Assembly: GCA_015063605.1 (NCBI GenBank)
Contig: SVTV01000003.1
Location: 1 to 64,000, forward strand
DNA length: 64,000 nucleotides
Reading direction: 5' to 3'
Source: Oscillospiraceae bacterium
Lineage (GTDB): Bacteria; Bacillota; Clostridia; Oscillospirales; SIG627
The translations under genes were made by a program, and so were the position numbers. The notes beneath the pieces are model-generated. The model saw only the letters and a list, made by a program, of their open reading frames with translations. It ran no database searches and was not told where the DNA came from. Below are positions 1-64,000 of the stretch, one piece after another (positions within the stretch are counted from its first letter, which is position 1; each line of letters begins with the position of its first letter).

Positions 1-120
1 CGTTAAATCTCCAAAATAGTTGTACGCATGAACTGCATCAACTTGCATCGCCGAAGCGGAGATTGCGAAAACAATGCAGAATGCCATTGTTAACGCTATG
101 ATTCTTATTTTCTTTTTCAT
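1..120 (-). CDS. N-terminal fragment of a secreted protein
   Basis: The first 40 codons of a minus-strand gene run off the left edge. The translation begins MKKKIRIIALTMAFCIVFAI, a basic start and hydrophobic core, followed by an Ala/Ser-rich stretch (SASA), which is a typical Sec signal peptide with probable cleavage near residues 24-30. An AGAAAGGA ribosome site lies at 131-138 upstream of the ATG at 118-120. The gene follows a sigma-A promoter and a leader of about 260 nt. Too little of the mature part is visible to assign a family; export is the only supported inference. Confidence 0.75.
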   Translation of the reverse strand, partial: MKKKIRIIALTMAFCIVFAISASAMQVDAVHAYNYFGDLT

Positions 121-385
121 TTTGAAAGATTCCTTTCTGTAAATCATTTACATATTTGCAGACTTTCACGGTGAGTCTGCTTCACCGTATTCAAATGTGT
201 ACAGCGTTCGTAAGTAAAAAACGAAACGCAAAAACCATTTTCACGAGCCGTGCTTATGAAAAACACCGGCTCTTCTGTCACGTACATCGGACTCACCTTA
301 CCTTTCATACTTCATAATAACCTTGATATCAACTTAAAGAAATTCCGTATCGGTTCAAAACCAAATCTTTCCTTTCTTCATTTTC
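121..385 (-). promoter_or_regulatory. long structured leader RNA, riboswitch-like candidate
   Basis: The stretch between the promoter at 386-414 and the secreted-protein gene is not coding. On the minus-strand RNA I can pair 297-290 with 177-170 (GGTGAGTC with GACTCACC, 8 bp), enclosing 286-281 with 203-198, a hairpin 272-264/252-245 (GAGCC-type arms) and a hairpin 229-221/211-204. Two alternatives compete with the closing helix: 188-182 with 174-168 (ACGGTGA/TCACCGT) and 180-175 with 163-158 (GCAGAC/GTCTGC), which interleave like an H-type pseudoknot. The ribosome site follows about 20 nt later. I could not match it to a known riboswitch class, and pairings by eye can be fortuitous. Confidence 0.35.
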
Positions 386-414
386 AGTATACCATACAAG
401 AAAAATGTTGTCAA
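386..414 (-). promoter_or_regulatory. sigma-A promoter for the secreted protein
   Basis: Read on the minus strand, a perfect -35 TTGACA (409-414) is followed after exactly 17 bp by -10 TATACT (386-391). It would start transcription near 380 and give a leader of about 260 nt. Confidence 0.75.
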
Positions 415-498
415 TAATTTTTATCAAAAAAAATATTTTTCTTCGCATTTTTTGTTTAATTCTCCCATGAATAATCATATTTTAGTTCTAACGAAAAA

Positions 499-535
499 TG
501 CCTTGACCGTTTTAATGGGACAAGGCACGTTTTTC
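499..535 (-). terminator. rho-independent terminator after comF
   Basis: A 7-bp stem TGCCTTG (499-505) / CAAGGCA (521-527) is flanked by T-rich runs on both strands (A-run at 493-497, T-run at 530-534). It lies about 60 bp past the comF stop and could work in both directions. It closes the long minus-strand operon. Confidence 0.6.
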
Positions 536-596
536 AATATTATATTTTCAGCATACCGCCAAAAGTATATTTAATATAACATTTGCATTTCCATAC

Positions 597-1256
597 TCAC
601 AGCTTCGACGCTATACACAGCACATACACACGCTTTGCTCCGCTTTCCAAAAGCACACGGGCGCATTCACCCGTACTCGCTCCCGTAGTAACGACATCAT
701 CAAAAAGCAATATGCGTTTTCCCTTTACATCGCCGCTTACATAAAATGCGCCCTTTACGTTTTCCTCACGCTCGCTCTTCGAAAGTCCCTTTTGCTCCTT
801 CGATATGCGGAAGATCTTTCTTTTCAGAAGCGTGAGATTTTTAATCCCCGTAAGTCGTGACAGCTCATCGGTATAAAGCTTTCCCTGATCGTACCCGTTT
901 TCCCTTTCGGCGCTTTTACGCCTCGTAACGAATGTAATAACATCGCAGGACAGAAGCTCCTTGGAAAGCATTATCCCATCCGCCGCCTTTGATGAAAAAT
1001 ACGATACCGCCGAACGGTTTCCTCTCATTTTCACGGAGAAAAGCATCTTCTTTACATCGTCCTCATCATAAGGAAAGAGACTGATCCCTCTGTAAATATA
1101 CTTACCGAAGGATTCAGCCCAAATCGTATGAGGATAATACTTGCCGTCAAGCTCATTGCGGCACCCGAGACATATCCCATCCTTTCCCGAAAGCTCTCCG
1201 CAAACGGGACATTTATTCGGAAAGATGAGACCGATAATATCCTTAAAATATATCAT
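597..1256 (-). CDS. comFC: ComF family phosphoribosyltransferase-like protein
   Basis: The protein has 219 residues, the usual ComFC length. An N-terminal four-cysteine zinc site (C16-x2-C19 and C29-x2-C32) is followed by a type I phosphoribosyltransferase fold whose PRPP loop is ILLFDDVVTTGAST at residues 182-195. ComFC acts in the cytoplasm in natural transformation, probably on incoming single-stranded DNA. The ATG overlaps the stop of the oxidoreductase gene by 4 nt (ATGA), and only a weak ribosome site is visible, so translation is probably coupled. The helicase partner ComFA is not in the window, so a role in competence here is inferred from family alone. Confidence 0.85.
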   Translation of the reverse strand: MIYFKDIIGLIFPNKCPVCGELSGKDGICLGCRNELDGKYYPHTIWAESFGKYIYRGISLFPYDEDDVKKMLFSVKMRGNRSAVSYFSSKAADGIMLSKELLSCDVITFVTRRKSAERENGYDQGKLYTDELSRLTGIKNLTLLKRKIFRISKEQKGLSKSEREENVKGAFYVSGDVKGKRILLFDDVVTTGASTGECARVLLESGAKRVYVLCIASKL

Positions 1257-2293
1257 AAGCTGTCCGAAGGATATGTAAGACCTATCATTTTCCGCACCTC
1301 ATCCGTGATACGGGAGCCCGCAAGGGATATCTCATGAGACGACAGAAGCGATCCGTCCGGGATAACATCAAGAACGCCCCTTGACAAAGCATCGACAAAT
1401 GCAAGAGTTTCCCCTCTCATTCCCTCAAAGGTGTGAAGCGCGGCACTCATGTTTTCCGCCTTGATGCTTTTATCGAGAATCACTTCTCTTTCTCCGTTTT
1501 TATACACAATCTCTATCTTTTTCGGAATATTGATCCTGTCTATTGTCATTGTACCGTTTTCACCGCTGATCTCACAGGGTAAAAAGGAATTTGATACCTT
1601 GGAATAGTGAACGCAAGTGCAGAATTCTCCGTATCCGAGAGTAACGAATCCCACACCGTCAACGCCTCCGTCAACGATGGAAGCTGTCCCCGTTACACTT
1701 TTCGGCTCTCCGAAGAGCATAAGAGACGGATATATCCCGTAGATCCCCATATCTAAAAGTCCGCCGTTGGAAAACTCATTCTTGAAAGTATTTACGTTTT
1801 CTCCTCTCAGATGAGCATCGTATCTGGAAGAATACTTTCCGAAGGGAAAGAATGCGCTTCTTATCTTGCCCAATTTGCATATATTATCGATAATAAGCTT
1901 CATTTCGGGCATGTATGCCGTCTTATAGGCTTCCATTAGAAGCACTCCCTTTGACTTCGCTTTCTCGATAAGCCTCTTTGTAGTCCGTGCATTGTCGAAA
2001 AGAGGCTTTTCACAGAAAACATTCTTTCCCGCATCCAGCATTATTTCAGTCTGAGGTGCGTGAAAGGAATTGGGGCTTGCTATATATACCGCATCCACCT
2101 CTCCATCATCGCAGATATCCCGGAGAGAATCGGTATACTTTTCCGCTCCGTATTTTTCCGCCGTAAGGGCGGCTTTTTTTATGTCTCGCGAATAGACCGT
2201 ATGAAGACGAATATTCGGAATATCCTGTACCGTCTCCATAAATTCCGCGGCAATACTGCTTGTACCTATGGTTGCTATGTTGTATATCTTCAT
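1253..2293 (-). CDS. Gfo/Idh/MocA family NAD(P)-dependent oxidoreductase
   Basis: 346 residues. The N-terminal Rossmann fold starts IATIGTSSIAAEF (a degenerate GxGxxA loop), and the family EKP motif appears in NVFCEKPLFDN, where the lysine is catalytic. The C-terminal half is the alpha/beta domain that binds the sugar substrate (FSNGGLLDMGIYGIYP is typical of the family's substrate face). Such enzymes oxidise or reduce sugars and cyclitols; the substrate cannot be read from the sequence. An AAAGGG ribosome site precedes the ATG. It sits between the ABC exporter and comF in a probable operon that also encodes two glycan-degrading enzymes. Confidence 0.88.
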   Translation of the reverse strand: MKIYNIATIGTSSIAAEFMETVQDIPNIRLHTVYSRDIKKAALTAEKYGAEKYTDSLRDICDDGEVDAVYIASPNSFHAPQTEIMLDAGKNVFCEKPLFDNARTTKRLIEKAKSKGVLLMEAYKTAYMPEMKLIIDNICKLGKIRSAFFPFGKYSSRYDAHLRGENVNTFKNEFSNGGLLDMGIYGIYPSLMLFGEPKSVTGTASIVDGGVDGVGFVTLGYGEFCTCVHYSKVSNSFLPCEISGENGTMTIDRINIPKKIEIVYKNGEREVILDKSIKAENMSAALHTFEGMRGETLAFVDALSRGVLDVIPDGSLLSSHEISLAGSRITDEVRKMIGLTYPSDSL

Positions 2294-2313
2294 TGACTTA
2301 TCCCTTTAAACCT

Positions 2314-4587
2314 TCATTCATCATTCCCGCCGCTTTCTCCGTCACGGGACAGCTTGCTCATCTGACGCTGCGCCATTACGAGAGAGCGGTATATACCGTT
2401 TTCTATCCTCATAAGTTCTTCATGAGAGCCCATCTCCGCAAGCTTGCCCTCGTTGAGAACTATCAGCTTCGTGGCATTTCTCAAGGTAGAAAGCCTGTGT
2501 GCAATAGCGAATGTAGTTCTGTTTTCGATAAGCTTCGCAAGGGCGTCCTGAATGAGCTTTTCCGTCTCGGTATCGAGAGCCGATGTGGCTTCGTCAAGAA
2601 TAAGTATCTTGGGGTCGTTGAGCACTGCTCTTGCGATAGCTATTCTTTGACGCTCGCCGCCCGAAAGAGTATATCCGTTTTCACCGACATAGGTATTGTA
2701 GCCGTCGGGGAGCTTCATTATAAATTCATGGGCATTGGCAAGCTTAGCCGCAGCAATAACCTTCTCTCTTGTTGCCTTTGAGGAGGTATATGCAATATTG
2801 GCATATATCGTGCCCTTGAAAAGAAATGTCTCCTGAAGGACCACGCCCATCTGGCTTCTGAGGCATGACTGCTCTATATTTCTGATATCAACGCCGTCTA
2901 CGGTAACTGCACCGCCCTTAACATCGTAAAGACGCATGATAAGATTTATAAGTGTGCTCTTTCCCACGCCTGAGCGGCCGACTATACCTATCATTTCGCC
3001 TTTTTTTGCGGTAAATGAGATATTCTTCAACACGTCCTCAACATCGTTGTAACCGAATGTAACGTTTTTGAATTCCACGTCGCCGTTTATTTCCATTGTA
3101 ACCGAATCCGATGCATCCTTTACATCTGTCTCCTCGTTGATTATCTCATACACCTTGGAAACGGATGCAAGTCCCATCTGAATACGCCTCGGCAGAGATA
3201 TTGCCCAGCGGAGAGGTCCGTAAAGGATACCCACATATGTGGAAAACATCGTCATTTCACCCAGCGTCATCGTTCCTCCCAGAACACGGCTTCCCGCATA
3301 GTAAAGAACGATAAAGCTTCCTATACCCATAAGGAAATTGGCAAATGGCATGATAAGGTTCCACACAGTCTCATTTCTTACCGATATCTCCGCAACCTCA
3401 CGTACAGCCTTTTCATACTTGACTATTTCTCTGTCCTCAGTTCCGAACACCTTTACCACACGCACTCCCTTGAAAATATCGTGAAGCACGGTGCTTGCAT
3501 TGGCATCCGCAAGCCACTGACGATGATAGAGTCTGTGGGTATATCTCCATATGACTCTGAACATCATGGCAAGTAAAGGTGCGGGAATAAGAATCAGAAC
3601 GGTGAGAAGAGGATTGCTGTACATCATCGCACCGCCGACCACAAGCAAGGTCAGCACCTGCTCGACCATTCTCGGGCTGTCGTATGTGATAAGACGGCTT
3701 ATCTGATTTGTATCGTTCATAACACGGCTGATAAGCTCACCCGATGAACGTCTCGATATCCCCGCAATGGACATCATCTGTATCTTTGCATATAATTCCG
3801 ATCTCAATCGGGCAACTATGCCGTTGCTCACCGACGCAAGTATATTATTGGAAATAACGGACAATATCGACGAAACAAGTGACACCGCCGCCATCGCAAG
3901 GACTACCGATATAAGTCCCGAAAAGAGAACGCTTCCCGGATCGGGATTCTTTATAAAATCATCTATAAGTATTCTGTGAACATTGGGAGCCACAACGGAA
4001 AGAGCCGTGGTGCAGAAGAACAGCACTACAGTAAGAACAAGCTTTCCGATATGATCCTTCGAAAGCTCGAAAAGCTGTTTTCCCACTATGCGCTTATCGG
4101 CACACATGTGACATACCTGGCTTTCCCCCGCAAAGGGACGTCCGCATTCGGGACAGCAGCTGAGTCTCTTCTTGTATTTTATCTTATCAAATGATATATC
4201 TCCCGCCGTATAAAGCTTGAGCCACTTCACAGCCTCCGTAAGCCTTAGCTTTTCTCTGTACGAGCTTCTGCATATCTCCATGGGCTCGCCGCTTTCCGCA
4301 TTCAGGCATTCCACGGAAAGATAACCCGTATAGGAGACGAATTTCACATCCTTTATTTCGGAAACGGGTATGCATACGACCTCGTATGACATATCTTCCT
4401 TTTCCTTTATTTTATATATATTCTTTTCTGCGGCTGCAATAACGCTGATTTCTCTTTCACATTCTTCGTTCAGATCGCACGAAAAAACAAACGCCGTTTT
4501 CTCATTATATTTGACCTTTACAAGATCTTGAGCTCTTTCCTCAAGAGTAAGCTCCGTAAAGGCTTGCTCTGTCTTTTTATCACTCAT
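2314..4587 (-). CDS. ABC exporter (fused membrane and ATPase domains) with N-terminal zinc-ribbon domain
   Basis: 757 residues. Residues 1-140 form a soluble beta-rich domain, followed by a four-cysteine zinc ribbon (CPECG...CHMC, about 143-160), an unusual addition to a type IV exporter. Then come six predicted membrane helices (about 180-460) and an ATPase domain with Walker A GRSGVGKST, signature LSGGERQR, Walker B ILILDEATSALD and the H-loop IAHRLST. The family pumps lipids, peptides or drugs out of the cell as a dimer. It follows the DUF1854 gene by 24 bp; the GGAGG ribosome site is inside that spacer, with a rather long 15-nt gap to ATG. A functional link with DUF1854 is likely; the substrate is unknown. 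Confidence 0.9.
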   Translation of the reverse strand: MSDKKTEQAFTELTLEERAQDLVKVKYNEKTAFVFSCDLNEECEREISVIAAAEKNIYKIKEKEDMSYEVVCIPVSEIKDVKFVSYTGYLSVECLNAESGEPMEICRSSYREKLRLTEAVKWLKLYTAGDISFDKIKYKKRLSCCPECGRPFAGESQVCHMCADKRIVGKQLFELSKDHIGKLVLTVVLFFCTTALSVVAPNVHRILIDDFIKNPDPGSVLFSGLISVVLAMAAVSLVSSILSVISNNILASVSNGIVARLRSELYAKIQMMSIAGISRRSSGELISRVMNDTNQISRLITYDSPRMVEQVLTLLVVGGAMMYSNPLLTVLILIPAPLLAMMFRVIWRYTHRLYHRQWLADANASTVLHDIFKGVRVVKVFGTEDREIVKYEKAVREVAEISVRNETVWNLIMPFANFLMGIGSFIVLYYAGSRVLGGTMTLGEMTMFSTYVGILYGPLRWAISLPRRIQMGLASVSKVYEIINEETDVKDASDSVTMEINGDVEFKNVTFGYNDVEDVLKNISFTAKKGEMIGIVGRSGVGKSTLINLIMRLYDVKGGAVTVDGVDIRNIEQSCLRSQMGVVLQETFLFKGTIYANIAYTSSKATREKVIAAAKLANAHEFIMKLPDGYNTYVGENGYTLSGGERQRIAIARAVLNDPKILILDEATSALDTETEKLIQDALAKLIENRTTFAIAHRLSTLRNATKLIVLNEGKLAEMGSHEELMRIENGIYRSLVMAQRQMSKLSRDGESGGNDE

Positions 4588-4611
4588 GTTACTTTAATGA
4601 TACCTCCGTTA

Positions 4612-5130
4612 TCAGAGATAAAGCTCTATCTTTCTCATGCTCTTCTTGTCAAGAGCCTCAAGGCTGTCGATACCGTATCTGCAGCCGTCCACATCCTGTA
4701 TCATAATTTTATCGTCGCTTATTTTGGTGATGCTCCTGAAGGTATCCTGCACCGTAAAGGTGACCTCCCCGCAATCCGTATCGCAGGTCCAATAGGTAAA
4801 GCCTCTGTTGTCCTTCAAAGTCTTAATTTTCTTGATGTGAAAATAAAAATACTTTCTTTCAAGCTCAGCCGACAGGATCTCACGTGTCACATCATCGAAA
4901 TCTGCCAAAGCTCTTATCATTCCTTTTTCTTCGTTCTTCTCATTGAGCACCGATATATATTCATCGGGCATATCATAGGGAAAAGCACGGTGAAGCACCG
5001 CTCTCGACTTTTCTCCGTCTGCAGTCACAAAGAGAAATCCGTTCTCCGACATCTCAAATACGGCGTTTTCTTTGTTCAAATACTTTATACCGTTTGGTAT
5101 CTCAGCAAAAAGCTCTTTTTCGTTACTCAT
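4612..5130 (-). CDS. DUF1854 family protein
   Basis: 172 residues without signal peptide or membrane helix. I recognise the DUF1854 pattern in HRAFPYDMPDEYISVLN, GMIRALADFDDVTREIL, FTYWTCDTDCGEVTFT and DVDGCRYGIDSLEALD, and the protein has the usual length for the family. Its biochemical function is not established; homologues are commonly encoded beside an ABC exporter like the one just downstream, so a cytoplasmic accessory or adaptor role is the reasonable inference. An AAAGG ribosome site lies 6 nt before ATG, and the HAD gene ends 22 bp upstream. Confidence 0.85.
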   Translation of the reverse strand: MSNEKELFAEIPNGIKYLNKENAVFEMSENGFLFVTADGEKSRAVLHRAFPYDMPDEYISVLNEKNEEKGMIRALADFDDVTREILSAELERKYFYFHIKKIKTLKDNRGFTYWTCDTDCGEVTFTVQDTFRSITKISDDKIMIQDVDGCRYGIDSLEALDKKSMRKIELYL

Positions 5131-5152
5131 ACTCTACCTTTCAAAGCCGTCC

Positions 5153-6007
5153 TTATTTTGCGGCATTCTTTTTTAACGCTTCATTCTCCAATCTCTTCAC
5201 AAGATCGGCTATCGCTCCCTTATCATGATGGCACAGATGGACAGTGCATATTTCCCTTATCTCTTCTATGGCATTTTCGGGACATGCTGATATATCAGCC
5301 GCTTTCAGCATTTCGTAATCGTTGTTGTAATCGCCCACTCCTACTGTCACCATATCTCTGCCGAACCTTTCGGCAAGAAGTTTTTTCAAATTGACAAGCA
5401 TAGTGCCCTTAGTCGCATTCTTATCGAGGATCTCGAAAAGATAATCACCCGATCTGGACAAGGCGTATCTCCCGTCATTCTTTGCTTCAAGAAACTCCTT
5501 CAATCTATCTATGGAAACGGAATCATTGCCTACAAATACAACTTTATTCCAATGACCCGATTCTATATTATCGAAATCAACTCTTTTCGCAAGATCTCCG
5601 TATATCTTGAATTCTCTTTCCAATCTGTCATTCACTCTCGGACATATAAAGTATTCCCCTCTTGAAAGTCTCATACCTACATTGGGGAAAGCTTCTGCCG
5701 TCTCCTTGAGAAGCTCCAACGTTCCCTCTTCATCAAGGCAGGTTTCGAAAAACTTTTCTCCCGTGGAAAGATCTCCTATGTATGAGCCGTTTGCGAGAAT
5801 AGCGGGAGCATTCGACAGCTCCGCCGCACGGGGAAACATTTTCAGAAGTGCGCCCTTTGTTCTGCCTGTGGAAAATGTAAAATAACCGCCGTGCTCTTTG
5901 AAATATTCGACCGCCTTCACATTTTCCTCCACCGTTCTGCCCCCCTCGCCGAGAAATGTTCCGTCAAGGTCGGACATGATTATGTAATCAGAAAAAATAT
6001 TATCCAT
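5153..6007 (-). CDS. Cof-type HAD family sugar-phosphate phosphatase
   Basis: 284 residues from the preferred ATG at 6005-6007 (MDNIFSDYI...), which has AAAAAGGA about 8 nt upstream; an in-frame ATG 36 nt further out is possible but places the ribosome site inside the gene. HAD motif I is DLDGT, motif II is the FSTGR threonine/serine region, and motif IV is GVGDYNNDYEML, with a C2 cap between, as in the Cof/YidA subfamily. These cytoplasmic Mg-dependent enzymes dephosphorylate sugar phosphates or related metabolites. In this operon it could act on phosphorylated products of glycan breakdown, which is inference. Confidence 0.88.
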   Translation of the reverse strand: MDNIFSDYIIMSDLDGTFLGEGGRTVEENVKAVEYFKEHGGYFTFSTGRTKGALLKMFPRAAELSNAPAILANGSYIGDLSTGEKFFETCLDEEGTLELLKETAEAFPNVGMRLSRGEYFICPRVNDRLEREFKIYGDLAKRVDFDNIESGHWNKVVFVGNDSVSIDRLKEFLEAKNDGRYALSRSGDYLFEILDKNATKGTMLVNLKKLLAERFGRDMVTVGVGDYNNDYEMLKAADISACPENAIEEIREICTVHLCHHDKGAIADLVKRLENEALKKNAAK

Positions 6008-6029
6008 TATGTTTCGTTCCTTTTTGACA

Positions 6030-6062
6030 ACAGACCCGCACAATTTCTCCTATGCGGGTCTG
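6030..6062. repeat. 11-bp perfect inverted repeat between rhamnosidase and HAD genes
   Basis: ACAGACCCGCA (6030-6040) and TGCGGGTCTGT (6052-6062) enclose an 11-nt loop. Neither side is followed by a T-run, so it is not a classical terminator. On the minus-strand mRNA it sits about 8 nt ahead of the HAD ribosome site and could protect an mRNA end or attenuate. Confidence 0.6.
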
Positions 6063-6081
6063 TACTTGAAATGTCGTCTAT

Positions 6082-8151
6082 TCAGATCTTTGCGCTTATC
6101 TTCAAGCCGTTGTGAAGAGTCAGCGTACCCTCGGCGTGCACTCCCGCATCAAAGCATCCCGTATTGTCCACAACGATGCTTTCATATCCCTCTCCCGCCT
6201 GCTTTATTCCGAGAAGCCCCGTAAAGAGATACTTCGTTACAGCACCGAACATGGGATGGCTGTATGAACGGCGAAGGGGTGTCCAATACTCCCAAAGAGT
6301 TGTTGCCCCATGCTTGAACTGCGTGGCAAAGGAATATTCCTTTTCATTGGTGAGAAGCTTTACCGCAAGGGCTTCTTTTCCGTTTTCGAAAAGAATGCGT
6401 GTTACGATATCCGTACCGAATATACCCGTATCGTACATTCCGTATTCCTCGTAATGCTTTACCATATTATCGAACGTTCTTTCATCTCCCAACCCTATAT
6501 CAAAAGCAAAGGCATTGGCACCCTGAATGTTGCCGCAGAAATCGCCCGTGGCTTCATCAAAGTAATTATCGATAACGGCTTTCTTCTTAAGCTCAAGACG
6601 TTCCTTGAGATAGGATACGTCACGGCTTATTATTTCTGCCAATTCGATAACACGATTTATCGACTTGATGTAGAAATAGTTGTTTACAAAGGGCTCGGGT
6701 ATGGCAATATCCTCGGGTGTACACCAATCACCGAGGCACCAGAGTCCCGGCTGATCGCTAGTAACGAGATCGTTTTCGCTGTGTGCCTCAAGATAATCGA
6801 AGTATCTGAGCATTCCGTCAAAAAGATCCTCCGCAGGCTTTATATCACCGTAGTTCTTGTAGAACTGATAAGGAACCTCCACGATGGCACATCCCCAGCC
6901 GCCCGGGCCGCCGCCGCAATGAACGTAAGGCGCGGTATACTGAACGTGTCCGGATATTCTGTCCTGGCAATCGGCTATATCGTATATCCACTTTCTGTAA
7001 AATTCCTTAGAATCAAAGAGAAGCATTCCCGCAGGGCAAACGAGCTCTCCGTCTCCGGTGTATCCGTGACGCTCTATATGAGGGCAATCGGATGCGATAC
7101 CGCTGTGCATATTGCAAAGCTGAGTTCTTACGAAATTGTCAAAGAGAGTATTCAATACCCAGGAATCCGACTTAAATTCAGCCGCAACAGGTACATCCAT
7201 ATGTACCACCTCCACAAGCTCGCAGGAAGCGGACTTGGGAAGCTCGAAAAATCTGAAGCCGTTCCATGTAAAGCGCAGATGCGTCTTTTTATTCTCCTCG
7301 GTAAATGTAAAATACGACACCTGACCGTGATAGTGGCTCATATCGAGAAGTCCGTCTTCGCCCAATGCCTCGGAGCAACGAACCATTACCTTTTCTCCGG
7401 GAACATCACATTCTATAACGGGCCATCCCGTTATATTCTCACCTGCATCATATATTATGACCTCATCGGTTTCCTTTACTATTTTCGGGATAATACTGCG
7501 TATTACTCTGTCGGGAGGACATTCCGTGAAATAATATTCCGTAGCGGGCATGAAGCACTCTTCGGTGTTTGTCCAATCGGAATCATCGAAATCAACACTG
7601 CTCCAATTATCGGGAAGCATAAGAGAAAGATCCTGTACCTCTCCCTCATGGAGATTATATCCCGTAACGAATGAGCCCTTCCATTTGATATCCGTATCGG
7701 AATAAATTACATTATCTCCGGATTCTATTTTATAGCAAAGACGTGTGGAGCCGTAGTGGGAGATACCTCTGTTTGTATGAGGTCTTGTATCATACCAGCC
7801 GGGTCCCAGGAATACCCCTATAACATTTTCACCGCTTGCGTTAAGATAAGATGTTATATCGTATTTTTTGCAGTATATCCTTGTTCCGAGACGCTCTCCG
7901 TATTTTACAGTACAATATCTGTCGGGTATGCTGTGATATTCGCTTATGGGAGGAACAAAAAGCTCATCCCCGTATCTTTTTCCGTTTATATAAAGCTCAA
8001 ACCAACCGAGACCGCATATGGTAAGCTCTGTCTTTTGCGAAGGGTAAGCTGTGAATCTTCCCCTCATGTAAGGTGCTGTACATCCTCTTTTTGATTGATC
8101 TGCCAAGGGTGTCACCCATTTGGCTTCTCCGAACATTTCTCTGAATTTCAT
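6082..8151 (-). CDS. GH78 alpha-L-rhamnosidase
   Basis: 689 residues, no signal peptide, so probably cytoplasmic. The N-terminal beta-sandwich starts with the typical APYMRGRFTA...YINGKRYGDELF pattern of bacterial rhamnosidases; the (alpha/alpha)6 catalytic domain carries DCPHIERHGYTGDGEL, the family's acidic motif, and ends with a C-terminal beta domain. GH78 enzymes cleave terminal alpha-L-rhamnose from plant glycans, flavonoid glycosides and pectin RG-I. AAAGGA is 7 nt before ATG. The preceding gene, 37 bp upstream, is a membrane-anchored polysaccharide lyase-like protein, suggesting external depolymerisation followed by internal trimming. Confidence 0.9.
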   Translation of the reverse strand: MKFREMFGEAKWVTPLADQSKRGCTAPYMRGRFTAYPSQKTELTICGLGWFELYINGKRYGDELFVPPISEYHSIPDRYCTVKYGERLGTRIYCKKYDITSYLNASGENVIGVFLGPGWYDTRPHTNRGISHYGSTRLCYKIESGDNVIYSDTDIKWKGSFVTGYNLHEGEVQDLSLMLPDNWSSVDFDDSDWTNTEECFMPATEYYFTECPPDRVIRSIIPKIVKETDEVIIYDAGENITGWPVIECDVPGEKVMVRCSEALGEDGLLDMSHYHGQVSYFTFTEENKKTHLRFTWNGFRFFELPKSASCELVEVVHMDVPVAAEFKSDSWVLNTLFDNFVRTQLCNMHSGIASDCPHIERHGYTGDGELVCPAGMLLFDSKEFYRKWIYDIADCQDRISGHVQYTAPYVHCGGGPGGWGCAIVEVPYQFYKNYGDIKPAEDLFDGMLRYFDYLEAHSENDLVTSDQPGLWCLGDWCTPEDIAIPEPFVNNYFYIKSINRVIELAEIISRDVSYLKERLELKKKAVIDNYFDEATGDFCGNIQGANAFAFDIGLGDERTFDNMVKHYEEYGMYDTGIFGTDIVTRILFENGKEALAVKLLTNEKEYSFATQFKHGATTLWEYWTPLRRSYSHPMFGAVTKYLFTGLLGIKQAGEGYESIVVDNTGCFDAGVHAEGTLTLHNGLKISAKI

Positions 8152-8188
8152 AAGTATTCCTTTCCTTCACACCGTTTCTTATTTGGAA

Positions 8189-11100
8189 TTATTTAGATGC
8201 ATTTTTCTTTTTGGCGATCAAAGCTGCAGCTGCGGCAACCGCAATTACCGCCGCAACAATAATACCGATGATGATAAACATAACGGTATCGGTATCGTTT
8301 TCGATTTTGACATCATCCACCGAGGGAGGAGTCTCCTCCGAAGATGTATCGATATCAAATACAAGCGTCGTCTTTCCCTTGGGGAATTTTACGGATGCAT
8401 ATCCGTTTTCTATCTTCATATCCGCTTTACTATCACCGATAAGAGCAGATGTTATCTTATCACTCGTAAGCCTGAAGGTTACCTCAGCCGCTTTTTCCGC
8501 AATAACGGTAAGCTTTCCGCCGTTTCCGTCCATTGAAATATTCACGGGAATATCGGAATCGACCAGCTTTTCACCCTTGTAGGAAAGCTCAGTACCGTAT
8601 TCGAGGGCATATCCCGTCATGTCATTTATACCGAACACAGCCGCAAGAAGTCCGTTGGCGGAAACATTCTGTGCGCTGACGGGCACAAGCTTTTCTCTGT
8701 CAAAAGGAGAGTTTTTCGAGAAAAGTATGACGTCGCTGTCGCTTTCGTAGAATACCGTCATGGCGCTCAAGGATTCGTTGTCCGTCTCCTCCGTAACCGA
8801 TATGAATTTATCGGGATCGTCCTCCATATCAAGGGATATTCCCGTGATACCGAGATACTGCTTGACGTACATTTTGGAAGAGCCCGCATTGACAAATCTG
8901 AGCTTGTGCGCTCCTCTTGACAATGTAACCTTCGCAGTAAGCTTCTTTCTTGCCACCTTGCTTTCGTTGAGAGCATCGATAGTCGCTACCTTGGTATCGT
9001 CTATGTACACATCGTAAAGTCCACCGTAATCAAGCTCGACGTAATTTACCGTAAGCTCATATTCCCCGCTTCTTCCCGCAGCTATGTCGAAGGAAAGCTC
9101 ATCCTTTTCCACGCCGGGAGTGTAAAGCATGACGGAGCGTCTGTCCACCTCGGTATAGCTTATCTCGCCTTTTCCCGTATCAGCCTCATCGAAATACGTG
9201 CCGTAGGAATCGTTTCCGCCCGAAGGCACTGTATAGAGGACAGCCGTATATGATGCCTCATCACCCTTTTTATTGTTGTTTACATCGAGAAGATATCCGT
9301 ACTGACCCGCATATTGGTAGAACTCCATATCAAGATCATCGTCAAAGGCAAACAGTCCCGCAAGAACTGCCGATCTGCCGTAAACGGTCTTGAAGAATGA
9401 GGACTCTGCCTTCTTTTCAAGAGAAGCCTTCTTTCCGTCAAGATAGAAGTCCGTGGCGTTGGATACATTGAGACGCCATGTATATTCATGCTCCTCACCC
9501 TCGATGCCCCTTATATTGTCTCTGACTATAAAATAGGGGGCTTCTTTATGATTTACAAGTATAAAGTCCCTGAGAAACTCGCTTATACCGTTCGTATAGT
9601 TATATGATGCATCACCCGTCATATGAGTAAAGAAGGAGGACGTCATCCTTTCATCTATCTCGCCGTTTCCTGTTGAGACCTGGGATTCGCCGTCAACATA
9701 TATGGTGCTGTGTCCGTCAAAGAGAGTGTAATCTCTGTTATCTCCCGGGGAATAATCCTGATAGCCCGGATCGGAGGCTACCCATACGCCGTTTGAGTTT
9801 ATAAGAAAAGAGTTATTGTCGGGATGGTTATGTCCCATTGTTGAGGTACTTGCCGTAAATACAAGGAGCGTATCGTCGGCGTTCCAGCCCGTACGCATGG
9901 ATCCCCAGCCTACCTCCTTGAGATATACCGATTGGAGCTCATCTCCCGGAACGGTAACGACGGGATCGTCAACTCTGTATACAAGACCCTCAAAGTACGC
10001 ACCGTAGTCCTTCTGAAGCTTGAGAAAATATCCGGCATAACCGTTTTTCATATGTGTGTTGAGCACGGATGCGGTTATGAAAAATCCCGTGGAGGTGGAA
10101 GCGTCGCCTATATCTGCAAAGGAGCCTGTTTTGTTGTCTCCTCCCGCTATCATCCACTCGAAAAGAAATTCGCTCATATACGGATGCTCCATAACGGTGG
10201 GATCGCCCGTAACTCTTGCTATGTGGTCAACTGCCACCATCATGTATTCCATGGAAAGAGAGGTGTACATATTACCCTCATGGTTTCCGGAATACATTCT
10301 TCTGTCCAGGAATATTTTGAAATATTCTATTGCTCTGTTTATTGCCTCTCCCGCCTCGGGATATTCACCGAGAAGAAGCGCTCCCGCCGTTCCGAGGGCG
10401 GCTGTCTGTACCATCTGTACATTGTGGTCGGTAGTTGTGTTCCACGTTGTAAGATGCGCCTTGAGAGATCTTTCGTATATCGCTTTCTTTATAGTATCTC
10501 TTTCCTTCTCGGTCATCACATCGTAAAGAGTATCGTATACGGTGCAGACACCGAATGTAATATATCCGCTGTCAAGACATCCCGTTCCGTTTCCGTATGT
10601 GGGGTCTGACCAGCTCTTCCATTCTGAAAGCCACAGACACCAATCTATGGCACGGCGCGAATATTTTTCATTTCCCGTGAGAAGATAAGCCAGAGAAAGA
10701 GTCTGAAGACGTGCCTTTATATTGCTTCCCATGGCTGTCCAGTAAGGATACTGACCGCCCGCAAGATATGTGGGAGGATTTTTTCTGTAGCCGGGCATTT
10801 CAAGAGGCAGCTCATACGTTACTTTATAACCGCCGTAATAGCTGCAGGTAAAGCTCTTTTCCTTGGCATATGCATCTGCATTGGAAATAAGGTTCTCACT
10901 CAGTTCTTTTGCGATCGAGCCCGTATAGTTTGGCTTTGTGCTCAGCGCCTTATCGATAAACGCCTGTTTTGTCTCCGCTGTAAAGTAAAGACGGGGATAA
11001 CCGTTGACAATACTTTTGAAATCCTTATCCACATACGCCTCGGTTCCGGGAACCGTTCCGTCTGTCTCGTAAACTCTGATATTATCGTAATACGTATCGC

Positions 11101-11626
11101 CCACATTGCTTGAATGGAGATACGTAAGAAGCGTCATGCTGACAGTTCCCTCGGGAGCAATAGCCTTGATGGTGAATGTCTTCCATCGGAAGGAAACACA
11201 GTTTAATATCGTCACGCTTTTATGGCGCACGCCGTTTGCATCCCAGAATTCCATATACATCTGGGAATTGCCCTTGACTGTACGGCAGTCAAACTCTGCA
11301 ATATATGTTTTTCCCGGTGTCACGGGAATGTTTTTCGTACGAAGTCCCCCACTGCCTGCGGACGATGGGTCCTTTATAAGCACGGAACGGTTTCCGTCGG
11401 AGGCTTCACCCTCTACCACCTCGTATGTACGGGCGTATTCCGACCATCCGTTGGGAAGACGTGATTCACCGACCTCGGCATCCTCAAAGGAATCGAAGAA
11501 AATATATTCCGTAAGCTCGTTATCATCAAATACATCTGCGGATACAAGAGCGGGAGCAGAGGATGACAGGATCATCAAAGCCGCCGTAAGCATTACCGCA
11601 AGATTTTTCATTATGCGTTTTTTCAT
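8189..11626 (-). CDS. membrane-anchored heparinase II/III-like polysaccharide lyase
   Basis: 1145 residues from ATG 11624-11626 (MKKRIMKNLAV...), which has AAAGG 9 nt upstream; the in-frame TTG 9 nt earlier directly abuts that ribosome site and is rejected. A signal peptide (cleavage near VSA-DV) is followed by a beta-sandwich of about 150 residues resembling a carbohydrate-binding module, an alpha/alpha toroid (about 210-560) and a heparinase II/III C-terminal beta domain with GHNHPDNNSF and VASDPGYQDYSPGD. Two more beta domains follow, then one C-terminal membrane helix and a KKKNASK tail, so the enzyme is displayed on the cell surface. Family members eliminate uronic-acid polysaccharides; the substrate is unknown. 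Confidence 0.87.
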   Translation of the reverse strand: MKKRIMKNLAVMLTAALMILSSSAPALVSADVFDDNELTEYIFFDSFEDAEVGESRLPNGWSEYARTYEVVEGEASDGNRSVLIKDPSSAGSGGLRTKNIPVTPGKTYIAEFDCRTVKGNSQMYMEFWDANGVRHKSVTILNCVSFRWKTFTIKAIAPEGTVSMTLLTYLHSSNVGDTYYDNIRVYETDGTVPGTEAYVDKDFKSIVNGYPRLYFTAETKQAFIDKALSTKPNYTGSIAKELSENLISNADAYAKEKSFTCSYYGGYKVTYELPLEMPGYRKNPPTYLAGGQYPYWTAMGSNIKARLQTLSLAYLLTGNEKYSRRAIDWCLWLSEWKSWSDPTYGNGTGCLDSGYITFGVCTVYDTLYDVMTEKERDTIKKAIYERSLKAHLTTWNTTTDHNVQMVQTAALGTAGALLLGEYPEAGEAINRAIEYFKIFLDRRMYSGNHEGNMYTSLSMEYMMVAVDHIARVTGDPTVMEHPYMSEFLFEWMIAGGDNKTGSFADIGDASTSTGFFITASVLNTHMKNGYAGYFLKLQKDYGAYFEGLVYRVDDPVVTVPGDELQSVYLKEVGWGSMRTGWNADDTLLVFTASTSTMGHNHPDNNSFLINSNGVWVASDPGYQDYSPGDNRDYTLFDGHSTIYVDGESQVSTGNGEIDERMTSSFFTHMTGDASYNYTNGISEFLRDFILVNHKEAPYFIVRDNIRGIEGEEHEYTWRLNVSNATDFYLDGKKASLEKKAESSFFKTVYGRSAVLAGLFAFDDDLDMEFYQYAGQYGYLLDVNNNKKGDEASYTAVLYTVPSGGNDSYGTYFDEADTGKGEISYTEVDRRSVMLYTPGVEKDELSFDIAAGRSGEYELTVNYVELDYGGLYDVYIDDTKVATIDALNESKVARKKLTAKVTLSRGAHKLRFVNAGSSKMYVKQYLGITGISLDMEDDPDKFISVTEETDNESLSAMTVFYESDSDVILFSKNSPFDREKLVPVSAQNVSANGLLAAVFGINDMTGYALEYGTELSYKGEKLVDSDIPVNISMDGNGGKLTVIAEKAAEVTFRLTSDKITSALIGDSKADMKIENGYASVKFPKGKTTLVFDIDTSSEETPPSVDDVKIENDTDTVMFIIIGIIVAAVIAVAAAAALIAKKKNASK

Positions 11627-11710
11627 TATTGTCAACCTTTCATGTCAGAATAAAAAGCGCATTGCATATATACCGAAAAGCTATATAACAAATTAAAGTC
11701 ACTTTTCATG

Positions 11711-11739
11711 ATTTTATCATCTTATAAGGAGTTTGTCAA
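11711..11739 (-). promoter_or_regulatory. sigma-A promoter of the glycan/exporter operon
   Basis: On the minus strand TTGACA (11734-11739), 17-bp spacer, TAAAAT (11711-11716). It lies about 85 bp before the lyase gene and probably drives the whole string down to comF, where gaps are 20-75 bp or overlaps. Confidence 0.7.
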
Positions 11740-11843
11740 GCTTTTTCGACCTTCTTCGCCCTTGTTTGCGCAATTTTTCATTTCTGCCCGAAAGAATCTT
11801 TAAACATTCACAGAATATTAACAAAAAATAATGCTTCTACCTA

Positions 11844-11872
11844 TTGACATTTTCGAAAAAAAGGGGTAGACT
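11844..11872 (+). promoter_or_regulatory. sigma-A promoter of hrcA operon
   Basis: TTGACA (11844-11849), 17-bp spacer, TAGACT (11867-11872). The predicted start falls at or just before the CIRCE element, the classical arrangement for HrcA autoregulation. Confidence 0.75.
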
Positions 11873-11883
11873 AATAGCAGTGA

Positions 11884-11910
11884 TTAGCACTCACGACCCG
11901 AGAGTGCTAA
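11884..11910 (+). promoter_or_regulatory. CIRCE operator for HrcA
   Basis: TTAGCACTC (11884-11892), nine-base spacer, GAGTGCTAA (11902-11910): an exact match to the CIRCE inverted repeat bound by HrcA. It is the only CIRCE I found in the window; htpG at 46886 lacks one. Confidence 0.97.
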
Positions 11911-11935
11911 TTCAACAAAAAAGGAGAAGGACAAA

Positions 11936-12979
11936 ATGGATATCAGCGACAGAAAAAAGAAGATCCTCAAATCGGTCATAGACGCTTATATCTCCTCCGG
12001 AGAGCCCGTAGGAAGCAAGCTTTTGTCCGGCTCCATGTCCCTTTCCAGCGCAACCATAAGAAACGAGATGAACGAGCTTGAGCAGCTTGGATTTCTCGAA
12101 CAGCCTCACACTTCATCGGGGCGGGTGCCATCGGATAAGGGCTATCGTCTTTACGTTGACAGTCTTCTGACAAAGTACAGACTGAACTTAGACGAGATAA
12201 AGGTCATCAATGCCCTGCTTAATGACAAGCTTAGAGAATTCAACGATGTCATCGGAGAAGCAACACGCCTTCTTTCGGGTCTTACGGGATATACCGCAAT
12301 ATCCATGACGGCAAAGAAGCGCAAGGGCACGATACGCAAATTTGAAGGCGTTTATATCAGTGAGACAAGCTTCGTGCTCATAATGATAACATCCTACGAT
12401 GTCATCAAAACGGGTACGGTCAAGACTCCCTGCATTATAGATCAGAAGGCGGTCGAGCATATAATAAGCGTGCTCAACAGCCGTCTTACGGATAAGGAGC
12501 TTTCCGACATTACTCTCGATAAGATAATGTCTGTGGAGACTGAGATAAGTCCATATCGAGAGGCACTCAATCCCGTACTTCGAATAATATACGAGGTAAT
12601 TGAGGAAGCGGAAAAGTACACAGTGAACATAGACGGCGCATCCAATCTTCTCGAGTACCCCGAGTTTTCCGATATAGCTAAAGCGAAGGAGCTTCTCTCT
12701 CTTCTTGAGGAAAAGGATACACTTGTTAAAAAGCTGATCGGAAGCGACATGGACACATTGAATGTGTACATCGGAGACAACGGCGATGCTCTCGATTCCG
12801 CAAGCTTTATAGTCAGGACCTTCACCACGGAGGATTCTCTTATAGGTGCTGTGGGAATAATAGGACCCAAGCGAATGGATTACTCGGGCGTTATCGCAAG
12901 GCTTGAATACATGGCAGGCCACTTCCTTAAGGGAAAAACGGAGGAAAACGATCCTCCCGGCGGATCAAACACCGAATAA
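11936..12979 (+). CDS. hrcA: heat-inducible transcription repressor HrcA
   Basis: 347 residues, usual length. The N-terminal winged helix (about 1-75: SDRKKKILKSVIDAYISSGE and SSATIRNEMNELEQLGFLEQPHTSSGR) is the classic HrcA DNA-binding domain, followed by the GAF-like domain and C-terminal dimerisation region. HrcA binds CIRCE and represses the heat-shock operon; GroEL normally promotes its folding, so heat titrates it. AAGGAGAAGG precedes ATG. It is first in hrcA-grpE-dnaK-dnaJ, directly behind its own operator. Confidence 0.97.
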   Translation: MDISDRKKKILKSVIDAYISSGEPVGSKLLSGSMSLSSATIRNEMNELEQLGFLEQPHTSSGRVPSDKGYRLYVDSLLTKYRLNLDEIKVINALLNDKLREFNDVIGEATRLLSGLTGYTAISMTAKKRKGTIRKFEGVYISETSFVLIMITSYDVIKTGTVKTPCIIDQKAVEHIISVLNSRLTDKELSDITLDKIMSVETEISPYREALNPVLRIIYEVIEEAEKYTVNIDGASNLLEYPEFSDIAKAKELLSLLEEKDTLVKKLIGSDMDTLNVYIGDNGDALDSASFIVRTFTTEDSLIGAVGIIGPKRMDYSGVIARLEYMAGHFLKGKTEENDPPGGSNTE

Positions 12980-13064
12980 ACGGAAAAATACAGATCTTGA
13001 ATAAAATATCACCGGGATGCTTGCTTTATGCGATCCATCTCATGACAGAAAGGTAACAGACAAA

Positions 13065-13646
13065 ATGGCGGAAGACAAAAACAAGAAGCAGATCGAGTCC
13101 GAAGAGGCACAGACCTGCGAAAACGTAAACGCTGAGGAAAATGCGCAAGCCGACGCCTCTGCCGAGGACGGTGACCGTGAGGAGCTTGTAAAGTCCGCTC
13201 AGCTTGAAAAGGAGCTGGAGCAGAAAACAAAGGAGCTTGCGGAATTGAATGACAGATTTCTTCGCATGGCTGCCGAATATGACAATTACAAGAAGCGCAC
13301 CACCAAGGAAAAGGAAGATATATCCATTATCGCCCGTTCCGATATGTTAAAGCAGCTTCTTCCCGTATTTGACAACATCGACAGAGCAAGTCAGATAACG
13401 GACGGCGGTGAAAAGCTTGTTGAGGGCGTAGCGCTCATCAAGAAGAGCTTCACACAGACGCTTGAAAAGATAGGCATAAAGGAAATAGATGTTCTCGGCA
13501 AGGAATTTGATCCCAACACAAGCGAAGCAATCTTCCACGTGGATGAAGAGGGCAAACCCGAAAACACCGTATGTGAGGTGCTTCAAAAGGGTTACGAATT
13601 CAACGGACATATAGTCAGACACGCACTTGTAAAGGTCGTTAACTGA
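13065..13646 (+). CDS. grpE: nucleotide exchange factor GrpE
   Basis: 193 residues from ATG 13065 (MAEDKNKKQ), preceded by AGAAAGG with an 11-nt gap; the longer reading from 13017 has no ribosome site. The acidic disordered N-terminus is followed by a long helix/coiled coil (about 45-100, containing the family stretch LRMAAEYDNYKKRTTKEKED) and the C-terminal beta domain (GHIVRHALVKV). GrpE dimers release ADP from DnaK. It lies 85 bp after hrcA and 61 bp before dnaK. Confidence 0.97.
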   Translation: MAEDKNKKQIESEEAQTCENVNAEENAQADASAEDGDREELVKSAQLEKELEQKTKELAELNDRFLRMAAEYDNYKKRTTKEKEDISIIARSDMLKQLLPVFDNIDRASQITDGGEKLVEGVALIKKSFTQTLEKIGIKEIDVLGKEFDPNTSEAIFHVDEEGKPENTVCEVLQKGYEFNGHIVRHALVKVVN

Positions 13647-13707
13647 CACATCATAAGATAAACAGAAATTTCAAATATAATTATCCAATTAACGGAGGAA
13701 ATAAACA

Positions 13708-15525
13708 ATGGCAAAAATAATAGGTATAGACCTCGGTACAACAAACTCCTGCGTAGCCGTATTTGAAGGCGGCGAGCCCGTAGTTATCCCCAACGCCGAA
13801 GGCGCAAGAACAACACCTTCCGTAGTAGCTTTTTCCAAGTCAGGCGAAAGAATGGTAGGTCAGATAGCAAAAAGACAGGCTATCATTAACCCCGACCGTA
13901 CAATAAGCTCCATAAAGAGAGATATGGGTACTGCAAGAAAGGTCGCTATAGACGAAAAGAATTATACACCTCAGGAAATATCCGCAATGGTTCTCCAGAA
14001 GCTTAAGGCAGATGCCGAAAACTACCTCGGCTCTCCCGTTTCTCAGGCAGTTATTACCGTTCCCGCATACTTTACGGATGCTCAGAGACAGGCTACCAAG
14101 GACGCAGGCAAGATCGCGGGACTTGAAGTTCTCCGTATAATCAACGAGCCCACAGCAGCAGCTCTCGCTTACGGTATCGACAAGGAAGCGGAACAGAAGA
14201 TAATGATATTCGACTTGGGCGGCGGTACATTCGACGTATCCGTTCTCGAAATATCCGACGGCGTTTTCGAGGTTCTTGCAACAGCGGGTAACAACCGTCT
14301 CGGCGGCGACGATTTCGACGACCGTATAATCAACTGGATGGCAGATCAGTTCTACAAGGAAAATAATATCGACCTCAGAACAGATAAGACAGCTCACCAG
14401 AGACTTAAGGAAGCTGCGGAAAAGGCTAAGATAGAGCTCTCCTCCATGCAGCAGACAGATATCACTCTCCCCTTCATCTACTCCGATGCTAACGGTGCAA
14501 AGAACTTCGACGCAACTCTTTCCAGAGCAAAGTTCAATGAGCTTACCGCAGATCTCGTAGAAAAGACAATGGGTCCCACAAGACAGGCTCTCAAGGATGC
14601 GGGACTTTCTCCCTCCGATATCCACAAGGTGCTTCTCGTCGGCGGTTCCACAAGAATCCCCGCAGTTCAGGATGCGGTAAAAGCATTTACGGGCAAGGAA
14701 CCCTTCAAGGGCATCAACCCCGATGAATGCGTTGCAGTCGGTGCGGCTATCCAGGCGGCAGTTCTCGGCGGCGATGTAAAGGACGTTCTCCTTCTCGACG
14801 TTACTCCCCTTTCTCTCGGTATCGAGACATTGGGCGGCGTATTCAACAGAATAATCGAACGCAATACAACTATCCCCGTAAAGAAGAGTCAGATCTACTC
14901 CACAGCGGCTAACAATCAGACCTCTGTTGAGATTCACGTTCTCCAGGGCGAAAGAGAAATGGCAAGCGCCAATAAGACTCTCGGCAGATTCGTTCTCGAC
15001 GGTATTCCTCCGGCAATGAGAGGCGTTCCTCAGATCGAGGTAACATTCGACATAGATGCCAACGGTATCGTTAACGTATCCGCGAAGGACAAGGGCACAG
15101 GCAAGGAGCAGAAGATAACCATCACAGCCTCCACAAATATGTCTCAGGAAGAGATAGATGCGGCTATCAAGGAAGCCGAGATGCATGCGGCTGAGGATAA
15201 GCAGATGAAGGAAAACGTTGAAACAAGAAACAACGCAGAAAACCTTATCTTCCAGACAGAAAAGACTCTCAACGATTCCGGCGACAAGCTTACCGAAGAG
15301 GATAAGGCTCCCGTTCGCTCCGCTATCGAAAAGCTCCGCGAGACCTTGAAGACAGAAGATTACGCTCAGATAAAGAACGATACAAACGATCTTACAAGCG
15401 CACTTTACAAGATATCCGAAAAGCTTTACGCAGGCGAAAATCCTCAGGACGGTCAGAACCCCGGTGCCAACCCCGGCGGCGACGAGTTCTATGATGCGGA
15501 TTACACCGACACATCCGATAAATAA
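13708..15525 (+). CDS. dnaK: molecular chaperone DnaK (Hsp70)
   Basis: 605 residues, full length for a Gram-positive DnaK. The N-terminal ATPase domain starts with [15 protein letters not shown] and contains the phosphate-2 loop [15 protein letters not shown]; the substrate-binding beta domain follows a [14 protein letters not shown] hinge, then a helical lid. The end is a Gly/Asn/Asp-rich tail ([12 protein letters not shown]). DnaK binds exposed hydrophobic peptides in an ATP cycle driven by DnaJ and GrpE. GGAGG lies before ATG. Confidence 0.99.
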
Positions 15526-15603
15526 TCCCATAAAATATATCGAGCGGAAAACGGCATTCAATCTGAAAGCCGTACCGTAAAAAACATCTCCCAATAAGCA
15601 AAT

Positions 15604-15639
15604 ACCGATAAGGCGCGACAAAAATCGTGCTTTATCGGT
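15604..15639 (+). promoter_or_regulatory. 15-bp hairpin between dnaK and dnaJ
   Basis: ACCGATAAGGCGCGA (15604-15618) pairs over all 15 positions (some G-U) with TCGTGCTTTATCGGT (15625-15639), loop CAAAAA. The following GTGCTTGATTTT is only weakly T-rich, so it may be a partial terminator or an mRNA-processing/stability element lowering dnaJ relative to dnaK. Confidence 0.55.
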
Positions 15640-15676
15640 GTGCTTGATTTTAAACAGGGGGAAGAATGGAATCCAC

Positions 15677-16813
15677 ATGGCAGATAAGCGCGATTATTAC
15701 GAGGTCCTCGGCGTTCAGAAGGGCGCATCTGAGGACGAGATAAAAAAAGCATACAGAAAATTAGCAAAGCAGTACCATCCCGACGTCAACCCCGGCAATC
15801 AGGAGGCTGAGGTCAAATTCAAGGAGATAAACGAGGCATATTCAATACTTTCCGACTCCGATATGCGTTCGAAATACGATGCATACGGTCATGCGGGAGT
15901 AGATCCCAACTACGGTGACGGATTCGGAGGCGGATTCAGCGGCTTCGGCGGTATCGACCTTGATATGTCAGATCTTTTCGGAACGCTCTTCGGAAACGGT
16001 CAGACACGCAGAAACGCTCCCGTAAGAGGAAGCGATATAGAAACAACACTTTCCATAACATTTGAAGAAGCGGCATTCGGATGCAAAAAGGAAATTGCAT
16101 TCAGCCGTATAGACAAGTGCTCCAAGTGCTCCGGCACGGGTGCCGCAGAGGGTACAACTGCGGAAACGTGTACAAAATGCGCAGGCACAGGTCAAATAAA
16201 GGTACAGCAAAGGACCCCTCTCGGAATGATGTCCTCCTCCCGTACCTGCGACGCTTGTAACGGAAGCGGAAAGATAATAAAGAACCCCTGTCCTCAGTGC
16301 TCCGGAAACGGACGTGAGAGAAAGCAGAAGAAGCTCGAGGTCTCCATACCGGCAGGTATAGATGACGGACAGAAGATAGTTCTCAAGGGTCAGGGAAATG
16401 CAGGTCAGCGCGGCGGAAGCGCAGGCGACCTTTACGTTCACATATCGATAAAGACACATTCCGTATTCCAAAGAGACGGATACAACATCTACTGCGAGAT
16501 ACCGATAACATTTACGGAAGCGGCTCTCGGAGCACAGATAAACGTTCCCACTCTTGAGGGCGGAACAAAGTATACCATACCCGAGGGAACTCAGACGGGT
16601 ACTCTCTATACATTGAAAAACAAGGGTATACAGCATGTAAATTCAAAGGGCAGAGGCGATCTTTACTTCAGAGTCATCGTCGATGTACCGAAGAATCTTT
16701 CCGAAACACAGAAACAGATGCTCCGTGATTTCGAAAAGAGCTGCGCTACCTTTAACAATACGCAGAAAGAAAGCTTTTCCGAAAAGCTGAAGCAATTCTT
16801 CAATAAATCTTAA
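15677..16813 (+). CDS. dnaJ: co-chaperone DnaJ
   Basis: 378 residues from ATG 15677 ([12 protein letters not shown]), chosen because it is the canonical DnaJ start; the upstream in-frame extension is non-conserved and overlaps the hairpin tail. J domain with the HPD tripeptide (QYHPDVN), a Gly/Phe-rich linker, a zinc domain with four CxxCxGxG repeats ([32 protein letters not shown]), then C-terminal substrate domains. DnaJ delivers clients to DnaK and stimulates its ATPase. Confidence 0.98.
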
Positions 16814-16884
16814 ATCTTAAATTTTCGATACAAATTCCATAAAGACACGGTAATATCACCATCACGAAAGGAACGGTAATCACA

Positions 16885-17448
16885 ATGAAAGAATTTTACG
16901 AATTGAAAGTAGCGGGACTTACAAGACAGCTTCCTCTCTGCAAGCTTACAGATGAGCTTTACATTGCGGCTTTTGTCATATTCGGCGACGTAGAGCTTAC
17001 GGAAGCATGTGCAAAGGAGCTTCTCGACAAGATACCCGAGCATGATATAATGATAACTGCAGAGTCAAAGGGTATACCCCTTGTATACGAAATGGCTCGC
17101 CAGAACAGAGAAAACAAATACCTTCTTGCAAGAAAAATGTCGAAGCTTTACATGAAGGACGTTATTGCAACGGAGGTTAACTCCATAACCACCGCAAAGA
17201 AGCAGGTCCTTTACCTTGACAGCGACGATTTCAAGGCAATAAAGGGCAAGAGAGTTCTCATAGTCGATGACGTTATCAGCACGGGCGAATCCCTTGCGGC
17301 TCTCGAATCTCTCGTTACACAGGCAGGCGGAAACGTAGTAGGAAAGGCGACCATCCTTGCGGAAGGCGATGCCGCTTCAAGAGACGATATAATCTATCTT
17401 GAAAAGCTTCCCCTCTTCGACAAGAACGGCGAGCCCCTTCCCTTCTGA
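16885..17448 (+). CDS. purine-type phosphoribosyltransferase (Apt-like)
   Basis: 187 residues. The PRPP-binding loop is RVLIVDDVISTGES (about 133-146), and the AESKGIPLVYEMA segment resembles the hood of adenine/xanthine phosphoribosyltransferases. It would convert a free purine base and PRPP to the nucleotide in the cytoplasm. It differs enough from textbook Apt that the base is uncertain; a PurR- or Xpt-like protein without HTH is the alternative. GAAAGGAACGG precedes ATG. It is 71 bp after dnaJ and ends in a terminator, so it may be the last heat-shock operon gene. Confidence 0.8.
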   Translation: MKEFYELKVAGLTRQLPLCKLTDELYIAAFVIFGDVELTEACAKELLDKIPEHDIMITAESKGIPLVYEMARQNRENKYLLARKMSKLYMKDVIATEVNSITTAKKQVLYLDSDDFKAIKGKRVLIVDDVISTGESLAALESLVTQAGGNVVGKATILAEGDAASRDDIIYLEKLPLFDKNGEPLPF

Positions 17449-17466
17449 AATTTAACATAAAAATTT

Positions 17467-17507
17467 GAGCAGATCACGGGATCTTTTCCCGAGGTCTGCT
17501 CTTTCTT
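17467..17507 (+). terminator. terminator after the phosphoribosyltransferase gene
   Basis: GAGCAGATCACGGG (17467-17480) pairs with CCCGAGGTCTGCTC (17488-17501) with one mismatch and one G-U, followed by TTTCTTT. It ends the hrcA operon and may also serve the convergent MATE genes. Confidence 0.85.
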
Positions 17508-17538
17508 TATATATGCGATTTATTATATATGTGATCTA

Positions 17539-18924
17539 TTATCCCAATGCACATTCTCCCTGCGCCTTCATTCTCTTTCTTATTTCAAAGAAGCACATTA
17601 CATAATGAACGCATCCCGTCACGAACCAAGTTATCGGATATGATACAAACAGCGATTCGGGAGTGCCGAAATATGCAAAGACCGTATATACCCAGACAAC
17701 ACGCAATGCGCATGAGCCGATAAGTGATACAAGAGTCGGAACGAGTGACTTTCCCAAGCCTCTCATTATACCGCTTCCCACATCCATAAGACCGCAAATA
17801 AAGTGAGGAAGACTTATAAATGCCAATCTCATGACACCGTATCCTATCGCTTCCGGATTCTCGGGAGCGTATATACTGAGCAGAGGCTCACCCAAAAGAT
17901 ATATACCCACTCCGAAAAAGAGTCCGAGAACGGTAACGCAGGATACACACATGAATACGCATTTCACAAGTCTTTTGTAATTCTTCGCACCCTCGTTCTG
18001 ACCGACAAATGTAATAGCCGCCTGATACATAGAGTTCTGAATAACGTATGAATATCCCTCTATATTGCTTGCCGCCGTATTTCCCGCAACGAACACCTTT
18101 CCGAAGGAATTGATCGATGATTGAATAAGGACATTGGACACCGCAAACAAAGTGGATTGAATACCTGCGGGAAGTCCCAAAGCAAGAATTCTCTTAAGCT
18201 TTGCAATATCGATACGCAGGCTTTTAATCTCTAACCTGCAAACGCCGTCCGTCTTCATCATAAAGGATATTATCAGCGCACATGATACCCATTGTGAAAC
18301 AGCCGTGGCAATTCCCACGCCGACTGCTCCGAGATGAAACACAAGAACCATGATAAGATTCAGAACAACATTGATAACGCCCGCAACGCTCAAAAATCCC
18401 AAGGGACGTACAGTGTCTCCCGAAGAACGAAGTATGGCGGCACAGTAATTGTACACCATACACGCAGGCATTCCGCAGAAATATGCGATCATATACAGCA
18501 CAGCTTCATCAAGAACAGCCGCATCAGTTCCCATCAGGACAAGGAGAGGACGAGCCGCCGTAATTCCCAGAACGGTTACCACAGCCCCCGCTGCCACAGC
18601 GGCAACAACGGAGGTATGCACCACCTTTTTCACATCTTCATATTGCTTTGCCCCTATTCCGTGAGCCACGCAAACACCGGCGCCTATGGAAAGTCCCATA
18701 AAAAGATTTACAAGAAGGTTTATGAGCGAGCCGCATGAGCCCACAGCCGCAAGAGACGTTTCACATTCCTCGGGAGTAGCACCTCCCCATCTTCCCACAA
18801 CGATTATGTCCGCAGTATTAAAAAGAAGCTGCAGCACAGATGTAGCTATAAGAGGAAGAGCGAACATCAGAAGCTGAGGCAAAAGTGCGCCTTCCGTAAA
18901 ATCACGAGCTTTTCTTTTATCCAT
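17539..18924 (-). CDS. MATE family efflux transporter (copy 1)
   Basis: 461 residues with about 12 predicted membrane helices and the inverted two-bundle MATE pattern. N-terminal motif FALPLIATSVLQLLFNTADI and VGRWGGATPEE are typical of clostridial MATE proteins. These antiporters use Na+ or H+ gradients to export drugs or metabolites. It begins 12 bp after the stop of a closely similar MATE gene, so the two arose by tandem duplication and are cotranscribed. No ligand can be inferred. Confidence 0.93.
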   Translation of the reverse strand: MDKRKARDFTEGALLPQLLMFALPLIATSVLQLLFNTADIIVVGRWGGATPEECETSLAAVGSCGSLINLLVNLFMGLSIGAGVCVAHGIGAKQYEDVKKVVHTSVVAAVAAGAVVTVLGITAARPLLVLMGTDAAVLDEAVLYMIAYFCGMPACMVYNYCAAILRSSGDTVRPLGFLSVAGVINVVLNLIMVLVFHLGAVGVGIATAVSQWVSCALIISFMMKTDGVCRLEIKSLRIDIAKLKRILALGLPAGIQSTLFAVSNVLIQSSINSFGKVFVAGNTAASNIEGYSYVIQNSMYQAAITFVGQNEGAKNYKRLVKCVFMCVSCVTVLGLFFGVGIYLLGEPLLSIYAPENPEAIGYGVMRLAFISLPHFICGLMDVGSGIMRGLGKSLVPTLVSLIGSCALRVVWVYTVFAYFGTPESLFVSYPITWFVTGCVHYVMCFFEIRKRMKAQGECALG

Positions 18925-18936
18925 TTTTATAAAACC

Positions 18937-20349
18937 TCAATTCAAAACACGTTTATTCGCAATAGCATCTTCACGTCTGCTCTTTCTTATAGTAAAGAAG
19001 CACATTATGTAATGAGCAAGAGACGTTATTATCCATGTAACGGGATATGAAAGATACAATATCTCGGGAGTGGGATACATGGCAAATACCGTATATATCC
19101 ATACGATACGCAGAGCACACGAGCCGAGAAGCGACACTATCATAGGAGTGACAGCCTTACCCATGCCGCGCATGACACCGCTTCCAACCTCCATAAGACC
19201 GCACAAAAAGTATGTACCGCAAACAAATGCAAGCCTTATCATCCCGTATTCTATCGCCTCGGGATTTTCGGGAATGAATATCTTCAGAAGCGTTTCTCCA
19301 AAAAAGCATACACCGCTTCCAAGCAACACACCGACGACTGTTACGACAACGGTGCAGAGCACGACCACTCGTATAAGTCTGTCGTATTTTTTCGCACCGA
19401 GATTTTGTCCCACAAAGGTCAGCGCCGCATGATAAAGTGCATTCTGACTTACATATACATATCCGTCAAGGTTACTCGCAGCGGTAGCACCTGCCACAAA
19501 TACCTTTCCGAAGGAATTGACCGAGGTCTGAATAAGAACATTGGATATTGAAAACAACGAGGATTGCAATCCTGCGGGAAGCCCTAAGAAAATTATTCTT
19601 TTAAGCTTCGCCTTGTCTACCTTCATCTTGCTTAATTCTATCTTACACACACCGTCTGTGCCCATCATGAATATCACTATCAGAATACAAGATACCCATT
19701 GAGAAGCCGCAGTAGCGATACCGACACCGACGGCGCCCAAGCGGAACACAAGTACCATTATAAGATTGAGAACAACATTCACAACACCGGCAACACTCAA
19801 AAATCCCAAAGGACGTACCGTGTCACCCGCTGAACGGAGCATAGTGGCACAGTAATTATAGACCATGCACGCAGGCATTCCGCAGAAATAAGCTCTCATA
19901 TACATGGAAGCCTCGCCTACAACATCAGGATCGGTGCCCATCATTGTGAGAAATGTCTCCGCACCCGCAATACCTATGACCGTGACAGCGATACCGCAGA
20001 AGAGAGATGTTATTACCGCAGTATGAACCACCCTTGAAACATCCTCGTACTGCTTTGCTCCTATTCCGTGAGCAACACATACTCCCGCACCTACGGATAA
20101 GCCCATAAAGAGATTTATTATAAGATTGACGAGAGCACCGCAGGAGCCTACGGCAGCAAGGGATATCTCACACTCTTCGGGAGTTGAGCCTCCCCACCTT
20201 CCGACAACAACGGTATCGGCGGTATTAAACAGCAGCTGCAGCACAGAGGTAGCTATCAACGGCAAAACAAACATAAGTATCTGAGGAAGGAGCGCTCCCT
20301 CCGTAAGATCACGTACCTTTTTCGCATTCGCAGACGATGATGTGGGCAT
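18937..20349 (-). CDS. MATE family efflux transporter (copy 2)
   Basis: 470 residues from ATG 20347-20349 (MPTSSSANA...), with GGAGAG 11 nt upstream; the in-frame GTG 12 nt earlier overlaps that ribosome site. About 12 membrane helices. It matches the neighbouring copy nearly word for word in many stretches (VGRWGGSTPEECE, AYFCGMPACMVYNYC, GFLSVAGV), so they are recent paralogues; the differing N-terminal tail and scattered substitutions may reflect different substrates. It is the promoter-proximal gene of the pair. Confidence 0.93.
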   Translation of the reverse strand: MPTSSSANAKKVRDLTEGALLPQILMFVLPLIATSVLQLLFNTADTVVVGRWGGSTPEECEISLAAVGSCGALVNLIINLFMGLSVGAGVCVAHGIGAKQYEDVSRVVHTAVITSLFCGIAVTVIGIAGAETFLTMMGTDPDVVGEASMYMRAYFCGMPACMVYNYCATMLRSAGDTVRPLGFLSVAGVVNVVLNLIMVLVFRLGAVGVGIATAASQWVSCILIVIFMMGTDGVCKIELSKMKVDKAKLKRIIFLGLPAGLQSSLFSISNVLIQTSVNSFGKVFVAGATAASNLDGYVYVSQNALYHAALTFVGQNLGAKKYDRLIRVVVLCTVVVTVVGVLLGSGVCFFGETLLKIFIPENPEAIEYGMIRLAFVCGTYFLCGLMEVGSGVMRGMGKAVTPMIVSLLGSCALRIVWIYTVFAMYPTPEILYLSYPVTWIITSLAHYIMCFFTIRKSRREDAIANKRVLN

Positions 20350-20387
20350 TTTTCTTATCACTCTCCGTAATTTTTATCCATTTATGC

Positions 20388-20416
20388 ATTATAATCCTTT
20401 TTTTTAATAAGGTCAA
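20388..20416 (-). promoter_or_regulatory. sigma-A promoter of the MATE pair
   Basis: On the minus strand TTGACC (20411-20416), 17-bp spacer, TATAAT (20388-20393), about 40 bp before the first MATE gene. Confidence 0.75.
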
Positions 20417-20509
20417 TAGTTAAAAGAAAAAATGAAGCCGCCGAAACAAAATTTACAATTTGTTAATATTCAAAGCGTTTCTTTGTAACGGATAAAAAAG
20501 TTTTTCCGC

Positions 20510-20536
20510 ACAGATATGATGCGGCGGCATAATATA
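20510..20536 (+). promoter_or_regulatory. sigma-K-like promoter of dpaAB
   Basis: AC (20510-20511), then exactly 16 bp, then CATAATATA (20528-20536), which fits the mother-cell sigma-K consensus AC-N16-CATAnnnTA. In Bacillus the orthologous spoVFAB operon is sigma-K dependent. The motif is short, so the match gains most of its weight from the gene it precedes. Confidence 0.5.
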
Positions 20537-20616
20537 TAAAGCAGACCTTTTCAAGGACACCATTGGCACCAAAAGGCCCTTTGAAAATACATAAAAAACT
20601 TGCATTGAATCTACAT

Positions 20617-21486
20617 ATGACACAAACACCTACTTCATTTATACTGTTCAGCGGCAAAAAAGATGCCGAAAAAGACGACAAGCGCTACAGATACCTGTCT
20701 GAGCTTTTGATAGAAGACGGAAAAAGAGTCTTCGTATTCAATAAAAACGATCCCTGTATCATGGGCGAGGAGATAAACTGCGAGAATCTCAAAGAAAGAG
20801 AAGAAAGCCTTATAGCGATCCTTTCATTCTTTCTCACTCCGGAGGAAAAGCAGGAGATCTTATCTTCTCTCCCCCGCTCCTCCGTCATCTTCGGCGGGAA
20901 GCTTTCTCCGGAAGAAAAAAAGCTTTGCAAGGACAAAGGTCATATCTTCAACGACCTTCTGAACGATGACGTCTTTTGTAAAGATAACGCCATTCCCACA
21001 GCGGAAGCGGCGCTTGCCATAGCCATAAACGAAACCCCCTTTGCTCTCCGTGACAAATCCGTACTTATTCTCGGATTCGGACGTGTTGCAAAGGAAACGG
21101 CACGCATTTTTCGTGCCGTGGGCATGAAGACCGTATGTGCGGTAAGACGCTCCGAGCTCTTCGATGAAATAAAGGAAAAAGGCTGCGGCACAGCTCTTAT
21201 CACAGATGAAGGAATAAGCGCCGAAAAATTTTCCCTCGGGGATTTCAAGGTAATTATAAACACAGTGCCCCCTCCCGGGAGGATAACGGAAAAACATGCT
21301 TCATTCTTTTGTCCCGATGCGCTATTTATTGATCTTGCCCCGTGCGATACCGTTGATATGCTGAAGGCATGCGGAATAAAAGCTGTTAACGCACCGTCGC
21401 TTCCCGGAAAAACAGCCCCTCAAAGCGGGGCGGAATATATTTACAATGCCGTAAAATCGCGGCTGAATGATGACGAAAGGAGTTAA
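20617..21486 (+). CDS. dpaA: dipicolinate synthase subunit A
   Basis: 289 residues from ATG 20617 (MTQTPTSFILFSG). No good ribosome site precedes that ATG; TTG at 20563, with AAGGA 5 nt upstream, is an alternative adding 18 residues. The C-terminal Rossmann domain has VLILGFGRVAKETARIF, and the end matches the family signature NAPSLPGKTAPQSG. With DpaB it oxidises dihydrodipicolinate to dipicolinate in the mother cell, the Ca-chelated compound that gives spores heat resistance. The N-terminal domain is more divergent than in Bacillus. Confidence 0.88.
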   Translation: MTQTPTSFILFSGKKDAEKDDKRYRYLSELLIEDGKRVFVFNKNDPCIMGEEINCENLKEREESLIAILSFFLTPEEKQEILSSLPRSSVIFGGKLSPEEKKLCKDKGHIFNDLLNDDVFCKDNAIPTAEAALAIAINETPFALRDKSVLILGFGRVAKETARIFRAVGMKTVCAVRRSELFDEIKEKGCGTALITDEGISAEKFSLGDFKVIINTVPPPGRITEKHASFFCPDALFIDLAPCDTVDMLKACGIKAVNAPSLPGKTAPQSGAEYIYNAVKSRLNDDERS

Positions 21487-21493
21487 CACGGAA

Positions 21494-22075
21494 ATGAATG
21501 ACGAAAAGAAAAAAACGACAGTAGGCTTTGCCGTTACGGCTTCCTACTGTACATTTTCTAAAATATTTGATGCTTTACCAAAGCTGTGCGAAAAATACAA
21601 CGTTATCCCCATCGTATCCTACAATACGCAAAGCTTTGATACACGCTTTATAAAAGCCGCGGATACATTGAAAAAGCTTGAGGAAATAACGGGAAACACA
21701 TGCATAAGGACCATGACGGAGGCTGAGCCCATCGGTCCGAAGGCTCTTCTCGATCTTCTTGTGATAGCTCCCTGTACGGGAAATACTCTCGGAAAAATAT
21801 CATCGGGAATTTACGACACACCCGTTACGTTGGCATATAAATCCCATATGAGAAACAACAGACCGGTTCTCATCGCAGTATCCACAAATGACGGTCTTTC
21901 GGGAAGTGCCGTAAGCATCGGAAAGCTTCTTAATACGAGAAACGTATTTTTCGTTCCCTTCGGTCAGGACGATCCGATAGCAAAGGAGCGCTCCCTTGTG
22001 GCAGACTTTTCAAAGCTTCCCCTTGCCTGTGAGGCGGCTCTTCTGAACAGACAGCTTCATCCCATATTGTTATGA
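21494..22075 (+). CDS. dpaB: dipicolinate synthase subunit B (flavoprotein)
   Basis: 193 residues from ATG 21494, with AAGGAG 11 nt upstream, 8 bp after dpaA. The flavoprotein-like fold shows GFAVTASYCTFSKIF, LLVIAPCTGNTLGKISSGI, and RPVLIAVSTNDGLSGSA, the pattern of DpaB/SpoVFB. It works with DpaA. Presence of both subunits is good evidence that the organism makes endospores. It converges with the glycosyltransferase gene 6 bp away; no terminator is visible between them. Confidence 0.93.
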   Translation: MNDEKKKTTVGFAVTASYCTFSKIFDALPKLCEKYNVIPIVSYNTQSFDTRFIKAADTLKKLEEITGNTCIRTMTEAEPIGPKALLDLLVIAPCTGNTLGKISSGIYDTPVTLAYKSHMRNNRPVLIAVSTNDGLSGSAVSIGKLLNTRNVFFVPFGQDDPIAKERSLVADFSKLPLACEAALLNRQLHPILL

Positions 22076-22081
22076 GACATA

Positions 22082-23341
22082 TCAAAGCTTCATATCTGTA
22101 AGGCTCTTTGTATTCTTGTGGCGTATGGGCTTCCATTCAAGCTTTTTCCTAAAAAGCGACAAAAGTGCCATAAAAGCCATAGGTAAAACAAACACGGGAT
22201 AAATAAGCGCCGATTTCCACATTCTTTTGATGCTTTCCTTACAGCAAACCACAAGAATGCATGAAAACAATGAGATCACGGGAAAGCTCATCAGAGAAAG
22301 CATCAGGGACATTATTCCCATAGCCGTATATCCCCCGAGAAAAAGAAGCATTATACGTGCAGGCTCGATAAAGAGCATGACAGCCATGGCGGGAACGGAA
22401 AGAAGCCACATGTACATATCGACAGTATGTAAATTTATTCTTCTGTGATCCGCTGTTTTCTTTTTCAACTCTCCGTTAAATATCTTTAAGGCGCATTGCA
22501 TGGCACCGAACATCCAGCGAAATCTCTGTGTCACGGAAACACCCCACAAGGTGGGCTGTTCATCGTAAAACACAGCCTTTTCCGCCATGTGTATGCGCCT
22601 TCCTTTTATGATATTCTCCACGGAAAATTCCGTATCCTCTGTGATGGTATCGGTGCTCCATCCTCCGTTTTTCACGTATTCGCTTCTTATAACAAATCCC
22701 GTTCCGCTGAAAAGACAGGACATACCAAGCTCATGCCGTGCAAGATTCTGAAATCTGTTTATCATCATCCAATAGATCTCGTAGCAGCCGCTCACAATAC
22801 TGTCATGAGGATTTGACGATCTGCGGTACCCCTGCGCTCCGTCCGCACCGCAGTTTATGGAATCGTTCATAGCGGAAAGAAAGCCTTTATCCGCAAGATT
22901 ATCCGCATCAAAAACGCATACGGCATCGTATTTTTCGGGATATTCCGAAAAGATCTTCTCAAAGCCCCATTTCAAAGCATATCCCTTGCCGACTCTTGTC
23001 TTATCAAATCGGGAAAGGACATAAGCGCCGTGTAATAAAGCTTGCTCTGCGGTCTTATCATCGGTGCAATTATCTGCTATCACATATATATCGTAAAGCT
23101 CCCTCGGATAATCCTGAGATCCAAGACTGTCCAGAAGCTTTCCGATGACCGCCGCTTCGTCTCTGGCACATGTGACCACGGCAAAGCGGTTCATTCTTTT
23201 ATCAATAAGCTTATCCTTTCTTCTGTTCCCCGTAAGACGCTTTACCGTGCCGATGAACGGAATGAGAAAATTCCATAAAAACGGTATTGACACGATCAAG
23301 GATAGCACCGAAAAAATAATTATAACATACATCATTTTCAT
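22082..23341 (-). CDS. membrane family 2 glycosyltransferase
   Basis: 419 residues. One N-terminal membrane helix, a cytoplasmic GT-A domain with ADN/CVFDADN (metal-binding DxD-like), ITEDTEFS (catalytic TED) and the QRFRW acceptor motif, then three or four C-terminal helices. This is the layout of processive synthases (poly-N-acetylglucosamine, hyaluronan or cellulose type). It overlaps the sensor kinase gene by 4 nt, so it belongs to the same operon as the two-component system. The polymer is unknown. Confidence 0.88.
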   Translation of the reverse strand: MKMMYVIIIFSVLSLIVSIPFLWNFLIPFIGTVKRLTGNRRKDKLIDKRMNRFAVVTCARDEAAVIGKLLDSLGSQDYPRELYDIYVIADNCTDDKTAEQALLHGAYVLSRFDKTRVGKGYALKWGFEKIFSEYPEKYDAVCVFDADNLADKGFLSAMNDSINCGADGAQGYRRSSNPHDSIVSGCYEIYWMMINRFQNLARHELGMSCLFSGTGFVIRSEYVKNGGWSTDTITEDTEFSVENIIKGRRIHMAEKAVFYDEQPTLWGVSVTQRFRWMFGAMQCALKIFNGELKKKTADHRRINLHTVDMYMWLLSVPAMAVMLFIEPARIMLLFLGGYTAMGIMSLMLSLMSFPVISLFSCILVVCCKESIKRMWKSALIYPVFVLPMAFMALLSLFRKKLEWKPIRHKNTKSLTDMKL

Positions 23342-25266
23342 ATATTGAGCATACCCGTTTCTTTTCTGAAACGCACCTCAGCCTTAAAGAGATCACCGTC
23401 TATATCAAGCCTGAACGTACCGCCCATAAGCTCCGCAAGGCTCTTTGCTATGGAAAGTCCCAAGCCGCTTCCTTCTGTATTACGGGAGCTGTCGCCTCTG
23501 ACAAAGCGCTCCATAAGTTCATCACCCGTTATATTGAGGGGATATTCGGAAATATTCTTCAACGTAAGGGAATATTCATTTTCAAGGCTTTTAAGATCAA
23601 TATATACTCTCGTGCCTCTTTGCGCATAATGGCATATATTTGTAAACAGATTGTCAAGTATCCTTTGGAGCAATGCGGGATCAGCATTTATATATGCTTC
23701 CTCCTCTGCAATATCGAGTATCTTTGTAAGGGCCTTTTCCTCCATACGGCTGTCATATTCTCCGCATATCTGTGTCAACATTACCGCAAGGTCAATGCTT
23801 ACGGGAGATACCGTCAAGGCTCCGCTTGAAGCCTTTGATGCATCCACAATATCGCATACAAGCTTTTTAAGCTTCTGCGACTGTCTGTCTATGACCTCAA
23901 TATATTCCCTTATATTCTCATTATCCGTATCTTCCTTTTTGATAAGATCGGTATAATTGATTATGGATGTAAGGGGTGTTTTTATATCGTGTGACACATT
24001 GGTTATAAGCTCCGTCTTCATGCGTTCGCTTTTTATCTGCTCCGCAAGCACCTTTGACATTCCGTTGCTTATTCCGTTAAGATATTTGCCGTGTTCTCTG
24101 AAATCGCCGTAAAGATCGTCAATACGTATCTTTTTTACGTAATCTCCGTCATATATAGTCTTCGCAAAATCATTGAGCTTCTTTATGTTTGCTGCCGCCG
24201 CTATGATCACTACACTGACACACAAAAGCAGAAGTAAAAATACCATAAAGGCAAAGACCGATCTTTCAGCCACTCCGTAAAGGAAAAGAAAAGCCGATAC
24301 AACCACAACGCCTGCCGATATTGATACCACCTTCCATACGGAAGTAAAGGATATCATGGCTTCCGCTATCTTCCGCATCGTTTCCTTGATAAAGCGGAGC
24401 ATAAAGGCAGCGAAAATATATACAAAGGTATTTTTCCACGGCTTTCCCGCTTTCAGGGAGACCGCAAGGCTTTCAAGGAAGCGAACACAGACGAATATAT
24501 CCGCAGCTATTACGATCTGCATTATCGAAATATAAATATCCAGATACTCGATATCGTACCGCAGCACCTCTTCACCTAAACCATATAACACACTGAGGCT
24601 GAAGGAAATAAAAACAAAAAGGAATATCAAATACAGATCGAGCGGTATCCTGTCACCGAAGCTTTTGTACACTCCCGTATATCCCGCTTTTCTTCCGGCA
24701 AGCTTCATAAGCACGGAGAAAAGTATCAAGGTAACAAGAGCGAATACAAACGTAAAAGGAACACATTCATTCTTATATTTATATATCAGAGAAAGCTTTT
24801 GCCTTACATTATTAAGCTCTCCGTTCTCGTTAAGCTCGTTTTTCATAAAGCATCGGAAAAGATAGCTTATCCCTTCTTTTTCCTGCAAGGTAAATTCATA
24901 CTTGAAGGAATGATCCTTCCCCTCGGATTCGCTGTAGACAAGCTTTTCGCTTACTCCGTCAGAGTAATATATATCCAAGTAAAAATCTCTGTCTACGGAT
25001 CTTATCCCCTCCTCCATCACATTTTCGCCTCTGCCGTAAACGTAATAGCTGAATATCTGCCATGCCTTTCTCTGTGTAAGCTCGGAATACACATCGCTTA
25101 CTATCTCGTCCTCGGATCTGTTTACCATATCAAAGGAATAAACAACTATCGAAGCCAAAGCAGAAAGCGCACACAAAAGAGCTGCAAAAACAGTAAGTAT
25201 GCGTACCGTTATCTTTACACCGCCCACACCGCGGAAGCCTCGTATATCTTTTTTGTTCTCGCTCAT
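23338..25266 (-). CDS. sensor histidine kinase with multi-helix membrane module
   Basis: 642 residues. Helix at about 19-43, an extracytoplasmic segment of about 120 residues (50-165), then about six more helices (170-355), a HAMP-like linker, HisKA with H426 in NVSHDIKTPLTSI, and an ATPase domain with the G box EGSGLGLSIAKS. It probably senses an envelope or membrane state and phosphorylates the regulator encoded 47 bp upstream. The large membrane portion is unlike VanS, which has only two helices. Confidence 0.92.
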   Translation of the reverse strand: MSENKKDIRGFRGVGGVKITVRILTVFAALLCALSALASIVVYSFDMVNRSEDEIVSDVYSELTQRKAWQIFSYYVYGRGENVMEEGIRSVDRDFYLDIYYSDGVSEKLVYSESEGKDHSFKYEFTLQEKEGISYLFRCFMKNELNENGELNNVRQKLSLIYKYKNECVPFTFVFALVTLILFSVLMKLAGRKAGYTGVYKSFGDRIPLDLYLIFLFVFISFSLSVLYGLGEEVLRYDIEYLDIYISIMQIVIAADIFVCVRFLESLAVSLKAGKPWKNTFVYIFAAFMLRFIKETMRKIAEAMISFTSVWKVVSISAGVVVVSAFLFLYGVAERSVFAFMVFLLLLLCVSVVIIAAAANIKKLNDFAKTIYDGDYVKKIRIDDLYGDFREHGKYLNGISNGMSKVLAEQIKSERMKTELITNVSHDIKTPLTSIINYTDLIKKEDTDNENIREYIEVIDRQSQKLKKLVCDIVDASKASSGALTVSPVSIDLAVMLTQICGEYDSRMEEKALTKILDIAEEEAYINADPALLQRILDNLFTNICHYAQRGTRVYIDLKSLENEYSLTLKNISEYPLNITGDELMERFVRGDSSRNTEGSGLGLSIAKSLAELMGGTFRLDIDGDLFKAEVRFRKETGMLNI

Positions 25267-25313
25267 AATGACACTCCTTTCATGTCAGATAGATCTTTCC
25301 CGGGCACAAGGTC

Positions 25314-26009
25314 TTATTTTCCGCCCTCCAATTTATACCCTTGTCCCCACACCACCTTCAACCAACGGGGCTGAGCCGGATCTATCTCTATTTTTTCTCT
25401 CAGGTGCCGTATATGCACCGCAATTATGTTTTCCGCACCCAAAGGCTCTTCTTTTCTTATGATCGAATACAATTCTTTGGGCGAAAAGACCTTGCCCGGA
25501 GAAGACATCAAAACCTTCAATATATCAAATTCCATGGGAGTGAGACTTATCTCCTCATCCTCAAGTGTTACTCTTTTTGTATCGTCGTCGAGAGTCAGAG
25601 CACCTGCCCGAAGAGTGTTTCCACCGCTTCCCGTGCTTCCTCCGAGGCTCATATATCTGCGGAGCTGAGATCTTACTCTTGCAATAAGCTCCAGAGGATT
25701 AAAGGGCTTTGTCACATAGTCGTCGGCTCCCATATTAAGACCGAGTATCTTATCCGTATCCTCGCTTTTTGCCGAAAGAAGTATAACGGGTATATTTTTA
25801 TTTTCCCGAAGATCCACAAGAGCCGATATTCCGTCCTTTTTCGGCATCATTATGTCAAGTATTATAAGGTGGATATCCTCCGATTCCGCAACCCTTATTG
25901 CCTCTTCGCCGTTTTCTGCTGTATATACGTTATATCCTTCTCCCGTCAGATATATCTTAACGGCTCTCACAATATCTTTATCATCATCACAAACAAGAAT
26001 GTTATACAT
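25314..26009 (-). CDS. OmpR/PhoB family response regulator
   Basis: 231 residues from ATG 26007-26009 (MYNILVCDDDKDIVRAV). The receiver domain has acidic pocket DD, phosphoacceptor Asp in LIILDIMMPKKDG and Lys in YVTKPF; the winged-helix output domain ends KVVWGQGYKLE. The longer reading adds residues between the ribosome site GAAAGG and this ATG. It should control its own operon (regulator, kinase, glycosyltransferase) on signal. Closest in style to VanR, but function is not deducible. Confidence 0.93.
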   Translation of the reverse strand: MYNILVCDDDKDIVRAVKIYLTGEGYNVYTAENGEEAIRVAESEDIHLIILDIMMPKKDGISALVDLRENKNIPVILLSAKSEDTDKILGLNMGADDYVTKPFNPLELIARVRSQLRRYMSLGGSTGSGGNTLRAGALTLDDDTKRVTLEDEEISLTPMEFDILKVLMSSPGKVFSPKELYSIIRKEEPLGAENIIAVHIRHLREKIEIDPAQPRWLKVVWGQGYKLEGGK

Positions 26010-26064
26010 TTTTCGCACAAGCCTTTCACATATATTCAAATCTCTTCATTTCTGCTCTGTCTAT

Positions 26065-26093
26065 ATTATCTCATTTTTTTAATTAAGAATCAA
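26065..26093 (-). promoter_or_regulatory. sigma-A promoter of the two-component operon
   Basis: On the minus strand TTGATT (26088-26093), 17-bp spacer, GATAAT (26065-26070). A CTTAATTA/TTAATTA repeat is in and around the spacer (26081-26113 contains three TTAA-type blocks) and could be a regulator site. Confidence 0.6.
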
Positions 26094-26120
26094 GCATACA
26101 ACTCTTTAAGAAATAATTAA

Positions 26121-26185
26121 GAAAACCGAAGCTTTTTCCCAACCTACCTGACATGGCAGCCGAGAAAAGAAAAGCTTCGGTCATT
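26121..26185 (-). terminator. terminator after the EEP hydrolase gene
   Basis: ACCGAAGCTTTT (26125-26136) and AAAAGCTTCGGT (26170-26181) form a perfect 12-bp stem with a 33-nt loop; on the minus strand it is followed by TTTTCTTAATT. Confidence 0.8.
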
Positions 26186-26216
26186 TCCTTTATATGAAGT
26201 TTTAATATTGTCTGTC

Positions 26217-26981
26217 TTACATCACAAATTCGATATACACGGGATGATGGTCGGAAGGATATCTTCCGCCAAACTTTTCAGCACATACCTTATACTCCGA
26301 TACAGCTATATTTTCTGCTGTAACAAAGCAAAAATCTATTGTGGTGTTGACACTGCTGTAACCGTGGAAGGTAGCGGTAATATCCGCATGATCCGCTATC
26401 TGTGCAGAATCGGTCACACCGGAGTTCAATACATTAAGATATGCCTTGGTTCCCGCCTCGGTATTGAAGTCGCCCGTAAGGAGCACGGGATATTCAAATC
26501 CCTTGACTATCTTTGCCAATACCTCGGACTGCTTTTCACGGGATATATCGTTTGTATGCTCAAAGTGTGTATTTACATGAACGAATCTCTTTGAATCCGA
26601 AAGCCTTTCAAGGACAGCATAGCTTAAAACTCTGTTGAGGCTTGATTCGGAAACCTTTGACACAATATCCGGAGTGTCGGAAAGCCACTTTGTAGCGGCT
26701 TCTATAAGCTTGAATTTATCCTTGCGGTAAAAAACTGCACTGTATTCGCCCTTTTCACCGCCGTCTCTGCCTTCGCCCGCATAAGCATACACGGGAAAGC
26801 GGTTTGAAATATACTTCATCCATCTGATATCGGCTTCCTGAACGCCCAGCACATCAGGCATATATTTTTCGATCATATCACCGACCGCATCGTGGCGCTC
26901 ATCCGTCTGATCGCCGATAAATACATTGTAGCTCATAGCCTTGATGATCTCATTTTCTATCTTTCCTTTGATCTTTTCCAT
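26217..26981 (-). CDS. endonuclease/exonuclease/phosphatase (EEP) family protein
   Basis: 254 residues from ATG 26979-26981 (MEKIKGKIENEI), with CGGAG 10 nt upstream; the longer reading crosses the promoter. Family motifs: MSYNVF, LGVQEADIRWM, VHVNTHFEHTN, LLTGDFNTE, and the final SDHHPVYIEF with catalytic Asp/His. No signal peptide. EEP enzymes cleave phosphodiesters in nucleic acids, lipids or sugar phosphates; the substrate is undetermined. A similar protein of the same family is encoded at 59376. Confidence 0.87.
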   Translation of the reverse strand: MEKIKGKIENEIIKAMSYNVFIGDQTDERHDAVGDMIEKYMPDVLGVQEADIRWMKYISNRFPVYAYAGEGRDGGEKGEYSAVFYRKDKFKLIEAATKWLSDTPDIVSKVSESSLNRVLSYAVLERLSDSKRFVHVNTHFEHTNDISREKQSEVLAKIVKGFEYPVLLTGDFNTEAGTKAYLNVLNSGVTDSAQIADHADITATFHGYSSVNTTIDFCFVTAENIAVSEYKVCAEKFGGRYPSDHHPVYIEFVM

Positions 26982-27032
26982 TACGATATTCTCCGTTTCT
27001 TCCTTCAAGCGAAATCTCTTTTCATCAATTCT

Positions 27033-27061
27033 ATTATAGCATAAAGGATATGGTTTGTAAA
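27033..27061 (-). promoter_or_regulatory. extended -10 promoter of the EEP gene
   Basis: On the minus strand TTTACA (27056-27061), 17-bp spacer ending in TGC, TATAAT (27033-27038). Confidence 0.7.
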
Positions 27062-27101
27062 GTGAGAAATGTTGAGAGATGTACAAACCTTAAAATAACA
27101 A

Positions 27102-27524
27102 TCACATATTTTTGTAATTATCAAAATATTTCTTTTTTTCCGTAGATAATGAGTTGTACATTTCTTCATACACCTCTTCAATAACTTTATTTACTTCAGT
27201 ATAAGCGTATACCCCCGTGTACCAACTGCACTCATCCATTCTTTTTTCAATCCTTTGCCATAAATGCATTAAATTGTATTCATATAAGCTTTCCGAAGCT
27301 TTGACTAAAGACTCGATATACTCTACAGCATGATCGGATAATTTCTTGCAGCGTAATATTTTTAATATGTATTTTTTTAAAATTGTATAATTTACTCCGG
27401 GAACATACATATCATCGAAAATTTTGCTTTCTATACTGTTTAAAACCGCTTTTTCAACGGCTTTTCCAAGTAGTTTCCATGCCACACCAATTATCACAAA
27501 GCAAACAAAGAATTCCGTCAACAT
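27102..27524 (-). CDS. small membrane protein of unknown function
   Basis: 140 residues from ATG 27522-27524 (MLTEFFVCFVIIGVAWKLL), with GAGGAG about 9 nt upstream; the longer in-frame reading begins inside the promoter. One hydrophobic N-terminal helix (about 4-20) followed by about 115 mostly helical, charged residues with no motif I recognise (YKNM at the C-terminus). AT-rich codon use (Leu TTA/TTG, Lys AAA) separates it from the EEP gene next door. It is divergent from a Cro/CI-type regulator and shares its control region, like a regulator-controlled single-gene cassette. Confidence 0.75.
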   Translation of the reverse strand: MLTEFFVCFVIIGVAWKLLGKAVEKAVLNSIESKIFDDMYVPGVNYTILKKYILKILRCKKLSDHAVEYIESLVKASESLYEYNLMHLWQRIEKRMDECSWYTGVYAYTEVNKVIEEVYEEMYNSLSTEKKKYFDNYKNM

Positions 27525-27553
27525 AGCTCTACACTCCTCAAAATATTCAAACA

Positions 27554-27608
27554 ATGATATCACATTTTGAGATAAATGTCAATATCTCATACAGAGATAT
27601 CATATAAT
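27554..27608. promoter_or_regulatory. divergent promoters with a shared palindromic operator
   Basis: Minus promoter: TTGACA (27577-27582), 17 bp, TATCAT (27554-27559). Plus promoter: -10 TATAAT (27603-27608) with a poor -35. Between them lies the palindrome ATATCTC-N5-GAGATAT (27582-27600), overlapping the minus -35 and touching the plus -10. A repressor bound there, most likely the product of 27626, would control both genes. Confidence 0.65.
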
Positions 27609-27625
27609 ATCCTTGAGGTGATATT

Positions 27626-27859
27626 ATGCGCTTAAAAGACTTGAGAGAAGATCACGATATGACACAAAAATTTATCGCGGAGTATCTGCACATAAAGCAA
27701 AATACTTACTCCCAATACGAAAACGGTCAGCGGCAGATTCCTGTTGAGGCGCTCGTTCTTCTTGCAAAATTATATAACACATCCTTGGATTACATTTTGG
27801 AATTAACGGATGTAAAAGAGCCGTATCCAAGGAAAAATAAAAAATCAGACACATTATGA
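27626..27859 (+). CDS. Cro/CI-type helix-turn-helix regulator (copy A)
   Basis: 77 residues forming a single HTH_3 domain: MRLKDLREDHDMTQKFIAEYL, with turn KQNTYSQYENGQR and LAKLYNTSLDYILEL. TTGAGGTGATATT precedes ATG. It resembles the regulator at 27919 closely (LREDxDM, LAxxYNTSxDYxL), so the two are paralogues. Its stop lies inside the first copy of the 60-bp repeat. It probably represses itself and the divergent membrane-protein gene through the palindrome between them. Confidence 0.92.
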   Translation: MRLKDLREDHDMTQKFIAEYLHIKQNTYSQYENGQRQIPVEALVLLAKLYNTSLDYILELTDVKEPYPRKNKKSDTL

Positions 27860-27898
27860 TCGGTGCAGCGAGCATCGTTTGTAATGTGTCTGTTTTTT
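27839..27898 (+). repeat. 60-bp direct repeat, copy 1, with terminator hairpin
   Basis: This stretch recurs at 30258-30317 with only two adjacent differences (CG at 27869-27870, TA in copy 2). It is itself a hairpin: CAGACACATTA (27847-27857) pairs with TAATGTGTCTG (27882-27892), with an inner stem CGGTGC/GCATCG and a 5-base loop, bounded by an A-run and a T-run. The two differences fall in the apical loop, so structure is kept. It can terminate both convergent regulator genes. Confidence 0.9.
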
Positions 27899-27918
27899 AT
27901 ATTAATCAAAGCATTCGC

Positions 27919-28131
27919 TTAATATCTTTTCGGATTATCTGTCTCTCCCAACAAATAATCAATACTTGTATTGTAAAATCTCGCAAGCTTTATCAATATT
28001 GCTGTGGGTATATCATTTTCTCCGGTTTCATATTTCGAATACCCTGTTTGAGACATTCCCAAAATTTTTGCTATTTGAGTTTGGTTCATGTCTTTATCTT
28101 CTCTTAAATCACGAATTCTTGTGTAAGCCAT
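27919..28131 (-). CDS. Cro/CI-type helix-turn-helix regulator (copy B)
   Basis: 70 residues, a single HTH_3 domain: IRDLREDKDMNQTQIAKILG, MSQTGYSKYETGEND, LARFYNTSIDYLLGETD. GGAG precedes ATG. It converges with copy A across the repeat and diverges from the zinc-ribbon operon at 28237, so it is the likely local regulator of that operon. Copy A and copy B have different recognition helices (KQNTYSQYE versus SQTGYSKYE), hence probably different operators. Confidence 0.93.
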   Translation of the reverse strand: MAYTRIRDLREDKDMNQTQIAKILGMSQTGYSKYETGENDIPTAILIKLARFYNTSIDYLLGETDNPKRY

Positions 28132-28155
28132 TTTTTCTCCATGCTTTTTTGAATT

Positions 28156-28210
28156 ATTATAGCCTAATCTAAAATAGGGTATTGACTTTTAACCTGAAAT
28201 AGATTATAAT
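28156..28210. promoter_or_regulatory. divergent control region of the zinc-ribbon operon
   Basis: Plus promoter: TTGACT (28182-28187), 17 bp, TATAAT (28205-28210). Minus -10 TATAAT at 28156-28161 with no clear -35. Two operator-like copies CTAAAATAG (28169-28177) and CTGAAATAG (28194-28202) are 25 bp apart, the second inside the plus promoter, and AATCTA/TAGATT arms (28166-28171, 28200-28205) flank them. Confidence 0.65.
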
Positions 28211-28236
28211 AATAAAAAAACAAAGGAGAAACATTT

Positions 28237-28755
28237 ATGTTTTGCGTTAAATGCGGTAAGGAAGTTCAAGATTTAGGTAAATTTTGTTGCCACTGCGGCA
28301 CTTCAATTTCTCAATGTTCAGATGATAACGTAACCTCAACAAGAGATTGTGAAATCATTATTTATCCAAAAAGACAGACCGGCGTTCTAATACCCAACAA
28401 ATATTATGTATATGTAGATGATATAATGTACATTTGCAAGCCTTCTTCAGAAGAACCTATAAAAGTAAAAGTAACACCAAAAATTCATACAGTAAAAGCA
28501 TCACATTATCAATTGAATCTTAAGAATAAAATTTCATCAGTTGGTGACTTAGCAGAGAACTCTTCGTTAAACGATTCTCTTGCAGGATTTGGATCCATTT
28601 TATCGATTGCAGCAAGCGCTTCGGCAAAAATCACTTCATCAGTAATGGAAAGCAACGAAGGAACAATGCTCGTGGATTTAACGAAAGACAATGTTGTCAA
28701 ATTGAAAGTTACCATGAATGCATTCGGAAAAACTCGTATTATAAAGGAGGATTAA
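28237..28755 (+). CDS. zinc-ribbon protein with beta-rich domain, unknown function
   Basis: 172 residues. The N-terminal zinc ribbon is C3-x2-C6 and C17-x2-C20 (MFCVKCGKEV...CCHCG). The rest has a predicted beta domain (about 45-95) in which YYVYVDDIMY and KVTPKIHTVKAS resemble PEGA-like surface-interaction folds, then an Ala/Ser-rich segment and a C-terminal beta hairpin (DLTKDNVVKLKVTMNAFGKTR). No signal peptide. AAAGGAG is 8 nt before ATG. It is first of three AT-rich genes with gaps of 1 and 4 bp. Function is not known to me. Confidence 0.85.
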   Translation: MFCVKCGKEVQDLGKFCCHCGTSISQCSDDNVTSTRDCEIIIYPKRQTGVLIPNKYYVYVDDIMYICKPSSEEPIKVKVTPKIHTVKASHYQLNLKNKISSVGDLAENSSLNDSLAGFGSILSIAASASAKITSSVMESNEGTMLVDLTKDNVVKLKVTMNAFGKTRIIKED

Positions 28756-28756
28756 A

Positions 28757-29365
28757 ATGTACTGCTCAAAATGCGGAATCGAAATTAATGAAAACAATTC
28801 TTTTTGTCCAAAATGTGGTATTAATCTTCAAAATGAATCAAAAAACTTAACCCCTAACGATAATACAGCTTTATGGGAAAGCACCAGTGAAATAGTAAGT
28901 CCGGATCTTGAAAACATTACAATCGATGTGTATGAAAGTTTCGGTTGGGAACTTAGATCTTCTCAAACAGTTGACAATAAAGACACACATCTCGAAAATA
29001 GATTCGGTACTATCTATTCGGTTACCGAAAGTACAAATTATGTTAAATTGACGTTCCGTCGTAACAAAGCCTTACCGCGAATCAATGAATTACGAGAATT
29101 AGAAGATGAATACCAAAGCTATGAATCTCCAAGAGCGCCGGATTCACCCAATCCTTTGTTACTTATAGGAGGAATTTTATTACTATGTACCTTAACCTTA
29201 TTCAGTGGTTTAGGCGCTATTGGAATTATACTACTTGTAATATATTTTGTGAAGAAATTCAAATATGAGAAAGAGCTCAAAGTTTATTCTTCCCTTGCCG
29301 CCGATAATATTTTACGGAGAGATGAAATCCTCGAAAAAGCGAAAGCAATAATCGACAACATATAA
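28757..29365 (+). CDS. zinc-ribbon membrane protein, unknown function
   Basis: 202 residues. Zinc ribbon C3-x2-C6, C17-x2-C20 (MYCSKCGIEI...CPKCG) has the same spacing as the previous protein, so the ribbons are homologous. A central domain (about 45-120: VYESFGWELRSSQTVDNK, YVKLTFRRNK) precedes two hydrophobic helices (about 131-165, PLLLIGGILLLCTLTLF and GLGAIGIILLVIYFVKKF) and a charged cytoplasmic tail. It starts 1 bp after the previous stop, with GGAGG inside that gene's end. Probably a partner of the products on both sides. Confidence 0.85.
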   Translation: MYCSKCGIEINENNSFCPKCGINLQNESKNLTPNDNTALWESTSEIVSPDLENITIDVYESFGWELRSSQTVDNKDTHLENRFGTIYSVTESTNYVKLTFRRNKALPRINELRELEDEYQSYESPRAPDSPNPLLLIGGILLLCTLTLFSGLGAIGIILLVIYFVKKFKYEKELKVYSSLAADNILRRDEILEKAKAIIDNI

Positions 29366-29369
29366 AATC

Positions 29370-30233
29370 ATGTTAAATATAAGAAAAGCTGAGTTAGTCG
29401 AAAAGGCACTTCTGAAAGCATTTGCTTTTTTTCTATCTTTATTATTAGTATTGTTTGCCATATCGCTCCCTATCGCCTTTAAATATGCATCAAGCGGACA
29501 AACAACTTTCAGTTCATCACTTATTGTAAATTCATTGACGGATATTCTCGGAGACGGTAATTATATTTACATTACTATTATTTCCGGAATCGTTTTTTCG
29601 ACCCTTAAAGCTTTAAATATAATATCGTTTTTTCCTTTTACCGTTGTCACGGTTTTTGATCTGTCATTTACGATGATCTTAAGCTGTCTTTTCGGAGTAC
29701 TGTTTATGACTTGCTCGGTGAAGATAGAGCTTTTCATATATTCTAAAATACTCTTTCTTTTCGGACAAAAATATTCCAAAGCTCTCATAAGTATAATATC
29801 TCCTTCTGCATCTATCTTTTTATTTCTCTTATGTAATATAATATCCGGAGCTATACTGAACTCTTCCGAACCGGTTTTAATTTATATTGCATGTATTATT
29901 TTTTTATCTCTGTTCATACTTACTGAGAAACAGAGTTCTAAGGAGAGATATGGCGGGAACGTAGGTTTTTTCGGAAACCTTTCAATACTCAATGTAGTTT
30001 TCACAGGAGTTTTGAAGGCTGTTTTCACCGGCATTCTTATGTATTTTATTTACTCTATGGGAACAAGGTTCAATAATTCGTCGCTACCATACTTCGCAAT
30101 AGATCTCGCAACAGTATATTACGGTTTCTGGTGCACGATCAATACTTTGGCAGAAGATATAAAAGTGACAAAAAAATTTTATTATTCCGCAGTATCACTT
30201 CTTTCATTTGTTTATCTTTGTGCTTCAGCTTAA
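29370..30233 (+). CDS. polytopic membrane protein, unknown function
   Basis: 287 residues with about seven hydrophobic helices (for example 16-35, 70-110, 118-135, 140-175, 183-195, 215-235, 270-287) and no recognisable catalytic motif. Starts 4 bp after the second zinc-ribbon gene, without a clear ribosome site, so coupled translation is likely. Very AT-rich codon use. It is the last gene before repeat copy 2, which supplies the terminator. With the two zinc-ribbon proteins it may form a membrane complex. Confidence 0.8.
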   Translation: MLNIRKAELVEKALLKAFAFFLSLLLVLFAISLPIAFKYASSGQTTFSSSLIVNSLTDILGDGNYIYITIISGIVFSTLKALNIISFFPFTVVTVFDLSFTMILSCLFGVLFMTCSVKIELFIYSKILFLFGQKYSKALISIISPSASIFLFLLCNIISGAILNSSEPVLIYIACIIFLSLFILTEKQSSKERYGGNVGFFGNLSILNVVFTGVLKAVFTGILMYFIYSMGTRFNNSSLPYFAIDLATVYYGFWCTINTLAEDIKVTKKFYYSAVSLLSFVYLCASA

Positions 30234-30257
30234 CATCAAGAATAAGCAGACGACAAA

Positions 30258-30317
30258 AAAAAATCAGACACATTATGATCGGTGCAGTAAGCATCGTTTG
30301 TAATGTGTCTGTTTTTT
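30258..30317 (+). repeat. 60-bp direct repeat, copy 2, with terminator hairpin
   Basis: Same sequence and orientation as 27839-27898 with two loop substitutions, 2419 bp away. Stem arms are 30266-30276 and 30301-30311, followed by TTTTTTT. It terminates the zinc-ribbon operon. Recombination between the copies would delete regulator B and all three downstream genes cleanly. Confidence 0.9.
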
Positions 30318-30401
30318 TGGATTACATACTTTTTTGAGTAACCATGTAACACAATATTCTCTTTTTTCCGAAACTCCCGAAAAACATATTACACATGCGT
30401 A

Positions 30402-30430
30402 TTGATTTATTCTCTTGTTTATGCTATAAT
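30402..30430 (+). promoter_or_regulatory. extended -10 promoter of the ECF sigma gene
   Basis: TTGATT (30402-30407), 17-bp spacer ending TGC, TATAAT (30425-30430), 72 bp before the sigma gene. Confidence 0.7.
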
Positions 30431-30501
30431 ACAAAAGTGGGAGAGTTTGACATAGACAAAAACACCCCCTGCATATCAACGGAACGGACACGATTATCGC
30501 T

Positions 30502-31191
30502 ATGCGCTACAGAAAAAACAATAACAAAGATCACGATCCGATAAATAATTATGACGAATCGGCGGAAAACGAGCGCATTTCGATATCAAGCGCCCCGCCC
30601 GACGGTAACGGATCGGACAATTCCGATGACAATGATCTAATAAATGAATTTCTCAAGGGAGACAAAAACGCCTTTACTCTCCTTATGAGGAAGCATGAAA
30701 AAAAGATATACGCTTTCATATTGTCATACGTAAAAAACAAATACGACGCCGAGGATATCACTCAGGATACCTTCATGCGCGCCTATAAATACATGGACAG
30801 TTTTTCTTTCAGAAGCAGCTTCACAACGTGGCTCCATACGATCGCAAAGAATCTTTCCCTCACCTTTCTCGAAAGAGAAAAAAGACGCAGCGCCATGATG
30901 GCTCCTCCCGTCAGATCCGGTGACGAGGAAACGGAGATAGACCCTCTCGATACCGCCACAACGGGTGAGACTGCCGAGGACACGGTGATGAAAAACGAGC
31001 TTTACAGTGCGGTCATATCTGAAATGGAAAAGCTCCCCGAGGAATACCGCGAAGCCATCGTATTAAGGGAGGTAAACAGGCTTTCCTACGAGCAGATTGC
31101 AGATATTCTCGAGGTAAGTGTGGGTACGGTAAAAAGCCGCATTTCACGGGCAAGGACCCTGCTCCGCAATGCCGTTGCGGATCTTCTGTAA
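30502..31191 (+). CDS. ECF-type RNA polymerase sigma factor
   Basis: 229 residues. A hydrophilic, disordered N-terminus of about 45 residues is followed by sigma region 2 (EFLKGDKNAFTLLMRKHE, DAEDITQDTFMRAY, FTTWLHTIAKN), an acidic linker and region 4 (LPEEYREAIVLREVNRLSYE, VGTVKSRISRARTLL). It recruits RNA polymerase to stress promoters. The next gene encodes a zinc-type membrane anti-sigma factor, which makes an extracytoplasmic signal likely. The sigma gene also has an ordinary sigma-A promoter, giving basal expression. Confidence 0.93.
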   Translation: MRYRKNNNKDHDPINNYDESAENERISISSAPPDGNGSDNSDDNDLINEFLKGDKNAFTLLMRKHEKKIYAFILSYVKNKYDAEDITQDTFMRAYKYMDSFSFRSSFTTWLHTIAKNLSLTFLEREKRRSAMMAPPVRSGDEETEIDPLDTATTGETAEDTVMKNELYSAVISEMEKLPEEYREAIVLREVNRLSYEQIADILEVSVGTVKSRISRARTLLRNAVADLL

Positions 31192-31365
31192 TCTATCCGC
31201 TTGAAAAACGCTTATATATACACTTTATAACAGATAATTTACAGTTTATTTCTTATATTTTTCTTAATTTTTTCGGGAACAAAAAGCCGTTTTCAATGTC
31301 AAATAAAAGCAGAATGAAAGCTGCTTTATATAAATCATCACATTACATTACTCATTGGAAAATAT

Positions 31366-32124
31366 ATGACAACAGAAAACACAGAAAGAATCGAAGAAAA
31401 AAATGACACCCCGGACTTGTGCAGCAGGTACGCCGACAGACTGTGGGATGCCGAAAATGACGGAGAAGTCTCGGCACACATCCTTTCCTGCGAGAATTGC
31501 CGAAGGGAATCCGAAAGGATCGCAAAATTAAAAGAAGCTTTATGCGGAATATACGCCCCCGATGACTCTTTGAGTGCAAAGCTTGACAGCGCTGTGGAGA
31601 AAGCTCCCGTGAAGAAAAAAGGATTTCGCATACCGAAATATTTCGGAACTGCGGCTGCGGCAGTACTCATCGTATTCGTACTCGGTATATCGGGATTTTT
31701 CAAAAACGCCGATATGTTCTTAAAGGATATGGAGAACCGCTCCGGCGCTCCCACCCTTGCCGGCGTTTTCGTTGCCGACAATGATGGGAATTACTACTCA
31801 AACGAAAAAAGCGATGCCCCCTGCCTCACCGAAGAAGCCGAAGAAATACTTCCCGCCCGTGAGCCCTCTTATTCTGCCGACAAAGTAAAGAATCCGGGCT
31901 TCAATTATATTACCGTCAGTGGAATAACAAAACCCGAGCTTCTAAACGCTCTTTCCGATAAAGATATCGCCTTGAAGACCGATGTGACCGTATCTTCACA
32001 GCAGGCTGCCGTATCGGATGCGGACATTGAAAAAATAAAGAGCATTCTGAAGGATATCGGCGCCGTCATAATATCCGCAGACAGCGGAGAAAACGCCTTA
32101 TTCACTCTTATCGAAATAAGATAA
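31366..32124 (+). CDS. membrane anti-sigma factor with zinc-finger domain
   Basis: 252 residues. The N-terminal zinc anti-sigma motif is H38-x3-C42-x2-C45 (HILSCENC), with C19 as a possible fourth ligand; one membrane helix (about 95-113, TAAAAVLIVFVLGISGFF) and an extracytoplasmic domain of about 135 residues follow, ending in an alpha/beta region (ADIEKIKSILKDIGAVIIS) reminiscent of heavy-metal-like or zf-HC2 C-terminal domains. It should hold the ECF sigma factor at the membrane until a signal triggers release. It lies 174 bp after the sigma gene, an unusually long gap for such pairs. Confidence 0.88.
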   Translation: MTTENTERIEEKNDTPDLCSRYADRLWDAENDGEVSAHILSCENCRRESERIAKLKEALCGIYAPDDSLSAKLDSAVEKAPVKKKGFRIPKYFGTAAAAVLIVFVLGISGFFKNADMFLKDMENRSGAPTLAGVFVADNDGNYYSNEKSDAPCLTEEAEEILPAREPSYSADKVKNPGFNYITVSGITKPELLNALSDKDIALKTDVTVSSQQAAVSDADIEKIKSILKDIGAVIISADSGENALFTLIEIR

Positions 32125-32176
32125 TAAGCGCAACGCAATATCCGTTTTTCGGATAAAAGAAAGGAATAATCAAAAA

Positions 32177-32974
32177 ATGCCATACCGAATCGAATCGAAC
32201 AAAGAAGACCTTTCTTCCGATTCCATCCGTAAGTATCTCTCCCGGGATGATAAAGGCATAGTGATCTTTTCAGCGGAAATGACCGTTTCTACCAATAACG
32301 ATGCGAAGGAATACCTTTTGCACGGTGCCGGGGAAACGGCTCTTTTTGTTTCCGATGCACAAAGCGGAGGAAGGGGAAGATTGGGCCACACATTTCATTC
32401 CCCAAAGGGATGCGGTATATATATGACGATCGCACTTCCCGAAAGGTGCGAGCTTGAAAAAATGCTGTCGCTCACTCCCGCGGCGGCGGTTTCCGTTTGC
32501 CGTGCGATAGAACGCCTGACAGATAAAAAACCCATGATAAAATGGGTAAACGATATTTTTCTCGGCACGAAAAAGCTTTGCGGTATTCTCTGCGAGGCTG
32601 TGACCGATACTCACGGCAACACCATGGGTGCGGTCGTCGGGATAGGAATGAATTTCAGGTCCGTTCCCTTCCCCGACGATATTGCCGGTATAGTATGTGC
32701 TCTCGATGAACCGAAGATCACCCGTTCGGAAATGATAGCCGCCATAACGGATGAATTTCTGAATATCGTCCCCTATGCTTCATCCGATACGGTCATGGAT
32801 GAATACAGAGACCGATGCATGGTCTTGGGACGTGATATAACATACGTCAGAAACGGTATCCCCGTAAAAGCAAAAGCCCTCTCCATAGGAAAGGGCGGTG
32901 AGCTTATCGTAAAAAATGAAACAGGCGAAACGGAAGAGCTTTCCGGCGGAGGCATCCGCATACTGTTTGACTGA
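32177..32974 (+). CDS. birA: biotin--[acetyl-CoA-carboxylase] ligase, short form
   Basis: 265 residues. Catalytic signature SGGRGRLGHTFHSP (GRGR-x-G binds biotinyl-AMP), KWVNDIF with the catalytic lysine, KLCGILCEA and GIGMNF, then a small C-terminal SH3-like domain. It lacks the N-terminal winged helix of bifunctional BirA, so it attaches biotin to carboxylases but cannot repress the biotin operon. AAAGGA precedes ATG. It is 52 bp after the anti-sigma gene and converges with the deacetylase gene, 2 bp apart. Confidence 0.93.
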   Translation: MPYRIESNKEDLSSDSIRKYLSRDDKGIVIFSAEMTVSTNNDAKEYLLHGAGETALFVSDAQSGGRGRLGHTFHSPKGCGIYMTIALPERCELEKMLSLTPAAAVSVCRAIERLTDKKPMIKWVNDIFLGTKKLCGILCEAVTDTHGNTMGAVVGIGMNFRSVPFPDDIAGIVCALDEPKITRSEMIAAITDEFLNIVPYASSDTVMDEYRDRCMVLGRDITYVRNGIPVKAKALSIGKGGELIVKNETGETEELSGGGIRILFD

Positions 32975-32976
32975 TC

Positions 32977-34260
32977 TTATACAAGCTTCAATACTTTTTC
33001 GGCGCACATACCTCTTGTGATACCCTCCTCACCGAAGGCGGGGAGAGCGGGTTCGGCTCTGCCGTCCCTTATCTCAATAAGTCCCTGCTTTGCCGCAAGG
33101 GAAAATGCACCGCAATATTCACTTTTATATGAAACATCCTTGAAGGGAGAACGCTTTTCCCTTCTGAGTCTGATCTTTTCTTCAATGGCTTCCCTTCCGC
33201 CGCACGCCATCATTACAAGATCAGCACGAGTCGCCTTGTCATTTGGTCTGATACTGTTATCGCTGTAAGCCGCGGCACTTTTTTCGCAAAGCTTTTTGAA
33301 TATCTCCGCATATTCATTATCGGAGGATACATCGGAAAATGAGGAAGCTTCCATAAGATCCGATACGGTGACCACACGGTAGCCGTATTCCTTCAATATT
33401 TCAAGCTGAAGGGGCAATGCATCCGCAACGGGAGTACGCAAAGCCATATTATATCCGTCCTTTTGGAATATGATCTTACCGCACAATGCATCGGGATCCT
33501 TTTCCAACGCTTCACGGAGAGGAGCAACACACGCCTCCACCTCGGCTTTATATGATGCTTCGATGCTTTCAGCCTTTACGGGAAGCCATCCCGCTCCGTC
33601 AAAGGAAGCGCCGAGATACTGCATGGAATTAAGACCTATGGCATCATAAGAGGAAAAGCCTCCCTTTATGTTGTCCACGTAATGGGCGGGACGCATGAAT
33701 CCGATATCATATGAATGCTCTTTCTTCACAAGCTCATTAAGCTTTCTTATATCGGAAACGGCATCCTCCAGGGAGTCAAGATATGCTCTTTTTCCGTAAA
33801 TTATGCTCTTTTTACCGAATATTATATGGGCGTATCCGTGATTCGAAAGCTGGTGCCCCTCATCAATGATTCGTCTGACAAGCTCGGAACAGTTGACTGC
33901 ACCTGCAAGCTTATCCTTGCCGAAGGCAGGGTAATGATCGAATCGCACACCGCTCCAGGAGGGTGTTCCCGCTTCACCTGCGATGTCGGGATAATTATCC
34001 GCAGTCGTACCGATAATATCGAATGTGCCCTTTGCACCGTAATGCTTCAATATATCGAGAAGCACGGGCGTAAGCGTCTTACCCTCTTCTCCGGGAGACA
34101 CGGGAGCATATGACGGTCCGTCATCAAATGTCATGGCGCAAATGCGCTCTGATGTCCTGACGCTGTTTATCCGCCTTGCATAAGATAAAACCGATGGCGG
34201 CGTACGTATTCCTCTTGCTATTCTCTTTATCTTTTTTCCTATAGGTATCAAAAGGGACAT
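32977..34260 (-). CDS. polysaccharide deacetylase (NodB fold) with C-terminal SLH-like region
   Basis: 427 residues. NodB motifs: CAMTFDDGPSY (general-base Asp and metal Asp), SNHGYAH (metal His-x3-His), FMRPAHY. No cleavable signal peptide is evident, though the N-terminus is basic. Residues about 310-427 (AYSDNSIRPNDKATRADLV, PFKDVSYKSEYCGAFSLAA, EGITRGMCAEKVLKLV) resemble one or two S-layer homology repeats, which tether proteins to cell-wall polymers. It probably removes acetyl or similar groups from a wall or capsule glycan. GAGAGGA precedes ATG. Confidence 0.87.
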   Translation of the reverse strand: MSLLIPIGKKIKRIARGIRTPPSVLSYARRINSVRTSERICAMTFDDGPSYAPVSPGEEGKTLTPVLLDILKHYGAKGTFDIIGTTADNYPDIAGEAGTPSWSGVRFDHYPAFGKDKLAGAVNCSELVRRIIDEGHQLSNHGYAHIIFGKKSIIYGKRAYLDSLEDAVSDIRKLNELVKKEHSYDIGFMRPAHYVDNIKGGFSSYDAIGLNSMQYLGASFDGAGWLPVKAESIEASYKAEVEACVAPLREALEKDPDALCGKIIFQKDGYNMALRTPVADALPLQLEILKEYGYRVVTVSDLMEASSFSDVSSDNEYAEIFKKLCEKSAAAYSDNSIRPNDKATRADLVMMACGGREAIEEKIRLRREKRSPFKDVSYKSEYCGAFSLAAKQGLIEIRDGRAEPALPAFGEEGITRGMCAEKVLKLV

Positions 34261-34305
34261 GGCGATCCTCTCCCACTTACTCTTATACTTTGAATTCTTA
34301 CAATA

Positions 34306-34335
34306 ATTTTACCATAACATACCCTTATATGTCAA
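34306..34335 (-). promoter_or_regulatory. sigma-A promoter of the deacetylase gene
   Basis: On the minus strand TTGACA (34330-34335), 18-bp spacer, TAAAAT (34306-34311), about 45 bp before the ATG. Confidence 0.65.
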
Positions 34336-34357
34336 GTTAATTTGATCGGAGAACAAC

Positions 34358-35998
34358 ATGGTATCAAAAAACGGCAAAAAATGTTTATTTTCTCTTTTTT
34401 CAATAATTCTTGCGTTTTCTTTTCTTCTGACATCCTGTCATTATGAAGAGATACCGCCCCACAGCTTTTCACCCAATTTCACATCGGAATCCAATCCTCC
34501 CGAAGGAAGCCTGACTCCTCCGACAACGGAAGAAGCGCCTAAGACAGAGGAACCTCCCAAAACGGAAGAACCTCCTAAAACGGAGGAACCTCCCAAAACA
34601 GAGGAGCCTCCCGAAACGGAAGAACCTCCCGAAACAGAAGAACCTCCCAAGACAGAGGAACCTCCCAAGACAGAGGAACCTCCCAAGACAGAGGAACCTC
34701 CCAAGACAGAGGAACCTCCCGAAACAGAAGAACCTCCCAAGACAGAGGAGCCTCCCGAAACGGAAGAACCTCCCATGACGGAAGAACCCGAAGAGCCTCC
34801 CTTCTATGTGAAGCGTGACGATGTGGTTTCCACCGCAAAAATCGGTGCTTCGGGAGATATCCTTATCCATACTAAGGTGCGTAACGCCGCTTCTATAGGT
34901 AACGGAGCATTCGATTTTTATCCGATGTTCCAACACCTTACGAATTACGTAACGAAGCTTGATTACTCGGCGATAAATCTTGAATTCTCCGTAGGAGAAT
35001 CGGGCAATTATTCAAGCCTTCCCTTCAAGGTTCCCGCATCAATTCTTGATGCCGTAATGAACGCAGGCTACACTCTCGGACTCACCGCCAACAATCATAC
35101 AAACGACGGTTATTCCGCAGGCTTTTTCAGAACTCTTTCGGAGCTTGAAAATAGAAGCATGGACTATATCGGAACACGCCAAAAGGAAGAGGATAAAAAG
35201 TACATAGTAAAAGAGATCAACGGAATAAAGGTGGGTATGTTCAATTTCACATACGCAGACTACACCTCCGACGGTCTCGTATCCTTAAACGGTATAAAAT
35301 GTACCGCCGAAACAAGTAAGCTTGTAAATGTATTCAACACAAGTAAGCTGAGTCAATTCTATTCCGAAGCGCAAGAAATAATTTCCGACATGGAAAACGA
35401 GGGTGCGGAAGCGATAGTTCTCTTCATCCATTGGGGCAACGAATACGATCTTGATCCGTCATATTATCAGCAGACCATTGCGAAAAAAATGTGCGCACTT
35501 GGCTGTGACGTCATAATCGGCGGTCATCCTCACAAGGTACAGCCCATAGAGATAATAACCGAATCCGCTTCGGGCAATACCTCCGTATGTCTTTATTCTG
35601 CGGGAAACATTCTTTCCAATCAGGTCATATCGGAAATGTACCCCACCCACGGCTGTAAGATCCCCGACAATACCGAGGGCGACCATGTAAGAGAGTGCAA
35701 TGACAACGGCCACACGGAGGACGGAATACTTTTCTCCTTCGAATTCGAAAAATACGAAGACGGCACCGTGGGTATCGGAAAAATAGACGCACTTCCCCTT
35801 TGGTGCTGCCGTTCATACAACAGTGCTGCGGGTAAATACGTTTACCGCATCATCCCTCTCGACAAGACTGTTTCCGATTGGAGCGAATTCGGTCTCACCG
35901 AAAACCAAAAGGAACAAGCCGTAAAGTCATATGACAGAACGATGGAACTTGTTCAAAAGGGTCTTGAAAGATGGAACGGGAAGGAGTATTTTAATTAA
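34358..35998 (+). CDS. CapA family lipoprotein with TEEPP repeat stalk
   Basis: 546 residues. Lipoprotein signal peptide with lipobox LLTSC (C27). Residues about 53-150 are a stalk of 15 hexapeptide units of the form P(K/E)TEEP, acidic and proline-rich, which would hold the catalytic domain away from the membrane. The CapA/PgsA metallophosphoesterase-like domain follows: KIGASGDILIH, NLEFSVG, TANNHTNDGY, IVLFIHWGNEYD and IIGGHPHKVQP, the conserved metal-site motifs. CapA proteins act in poly-gamma-glutamate capsule synthesis or anchoring. GGAG is 6 nt before ATG. No other pgs/cap gene is nearby. Confidence 0.9.
   Translation: MVSKNGKKCLFSLFSIILAFSFLLTSCHYEEIPPHSFSPNFTSESNPPEGSLTPPTTEEAPKTEEPPKTEEPPKTEEPPKTEEPPETEEPPETEEPPKTEEPPKTEEPPKTEEPPKTEEPPETEEPPKTEEPPETEEPPMTEEPEEPPFYVKRDDVVSTAKIGASGDILIHTKVRNAASIGNGAFDFYPMFQHLTNYVTKLDYSAINLEFSVGESGNYSSLPFKVPASILDAVMNAGYTLGLTANNHTNDGYSAGFFRTLSELENRSMDYIGTRQKEEDKKYIVKEINGIKVGMFNFTYADYTSDGLVSLNGIKCTAETSKLVNVFNTSKLSQFYSEAQEIISDMENEGAEAIVLFIHWGNEYDLDPSYYQQTIAKKMCALGCDVIIGGHPHKVQPIEIITESASGNTSVCLYSAGNILSNQVISEMYPTHGCKIPDNTEGDHVRECNDNGHTEDGILFSFEFEKYEDGTVGIGKIDALPLWCCRSYNSAAGKYVYRIIPLDKTVSDWSEFGLTENQKEQAVKSYDRTMELVQKGLERWNGKEYFN
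34529..34795 (+). repeat. in-frame 18-bp tandem repeats in the CapA gene
   Basis: About 15 units with the theme (A/G)A(G/A)ACGGAGGAACCTCCC encode the stalk hexapeptide. Units vary at third positions and between Lys (AAA/AAG) and Glu (GAA) codons, so copy number could change by slippage without breaking the frame. Confidence 0.95.
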
Positions 35999-36021
35999 TA
36001 ACAGCAATACTATTTAAATCA

Positions 36022-36042
36022 TGTCCGGACAGCGTCCGGACA
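36022..36042 (+). terminator. hairpin after the CapA gene (first)
   Basis: TGTCCGGAC (36022-36030) and GTCCGGACA (36034-36042), a 9-bp stem with 3-nt loop, followed by GTTATT rather than a T-run. It lies 23 bp past the stop. Each arm is itself nearly palindromic. Confidence 0.45.
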
Positions 36043-36052
36043 GTTATTAAAA

Positions 36053-36088
36053 ATTCCCCGAATGCCGTAAATATCTGCTTCGGGGAAT
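36053..36088 (+). terminator. hairpin after the CapA gene (second)
   Basis: ATTCCCCGAA (36053-36062) and TTCGGGGAAT (36079-36088) form a 10-bp stem, followed by AACTTTC and T-rich sequence. With the hairpin before it, it probably ends CapA transcription. The remaining bases to 36262 are AT-rich, with no feature I can name. Confidence 0.5.
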
Positions 36089-36262
36089 AACTTTCACATT
36101 TCACTTTATATCGTATATACCATTAATACATTTCTTAAATTTTAAATATATTTTTCAAAATCGCCAACCTTTTTAAATTTCTTTCCACTATATAGGCAAA
36201 CGGTACCGAGGTGATAGCCTGAAAATAAAATTTCAGACATTTGTATGAAAGGCGTAGTAATA

Positions 36263-37879
36263 ATGGAAAAACATCAAGCAGACAAAATGATAATTGAATA
36301 TCTGCCCAAAATTTACGGCTTTGCCGTAAAAAAGACCTTCGCCTATGACGAAGCAGAGGAATTAAGCTCAGATATTGTAACGGAAGTTTATCTGTCCTTT
36401 CTTTCCGCAAAGGAGATCGTAAATCCGGACGGATATGTGTGGAGAATTTCCGAGCATGTCTATTCAAAATTTGTTTCCTCAAAGAAAAAGAGAGAAGGAA
36501 TTTCGATAGACGGCATGGATTTTCCCGACGATACGACGATCATGGACGAAGATTCCAAAGCGGAGATCGATCTGCTTCGGCGAGAGATCGCATTTTTAAC
36601 AGCGACACGCCGCAAGATCGTTTATTCATTTTATTACGAAAACAAGCCTGTTTCCGGTATTGCCAAAGAAACAGGTGTTCCCGCGGGTACGGTAAAGTGG
36701 CATCTTAACAAAGCAAGAAAAGATCTGAAGGAAGGTTTTATTATGGAAAGAAAAATAGGAAAACTCGGTATAAAACCGATAGAAGCATTGGGCTTTTCCC
36801 ACAGCGGAACCCCCGGTAAAAACGGAGGCCCGGAGCATTATTTAAAAAACAAATTAAATCTTAACATCGTATACAGCGTATACCATGAACCGAAAACTCT
36901 TACCGAGATATCGGAGGAATTGGGCGTTACTCCCGTATATATTGAAGATAACGTTAAAGAATTGGAAGCTAACGGTTTTTTGGTCATGACAGCGGGAAAT
37001 CGTTATACAACATATGTGGAATTCAATCCCGAAACATACTCCCTTGAGCAATCAGATAAACGGTTGCAAAAGCAAACAGAGGTTGCAGAGCTTTTGGTAC
37101 AAGAATATGTTCCTATGGTGCGTTCTGCTGTTGCGGATATAAAGGATATTTATATTCCGAGCAAAAACAGAGAACTGCTTGAGAGTGCCGCTATCTTTTA
37201 TGCTGTAAGCAGCAAGTGCGGCATCCCTGTGAAAACAGATATTTCGCGATACCGCATAAAGACATTGGACGGAGGCAATTATACGGCTTATATTACTATT
37301 CCGTCAACACAGCGTGATCCGGATTACGTTATGTCCAAAATACATCCGTCATATTTGGTTTGCGGAACTATGGCGCGTTGGTCCGAAAAATACCCGACGG
37401 TATATTCTTGGTCTTCTGATACCCGTTACTGTTCTCGTAAAGGTGCATGGGAAAATAATCTTACCTCTGACTATGAATACCTTTATGAATTTATAACGGG
37501 AGCAATAAAAGATACACCTGCCAACAAGGAAAAATTTGACCGTCTGAGAGAGCGGGAATTCTTGACAACGGACAATAAAGTAAACATCATGGTAATATGC
37601 GGAGAGCATGATGAATTTTTCTCAAAACTGCCGCCGCTGAATGAAGAACTCAAAAAAAACTTTGCCGATTTTGCATTGGAGCAGGCAATGCTTATTTCGA
37701 AGGACTATCCTTCGCAAATGAGAGATCTCATAGTGACATATAATGTAAACAATTTTATCGGAAGAACCGTAGCGCTCATGGTCTTGGATATTCTTTACGA
37801 AAACGGTACTTTCCGCCCTCTTACGGAAGAAGAGAAAGTAACCTCAAATCTTTTGATGTTCTGCGACAAATTACCGAAA
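36263..37879 (+). CDS. sigma-factor-like protein fused to winged helix and unknown domain
   Basis: 539 residues from ATG 36263 (MEKHQADKM), with AAAGG 10 nt upstream; the ATG at 36245 lies before that ribosome site. Residues 5-75 resemble sigma region 2 (EYLPKIYGFAVKKTF, NPDGYVWRISEHVYSKF) and about 108-155 region 4 (TATRRKIVYSFYYENKPVSG, GVPAGTVKWHLNKARKDL). A second DNA-binding winged helix follows (about 205-255: PKTLTEISEELGVTPVYIED, ELEANGFLVMTAG). Residues 270-539 form a domain without recognised motif (WSEKYPTVYSWSSDTRYC). No anti-sigma gene is adjacent, so the C-terminus may be the sensor. The stop codon occupies 37880-37882. Confidence 0.75.
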
Positions 37880-37904
37880 TAAACAAATAATTTCTTAAAA
37901 GCAC

Positions 37905-37953
37905 AAGGACAGAGAACGGGAGACAAAACTCCTTAAATTCTCTGTCCTTTTTA
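37905..37953. terminator. bidirectional terminator
   Basis: AAGGACAGAGAA (37905-37916) and TTCTCTGTCCTT (37938-37949), a perfect 12-bp stem followed by TTTTT on the plus side and preceded by AAAAGCACAA. It separates the sigma-like gene from the convergent HD-domain gene and can serve both. Confidence 0.85.
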
Positions 37954-37967
37954 TCAGGTAATATATT

Positions 37968-38528
37968 TCACTTTGCACCAAGTCCCAATTCGTCGGCGTA
38001 TTCCTTCATAGCCTCAATGCATATAGAGGCTACATCCTTTACTTCCATTCCGAGCATTTCACAACCGCGCTTGATAAGCTCTCTGTCGCACTTTGCGGCA
38101 AATTTCTTATCCTTGAATTTCTTCATGAAGCTCGATATTTCCATATCGGTTATTCCCGCAGGACGCATTCTTGCGGCTGCCTGTATTATTCCCGTAAGCT
38201 CATCCACCGCAAAAAGCGACTTTTCCAGATTTGATACGGGCTCTATATCATTAAGATCGCCATAACCGTGGGCGAGAATGGCTCTTATATCCTCGTCGGA
38301 TACGCCTGCCGCCTTCAAGGGCTCTTCAGTATGCTTAAGGTGCTCTTCGGGATATTTTTCGTAATCGTAATCGTGAAGATATCCTATTGCCATCCAATAT
38401 TCCTTATCTTCACCGAAATGGACTGCAAGACCGCCCATTGCCGCCATTACATTTTTTGCATGAAGGAAAAGATGCTCCTCGGTAGTGGTGGTGTCAAGCA
38501 ATTCCTTTGCTTTTTCAAGTGTCAGCAT
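37968..38528 (-). CDS. HD-domain phosphohydrolase
   Basis: 186 residues. HD motif: H23 in EEHLFLHAKNVM, then GYLHDYDYE (HD pair) and ILAHGYGD. Metal-dependent phosphohydrolases of this fold act on nucleotides, cyclic dinucleotides or small phosphoesters; this small stand-alone type is common in Clostridia but uncharacterised. It is the last gene of the minus-strand string, 17 bp after the oxidoreductase gene. Confidence 0.85.
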   Translation of the reverse strand: MLTLEKAKELLDTTTTEEHLFLHAKNVMAAMGGLAVHFGEDKEYWMAIGYLHDYDYEKYPEEHLKHTEEPLKAAGVSDEDIRAILAHGYGDLNDIEPVSNLEKSLFAVDELTGIIQAAARMRPAGITDMEISSFMKKFKDKKFAAKCDRELIKRGCEMLGMEVKDVASICIEAMKEYADELGLGAK

Positions 38529-38545
38529 ATATTTATTTCTCCGTA

Positions 38546-39562
38546 TTATTCAAAAGCTACAACGGCTCCGTCGTTGTCGGCGCTTACGCGCAATGTCTCG
38601 GCAAGCTTTACGCTCATTGCCGCAGATTCGGGAGGATTTACCGTATTTTCAACTTCTCCGCTTACTATCTTTACAAGGTATTCAAGCTCATTATAGAAGT
38701 AATCGCTCTTTTCGTATTCGGGCTCAAACTTTTCGCCTTCGAAGGGATATACAGTCATTTTTCCATCCTTGAATTCAACGGTTGCCGCTTCAAAATTAAC
38801 TCTGAAGCCCGCGGAAAAATCGAAATTGGGAGAAAGTCCCCAGTCGCCCGTTGCTTCAACGGTAAAGCCGTCGTAATAAAGTCTTGACTGTACGGTATCG
38901 TACTTTGCGTTGACCTCAGCCGCAGTACAGGAGACCTTTTTGGGCTCGCCGAATGCGTATCTCGCAAAATCGAGATCGTGTATATGCATATCAAGAAGAC
39001 ATCCGCCGCTCTTTTCGGGATCGAGAAGCCAATTTTTAAAGCCCCATGTGGGAGGACTGCTGAGGCGGTAGAAATATGCGCTCTTGACATTGCCGTATTT
39101 CTTTGTTTCGCAAAGCTCTTTTAAATACATGTAGTCGGGAATAAAGCGGACACACTGACCTATCATGAGATTCTTTCCGCTCTTATTCTTTGCCGCGATC
39201 ATTTCCGTACACTGTTCATACGTTCTCGCCATGGGCTTTTCACTCATTACATTGTATCCCTTGGCAAGCATCTTGCAGGAAAGCTCGGCATGCATCATGG
39301 TGGGAACACATATATCTATAAGATCAAGCTCTTCTTTTTCAAGCATCTCATCTAAAACGGAATATTTGTTGAAATCATGTACCGCATCCGTTTCACCTGC
39401 GGATATGTTGATAGCACTCTTTTTTGTAAACTGTTCCAAGCTTGTATCGCAAACGGCAACGAGCTTTACACCCACTCCATTTTCTTCAAGAGCGTCATAC
39501 GCCGCTTTGTGAAGACGGGCTATTCCTCCGAAGCCTATCATGCCAACTTTGATCGTATTCAT
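38546..39562 (-). CDS. Gfo/Idh/MocA family oxidoreductase
   Basis: 338 residues. Rossmann loop GMIGFGGIARLHKAAY, NAD-site MSEKPMARTYEQC with the family EKP, and CLLDMHIHDLDFARYAFGEP with the catalytic-face H-x2-D. Typical substrates are free or phosphorylated sugars and inositols. It lies among a UxuB-like dehydrogenase, a xylose-isomerase-like TIM barrel and HAD phosphatase, so a shared sugar or sugar-acid pathway is likely. It is distinct from the paralogue at 1253. Confidence 0.92.
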   Translation of the reverse strand: MNTIKVGMIGFGGIARLHKAAYDALEENGVGVKLVAVCDTSLEQFTKKSAINISAGETDAVHDFNKYSVLDEMLEKEELDLIDICVPTMMHAELSCKMLAKGYNVMSEKPMARTYEQCTEMIAAKNKSGKNLMIGQCVRFIPDYMYLKELCETKKYGNVKSAYFYRLSSPPTWGFKNWLLDPEKSGGCLLDMHIHDLDFARYAFGEPKKVSCTAAEVNAKYDTVQSRLYYDGFTVEATGDWGLSPNFDFSAGFRVNFEAATVEFKDGKMTVYPFEGEKFEPEYEKSDYFYNELEYLVKIVSGEVENTVNPPESAAMSVKLAETLRVSADNDGAVVAFE

Positions 39563-39699
39563 TCTTTCTTAGCCTTTCTGTAAGATATTTTTCAAAAGAC
39601 ACAGTCTTTCACACTATGTCTTATATAAACTTTTTGCAATGCCGCCGAAATAACGACGGCATTGCAACAGATGCAAAATGATGATCCGTAAATTAAATA

Positions 39700-40557
39700 T
39701 CAGACTCCGGAGTATGCCGCAAATCCGCCGTCAACGGGAATTACCGTACCGGTTACGAAGCCTGCCGCCTTATCGTCAACGAGCCAGAGAAGAGCTCCGA
39801 GGAGATCTTCGGGTTCGCCGAAGCGTCCCATGGGAGTATGAGCAAGGATCTTTTCCGTACGTGCTGTAGGTGTTCCGTCATCGTTGAAGAGGAGAGCCTT
39901 GTTCTGAGCAGTTGCGAAGAAACCGGGAGCTATTGCGTTAACTCTGATGCCGGACTTAGCAAAGTGAACTGCGAGCCACTGTGTGAAGTTGGATATACCT
40001 GCCTTAGCCGCAGAGTATGCGGGGATCTTTGTAAGGGGACGGAAAGCGTTCATGGAAGAAACGTTGATGATAACGGGAGCTTCTCTCTTTACCATATCCT
40101 TAGCAAATACCTGTGTGGGAAGGAGTGTTCCGATGAAGTTAAGGTCGAATACGAAACGGACTCCGTCGGGATCGAGGTCGAAGAATGTCTTTATCTCTTC
40201 GAGATCGTTGGAGGGATCCTCGGGATCATAATATTCCATGGATGTTGTTCCCTTGGGGTTGTTTCCGCCCGCACCGTTGATGAGTATATCAACGCCGCCC
40301 AATTTCTCGTCGATGATCTTTTTAGCTTCGAGAAGGCTGTCCTTGGAGAGAACGTTTGCGGCAACAGCAATAGCCTTTCCGCCGTCGGCAACGATCTGAT
40401 CGGCTACCATCTGAGCAGCTTCAACCTTAAGGTCCATAACTGCTATCTGAGCACCGCATTCAGCAAGTGCCTTTGCAAAGTAGGAGCAAAGAACTCCGCC
40501 GCCGCCTGTTACAGCCGCTGTTTTTCCTGTAAGATCAATTTTAAAGGGTACGTTCAT
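39700..40557 (-). CDS. SDR family dehydrogenase, UxuB/D-mannonate oxidoreductase type
   Basis: 285 residues. Nucleotide-binding TGGGGVLCSYFAKAL, NNAG-equivalent INGAGGNNP, catalytic Ser in VSSMNAF and Tyr/Lys in YSAAKAG, ending VTGTVIPVDGGFAAYSGV. The insert NPKGTTSMEYYDPED and overall shape match SDR-type D-mannonate (fructuronate) oxidoreductases of Bacillota. It would interconvert D-fructuronate and D-mannonate with NAD(H). No uxuA or uxaC is in the window, so another sugar acid is possible. Confidence 0.85.
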   Translation of the reverse strand: MNVPFKIDLTGKTAAVTGGGGVLCSYFAKALAECGAQIAVMDLKVEAAQMVADQIVADGGKAIAVAANVLSKDSLLEAKKIIDEKLGGVDILINGAGGNNPKGTTSMEYYDPEDPSNDLEEIKTFFDLDPDGVRFVFDLNFIGTLLPTQVFAKDMVKREAPVIINVSSMNAFRPLTKIPAYSAAKAGISNFTQWLAVHFAKSGIRVNAIAPGFFATAQNKALLFNDDGTPTARTEKILAHTPMGRFGEPEDLLGALLWLVDDKAAGFVTGTVIPVDGGFAAYSGV

Positions 40558-40646
40558 TTTATTTTACCTTTCCTGAAATGTATTTTGCATTTATATATAA
40601 ATTTTTATATAAAATCTTGTTAAGCGACGCAGGTTGGGATCTTGCG

Positions 40647-41390
40647 TCAATTTCTTTCCGAAAATATTTTTTTCACATCGAGTATGTACCTTTCGATGTC
40701 ACCCGGCTCGTTTGCAGTTACATCGGGTGCGAATTCTTCGGGGATCATTTCCCTCTTTGAATAGCCCCAGGATACCCAGATGCTTCTCATTCCCGCATTC
40801 TTTGCGGTCTTCATATCTATTATGGAGTCGCCTATGTAAAGCACGTTTTCGGGTGATATTCCAAGCTCCTCACAAACGAGAAGCGCACCCGAGGGATCGG
40901 GCTTTGTGGGAAATCTTCTACCGTCCCTTCCGACGGTGCCGTCGCCCACACGGTAAGCAAATTTTCCCGGAAGAAGCTTATCCATGATACGGCAGGCAAG
41001 ATTTATCTCCTTGTTCGTGCTGAGACACACGGGAATACCCATTGAGCAAAGCTTATCCACAAGCTTTTCCATACCGTCATACAAAACGGTCTTTCTTATG
41101 GCGAAAGATGAATAATTTCCGTAATACGCCTTATATGCCTCTGCCGCCAATTTCTCGTCAGAGGAAAGATCAACGGGCATACAATTCTTTACAAACTGTC
41201 TTCCGCCGTAATTTATCGCCATGAGTATCTCATCGAGAGTCTTTTCCTGCCATCCGAAGGTACGCATGGCATGATTCATGGCATCCCGAAGGTCCTCGAG
41301 AGTATACGCAAGAGTGCCGTCGAGATCGAATATAACGGCTTTCACATCATTGTAAAGAGCATTATTATCTTTTGTTTTCAATAAGTACAT
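40647..41390 (-). CDS. HAD-IA hydrolase, phosphoglycolate phosphatase-like
   Basis: 247 residues. Motif I VIFDLDGTLAYT, motif II LSTNKE, motif III lysine in PTKPDPSG, motif IV YIGDSIIDMKTA, with a helical cap between I and II. It removes phosphate from small phosphorylated metabolites. ATG overlaps the stop of the TIM-barrel gene by one base, so translation is coupled. Substrate unknown. Confidence 0.9.
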   Translation of the reverse strand: MYLLKTKDNNALYNDVKAVIFDLDGTLAYTLEDLRDAMNHAMRTFGWQEKTLDEILMAINYGGRQFVKNCMPVDLSSDEKLAAEAYKAYYGNYSSFAIRKTVLYDGMEKLVDKLCSMGIPVCLSTNKEINLACRIMDKLLPGKFAYRVGDGTVGRDGRRFPTKPDPSGALLVCEELGISPENVLYIGDSIIDMKTAKNAGMRSIWVSWGYSKREMIPEEFAPDVTANEPGDIERYILDVKKIFSERN

Positions 41391-42181
41391 CAGAAACCGA
41401 ACTTCGCTTTCTTTTCACGAAGGAAATCAACGGCGAGCTTAACATCGTCGATGGGGTTATCGCCGCATTCTCTTTCGATGGTGAGATATCCGTCAAAGCC
41501 TATCTCATGAAGTGCGGGGAGATACTTATCGAAATCAACATATCCCTTTCCGAGAGGCATTTCCTTGTATCCGCCCTCTTCAAGATATATACCGTCCTTT
41601 GCGTGGGTATGAACGATATACTTCTTCAAGGTATCAACAGCCTTTACGGGATCGTCCTTTACGCACATTACAAGGTTTGCGGGGTCCATGTTTACTCTTA
41701 CGCCCATTGCACCGAGGCTTTCGAGAAAATCGAAAAGCTCAACTGCACTTTCGGGACCTGTTTCCACCGCGAAGCAGCTTCCTATGGAATCCGCATACAC
41801 AGCAAGCTCTCTGCAAGCGTCTCTCATAACCTGCTTGACTTCGTTTTCTTCCTTCGGTACGGTTCCTATATGAGTGGTAACTATATCGCATCCGAACTTC
41901 TTTGCAAGATCAAGTATTCTCTTGGACTTTTCAACGAGAGCGGGGTTCTTTTCCTTGTCCATGAAGCCGTGTCCGAGGTCGCCGCAGATAGCGGAAAATA
42001 CTATTCCGTTATCGTCGAGTATCTTCTGCGCCCATGCTATTTTTTCTTCTGTCATGTTTTCGGGAGCAAGCTCACCGTATGTGGCGTTTGCCTGAATACC
42101 GTCAACGCCGAGAGACGCCGCAAGCTTTACGCTTTCTTCAAAATTCTTTCTGAATGATTCTATACGAATTCCTATTTTCAT
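41390..42181 (-). CDS. sugar phosphate isomerase/epimerase (xylose isomerase-like TIM barrel)
   Basis: 263 residues. TIM barrel of the AP-endonuclease-2 superfamily with metal-site motifs AICGDLGH, VTTHIGTVP, AVETGPES, NMDPANLVM, VHTHAKDG and LTIERECG. Members isomerise or epimerise sugars and keto-inositols. Together with two dehydrogenases nearby it makes a plausible oxidation-isomerisation route for an unusual sugar. AAAGG precedes ATG. Confidence 0.9.
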   Translation of the reverse strand: MKIGIRIESFRKNFEESVKLAASLGVDGIQANATYGELAPENMTEEKIAWAQKILDDNGIVFSAICGDLGHGFMDKEKNPALVEKSKRILDLAKKFGCDIVTTHIGTVPKEENEVKQVMRDACRELAVYADSIGSCFAVETGPESAVELFDFLESLGAMGVRVNMDPANLVMCVKDDPVKAVDTLKKYIVHTHAKDGIYLEEGGYKEMPLGKGYVDFDKYLPALHEIGFDGYLTIERECGDNPIDDVKLAVDFLREKKAKFGF

Positions 42182-42222
42182 GATGGTTACCTTTCCTTAT
42201 TTCTTCTTTATTTAAAACTTTC

Positions 42223-42831
42223 CTATCCCCTTGCGGACATTACATTTTCATCAAGGCTCGAAAGGAAAGAAGAAAAATAATTCTCCATAAAATATTTTAA
42301 CTCATTACACTCCATTGTGTCAATAGCTTTTAAGATAATTTCCGAAGCAGTTGCAAATTCCGGGTTGCCTCTCGACAGCTCAACACGGCATTTTATGTAA
42401 GCGGTCAGCTTATCGGCGGCTTTTATTATCTTTTTCTCCTCATCATCGGGCGAGGTCAGAGAAGCGTAATATTCACGCATGGGCTCATCAAGGGAAAGAA
42501 TCATGGTCTTCACCGCTTCCGTCTCTATCCTTTTGTAAGCCTTCGTTATCTCCTCGCTGTAATACTTCACCGGCGTGGGAAGATCTCCTGTCAGTATCTC
42601 GCTCATATCGTGAAGAAGCGCCTGAGAGGCTATTCTGTCCGCATTGTAATTCTTGCCGAAATATACGTTTCCGATAACGGCAAGAGCATGAGCGAGCACC
42701 GCACACTCATAGGAGTGATCCGCCAAGGTCTCATGACGCGTATTGTACATAAGTCCCCAGCGGTTTATGTTTTTTGTTCGAAACAGCATGGCGTAAAAAC
42801 GTCCGCTGTCGCCTTTTCTTTCGTTACACAT
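42223..42831 (-). CDS. YfbR-like HD 5'-nucleotidase
   Basis: 202 residues. The protein matches YfbR in NINRWGLMYNTRHETLADHS (substrate and metal His), LLHDMSEILTGDLPTPVKY (HD pair) and ADKLTAYIKC. YfbR dephosphorylates deoxyribonucleoside 5'-monophosphates in the cytoplasm. The first 12 residues extend beyond Escherichia YfbR, and no good ribosome site is visible; start coupled to the DUF370 gene 12 bp upstream is possible. Confidence 0.9.
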   Translation of the reverse strand: MCNERKGDSGRFYAMLFRTKNINRWGLMYNTRHETLADHSYECAVLAHALAVIGNVYFGKNYNADRIASQALLHDMSEILTGDLPTPVKYYSEEITKAYKRIETEAVKTMILSLDEPMREYYASLTSPDDEEKKIIKAADKLTAYIKCRVELSRGNPEFATASEIILKAIDTMECNELKYFMENYFSSFLSSLDENVMSARG

Positions 42832-42843
42832 AGCAAGACACCG

Positions 42844-43104
42844 TCAATAAAGCTTTTCCATGCGCCCCATTATGGTGGCGGGAGAAACGCATGAAGCTAT
42901 AACGCGGACACCGCTGTCCCTCTTGCTTTTCGCAATGATGAAGGATTTCGGCAGATCGTCGGATATTATCTCCACCCTGTTTTCATCCTGGGCATTCTTC
43001 AGAAAGTCACGGGTGACCTTCGACACCGTGGATGTATCCGCATCTATTACGGCGATTATATCCTTTGCCTCAATAGACGAATTGTTTCCTATATGTACAA
43101 GCAT
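42844..43104 (-). CDS. DUF370 protein, RemB/YaaB-like
   Basis: 86 residues. MLVHIGNNSSIEAKDIIAVI and the Ser/Lys-rich middle (SFIIAKSKRDSGVRVIASCV, SPATIMGRM) match the DUF370 family. RemA and RemB are ring-forming DNA-binding regulators of biofilm matrix genes in Bacillus; in clostridia the YaaB type often sits near dnaN-recF-gyrB, whereas here it is in a metabolic gene string. AAGGAAGGG precedes ATG. Confidence 0.82.
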   Translation of the reverse strand: MLVHIGNNSSIEAKDIIAVIDADTSTVSKVTRDFLKNAQDENRVEIISDDLPKSFIIAKSKRDSGVRVIASCVSPATIMGRMEKLY

Positions 43105-43146
43105 AATCGTTACCCTTCCTTTCCTCCGTATATAGCCTTTGTTGCT

Positions 43147-44052
43147 TCAGCTTTTAAGCTTAAGCTCTCTTTCGGCATTTCCGCGGCTTACAAGATAATA
43201 AGCCTCTTCGCTTATATTTCCGTCAAGATAAGCCTTATCGAGCCAATGCGAAAGCTCCATATCGTTTCTCGGATCGCATATATCCGTACCGAAAAGAAGC
43301 TGCTCCTTGAATTCCTCTATGAAAGCATATCCGAATTCGGGGTCACGGGACAATGCATTGAATGCACTTCCCGCCGAAAGATCGCCGAACAATCCCTTAT
43401 TTTCTCTCATAAGACGAACAAGAGCGCCTTCGCCCTTTATCTTACCGGAAGGATAAGAATTTCTGTTCTGCGCATTGCAGTCGTCGCCTATTTCCGCCCA
43501 GAAGGGCTGTGAATGACCGAACAAGCGGAGCTTGGGATGCTTCTTTAGCATTCTCTCAATTCTCGGAAGACCGAGATCGTCAACTATTCCGTAGCATCCG
43601 CCCTTTACGGGACCTATATGGAAGGTCACGGGCATATCAAGTCTTGCCGCATGGTAAAACAGATTATCCATAAACGCATCGTCTGCATTATCGTTATAAA
43701 CGACCTCGCCTACGCCCAATGCACCCTTGGACTTATAATAGCTCATGTAATAACCGAGATCAGTATCGGGAGAATTCTTTCCCATTCTCGGGTCTATATT
43801 GCAAAACCACATAAATGTATCGGGGTACTGCTCCACTATCTTCATTCCCTCTTCATTGGACTGCATTACCCAGCCGCATTCGGGGAATATTTCGGGAAGA
43901 AGTACAGCTTTATCAACACCCAATTCCTCATACATCTTCAAAAGCTGCTTTGGAGTGGCATATCTTCCTCCGTCAAATCTGGGCACTTCAAACAGCTCAT
44001 AATTCATGGCATGAACATGTATATCTATTTTTTTTACAAGCTTCTTTCCCAT
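43147..44052 (-). CDS. amidohydrolase family metal-dependent hydrolase (A)
   Basis: 301 residues. TIM-barrel amidohydrolase-2 fold: KIDIHVHAMNYE (metal H-x-H), FHIGPVKGG, LRLFGHSQPFW and LLFGTDICDPRND (catalytic Asp). The family includes decarboxylases, lactonases and hydrolases. It begins 3 bp after the stop of a related gene (B). The two share the same order of motifs and the ...STDLSHFINYYKELGSEGV / DTDLGYYMSYYKSKGALGV segment, so they are divergent paralogues. Confidence 0.88.
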   Translation of the reverse strand: MGKKLVKKIDIHVHAMNYELFEVPRFDGGRYATPKQLLKMYEELGVDKAVLLPEIFPECGWVMQSNEEGMKIVEQYPDTFMWFCNIDPRMGKNSPDTDLGYYMSYYKSKGALGVGEVVYNDNADDAFMDNLFYHAARLDMPVTFHIGPVKGGCYGIVDDLGLPRIERMLKKHPKLRLFGHSQPFWAEIGDDCNAQNRNSYPSGKIKGEGALVRLMRENKGLFGDLSAGSAFNALSRDPEFGYAFIEEFKEQLLFGTDICDPRNDMELSHWLDKAYLDGNISEEAYYLVSRGNAERELKLKS

Positions 44053-44055
44053 GAT

Positions 44056-44907
44056 CTACCTCCCGGATGCGAAGACCTTTTCCGCATTCTTACAGCAAAT
44101 ATTACAATACTCTTCCTCTGTCAAAGATTCTGAAGCATAAAGACCGTCAAGGTATCTGCCCGTGAAAAACTCCTTTTCGCGGATAACCTTGCCCGTTCCG
44201 AAAAGAAGCTTATTCGAATACTTCTTTACAAGCTCGGGCTTTACAGCACAATTATTGTCATTGCTTGCTTCGGGAAGCTGCATAAAGATGTTGCCGTATT
44301 TATCGAAAAGAGCATATACGTTTTCTACAGCCTTACCGAGCTTTTCGCCGGAAACCGTATCCGCAAAGCATATGACGAAATTCACCTCGGGAAAAGCCTT
44401 AACGGCGTTTTCAAGACCCGAAAGGCTTATGTCATCGATAAGACCCTTTCCCGTATCGAAACCTATTTCAAGGAATACGGACAATCCGCATTTTTTTGCA
44501 TGATCGTAAAGATTCATCGACATATTTGAGTCAACGGAGATATTGGAATATATGCATCCCACACCCTCCGAACCAAGCTCCTTATAATAATTTATAAAGT
44601 GGGAAAGATCTGTGCTTGCTCTATTGAGCGCAAATCTCGGATCCACGGAAGAAAGGAATCTTACCGGAAAGCCTTTTTCCCTTGCAAGGAGGATGATATC
44701 TTCATTCGCCTGGCACAAATGACCTCCCTCGGTCCTCATTTCAGCTGTGAGAAGAGACACTCCTATATTATTTTCTTCACAAAGCACCTTGTAATCCTCA
44801 AACAGCATAGGAGAGCTTCCGTCGGGATACTTAAGGTCATCGGAAGCAAAAAAGCAGGCGTGAATATCGGTCTTTTTTATTTTTAGAATATCATTGTTCG
44901 CTTTCAT
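44056..44907 (-). CDS. amidohydrolase-like protein (B), degenerate metal site
   Basis: 283 residues with the same barrel as (A): KKTDIHACFFAS, VFLEIGFDTGKG, FVICFADTVSG, LLFGTGKVIREKE. Where (A) has H-x-H and GTDICD, this copy has H-A-C and GTGKVI, so metal ligands appear lost. It may be a non-catalytic partner or have changed chemistry. AAGGA precedes ATG, 50 bp after htpG. Confidence 0.78.
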   Translation of the reverse strand: MKANNDILKIKKTDIHACFFASDDLKYPDGSSPMLFEDYKVLCEENNIGVSLLTAEMRTEGGHLCQANEDIILLAREKGFPVRFLSSVDPRFALNRASTDLSHFINYYKELGSEGVGCIYSNISVDSNMSMNLYDHAKKCGLSVFLEIGFDTGKGLIDDISLSGLENAVKAFPEVNFVICFADTVSGEKLGKAVENVYALFDKYGNIFMQLPEASNDNNCAVKPELVKKYSNKLLFGTGKVIREKEFFTGRYLDGLYASESLTEEEYCNICCKNAEKVFASGR

Positions 44908-44957
44908 AACAATTTTTCCTTAACTATTGTATTCGTCCGTTTACGAAAACGAAAACA

Positions 44958-46886
44958 TTATTGAATGGATTCGAGAAGCTCCACGCTTTCGCCTACGAAG
45001 CCTTCAAGCTCCTCGGATGTAAGAGGTCTCTGAGCGATTACAGCCAGCATATATATCTGCTTTGCCATCTTCGCTGCCGTTTCTTCTCTGCCTCCCGCCT
45101 CACACATTGTAAGAAGCTTTCCGATGAGAGCGGATGAGGTATTGACAACGAGCTTTTCTCCCTGCTTGCCGCCGAAGGAGCTTTCGCCTCTGGAATACAT
45201 CTTCATCATATCGGCAAATCTTCTTTCGTTTTCGGAAAGAGTAACCATTGCGGGAGTCTTTTCGCTCTTCAACGCTTCGAATACTATCTCAACCCCCTCG
45301 CCCGCAGCCTTTGCAAACACTTCCTTCAGAGTCTTTTCAGCTCTTTCGGCAACATCCTTGTCGCCTTCGCTCTTCAAAGCGGAATCAAGCTCACTGTCTA
45401 TACGAACGAACTTAACACCTTCGTTCTTAGACTCCATAAAGCTTATGAACTGTGAATCTATAAGAGCATCGAGCAATACAACCTCTATATTCTGTTCCTT
45501 GAACAAGCGGATATAATTTACCTGTTGAAGCTTGCTTGATGCATAATATACCGTCTTTTCGGTAATGCCTGCATTCTTTTCGTTGCGTTCTAAATATTCG
45601 TCGAGAGTTACATATTCATCGGATACTGTCTTGTAAATAACTGCCTTCTTCGTCTTGTCGTAGAATTTTTCGTCTCTCATGCAGCCGTATTCCACGAATG
45701 GCTTGATATCATCCCAGCAACCTTCGTACTTTTCTCTTTCATTATTGAAAAGAGAATTCAATTTATCGGATATCTTCTTTGTGATATGAGCCGATACCTT
45801 TGATACGTATGCGCTGTTCTGCAGATAGCTCCTCGATACGTTGAGAGGAAGCTCGGGGCAATCGATAACGCCCTTGAGAAGAAGCATGTATTCGGGAATA
45901 ACTTCCTTTATGTTATCCGCTACGAATACCTGATTGTAATAAAGCTTTACCTGACCTTCAAGATTCTCGTATTCATGAGATATTTTCGGGAAATAAAGTA
46001 TACCCTTGAAATTGAGAGGGAAATCCGCATTGATGTGGATATGGAAAAGAGGGTCCTTGTAATCCTTGAATACCTTCTTGTAAAACTCCTTGTATTCCTC
46101 ATCCGTGCATTCCGATATGGGCTTCTGCCAAAGGGGGGAAACGTCGTTTACGGGCTTCTCTTCCTTATCGGTGCATGTGCATTCCTCACAGTCGCAGTCG
46201 TGACCGTGGTCGTGCTTTTCTTCGGCTCCGACCTCATGGAAATAGATGGGTACGGGCATAAATGCACAGTACTTATCGAGTATCTCCTTAAGCTTATATG
46301 CATTGAGGAATTCCTTTTCATCCTCTGTTACGTGCATGATTATATCGGTTCCGCGGCTCTCCTTGTCACCTTCGCCCATTTCAAACTCGCCTGCGTCACT
46401 ACAGGTCCAATATGCTGCGCTTTCCGACTTGACATAGGATCTCGTTTTGATCTCCACCGTGTCGGCTACCATGAATGCGGAATAGAATCCGAGGCCGAAA
46501 TGACCTATAATGCCGCTGCCGTTGTCGCTTGAGCTGTTCTCGCCCTCATACTTCGTTATGAAATCGAGTGCTCCCGAGAGAGCTATCTGGTTTATATATC
46601 TCTTTATCTCATCGATACTCATTCCGATTCCGTTATCGGAAACAGTTATCGTGGAAAGAGCCGCATCGAGAGTGACATCTATTCTGTAGTTTTCTTCATT
46701 TATTATATCCTCATCCTTGACCTCGCCCAAGGATACAAGTCTTTTCAGCTTTGTAACGGCGTCGGATGCATTGGATACTATCTCTCTTAAAAATATCTCC
46801 TTATCCGAATAAAGCCATCTTTTTATTATCGGGAAAATATGCTCTGTCTGAACGGAAATACCGCCCTTTTCAAAATTATTGCTCAT
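44958..46886 (-). CDS. htpG: molecular chaperone HtpG (Hsp90)
   Basis: 642 residues. N-terminal ATPase of the GHKL type: REIVSNASDAVTKLKRL, TVSDNGIGMSIDEIK, GHFGLGFYSAFMVAD; middle domain with LPLNVSRSYLQ; C-terminal dimer domain. The linker between N and middle domain contains an unusual His/Cys-rich segment at residues 225-238 (nt 46173-46214), HDHGHDCDCEECTC. HtpG remodels client proteins with ATP. Upstream there is a sigma-A promoter but no CIRCE, so heat control, if any, is not by HrcA. Confidence 0.97.
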   Translation of the reverse strand: MSNNFEKGGISVQTEHIFPIIKRWLYSDKEIFLREIVSNASDAVTKLKRLVSLGEVKDEDIINEENYRIDVTLDAALSTITVSDNGIGMSIDEIKRYINQIALSGALDFITKYEGENSSSDNGSGIIGHFGLGFYSAFMVADTVEIKTRSYVKSESAAYWTCSDAGEFEMGEGDKESRGTDIIMHVTEDEKEFLNAYKLKEILDKYCAFMPVPIYFHEVGAEEKHDHGHDCDCEECTCTDKEEKPVNDVSPLWQKPISECTDEEYKEFYKKVFKDYKDPLFHIHINADFPLNFKGILYFPKISHEYENLEGQVKLYYNQVFVADNIKEVIPEYMLLLKGVIDCPELPLNVSRSYLQNSAYVSKVSAHITKKISDKLNSLFNNEREKYEGCWDDIKPFVEYGCMRDEKFYDKTKKAVIYKTVSDEYVTLDEYLERNEKNAGITEKTVYYASSKLQQVNYIRLFKEQNIEVVLLDALIDSQFISFMESKNEGVKFVRIDSELDSALKSEGDKDVAERAEKTLKEVFAKAAGEGVEIVFEALKSEKTPAMVTLSENERRFADMMKMYSRGESSFGGKQGEKLVVNTSSALIGKLLTMCEAGGREETAAKMAKQIYMLAVIAQRPLTSEELEGFVGESVELLESIQ

Positions 46887-46937
46887 TTTTTGTTTTCTGA
46901 CCTTCCTTTTTTAAACTAAATAATAAGCCATGGTAAT

Positions 46938-46966
46938 ATTATACCCTTTTATTTACCGATTGTCAA
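46938..46966 (-). promoter_or_regulatory. sigma-A promoter of htpG
   Basis: On the minus strand TTGACA (46961-46966), exactly 17 bp, TATAAT (46938-46943): a consensus promoter, about 50 bp before the ATG. Confidence 0.85.
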
Positions 46967-47046
46967 CGGTAAAATCCACATCTAATCTTTTTTCGGTCAT
47001 CATCCTTATCCAAACACATATTCCGGTATGTCCTTTGTGTGCAATA

Positions 47047-47075
47047 TTGACACGGCAGGCAAATTCTGCTATAAT
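47047..47075 (+). promoter_or_regulatory. extended -10 promoter of the MBL hydrolase gene
   Basis: TTGACA (47047-47052), 17-bp spacer ending TGC, TATAAT (47070-47075), 46 bp before the ATG at 47122. It is back to back with the htpG promoter. Confidence 0.85.
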
Positions 47076-47121
47076 TTTCCCAAGACAGACGGCATTTGCC
47101 GTCAGAAAGGATATTCCAAAA

Positions 47122-48453
47122 ATGAACGATATCTCCCCTCTTGTTACCCAAGTAAAGCTTCCCTATTTTACCGTTGACTGCGGTATGTCATATGTTATCC
47201 GTCTTTCCGACGGAAGATTTGTAATTATCGACGGAGGCTACGGCGAATACGATGAACCGGAGCATCTTTACTCTGTTCTCGAAAAGCAAAATATTCTCGA
47301 TAAAATAACCGTCGCCGCATGGTTTATTACCCACCCTCATTGCGACCATTTCGGCAACTGCACGCTTTTTTTGAATAAATATTACGGCAAGGTCGCCGTT
47401 GAAAATCTCCTTTTCACTTTCCCCCGTGAAGGAAAGCTCAAGGGAGCAAGCGATATGACGGAATTTCTCAAAACGCTTCCCAAGCTTACCGAAACCGTGA
47501 TATCCTCACCAAAGAGAGGCGACGTGCTTACGTATTCGGACGCCGTCTTCGAGGTGCTTTTCACAGCCGACGATCTTGATGACAAGGAAGTACCCAACAT
47601 AAACAACACCTCCCTCGTTATGATGATGACGCTGGGAATTCATAAAACTTTATGGCTTGGAGACGCTCAGGACCAATCATCGGAATTTCTCTGCTCCGTT
47701 TATCCCGATGAAAGGCTTAAATGCGATATTCTTCAGGTAGGCCATCACGGATATTGGGGCGGCTCTCAGGAGCTTCACGAAAAGGCCGATCCAAAGGCAC
47801 TTTTGTGGCCCTGCCCCGATTTCTGGTATCATCCCGCACGCAAATGGGCATACAACAGATTCTTCATCGAATCGGAAAACATAAAAGCGGTATACCGCGG
47901 CGGTATAGGGGAATATACCATCGATATGACTCTTCCAATTGAAGATCAGCTTCCCGCACTTTTCGAAAACGGAGATATACACTTCGACCTTTCAAAAAAG
48001 AGCATAACCGATCTGGCATGGAGCTGTGTCACCGGAGGCCAGACGGGATTTGCGCCCCTTAAGGCTTCCTTCGGAGACGATGATTCCGTAACGCTTACGG
48101 CGGGAGAAAAGTATTCTCTCTGCCAAACGGTATTCAAGGATAAGACCGCCTTGACCGAAAGCTTCACATTCACCGTAAAGGGCAGAGCGGAAACGGACGG
48201 AGAGCTTTTCGGATTCATATTCGAGGAGCATACCCCCACGGCTCTCGACAAGGAGCGCATACACCCTCTTCCCGTATCAAAGGATAAGGATTTCGAATTT
48301 ACGCTGAAGCTTGATAAAAAGACGGAAAAAGCAAGCATTTACAGTAACGGCGAATGCACCCTTACCGTTCCCGTAACGGATACTCCATGCGATATGATTA
48401 TCGTCATGAAAAATATCACGGTCACCTTAAAGGACGTTGCTTATACAGTCTGA
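47122..48453 (+). CDS. MBL-fold metallo-hydrolase with C-terminal beta domain
   Basis: 443 residues from ATG 47122 (MNDISPLVTQVKLPY), with AGAAAGGA 10 nt upstream and downstream of the promoter; the longer reading to 46930 crosses the promoter. The metallo-beta-lactamase fold has THPHCDHFGN (HxHxDH), GDAQDQSSE and VGHHGYWGG (metal ligands). A C-terminal beta-sandwich of about 140 residues (SFTFTVKGRAETDGELF, CDMIIVMKNITVTLKDV) is of unknown role. Resembles ComEC-type MBL domains but without membrane part. Probably a cytoplasmic hydrolase; substrate unknown. Confidence 0.87.
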   Translation: MNDISPLVTQVKLPYFTVDCGMSYVIRLSDGRFVIIDGGYGEYDEPEHLYSVLEKQNILDKITVAAWFITHPHCDHFGNCTLFLNKYYGKVAVENLLFTFPREGKLKGASDMTEFLKTLPKLTETVISSPKRGDVLTYSDAVFEVLFTADDLDDKEVPNINNTSLVMMMTLGIHKTLWLGDAQDQSSEFLCSVYPDERLKCDILQVGHHGYWGGSQELHEKADPKALLWPCPDFWYHPARKWAYNRFFIESENIKAVYRGGIGEYTIDMTLPIEDQLPALFENGDIHFDLSKKSITDLAWSCVTGGQTGFAPLKASFGDDDSVTLTAGEKYSLCQTVFKDKTALTESFTFTVKGRAETDGELFGFIFEEHTPTALDKERIHPLPVSKDKDFEFTLKLDKKTEKASIYSNGECTLTVPVTDTPCDMIIVMKNITVTLKDVAYTV

Positions 48454-48542
48454 TCGGATGTATTGACGATACGGGCATCCCGGGGCTGTCTCACTAACGT
48501 GAGCCAAGCCCTAAATAGCGGGTTCCCGTCCCCTATTTTCGT

Positions 48543-48592
48543 CCGCTGTTTTAGCGGGGGCGTCGCTTAATGCGACGCCCCCTACAAAAAAA
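48543..48592. repeat. GC-rich palindromic element
   Basis: GGGGGCGTCGC (48556-48566) and GCGACGCCCCC (48572-48582) form an 11-bp perfect stem with a TTAAT loop, embedded in a GC-rich stretch (48480-48585) unlike the AT-rich sequence on its right. It resembles dispersed palindromic repeats of many clostridial genomes and may also end transcription of the MBL gene. Only one copy is in the window. Confidence 0.5.
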
Positions 48593-48612
48593 TCAAACAT
48601 TTATCAATAAAA

Positions 48613-48673
48613 AATTTAGTCAGGTACGATTTAGTTAATCATACTTGACTAAATTATTTTTATATGCTATAAT
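48613..48673 (+). promoter_or_regulatory. promoter with inverted-repeat operator for the DUF234 ATPase gene
   Basis: TTGACT (48645-48650), 17-bp spacer ending TGC, TATAAT (48668-48673). AATTTAGTCAGGTACGA (48613-48629) and TCATACTTGACTAAATT (48639-48655) are an inverted repeat of 17 bp with two mismatches that covers the -35, so a repressor could bind there. Confidence 0.7.
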
Positions 48674-48705
48674 AAAAACGAAAAACGGAAAGGGAGTGAA
48701 AAAAT

Positions 48706-50106
48706 ATGTTTATAGGCAGAGAGCGTGAGCTTTCCGCATTGGGAAAGCTTTATAACTCGGGGAAATTCGAATTTGCGGTAATTTACGGCAGGCGGCGTGT
48801 GGGTAAGACCGCACTCATAAATGAATTCATCGGTGATAAAAAAGCAGTATATTTTATGGGTGTTGAAAGCAACGCAAAGCAGAATCTTGAGAATTTTTCA
48901 AAAAGCATAATGGAGCTTTCAGGCACAACAAAAGGCGGTCTGTCTTTTCTTTCTTTCCAATCAGCACTTGAATACGTATTCGCTCTTTCGGAAAAGGAGC
49001 GGATAATTCTCGCCATAGACGAATACCCTTACGTAGCACGCTCGTCAAAAAGCCTTTCATCAACGCTTCAGCTTCTGATAGATAAGCACAAGGACACATC
49101 AAAGCTGATGCTTATTCTCTGCGGCTCTTCCATGTCATACATGGAGGATAATGTACTCGCTTACAAAGCGCCGTTATACGGAAGAAGAACGGCACAGATC
49201 AAGCTCTCCCCCTTTGACTTTGAAGAGACCTGCAGATATTTCAAGGATCTTTCCGACGAGGATAAAGCGCTTATCTACGGCATTGCGGGAGGTACTCCTC
49301 AATATCTTTTGCAAATGGACGACAAATTGAGCATCGAGGATAACATCAAAAACACATATCTGAACCCCGTCTCATTTCTTTATGAAGAGCCGGTAAATCT
49401 GTTAAAGCAGGAGGTTCGTGAGCCCGCAATATACACTGCCGTTATCACCGCTGTGGCAACAGGCTCCTCACGCATGTCGGAAATCTCGGGAAAGGTAGGC
49501 GAGGATACAAGTGTTTGTACCAATTACCTCAAGAACCTCATCGATCTCGGTATAATAAAAAAAGAAACGCCTTACGGCGAAAAAGCTTCCCGAAGATCCG
49601 TATATTCCATTGAAGATAATATGTTCCGCTTTTGGTATCGGTTCGTTCCGGAAAACACTTCCATTATCGCCCGAGGCGCCGCAGACCTTGCTTACAGAAG
49701 AATAGAGCCGCAGCTTTCGGAATACATGGGAAAGGTATTTGAGGATATCTGTACACAGTATCTGTGGAAGCTTCTGCTTTCGGAAAAAAGTCCTGTGCAA
49801 TTCACCTCTCTCGGCCGTTGGTGGGGAACCGATCCGAAAACAAAGAGTCAGACCGAGATAGATATCATGGGCGAGCAAGACAAAAACACCGCCCTTTTTG
49901 CTGAATGCAAGTGGACTAATGAAAAGGCAGACCTTGGCGTTCTTGATACTCTTATGAACCGCGGCGAGCTGTTTTCGTATAAAACGAAGCATTTCTTCCT
50001 GTTCTCAAGATCGGGATTCACAAAGGGATGTGCGGATAAAGCACGCGAATCGGGAAATGTTACACTTGTTGAATACACGGATATTATCCGTGCCATGAGG
50101 CTGTAA
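48706..50106 (+). CDS. ATP-binding protein, archaeal-type ATPase/DUF234 family
   Basis: 466 residues. STAND-like ATPase: Walker A YGRRRVGKTALI (about 27-38), Walker B IILAIDEYPYV, sensor LCGSSMSYMED, then a winged helix (SRMSEISGKVGEDTSVC) and C-terminal DUF234 nuclease-like region with EIDIMGEQ...FAECKWTNEKAD, which has the D-ExK core of restriction-type nucleases. The family is widespread and its role unknown, though it is often thought of as a defence or selfish element. AAAGGGAG is 12 nt before ATG. Not linked to neighbours in an operon. Confidence 0.88.
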   Translation: MFIGRERELSALGKLYNSGKFEFAVIYGRRRVGKTALINEFIGDKKAVYFMGVESNAKQNLENFSKSIMELSGTTKGGLSFLSFQSALEYVFALSEKERIILAIDEYPYVARSSKSLSSTLQLLIDKHKDTSKLMLILCGSSMSYMEDNVLAYKAPLYGRRTAQIKLSPFDFEETCRYFKDLSDEDKALIYGIAGGTPQYLLQMDDKLSIEDNIKNTYLNPVSFLYEEPVNLLKQEVREPAIYTAVITAVATGSSRMSEISGKVGEDTSVCTNYLKNLIDLGIIKKETPYGEKASRRSVYSIEDNMFRFWYRFVPENTSIIARGAADLAYRRIEPQLSEYMGKVFEDICTQYLWKLLLSEKSPVQFTSLGRWWGTDPKTKSQTEIDIMGEQDKNTALFAECKWTNEKADLGVLDTLMNRGELFSYKTKHFFLFSRSGFTKGCADKARESGNVTLVEYTDIIRAMRL

Positions 50107-50202
50107 TAAGTATCCGTTCCGATCATATGCCCTTTGCATCAGCACCGAAGTGTTCCAAGCAATGATGAAAGCTCACTTTAAAAAACAATTTCCGCTATAT
50201 AC

Positions 50203-50241
50203 AAAAGCCTGTCCCGAATCATCAAGACAGGCTTTTCTTTT
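50203..50241. terminator. terminator between ATPase and lipoprotein genes
   Basis: AAAAGCCTGTC (50203-50213) and GACAGGCTTTT (50226-50236), an 11-bp stem followed by CTTTT on the plus strand; the A-run on the left becomes the T-run on the minus strand. Confidence 0.85.
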
Positions 50242-50259
50242 ATTCTGTATTTTACTCTT

Positions 50260-51567
50260 TTACTCCGCATCCTTTTTGAAAATGCTGTATAAGAATGCTT
50301 TTTCGCCGAAATAGTCCGGGATTATTTTTGATATCTCCTCGTGAGCAGCGCTCCTCTCGTCCTTTTCTTCTTGCGTCATGGGTTCATACGTACTGTTTTC
50401 GGGATAGTAATAAGGGAACAAGGAAGGACCCGTTCTGTAATCCTTATTTAATCCCTCTTCGGAGCTTCTGCCGGTAATTACAAAAGCATCCTTCTCACTG
50501 TCATATTCGAATGATTCGAATACCCTCTTTGTTGTATCGCCTTCACTTTCGTTGTATTCCCGGATAAAGCAAAGCGCTCCGTCTTCCGCAAAGTACACGC
50601 GGTAATAATTAACAAGCGAATTATCCACTTCACAGTTATAGATAACGTTAAAATTGCCGTCTTCGTCTATATTTCCCCGTACAATAAAGCTTCTTTCTTT
50701 TTCGACAGACTCGGCTTCATCATCAATATACGGTTGAAACAGCACTTCCAGTATAATATCATTGCCGTATGTGTATATTGCATCGATATAAGTTCTGTTT
50801 ACCTCATGGGTAAACACAATTTCGCCGTCGTAATAGAGCTCGGCATAATAATCTCCGGGATAGTATATACGGTCGCTCTCATTGGTATACACAAACTTTC
50901 CTCTTTGCATCTCTGTCTCAAAAACCATATTCATATAATGAGTATGAGTCTGATTCTCGATATCGATCACGGCAAATCCGCCTCTTCTCGTTGTTATGTA
51001 TAACAACGTCGGAGATATCCAATTCTCGGTTCCGTAAAAATCCAGATATACATCCTCGTATACTTGTTTTTCACCTGTATTCACATCTGCTACTATTATG
51101 GTGCAGAACCCTGAAGCTTCATCATCCAATACATAAAATATCTTACCTTCGCTGTTAACGTAACCCTTGGAATGCTTTGTGCTGAGCACCAATCCTTCGG
51201 TTTCAAATATAAGCTTCTTTTCTCCGCTTACGGGGTCAAAGTCATATAATCCATCTTCGTCAAACACTTTTGCGCCATAACCGAAATATACGTCGCTCGG
51301 CTCATCAGCGCCGGCATTTTCCGGCGGCTGTTCCGTTGTCTCCGGCGGCTGTTCCGTTGTTTCGGGCAGTTGTTCCGTTGTTTCCTCTTCCGTCTGCGGA
51401 ACAGTCTTATTTGTATCGGTATCTTTTAATTCATCGGAATAATTCACGCCCCCGAAATCATCGGTCAAGGGGTCGTGGCATGACACAAGCGGGAGCGAAC
51501 ACATAAGTATACACATTAAGGCAAGCAAGGCGGATGTAAGCTTCTTCATACCGTTATTTCTTTTCAT
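50260..51567 (-). CDS. lipoprotein with Thr/Glu/Pro linker, unknown function
   Basis: 435 residues. Lipobox LPLVSC (C30) ends the signal peptide. A linker with three or four TTEQPPE units (about 60-85) leads to a domain of repeated short strands (YGAKVFDEDGLYDFDP, KLIFETEGLVLSTKH, FYVLDDEASGFCTIIV, LLYITTRRGGFAVID), consistent with a beta propeller of the DUF5050/DPP-like kind. Probably outside the membrane. AAGGAG precedes ATG. The linker resembles that of the CapA lipoprotein at 34358 in composition. No partner is obvious. Confidence 0.82.
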   Translation of the reverse strand: MKRNNGMKKLTSALLALMCILMCSLPLVSCHDPLTDDFGGVNYSDELKDTDTNKTVPQTEEETTEQLPETTEQPPETTEQPPENAGADEPSDVYFGYGAKVFDEDGLYDFDPVSGEKKLIFETEGLVLSTKHSKGYVNSEGKIFYVLDDEASGFCTIIVADVNTGEKQVYEDVYLDFYGTENWISPTLLYITTRRGGFAVIDIENQTHTHYMNMVFETEMQRGKFVYTNESDRIYYPGDYYAELYYDGEIVFTHEVNRTYIDAIYTYGNDIILEVLFQPYIDDEAESVEKERSFIVRGNIDEDGNFNVIYNCEVDNSLVNYYRVYFAEDGALCFIREYNESEGDTTKRVFESFEYDSEKDAFVITGRSSEEGLNKDYRTGPSLFPYYYPENSTYEPMTQEEKDERSAAHEEISKIIPDYFGEKAFLYSIFKKDAE

Positions 51568-51601
51568 CTTCGTAATTCGTCTCCTTTTCGTTGCTTTTTG
51601 A

Positions 51602-51661
51602 ACACAAAGCTTTTTTGTGTCCTTACGGCTTCATATTACCACATAAATTCGGAAAAGTCAA
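51602..51661 (-). promoter_or_regulatory. promoter and leader hairpin of the lipoprotein gene
   Basis: On the minus strand TTGACT (51656-51661), 17 bp, TAATAT (51633-51638). A small hairpin ACACAAA (51602-51608) / TTTGTGT (51614-51620) follows in the leader. Between this promoter and that of tig (51835) the sequence 51664-51830 holds nothing I can identify. Confidence 0.65.
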
Positions 51662-51834
51662 TAAGATACAAAAAAGTTTACAATTAATTTACAGTTCGGA
51701 AACAATATGACGATTTTATATTTAAATATCGCGGTATGCATCATTCTCCGCAAGAGAGCACTTGAAGGGGTTTTACTATTTTTCGGCTCTTTTTGACCGC
51801 AGACGGGATTTCATTAAAAAAAGTTAAAAAAGTA

Positions 51835-51863
51835 TTGACTTTTCCGCTTGATTGTATTATACT
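51835..51863 (+). promoter_or_regulatory. sigma-A promoter of tig
   Basis: TTGACT (51835-51840), 17-bp spacer, TATACT (51858-51863). Start of transcription would be near 51870, 85 nt before the ATG. Confidence 0.8.
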
Positions 51864-51954
51864 TAATTAGTATGGCATATTAGGCTTATTGTATATAATG
51901 AAAATGTGTGCGGACATTAATTCCGAGCGCATTTCTGAAAGGAAATAAAAGAAA

Positions 51955-53337
51955 ATGAGTTTGAAAAACATCGAAAAAAAAGAAAACAACACTGTAGTAC
52001 TTTCCGTAGCTATCGCAAAGGCGGATTTTGACGCTGAAGTAACAAAGGTATACAGAAAGAACGTATCCAAGATATCCGTTCCCGGATTCCGCAAGGGCAA
52101 GGCTCCCAAGTCCGTTATCGAAAGAATGTACGGCAAGGGCGTATTTTATGAAGAAGCTCTCGACGCTATACTTCCCGGCGCACTCAGAAGCGCAGTTGAA
52201 GAAGCAGGCATCGAATCTGTAGGCGAACCCTCCATAGATCTCGCTGACGAAGACGCTTTCGACAAGGAAGAGATCATCATCACCGCTACATACCCCGTAT
52301 TCCCCGCAGCTACACTTGAAAGCTACAAGGGTCTCGAGGCAGAAAAGATAGTAAGAACAGTTTCCGACGAAGAGGTTGAGAACGTTGTTTCCTCCGATCT
52401 TAAGAAGCACTCCAGAATAATCGAAGTAAGCGACCGTCCCGCAGCTATGGGCGACACAGTAAAGATCGATTACGAAGGCTCCGTTGACGGCGTAGCATTC
52501 GACGGCGGCAAGGCTGAAAACCATTCTCTCAAGCTCGGCAGCGGCAGCTTTATTCCCGGCTTCGAAGAGCAGATCGTAGGCCACAGCATTGACGAATCCT
52601 TCGACGTAAACGTTACATTCCCCGAAAAGTACCATGCGGAAGACCTTGCGGGCAAGGCAGCCGTATTTGCTTGTAAGCTCAACGCCATCGAATTCGAAGA
52701 GCTTCCCGCTCTCGACGATGAATTCGTAAAGGATATCAGCGAATTCGATACAGTTGATGAATACAAGGCTGACATCAAGGCAAATATAGAAAAGAGATAC
52801 GAAGAAAACAGCAAGATGGACGTTGAATCCAAGCTCGTTGAAAAGATCGTTTCCGGCATGACCTCCGATATTCCCCAGGCTATGTACGATAACGAAGTAA
52901 ATGCTCTCGCTGAGGAATACGCTTCCAACTTCGCACGTCAGGGTATCTCCTTTGACATGTATCTCAAGTACACAGGCATGACAGCTGAGCAGTTCAAGGA
53001 ACAGTTCAAGCCCCAGGCAGAGCGCAACGTAAAGGCACGCGTAGCTCTCAGAGCAGTTGCTTCTCTTGAAGGCATCACAGCTTCCGAGGACGAGATCAAG
53101 GAAAAGTACGAGGCTCTCGCAACACTTTACAAGACAACAGCCGAAGAACTCAAGGCATACGTTAACGAAAAGCTCGTTATCAACGACATCGTAAACGAAA
53201 AGGCTCTCAAGGTAGTTGTTGACAACGCTGTTATAACAGAAAAATCTTATGAGGATGCCGCAGCTGAGCACGCTCACGACCACGAGCATTGCGACGATGA
53301 AAACTGCGATTGCCATAAGGAAGGCGCAGACGAATAA
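51955..53337 (+). CDS. tig: trigger factor (ribosome-associated chaperone)
   Basis: 460 residues. N-terminal ribosome-binding domain with signature VPGFRKGKAPKSVIERMYG, a PPIase (FKBP-like) domain with GDTVKIDYEGSVDG and FIPGFEEQIVGH, and the helical C-terminal chaperone domain. The last 22 residues are His/Cys-rich (H439 to H454: HAHDHEHCDDENCDCH, nt 53269-53316), a possible metal site. Trigger factor meets nascent chains at the exit tunnel. GAAAGGA precedes ATG. First gene of tig-clpP-clpX. Confidence 0.97.
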   Translation: MSLKNIEKKENNTVVLSVAIAKADFDAEVTKVYRKNVSKISVPGFRKGKAPKSVIERMYGKGVFYEEALDAILPGALRSAVEEAGIESVGEPSIDLADEDAFDKEEIIITATYPVFPAATLESYKGLEAEKIVRTVSDEEVENVVSSDLKKHSRIIEVSDRPAAMGDTVKIDYEGSVDGVAFDGGKAENHSLKLGSGSFIPGFEEQIVGHSIDESFDVNVTFPEKYHAEDLAGKAAVFACKLNAIEFEELPALDDEFVKDISEFDTVDEYKADIKANIEKRYEENSKMDVESKLVEKIVSGMTSDIPQAMYDNEVNALAEEYASNFARQGISFDMYLKYTGMTAEQFKEQFKPQAERNVKARVALRAVASLEGITASEDEIKEKYEALATLYKTTAEELKAYVNEKLVINDIVNEKALKVVVDNAVITEKSYEDAAAEHAHDHEHCDDENCDCHKEGADE

Positions 53338-53400
53338 TTCTTTCGTGAGAAAATATTCTGCGGAAAAACTCATTTAACTTTATTATTATGAAAGGATATA

Positions 53401-53427
53401 CCGGAGATCTTTAATAAAGGTCTCCGG
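53401..53427 (+). promoter_or_regulatory. hairpin in front of clpP ribosome site
   Basis: CCGGAGATCTTT (53401-53412) pairs with AAAGGTCTCCGG (53416-53427) in a 12-bp stem (one G-T), loop AAT. The likely ribosome site GGGGA is at 53427-53431, overlapping or abutting the stem, so the hairpin could limit clpP translation or protect an mRNA end. Confidence 0.55.
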
Positions 53428-53438
53428 GGAATAAAAAT

Positions 53439-54023
53439 ATGGCATTGATCCCAACAGTCATAGAACAAACCGGAAAAAGCGAACGCGCTTACGATATATA
53501 CTCCCGTCTTCTTAACGACAGGATCATATTCCTTTCCGATGAAGTGAATGACCACACAGCTACTCTCGTAGTGGCACAGCTCTTATATCTCGAGGCACAG
53601 GACAGAGAAAAGGATATAAGCCTTTACATCAACAGTCCCGGCGGATCCATAAGCGCCGGAATGGCTATATATGACACAATGAAGTTCATTAAGTGCGACG
53701 TTTCTACCATATGCATAGGCATGGCGGCAAGCATGGGCGCATTCCTTCTGGCGGCAGGCACCAAGGGTAAGAGATTCGCTCTTCCCAACTCCGAGATAAT
53801 GATACATCAGCCCCTCGGCGGTATGCAGGGTCAGGCAAGCGATATCAAAATCCATGCGGATCACATAATCCGTATAAAGGATAAAATGAACCGTATCCTC
53901 TCCGAAATGACAGGTCAGCCTCTGGATATCATCACCAGAGATACGGACCGCGACAATTTCCTTACCTCTCAGCAGGCTATGGAATACGGCCTTATAGATA
54001 AAGTCATAGAGAAGAGACTTTAA
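53439..54023 (+). CDS. clpP: ATP-dependent Clp protease proteolytic subunit
   Basis: 194 residues, canonical length. Catalytic triad S98 (GMAASMGAF), H123 (IMIHQPLGG), D172 (TDRDNF), and SPGGS oxyanion region. Two heptameric rings form the degradation chamber, fed by ClpX or other Clp ATPases. Gene order tig-clpP-clpX is classic. Start chosen at the conserved [11 protein letters not shown]. Confidence 0.98.
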
Positions 54024-54049
54024 GAGCTTTCGTTGAAAAACGAGCATAA

Positions 54050-54079
54050 CGGGGGTTGGCGCAAAAGCGGCAACCCCCG
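54050..54079 (+). promoter_or_regulatory. GC-rich hairpin between clpP and clpX
   Basis: CGGGGGTTG (54050-54058) and CAACCCCCG (54071-54079), a 9-bp perfect stem without T-run. It may separate or stabilise the clpP and clpX transcripts. The gap between the genes is 169 bp. Confidence 0.5.
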
Positions 54080-54192
54080 GCAAATAGAATACAGGATGCC
54101 GCTCCCTACATTCAAAGGCATCACGTTTAAAATCAAAAGCGGAGGAAACTTTACGCAGCTGCCCCGAAAAAGGCGTATGCGGATATTTATTT

Positions 54193-55542
54193 ATGGCAAA
54201 TCAAGGTACACGAAAGCACCCCTGCTGCTCCTTCTGCGGCAAGGATGCAAAATCAGTCAAAACTCTCATACCCGGTCCCGGCGAAGTATTCATATGCAAC
54301 AACTGTGTCGGCGTATGCCAGATGATAATGGATTCCATGGAAGAAAAGGAGACCACTACCTCTTCTCTTTCCTTCAAGAATCTGCCCAAGCCCAAGGAAA
54401 TAAAAGCAACGCTTGACGAATACGTAATAGGACAGGACAATGCAAAAAAGGCTCTTTCCGTTGCAGTATACAATCACTATAAGAGAATACTGAAAAAATC
54501 ATCCAAGACCGATGATGACGTTGAGCTTTCCAAGAGCAACGTTCTCCTTTTGGGACCTACGGGTGTAGGCAAGACATACCTTGCACAGACTCTGGCAAAA
54601 ACTCTCAAGGTTCCCTTTGCCATTGCCGACGCTACCACCCTTACAGAAGCGGGATACGTTGGCGAGGATGTTGAAAACATTCTTTTAAGACTTATTCAGG
54701 CTGCGGATTTCGATATCGAGCGTGCCGAAAAGGGCATTATATATATCGATGAAATAGACAAGATATCACGTAAATCCGAGAATCGTTCCATCACAAGAGA
54801 CGTTTCGGGAGAGGGCGTGCAGCAGGCTCTTCTGAAGATACTTGAGGGAACGGTAGCAAATGTTCCTCCTCAGGGCGGAAGAAAGCATCCCAATCAGGAA
54901 TTTATACAGATAAACACGGCAAACATACTTTTCATTTGCGGCGGTGCCTTTGACGGCATGGATAAGATAATAGAAACGAGACAGGGCAAGCAGCTCATCG
55001 GCTACGGAAACGCATCCGAGGAAGAAAAGAAAGCCGATCCCGCAAAGGACGTATGCACTCACGACCTTGTAAAATACGGTCTTATCCCCGAGCTTGTGGG
55101 AAGAATACCCGTAATAGTGTCCCTCGATCCTCTCGATGAGGACAGTATGGTACGCATACTCAAGGAGCCTAAAAATTCTCTCGTCCGTCAGTACAAGACT
55201 CTCCTTTCGATGGACAGCACCGAGCTTGATTTTACAGACGAGGCTCTCAGAGAGATAGCAAAAATGGCATCCGAAAGAAAGACGGGAGCACGAGGACTCC
55301 GTTCCATAATGGAAGAATTCATGCTCGACATAATGTACGATGCGCCCGATATGAAGGAGCTTTCGGGAATAGTCATAAATGCAGATACCGTAAGAGAAAA
55401 GAAGGCTCCCTCCTATATCTACGGAGAGAAAAAGTCCCTGCCTCCCAAGAAAGAAGCTCCCAAGAAAAAGCCCTCCTTCACGGATAACGGCGACGATCCC
55501 GCCGCTCTGATCGCTGAAGACGGCGGTAATTCCGTATTATGA
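54193..55542 (+). CDS. clpX: ATP-dependent Clp protease ATP-binding subunit ClpX
   Basis: 449 residues, slightly longer than usual owing to a Lys/Pro-rich C-terminus ([17 protein letters not shown]). N-terminal zinc domain CSFCG...CNNC binds adaptors; AAA+ core with Walker [16 protein letters not shown], Walker [11 protein letters not shown], the pore loop AGYVGED, and sensor 2 GARGLRS. Unfolds substrates and feeds ClpP. Downstream methyltransferase overlaps by 4 nt. Confidence 0.98.
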
Positions 55543-56393
55543 AGAAATTATCGTTTTCCGCCCGCCTGCTCTTATGTATAAATGCGCTTTTCCCCAAAAG
55601 ACAGCACCCCTTCAATATGCAGAATGCAGGCAACAAAACATATGCCGAATGGCAGTTTGAAAAGGGATATGACACGATCGAGCTGTTCTGCGGCGGCTTT
55701 ACCACAGATGAAATGTTCAAGGGCAAGAAGGTCCTTGACATGGGTTGCGGCGCTGCGGGAAAAAGCCTTTACTACGTTACGTTGGGCGCAGAAAAGGTAA
55801 CGGGTGCGGAAATAGTCTCCCATTATAAGGCGGAGGCTGAGGCATTGGCTTGTGCCAAGGGACTTTCCGACAGATTCGAATTCGTCCTCGGAAGCGCTTT
55901 ACAGCTTCCCTTTCCGGATAAGAGCTTTGATACCATAATAATGAACGATTTTATGGAGCACATCTCCGATCCGGAAGCCGCGTTGAAGGAAGCAATGCGG
56001 CTTCTTGACGATAAAGGCAGGATATATATAAACTTTTCCCCCTATTATCATCCCTTCGGAGCACATCTCTGGGATGCGATATACATTCCGTGGGTGCACT
56101 CCCTGTTCTCCGAAAAGACGATGATCGAAGCCTATAAATATAAGATCAAGGATCTGCCCGACAGACTTGAAAGAGAATCATTAAGGATAACCAAGGATGA
56201 AAACGGTAACGAATCCTTGGGATACCTAAACAAAATGACCATAAAGCGTTACTACTCCATACTTGACAAAATGGGCATAAAGCCCGTCTACTTGAAAGAA
56301 GTACCGCTGAGAAGCATATTCACGCCTCTTGCAAAAACAAAGCTCTTCAAGGAGCAATTCGTTAAAATGGTAGTTACCGTTATAGAAAAATAA
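55539..56393 (+). CDS. class I SAM-dependent methyltransferase
   Basis: 284 residues. SAM motif [17 protein letters not shown] (GxGxxG-like), acidic VTGAEI, motif [15 protein letters not shown] and motif [15 protein letters not shown]. Methyltransferase_11 type; acceptor unknown. ATG overlaps the clpX stop (ATGA), suggesting coupling. N-terminal 40 residues ([18 protein letters not shown]) look like a helical extension. Not a standard neighbour of clpX. Confidence 0.87.
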
Positions 56394-56414
56394 CAAAAAA
56401 GGAGACGGTTCGGT

Positions 56415-57245
56415 ATGAGTAAAGCCGATCTTATTTTCATCGACAATTGTAAAAACATACTCGAAAACGGCGTTTGGGACACGGAATATGATGTCCGCCC
56501 CAGATGGGAGGACGGAGAAAAGGCACACACTGTTAAGCTTTTCGGATTAACGAACCGCTATGACCTGAGAGAAGAATTTCCCATTCTCACTCTCAGAAGA
56601 ACTGCCATGCGCTCCGCTCTCGATGAGCTTCTTTGGATATGGCAGAAAAAATCCAACAACATAAAGGATCTGGGAAGCCACATATGGGATCAGTGGGCTG
56701 ATGAAAACGGCTCCATCGGCAAGGCTTACGGATATCAGCTGGGAATAAAGCATAAATACAGAGAGGGTATGTTCGATCAGGTGGACAGGGTTCTTTACGA
56801 TCTTAAAAATCATCCCGAGAGCCGCCGTATAATCACAAATATTTACAATCATGCAGATCTTTCTGAAATGAATCTTTACCCCTGCGCTTACAGCGTAACC
56901 TTCAATGTGTCGGGCAATGTACTCAATGCAGTCCTCAATCAGCGTAGTCAGGATATGCTCGTGGCAAACAATTGGAACGTATGTCAGTATGCTCTCCTTG
57001 TACATATGATGGCACAGGTATCGGGACTTATCCCCGGAACTCTTCTCCACGTTATTGCCGATGCCCACATATACGACAGACACGTGCCTCTCGTTAAGGA
57101 GCTTATAAAGAAAACTCCTTTTGATGCTCCCGCACTTCTTAAGGATACGTCGGTAACAGACTTTTACTCATTCACCAAAGACAGCTTTGCATTGGAGGAT
57201 TACAATTACCATCCCTTCGACGTAAAGATACCCGTAGCGGAATAA
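56415..57245 (+). CDS. thyA: thymidylate synthase
   Basis: 276 residues. Catalytic Cys in NLYPCAYSV, RRIITNIYNHAD (phosphate Arg pair), LNQRSQDMLVANNWN and HIYDRHV (nucleotide contact). ThyA methylates dUMP using methylene-tetrahydrofolate, yielding dihydrofolate that the next gene product recycles. In place of the common PCH the sequence has PCA, a variant seen in Gram-positive ThyA. AAAAGGAGACGG precedes ATG. Confidence 0.96.
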   Translation: MSKADLIFIDNCKNILENGVWDTEYDVRPRWEDGEKAHTVKLFGLTNRYDLREEFPILTLRRTAMRSALDELLWIWQKKSNNIKDLGSHIWDQWADENGSIGKAYGYQLGIKHKYREGMFDQVDRVLYDLKNHPESRRIITNIYNHADLSEMNLYPCAYSVTFNVSGNVLNAVLNQRSQDMLVANNWNVCQYALLVHMMAQVSGLIPGTLLHVIADAHIYDRHVPLVKELIKKTPFDAPALLKDTSVTDFYSFTKDSFALEDYNYHPFDVKIPVAE

Positions 57246-57269
57246 TTTTTCGGAAAGGATGATCCCGTC

Positions 57270-57770
57270 ATGAACATGATAGCGGCAATGGATCTAAAAA
57301 ACGGAATAGGAAAAGAAGGCGGTCTTCTTTGTCATATTCCGTCGGATCTTAAGTATTTCAAGGAAAAAACATTGGGAAAGACAGTCATAATGGGAAGAAA
57401 AACTCTCCTTTCCCTTCCCCGCTCCGCTCCCCTTGCGGGCAGACGGAATATAATTCTCACAAAAACCTTGGAAAAGATCGAAGAAACGAGCAAAAATGCC
57501 ACCGCTGAGATATGCAGTGACGAAAGCATGCTTGATGAGCTTCTCACGGATGAAGAAAAGCGCGATGCTTTCATCATCGGCGGTGCTGCGATTTATTCGC
57601 TTCTTATTGACAAAGCGGATAAGCTTTATATAACCCACATCCTGTCGGATCTGGGTGCCGATGTATTCTTCCCCGAAATTTCCGAAAAAGAATGGAAAGA
57701 AACGGAAAGAAGCGAAACGATCATTGAAAACGGAATAAGCTTTTACTTTTCCGTATACGAAAGAATCTGA
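57270..57770 (+). CDS. folA: dihydrofolate reductase
   Basis: 166 residues. MIAAMDLKNGIGKEGGLLCHIPSDLKYF matches the substrate and M20 loop with acidic D25-type residue in PSDL, TVIMGRKTLLSLP (NADPH motif) and AFIIGGAAIYSLL. Reduces dihydrofolate with NADPH. It follows thyA by 24 bp, the usual pairing. Confidence 0.96.
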   Translation: MNMIAAMDLKNGIGKEGGLLCHIPSDLKYFKEKTLGKTVIMGRKTLLSLPRSAPLAGRRNIILTKTLEKIEETSKNATAEICSDESMLDELLTDEEKRDAFIIGGAAIYSLLIDKADKLYITHILSDLGADVFFPEISEKEWKETERSETIIENGISFYFSVYERI

Positions 57771-57827
57771 CCCACACCATATACTTTAATTATTTATCAC
57801 GCGGTCTTCCGCAGAAGGGATATTATT

Positions 57828-59312
57828 ATGAAACTCGGCTTCTCAAACGAAAAATACGTGGAACTTCAATCGGAAAAGATACTTGAAAGGATCAATCTTT
57901 TCGACAACAAGCTTTATCTCGAATTCGGCGGAAAGCTCTTCGACGATCTCCATGCATCGAGAGTACTTCCCGGCTTTGAGCCCGATGCAAAAGTAAAGCT
58001 CCTTCAGAAGCTTAAGGATAAAGCCGAAATAATCGTTATTATAAATGCGGCTGATATAGAAAGAAAGAAGATGAGAGCCGACTACGGCATTACATACGAT
58101 ATGGACGTTCTGCGTCTTATCGACAATCTCCGCGGAATGGATATCTATGTAAGCTCCATAGTTATAAGCCAGTACTCCGGTCAGCCCTCTGCCGATATAT
58201 TCTATAAAAAGCTTACCATGCGCGGCGAGAAGGTATACTATTTCAACAATGTAAAGGGATATCCCAACGATGTTGATACCATAGTAAGTGATGAAGGCTA
58301 CGGAGCAAATCCTTTCATCGAGACCACCCGACCTCTCGTTGTAGTTACCGCACCCGGTCCCGGAAGCGGAAAGCTTGCCGCCTGCCTTTCTCAGCTTTAC
58401 CATGAGCATAAGAGAAACGTAAAGGCAGGATATGCAAAGTTCGAGACCTTCCCCATCTGGAATCTTCCCTTGAAGCATCCCGTAAACCTTGCTTACGAAG
58501 CCGCTACAGCCGATCTTAAGGATGTCAATATAATCGATCCTTATCATCTTGATGCATATGCGGTAACAACCGTCAACTATAACAGAGACGTGGAAGCCTT
58601 CCCCCTTGTAAAGAGGATACTTTCCAAGATCACCGGTCAGGACGATCTTTACAAGTCTCCCACAGATATGGGAGTAAATATGGCAGGCTACAGCATCACA
58701 GATGATGAAGCGGTAAGAAATGCCGCAAAGCAGGAGATAGTACGCCGTTGGTACAAGGCATGCTGTGATTATAAAAACGGTATAGGCGATATCCAGACAG
58801 CCCACAGAATAGAAGGACTTATGAGAGAAGTGGGCATAACCATAGAAGACAGACCCGTTGTAAAAGCGGCAAAGGAAAAGCAGGCATTAAGAGGTGTTCC
58901 CGCTTTGGCTATAGAAATGCCCGACGGCAAGATAGTCACTGGACGCCACGGCGATAACATAAGCGCCGCCGCAGCCGCTATCATTAATGCACTGAAGCAC
59001 CTTTCCGAAATAAAGGATTCCATCCATCTGATCTCTCCCATGGTGCTTGAGCCTATAATGAAGATGAAGTCAACGGTGCTCAGCTCTTCGGGCAATAAGC
59101 TGAACCTTGAGGAATCTCTCATAGCGCTCAGCATGTGTGCGGCGACCAACCCCATGGTATCGGCAGTTCTCACAAGACTTTCCGATCTCAAGGGTCTTGA
59201 GGCTCATTCCACCGTTATGCTTTCTCCCGCAGATGAAGCGGTATTCCGCAACTTAGGTATAAACGTAACGTGTGAACCGGAATTCGAATCAAAGAATCTT
59301 TACATAAGATAA
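57828..59312 (+). CDS. DUF1846 family protein
   Basis: 494 residues, the usual family size. GFSNEKYVELQSEKILER at the N-terminus, VVTAPGPGSGKLAACLSQLYHEH (a P-loop-like GPGSGK) and IDPYHLDAYAVTTVNYNRD are family hallmarks. Structures in the family exist, but function is unproven. Cytoplasmic, housekeeping in many Bacillota. GAAGGGATATT precedes ATG. It is probably part of the thyA-folA neighbourhood by position only. Confidence 0.9.
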   Translation: MKLGFSNEKYVELQSEKILERINLFDNKLYLEFGGKLFDDLHASRVLPGFEPDAKVKLLQKLKDKAEIIVIINAADIERKKMRADYGITYDMDVLRLIDNLRGMDIYVSSIVISQYSGQPSADIFYKKLTMRGEKVYYFNNVKGYPNDVDTIVSDEGYGANPFIETTRPLVVVTAPGPGSGKLAACLSQLYHEHKRNVKAGYAKFETFPIWNLPLKHPVNLAYEAATADLKDVNIIDPYHLDAYAVTTVNYNRDVEAFPLVKRILSKITGQDDLYKSPTDMGVNMAGYSITDDEAVRNAAKQEIVRRWYKACCDYKNGIGDIQTAHRIEGLMREVGITIEDRPVVKAAKEKQALRGVPALAIEMPDGKIVTGRHGDNISAAAAAIINALKHLSEIKDSIHLISPMVLEPIMKMKSTVLSSSGNKLNLEESLIALSMCAATNPMVSAVLTRLSDLKGLEAHSTVMLSPADEAVFRNLGINVTCEPEFESKNLYIR

Positions 59313-59375
59313 CATTTTTATATAAAATAAAAATACTGCAGTTAAGATCGTAATACTCAAGGAGGATAATTTCAT

Positions 59376-60134
59376 ATGGCACGCACTATCAGATATATGA
59401 CCTTCAATATTCAGCACGGATATGACCACTTAAGAAAAGACGGAATACGATTATCAACAATGGCGGACATCATAAAAAGATTTTCACCCGATATAGTATC
59501 TCTCAATGAAGTAAGAGGCGGAAAAGAGCTTGAGTATGATGAAAACGCTCTTTACGACAATACTCTTTACTTTGAGCAGACATCGTATCTTGCACGTCTT
59601 TGCGGATATGAGCATTGCTTCTTCGGAAGATCCATATATATAAATGACGGCGAATACGGAAATGCTCTTCTTTCCCGATTCCCAATCGACAAAGCCGATG
59701 TGTTTCCCGTACCCGATACATATAAGACTCCGGATAAGCATTACGAATCGAGAACAATACTGCGTGCATCCTTCTCCTATCCCGAAAGCTTCGATGTGTT
59801 TATCAGCCATTTCGGCGTAAACACCACCGAGGAGAGAGAAAAGGCGGTCAAGCTCATGCTCTCGCTTACAAGCGAAAGCAAAAAGCCCTGCATTATTTCG
59901 GGCGACTTCAACGATACACCCGATGCGGAGTGCCTGAAGCCCCTCTACGAAAGCTTCAATGACACTTTGGAAATGTGCGGCGAAAAGTACGCTCCCTCCT
60001 TCATATCCACATCTCCCGACCGCAGAATAGATTACATATTCATAAGCCGTGATCTGGGATGCGAAAGTGCCTCGGTTCCCGCCGACGCTGTAGGCTCCGA
60101 CCATCTACCCGTTGTAGCTGATATAAAATTTTGA
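59376..60134 (+). CDS. endonuclease/exonuclease/phosphatase (EEP) family protein
   Basis: 252 residues. YMTFNIQHGYDH, IVSLNEVRGG, FISHFGVNTT, IISGDFNDTPD, and SDHLPVVADIKF are the EEP motifs. No signal peptide. AAGGAGG precedes ATG. Relative of the protein at 26217 but clearly distinct. Phosphodiester substrate unknown. Confidence 0.88.
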   Translation: MARTIRYMTFNIQHGYDHLRKDGIRLSTMADIIKRFSPDIVSLNEVRGGKELEYDENALYDNTLYFEQTSYLARLCGYEHCFFGRSIYINDGEYGNALLSRFPIDKADVFPVPDTYKTPDKHYESRTILRASFSYPESFDVFISHFGVNTTEEREKAVKLMLSLTSESKKPCIISGDFNDTPDAECLKPLYESFNDTLEMCGEKYAPSFISTSPDRRIDYIFISRDLGCESASVPADAVGSDHLPVVADIKF

Positions 60135-60174
60135 AAATACCGAAATCGTATAAAAATGAAAGGACTCACTCAAA

Positions 60175-60681
60175 ATGAGCGAAAATTCCCCGAAGCAAAG
60201 ATGCTCCAAGGAAAATTATTACCTTGATATAGCTCAGACGGTTGCCAAGAGAAGCACCTGTCTCAGAAGACATTACGGCGCAATAATAGTTAAAAACGAT
60301 ATAATAATCTCCACGGGCTACAACGGAGCTCCGAGAGGAAGACAGAATTGCTGTGATCTCAATTACTGCATGAGAGAAAAGATGAATATCCCCCGCGGAG
60401 AAAGATATGAGCTTTGCCGCTCGGTACACGCCGAAGCGAATGCAATCATTGCGGCAAAGCGTGATGAGATGCTCGATTCCACACTTTACCTCGTTTGCCT
60501 CGACGGTGCCACCGATGAAGTTGTAGGCGGTGTTTCAAGCTGTCAGATGTGCAAGCGTCTCGTGATAAACGCAGGCATAACGAGAGTTATAATACGCCGT
60601 GACGCATTGAGATACGATGTGGTCGATGTAAATGATTGGATAGAAAACGATGACAGCCTTTCCGGCGTATTCGGTTACTGA
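60175..60681 (+). CDS. deoxycytidylate deaminase family protein
   Basis: 168 residues. Zinc site H85-A-E87 (VHAEANAI) and C123-x2-C126 (SSCQMCKR), with a longer insert (CCDLNYCMREKMN) typical of dCMP deaminases of the ComEB type. Converts dCMP to dUMP, the substrate for ThyA encoded 3 kb upstream. AAAGGA precedes ATG. Competence gene name comEB is possible, but dCMP deaminase role is the safer call. Confidence 0.9.
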   Translation: MSENSPKQRCSKENYYLDIAQTVAKRSTCLRRHYGAIIVKNDIIISTGYNGAPRGRQNCCDLNYCMREKMNIPRGERYELCRSVHAEANAIIAAKRDEMLDSTLYLVCLDGATDEVVGGVSSCQMCKRLVINAGITRVIIRRDALRYDVVDVNDWIENDDSLSGVFGY

Positions 60682-60684
60682 TAT

Positions 60685-61314
60685 ATGAAAAAAAGCTTTT
60701 ATAGAATTTCTGCTCTTCTGCTCATCACATGTATATTGACATCCTTCATTTTTTCATGCGATGATACGGAAAAATTAAAATACACAAACGGAGTATTTGT
60801 TGACTCTTCAACGGATTCGGAATACGTTGCCTGCTCCTCCGCCATAATCGCCGCATCAATAGGCGAGAAAAAGGCAAAAATGGGAAGTACGTATTACTAT
60901 ACCGTGCCGGGATATGACGACGGTGAATTTCTCACCCAAAGCTTTGAGAGCGGATATGAGGTCATAAGAAAGAAGGATGTACACGAGCCTTCTCTTTCCG
61001 AGCTTAACGTTACAAAAATAGCCGTTTGCCGTATTTCGGACAAAAAGGTATTTGCGGAGTCGCAGACAGAGGACAAGGAGCTTATATCCCAAATGATCGA
61101 AGCGGTCACTACTCCCTTATCCGAGGATGAAGACAAGCTTCCTCCCGCAAATCCGGTATTGACAAGAGAATTGAGGATCTTTTCCGATAATTACCCTTAC
61201 ATCTGCTACAGGATATCCTACCTTGAGGACACAAGAGGACAGGGCTATCTTTACGACAGATCTACGGGCATATGCAGAAATGTAGGAAGCATTCTCATCG
61301 GAAAGCTTCTCTGA
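60685..61314 (+). CDS. small lipoprotein of unknown function
   Basis: 209 residues. Lipoprotein signal with lipobox FIFSC (C25). The mature part begins with DDTEKLKYTNGVFVDSSTDSEYVACSS and has predicted beta strands. I do not recognise a family. Starts 3 bp after the deaminase stop, so probably cotranscribed. Membrane-anchored on the outside. Confidence 0.83.
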   Translation: MKKSFYRISALLLITCILTSFIFSCDDTEKLKYTNGVFVDSSTDSEYVACSSAIIAASIGEKKAKMGSTYYYTVPGYDDGEFLTQSFESGYEVIRKKDVHEPSLSELNVTKIAVCRISDKKVFAESQTEDKELISQMIEAVTTPLSEDEDKLPPANPVLTRELRIFSDNYPYICYRISYLEDTRGQGYLYDRSTGICRNVGSILIGKLL

Positions 61315-61333
61315 AACAAAATTAAAAGAAAAA

Positions 61334-61786
61334 ATGAAAATATTATTTATATGCACGGGAAACACCTGCCGCAGTCCCATGGCGCAAGCAGCCGCAGAGG
61401 TATACGCATCGAAAAAGAATTTGACTGCATCCTTTGATTCCGCAGGAGTTGCCGTTTCTCCCTCTTCTCAATTTGTAAACCCCAATTCCGCAAAAGCTCT
61501 TTTCAATGCTTACGGCATTAGATTTTCCCATAAACCCCAACAGCTTACACGGGATCTTTCGGAAAAGTTTGATATTATCGTTGCCATGAATGATGATATA
61601 GCTGCCTTTGCACGGAATGTTATCGGTATAGATGAAAAAAAGCTTATCGTAATGTCGAAGCGCATACCCGACCCCTTCGGGTATTCTCAGGAGATATACA
61701 ATGAATGTCTCAAGGAAATCGCCAATGGTGTTACCGAGCTTATCGACAGTGTCATTTCCGAAGAAGACCGTGAGGAAGTAAAGTGA
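61334..61786 (+). CDS. low-molecular-weight protein-tyrosine phosphatase
   Basis: 150 residues. Active-site C7-x5-R13 in FICTGNTCRSPMA and the general acid Asp in RIPDPFG. The family dephosphorylates protein tyrosine or arginine (YwlE) in Bacillota. It overlaps rimI by 4 nt. No cognate kinase gene is in the window. Confidence 0.92.
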   Translation: MKILFICTGNTCRSPMAQAAAEVYASKKNLTASFDSAGVAVSPSSQFVNPNSAKALFNAYGIRFSHKPQQLTRDLSEKFDIIVAMNDDIAAFARNVIGIDEKKLIVMSKRIPDPFGYSQEIYNECLKEIANGVTELIDSVISEEDREEVK

Positions 61787-62253
61787 TAGCGGTAAGAAAT
61801 GCACGCAGTGAGGATATCCCCTTTGTGTATAAAACGGAGATCGAATGTTTTCACGATCCGTGGAGCGAAAAAAGTCTGAACGATCTTCTTGAAAGCGAAA
61901 ACGCCTGTTTTCTCTGTGCCGCGGCAGTAAATGATGACGGAACCGAGGAGCTTATCGGATACGGATCGTTCTATTACACTCTTGATGAGGCTTTCATAAA
62001 CAATATTGCCGTTTCACCTCTTCACAGAAGATGCGGAGCGGGAAGCGCCGTTGTAAAGGGTCTTATAAGTGAGGCACGCAAAAGAAATATCACAGCTGTC
62101 CATCTCGAGGTAAGGGAATCGAATACACCCGCTATAGGACTTTATTCCTCTCTCGGCTTTTCCGTTATGGGAACAAGAAAGAATTTCTACCCTCCATACG
62201 GTGATATGCCCCGTGAAAATGCGCTTCTCATGAGCATATTCTTGACAGAATGA
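61783..62253 (+). CDS. rimI: ribosomal-protein-alanine N-acetyltransferase
   Basis: 156 residues with GTG start at 61783, overlapping the upstream stop. GNAT fold: INNIAVSPLHRRCGAGSAVV (acetyl-CoA loop), HLEVRESNTPAIGLYSSLGF. Acetylates the N-terminus of ribosomal protein bS18. Next to tsaD, as in many Bacillota; the usual upstream partners tsaE and tsaB are not in this window. Confidence 0.92.
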   Translation: MIAVRNARSEDIPFVYKTEIECFHDPWSEKSLNDLLESENACFLCAAAVNDDGTEELIGYGSFYYTLDEAFINNIAVSPLHRRCGAGSAVVKGLISEARKRNITAVHLEVRESNTPAIGLYSSLGFSVMGTRKNFYPPYGDMPRENALLMSIFLTE

Positions 62254-62282
62254 AAAATCAGAAAGATACGGTTTTATAATAA

Positions 62283-63296
62283 ATGAGTAAGATAATACTT
62301 GCAATAGAAAGCTCCTGTGACGAGACATCCGCCGCCGTAGTAAAAGACGGCAGAACGGTTCTTTCCAATGTGGTACTCTCACAGATAGACATACATAAAA
62401 AATACGGCGGAGTAGTTCCCGAAATAGCATCGCGCGCCCATACGGAAGCCATATCACATCTGGCAAAGCAGGCTATCGAGCAATCGGGAGTAACATTTGA
62501 TGACATAGATGCCGTCGCCGCCACCTCCCTTCCGGGTCTTATCGGTGCACTCCTTGTGGGTGTAAGCTTTGCGAAAGCATTGGCATACTCTCTTTCCAAG
62601 CCCTTTGTTCCCGTAAATCACATCCGCGGCCATATTGCCGCAGGATACCTTGCCCATGAGGAATTGAAACCTCCGTTTTGCGCCGCAGTTCTTTCGGGCG
62701 GCCACACCTCTATAATAGGTGTAGACAACTATACATCCTTCAGAGTATTGGGATGTACAAGAGACGATGCGGCGGGTGAGGCATTTGACAAGACTGCACG
62801 CATCATTGGTATCCCTTATCCCGGAGGAAAGGAAATGGACGAACTTGCTGCAAGTGCCAAAGGATGCGGAAATTATGAATTCCCCTCTCCCATAGTCAAG
62901 GATTCTCCCTTTGAATTCTCCTTTTCGGGCTTGAAGACAGCAGTAATAAACAGAGTTCACAACGATGAGCAAAAGGGTATCGAAACAGACAGAGAAGCTC
63001 TCGCCTGTGCATTTACAAAAGCCGTAATATCGGGAATAACAACACGTCTTGAAAATGTGCTGAATGCTTATCCCGAATACACCTCTCTTCTTCTTTGCGG
63101 AGGTGTATCGGCAAATTCCCATATAAGAAAAGCCGCGGAAAAGCTTTGCAAAAAAAAGAAAATAAGCTTCTACGTTCCCCCGCTGTCACTTTGCGGCGAC
63201 AATGCAGCCATGATAGGATCTCAGGCATTTTATGAATTTGCAGAGGGAAACGTCGGTGGCTTGGATCACAATCCCATTCCCGACTCGGAAGTCTGA
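62283..63296 (+). CDS. tsaD: tRNA N6-threonylcarbamoyladenosine transferase TsaD
   Basis: 337 residues. ASKHA fold with IESSCDETSAAVV, metal ligands H113 and H117 (VNHIRGHIAAGYL), LSGGHTSII and LLLCGGVSANSHIR. Transfers threonylcarbamoyl to A37 of ANN-decoding tRNAs together with TsaB and TsaE. No strong ribosome site precedes ATG (only GATACGG-like bases), 29 bp after rimI. Confidence 0.97.
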   Translation: MSKIILAIESSCDETSAAVVKDGRTVLSNVVLSQIDIHKKYGGVVPEIASRAHTEAISHLAKQAIEQSGVTFDDIDAVAATSLPGLIGALLVGVSFAKALAYSLSKPFVPVNHIRGHIAAGYLAHEELKPPFCAAVLSGGHTSIIGVDNYTSFRVLGCTRDDAAGEAFDKTARIIGIPYPGGKEMDELAASAKGCGNYEFPSPIVKDSPFEFSFSGLKTAVINRVHNDEQKGIETDREALACAFTKAVISGITTRLENVLNAYPEYTSLLLCGGVSANSHIRKAAEKLCKKKKISFYVPPLSLCGDNAAMIGSQAFYEFAEGNVGGLDHNPIPDSEV

Positions 63297-63364
63297 CAAC
63301 AGTCGCAAGGATCTGCTTCCGATCGACCGCCCAACACGAATCTATACCGAAAGGATTGACATTT

Positions 63365-64000
63365 TTGAAACAGTTAAAGAAGGATCACTCCGAATCCTCA
63401 CACAGAAAAAAGCGCACCTCCTTGCCACACATCGATAACGGAGGGAAGAGTGCGGAAATAAAGAAGCAAGGCGTGAAGCTTTCGGATACGGAAAAAACCA
63501 TATCTCCGGCCGTTATAAAGCGTTTACCCAGATACTTCAGATACCTGGGAGAACTTATGAAAAACGGCATAGGAAAAATATCTTCCCGTGAGCTTTCCGA
63601 AAGAATGAATGTTACGGCAAGCCAGATCCGTCAGGATCTTAACTGCTTCGGCGGCTTCGGTCAGCAGGGCTACGGATATAATGTAGCTTTCCTTCATGAT
63701 TCAATATCGGAAATACTGGGAATAAAGAACAAATATTCCGCAGTGATAATCGGTGCGGGAAAATTGGGAAGCGCCCTTGCCAACCACAAGCTTTTTGAGA
63801 AAAGCGGGGTTACTGTAAAGTCTCTTTTCGATGTTGATGAAAAAATAATAGGAACCACAGTTGCGGGAGTTCCCGTGCGTTCCATGAGCGAGGCGGAAAT
63901 ATTCTGCAAGGAAAACAAAATAGATATTGCCGTCCTCACACTGCCCAAGGCGGCAACGCAAGAAACGGCAAATAAATTGGCATCTGTGGGTATATACGGA
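63365..64000 (+). CDS. rex: redox-sensing transcriptional repressor Rex (3' end outside window)
   Basis: 212 codons, still open at the window edge. Start chosen at TTG 63365, 9 nt after AAAGGA; an in-frame TTG at 63356 abuts that site. About 49 basic, low-complexity residues (KQLKKDHSESSHRKKRTS) precede the conserved winged helix VIKRLPRYFRYLGELM...SSRELSERMNVTASQIRQDL, and GQQGYGYNV, then the NAD(H) Rossmann domain VIIGAGKLGSALANH. Rex senses NADH/NAD+ and represses fermentation and respiration genes. The N-terminal extension is longer than usual; a shorter start at GTG 63473 lacks a convincing ribosome site. Confidence 0.9.
   Translation, partial: MKQLKKDHSESSHRKKRTSLPHIDNGGKSAEIKKQGVKLSDTEKTISPAVIKRLPRYFRYLGELMKNGIGKISSRELSERMNVTASQIRQDLNCFGGFGQQGYGYNVAFLHDSISEILGIKNKYSAVIIGAGKLGSALANHKLFEKSGVTVKSLFDVDEKIIGTTVAGVPVRSMSEAEIFCKENKIDIAVLTLPKAATQETANKLASVGIYG

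Follow-up and report, generated by a model that had tools for sequence, protein, structure and literature searches.

Several described systems bear on the locus analyzed here. Group IIC introns and insertion sequences of the IS1272/IS1182 type favor terminator or stem-loop DNA as the insertion site; the introns encode a reverse transcriptase, and the insertion sequences encode a transposase. To our knowledge, duplication of a whole hairpin by either kind of element has not been described. A second set of systems consists of regulatory switches. RstR of the filamentous phages and ImmR of ICEBs1 are small HTH_3 repressors that are divergent from the genes they face, and a palindromic operator lies over the promoter. 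A third set is the CIMEs, which are elements located between att sites that lack a recombination module, as reviewed in PMC5704250.

The window in this study is the whole stretch of DNA that was analyzed, 64,000 nt in length, which covers positions 1-64,000 of contig SVTV01000003.1 in assembly GCA_015063605.1. Within the window, two near-identical terminator hairpins bracket a unit at 27899-30257. This unit belongs to a family of small chromosomal repressor-payload cassettes, which was defined in this analysis by its regulator, Hth2. The best explanation, with a probability of about 0.66, is that an exchangeable repressor-payload cassette was inserted at a resident terminator and that the terminator was duplicated. 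The features of the locus are as follows.

27102-27563, minus strand: orfA, 153 aa, with an N-terminal hydrophobic stretch; divergent from hth1.
27626-27859, plus strand: hth1, a second Cro/CI-type regulator, outside the bracket.
27836-27898, no strand: T1, the left copy of the terminator hairpin, between the convergent genes hth1 and hth2.
27919-28131, minus strand: hth2, a Cro/CI-type (HTH_3) repressor of 70 aa (HTH_3 E-value 2.4e-16); the constant part of the cassette family.
28165-28181, no strand: a second operator-like site, TAATCTAAAATAGGGTA, on the hth2 side; weaker, with one mismatch and a score at chance level for the short pattern alone.
28182-28210, plus strand: the payload promoter, TTGACTTTTAACCTGAAATAGATTATAAT, with a putative operator (28190-28206) between its -35 and -10 elements.
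28237-28755, plus strand: zn1, 172 aa, with an N-terminal zinc ribbon and a strand-rich domain.
28757-29365, plus strand: zn2, 202 aa, with a zinc ribbon, a conserved 'FGW' domain, and a transmembrane segment.
29370-30233, plus strand: mem, a polytopic membrane protein of 287 aa with no family match.
30255-30317, no strand: T2, the right copy of the terminator hairpin, directly after mem, the last payload gene, and before an ECF sigma factor gene.

The direct repeat formed by T1 and T2 is 63 bp long with 60 of 63 positions identical, and the two copies are spaced 2419 bp apart. The preliminary description had reported a near-identical direct repeat with two adjacent differences in the loop. 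The repeat is real and slightly longer than described, and a third mismatch is located in the 5' A-tract. The homology is confined to the repeat, and the identity ends at the hairpin on both sides. Each copy folds to -29.3 kcal/mol (z-scores of -7.0 for T1 and -8.8 for T2), a value equaled by none of 200 shuffled sequences. In both copies, an A-tract precedes the stem and a T-tract trails it, so T1 and T2 are predicted to terminate transcription in both directions. The stop codon of hth1 (27857-27859) falls within T1.

The 2.67-Mb assembly (61 contigs) was searched for further copies of the repeat, as the preliminary description had proposed, and T1 and T2 were the only two found; two additional rows in the search output represent the opposite strand of the palindrome itself. 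A dispersed repeat is thus ruled out. A 1.08-Mb sample of the same genome holds 187 long hairpins. The other near-identical pairs in this sample are a dispersed-looking repeat (contig C20) and a 90-bp tandem array (contig C23), and among the 144 remaining pairs with a spacing of 0.5-6 kb, no pair consisted of similar hairpins. The two genomic copies and the lack of a comparable local pair indicate that the T1/T2 pair is far beyond chance and does not belong to a dispersed family. No match was found in Rfam, and the repeat core was absent from the viral contigs searched.

The genes between the hairpins are those first described, a Cro/CI-type regulator and a divergent operon of three genes. The score of Hth2 against the HTH_3 model is 60.0 bits, above the Pfam cut-off of 23, which places it in this family. 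The genes zn1, zn2, and mem form a closely packed operon at 28237-30233 on the plus strand, divergent from hth2. No full-length relative of zn1 was found, and relatives of zn2 adjoin Cro/CI-type regulators in other genomes. Among the PADLOC defense families, zn2 and mem had no match and zn1 had weak partial matches only. Single-sequence structure predictions gave pLDDT values of 36 for zn1 and 59 for zn2, which are too low for a fold search. A search of viral contigs with mem found no relative, and the locus had no match in plasmid DNA; in phage DNA, a single weak match of 114 bp was found, to an inovirus repressor gene. The 64-kb window contains no tRNA gene. No integrase, transposase, or relaxase domain turned up in the 15 genes examined from 15.6 to 41.4 kb, in agreement with the early remark that no integrase is present. 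The preliminary description had also called the bracketed module more AT-rich than the genes on either side. The G+C content of the bracketed unit is indeed 33%, compared with 43-45% outside, but the bracket is not the whole islet. The AT-rich tract runs from about 27.09 to about 30.4 kb and takes in orfA and hth1 (33% G+C) to the left of T1.

Relatives of Hth2 with 57-91% identity (E <= 1e-22) were found in 49 of 295 genomes of the order, with a patchy spread. When the upstream regions of Hth2 loci were aligned (28 promoters), a common promoter-operator, TTGACWTTTAACCTGAAAYAGGTTATAAT, was identified. The palindrome TAACCTGNNNCAGGTTA is located between the -35 and the -10 of the divergent payload promoter. 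The predicted Hth2 target at the rightward promoter of the window, within 28150-28215, is TAACCTGAAATAGATTA. A conserved palindromic operator at a divergent promoter is the arrangement of Cro/CI-type regulators, and a second site related to the one at 28165-28181 is also present on the regulator side of the aligned upstream regions. With one mismatch allowed, the operator pattern occurred at 34 sites, which were spread over 32 of 394 genomes and were almost always single in a genome, while the reversed pattern, used as the control, gave 1 site. With about one operator per genome, Hth2 appears to control its own cassette and not a regulon. Most likely, Hth2 represses the payload and itself. By the established scheme of Cro/CI-type switches, Hth2 dimers would occupy the operator and hold expression of the payload, and presumably of hth2 as well, at a low level until a signal lifts the repression.

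The window has all the features that mark the family, namely an Hth2 regulator, an operator found once per genome, and a divergent variable payload. The payloads facing Hth2 vary by genome and include FGW membrane proteins, lipoproteins, repetitive surface-type proteins, and zinc-ribbon membrane proteins. The chromosomal neighbors of the cassettes also vary from genome to genome. No relatives of zn1 or mem were found among the other Hth2 payloads; the FGW domain of zn2 recurs in one Hth2 cassette (L081). FGW proteins were also seen adjoining other Cro/CI-type regulators. A hydrophobic segment was predicted in 23 of 30 first payload genes, compared with 80 of 221 distant ORFs (p 4e-5). The payload is exchangeable, and judging from the protein sequences it usually encodes envelope (membrane, lipoprotein, or surface) proteins, which probably act in the envelope.

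The ends of the cassettes were compared across 35 Hth2 loci, 18 of which have hairpins flush with the 3' ends of both hth2 and a payload gene. Near-identical end hairpins were found in three of these 18 loci, with similarity scores of 53 (window), 28 (genome G260), and 20 (genome G249). In the remaining 15 loci, the best hairpin similarity was no higher than 8, and comparison of left hairpins with right hairpins across loci gave 0 of 306 at a score >= 18. When the window was left out, since it was chosen for this feature, the count was 2/17 versus 0/306 (hand-computed p of about 0.003). The window, G249, and G260 have hairpin sequences that are unrelated to each other, which indicates that the hairpins belong to the site and not to the cassette. 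The G249 hairpin occurs in exactly two copies in its genome, around the cassette, with two mismatches allowed; no further copy of the G260 hairpin was present in the 0.25 Mb checked. The paired hairpins of the window and of G249 have identical stems and differ in the loop. The loops of the G260 pair are reverse complements of each other, and its left copy is separated from hth2 by a further hairpin. The G+C content of the three bracketed units (window, G249, and G260) is 33%, 35%, and 33%, respectively, compared with 41-45% in the surroundings. The duplicated stretch corresponds to the hairpin in all three, about 28 bp in G249 and G260 and 60-63 bp in the window. The unrelated end hairpins of the other 15 cassettes indicate that the duplication is either not obligatory or decays. 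The broader finding is a family in which the switch is constant, the cargo changes, and the landing terminator is occasionally duplicated.

Several other hairpin pairs were considered and set aside. Genome G067 has an FGW gene between related hairpins; there are three hairpins, two of them with paralogous downstream sequence, so this case is explained by gene duplication. The hairpins at L106 and L109 are a dispersed repeat and a tandem array, and the pairs at L196 and L178 are tandem gene duplications. The pairs at L243, L237, L189, and L197 involve distant or repeated hairpins and were left out of the counts.

An empty site was identified for the G249 cassette. Genome G079 belongs to the same genus as G249 and is without the operator. 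Both genomes have the same neighbors, a homologue of a 333-aa protein and a decarboxylase subunit operon. In G079, a single hairpin, AAGGCACAGCC-GCTT-GGCTGTGCCTT, lies between them. The homology of G249 and G079 (83%) begins exactly at the right-hand G249 hairpin and extends into the decarboxylase operon, and the left-hand G249 hairpin aligns to the same lone G079 hairpin. G249 has thus gained one hairpin and a further 951 bp, which is most simply read as an insertion with terminator duplication. The comparison with related genomes suggested in the preliminary description, a search for a single repeat copy with no genes between, thus had a positive outcome in this parallel case. Together with the genome-specific duplicated terminators that bracket similar units in G249 and G260, it supports the proposal of a unit gained between duplicated terminators. 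For G260, an empty site was sought via pnp and pyk in two congeners and other family members, in which the pnp-pyk adjacency is not kept. For the window itself, we infer insertion by analogy, because its genus is represented by one genome in the collection.

The main rival for the mode of entry is a site-specific recombinase acting in trans. The unit would then be an integrative remnant without an integrase, an IME- or CIME-like element or a phage satellite, with the hairpins as attL and attR and the terminator as attB. The unit does lie between direct repeats, Hth2 is similar to phage-type repressors (RstR, inovirus repressors, and the ICEBs1 regulator), and att-flanked elements without a recombination module are known (CIMEs, PMC5704250). 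One recombinase, however, implies one att core, whereas the three bracketing hairpins are unrelated and located at different genes, and the insertion sites vary across genomes. Since the nearby genes tested encode no recombinase domain and the operators of the inovirus relatives checked do not match, this reading is considered unlikely. About equally unlikely is the proposal that the cassette arrived by illegitimate recombination and that the terminators around it were copied or homogenized later by gene conversion, which would make the repeat uninformative on entry. Since 15 of the 18 cassettes have differing end hairpins, insertion without visible duplication seems possible, and similar local hairpins also arise from tandem gene duplication, as at L178 and L196. 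Against it, the identity stops sharply at the window hairpin, a stretch of 30-60 bp is short for conversion, and homogenization is not seen in any of the 144 other local terminator pairs in the genome of the window; we regard later homogenization as improbable as well.

The preliminary description had offered a duplicated ancestral regulator-plus-payload unit as another origin, in which hth1/orfA and hth2/payload are the two copies. Both consist of a Cro/CI-type regulator divergent from a membrane-type gene, and both are AT-rich. This idea was not supported: orfA and hth1 do not match the bracketed payload, and no relative of orfA was found in the 295 genomes of the order or among the cassette payloads compared. 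Furthermore, inspection shows two dissimilar operator regions, regulators from other families of the order are much more similar to hth2 (up to 91%) than hth1 is, and the gene orientation does not give tandem copies. Such an origin is very improbable. The least probable reading is that of chance or convergent terminators without a shared history. Their composition is common to terminators, but the 60/63 identity includes the non-paired parts and the repeat is unique in the genome; unrelated terminators at this level of identity were looked for in the genome of the window and were absent.

Under the favored reading, insertion with duplication of the terminator, the cassette would have entered at the resident intrinsic terminator of hth1, and entry would have duplicated the hairpin. 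Transcripts reading outward from the cassette would then be stopped on either side by copies of one terminator. The cassette itself does not encode the means of its entry. What was duplicated is the hairpin, and its length ranges from about 28 to 63 bp; both points speak against a transposase, which would have a fixed stagger, and in favor of a process centered on the hairpin. One conjecture is that template switching took place at a stalled fork, or that a donor molecule took part in recombination. A tentative extension is that non-autonomous cassettes of this class may spread through Clostridia-type bacteria, with each insertion taking place at an intrinsic terminator of the host and duplicating its hairpin. 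The host terminator would supply both ends, and the mechanism would be hairpin-directed and possibly replicative. Searches of the open literature, with limited coverage of subscription papers, turned up no account of a small regulator-payload unit whose insertion duplicates a host terminator.

If this is true, bacteria have a simple route by which small regulated units, themselves lacking an integrase and a transposase, can be acquired and swapped. The terminator would be a neutral intergenic landing site, and its duplication would insulate the newcomer from its neighbors at once. The study also defines a widespread regulator/operator pair with an ever-changing envelope cargo. Occupied and empty sites can be counted in sister species, so the entry mechanism is testable by comparative genomics.

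Among known systems, the switch of the cassette is closest to those of RstR and ImmR, whose gene arrangement and operator placement it shares. Hth2 falls outside the RstR family model (NF041951), with 54.6 bits against a curated cut-off of 80. Its identity to inovirus repressors reaches about 67% in unclassified phage records and about 55% in annotated records, and it matches the ICEBs1 regulator structure 7t8i. In contrast to the phage and ICEBs1 switches, the cassette has no replication, morphogenesis, integrase, or conjugation genes, and the cassette payloads are single envelope-type genes that change by genome. An inovirus origin of the whole cassette was rejected, as the operators of the two phage relatives examined differ.

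With CIMEs and other remnants without an integrase, the cassette shares a short unit lacking a recombinase, placed between direct repeats on the 3' side of a resident gene. The window has the flanking direct repeats of a CIME but no common att core, and no corresponding recombinase among the nearby genes. Unlike in CIMEs, the repeats are genome-specific terminator hairpins, and the sites differ per genome. The window also differs from DDE-type transposons, as there are no inverted ends besides the hairpins and the duplication has no fixed length (about 28 bp versus 60-63 bp). Like integron cassettes, the Hth2 cassettes carry a small exchangeable cargo bounded by hairpins. Unlike integrons, they have no integrase nearby, their hairpins are ordinary A/T-tract terminators in which the attC boxes (GTTRRRY/RYYYAAC) were not seen when the repeats were inspected by eye, and each cassette has its own regulator and promoters. 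Unlike group IIC introns and IS1272/IS1182-type elements, the window cassette encodes neither a reverse transcriptase nor a transposase.

Beside the cassette that carries Hth2 (a 70-aa Cro/CI-type repressor), a second divergent regulator/membrane-gene unit was found in the window at 27102-27859. The unit comprises two genes:
27102-27563, minus strand, orfA
27626-27859, plus strand, hth1
The region between orfA and hth1 is palindromic and is the unit's own (ATATCTCATACAGAGATAT). Among 295 genomes of the order, orfA is an orphan. The presence of this second unit, with its own palindrome and an orphan gene, indicates that cassettes may stack at one site.

Repetition was also observed within genes and between neighbors. 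In another genome (L178, G267:C22, from +2508), the cassette payload consists of surface-type protein genes in tandem repetition, and an identical terminator follows two of them. Within the window, the PGA_cap capsule-synthesis-type gene (34358-35998) contains an internal 18-bp tandem repeat array of 13 registers at 34481-34824. The paralogous neighbor genes at 17539-20361 (461 and 474 aa; DNA identity of ~75% in aligned blocks) are a tandem duplication.

Hairpin repeats were found elsewhere in the window's own genome, G000. At L106 (contig C20), a 70-bp hairpin repeat, AGCTCTCCC...GGGAGAGC, occurs at 8018-8097 and 15598-15667 with additional partial copies close by, and it looks like a dispersed repeat of G000. 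At L109 (contig C23, 4213-4614), a 90-bp tandem repeat array with a 43-bp hairpin in each unit lies upstream of an aminotransferase-like (NifS-type) gene.

Relatives of Hth2 were also found in viral and phage records. Repressors 47-67% identical to Hth2 are present in inovirus genomes from rodent feces and in unclassified phage clones from human feces; the operators, examined in two of these inovirus or unclassified phage records, differ. The IMG/VR contig 3300029305_006423 (L330), labeled viral, carries an Hth2 relative at 81% together with the operator; an ORF resembling a tyrosine integrase lies nearby, as does a pair resembling Doc/Phd. This contig is possibly a vehicle of the cassette, or else host DNA at a contig end.
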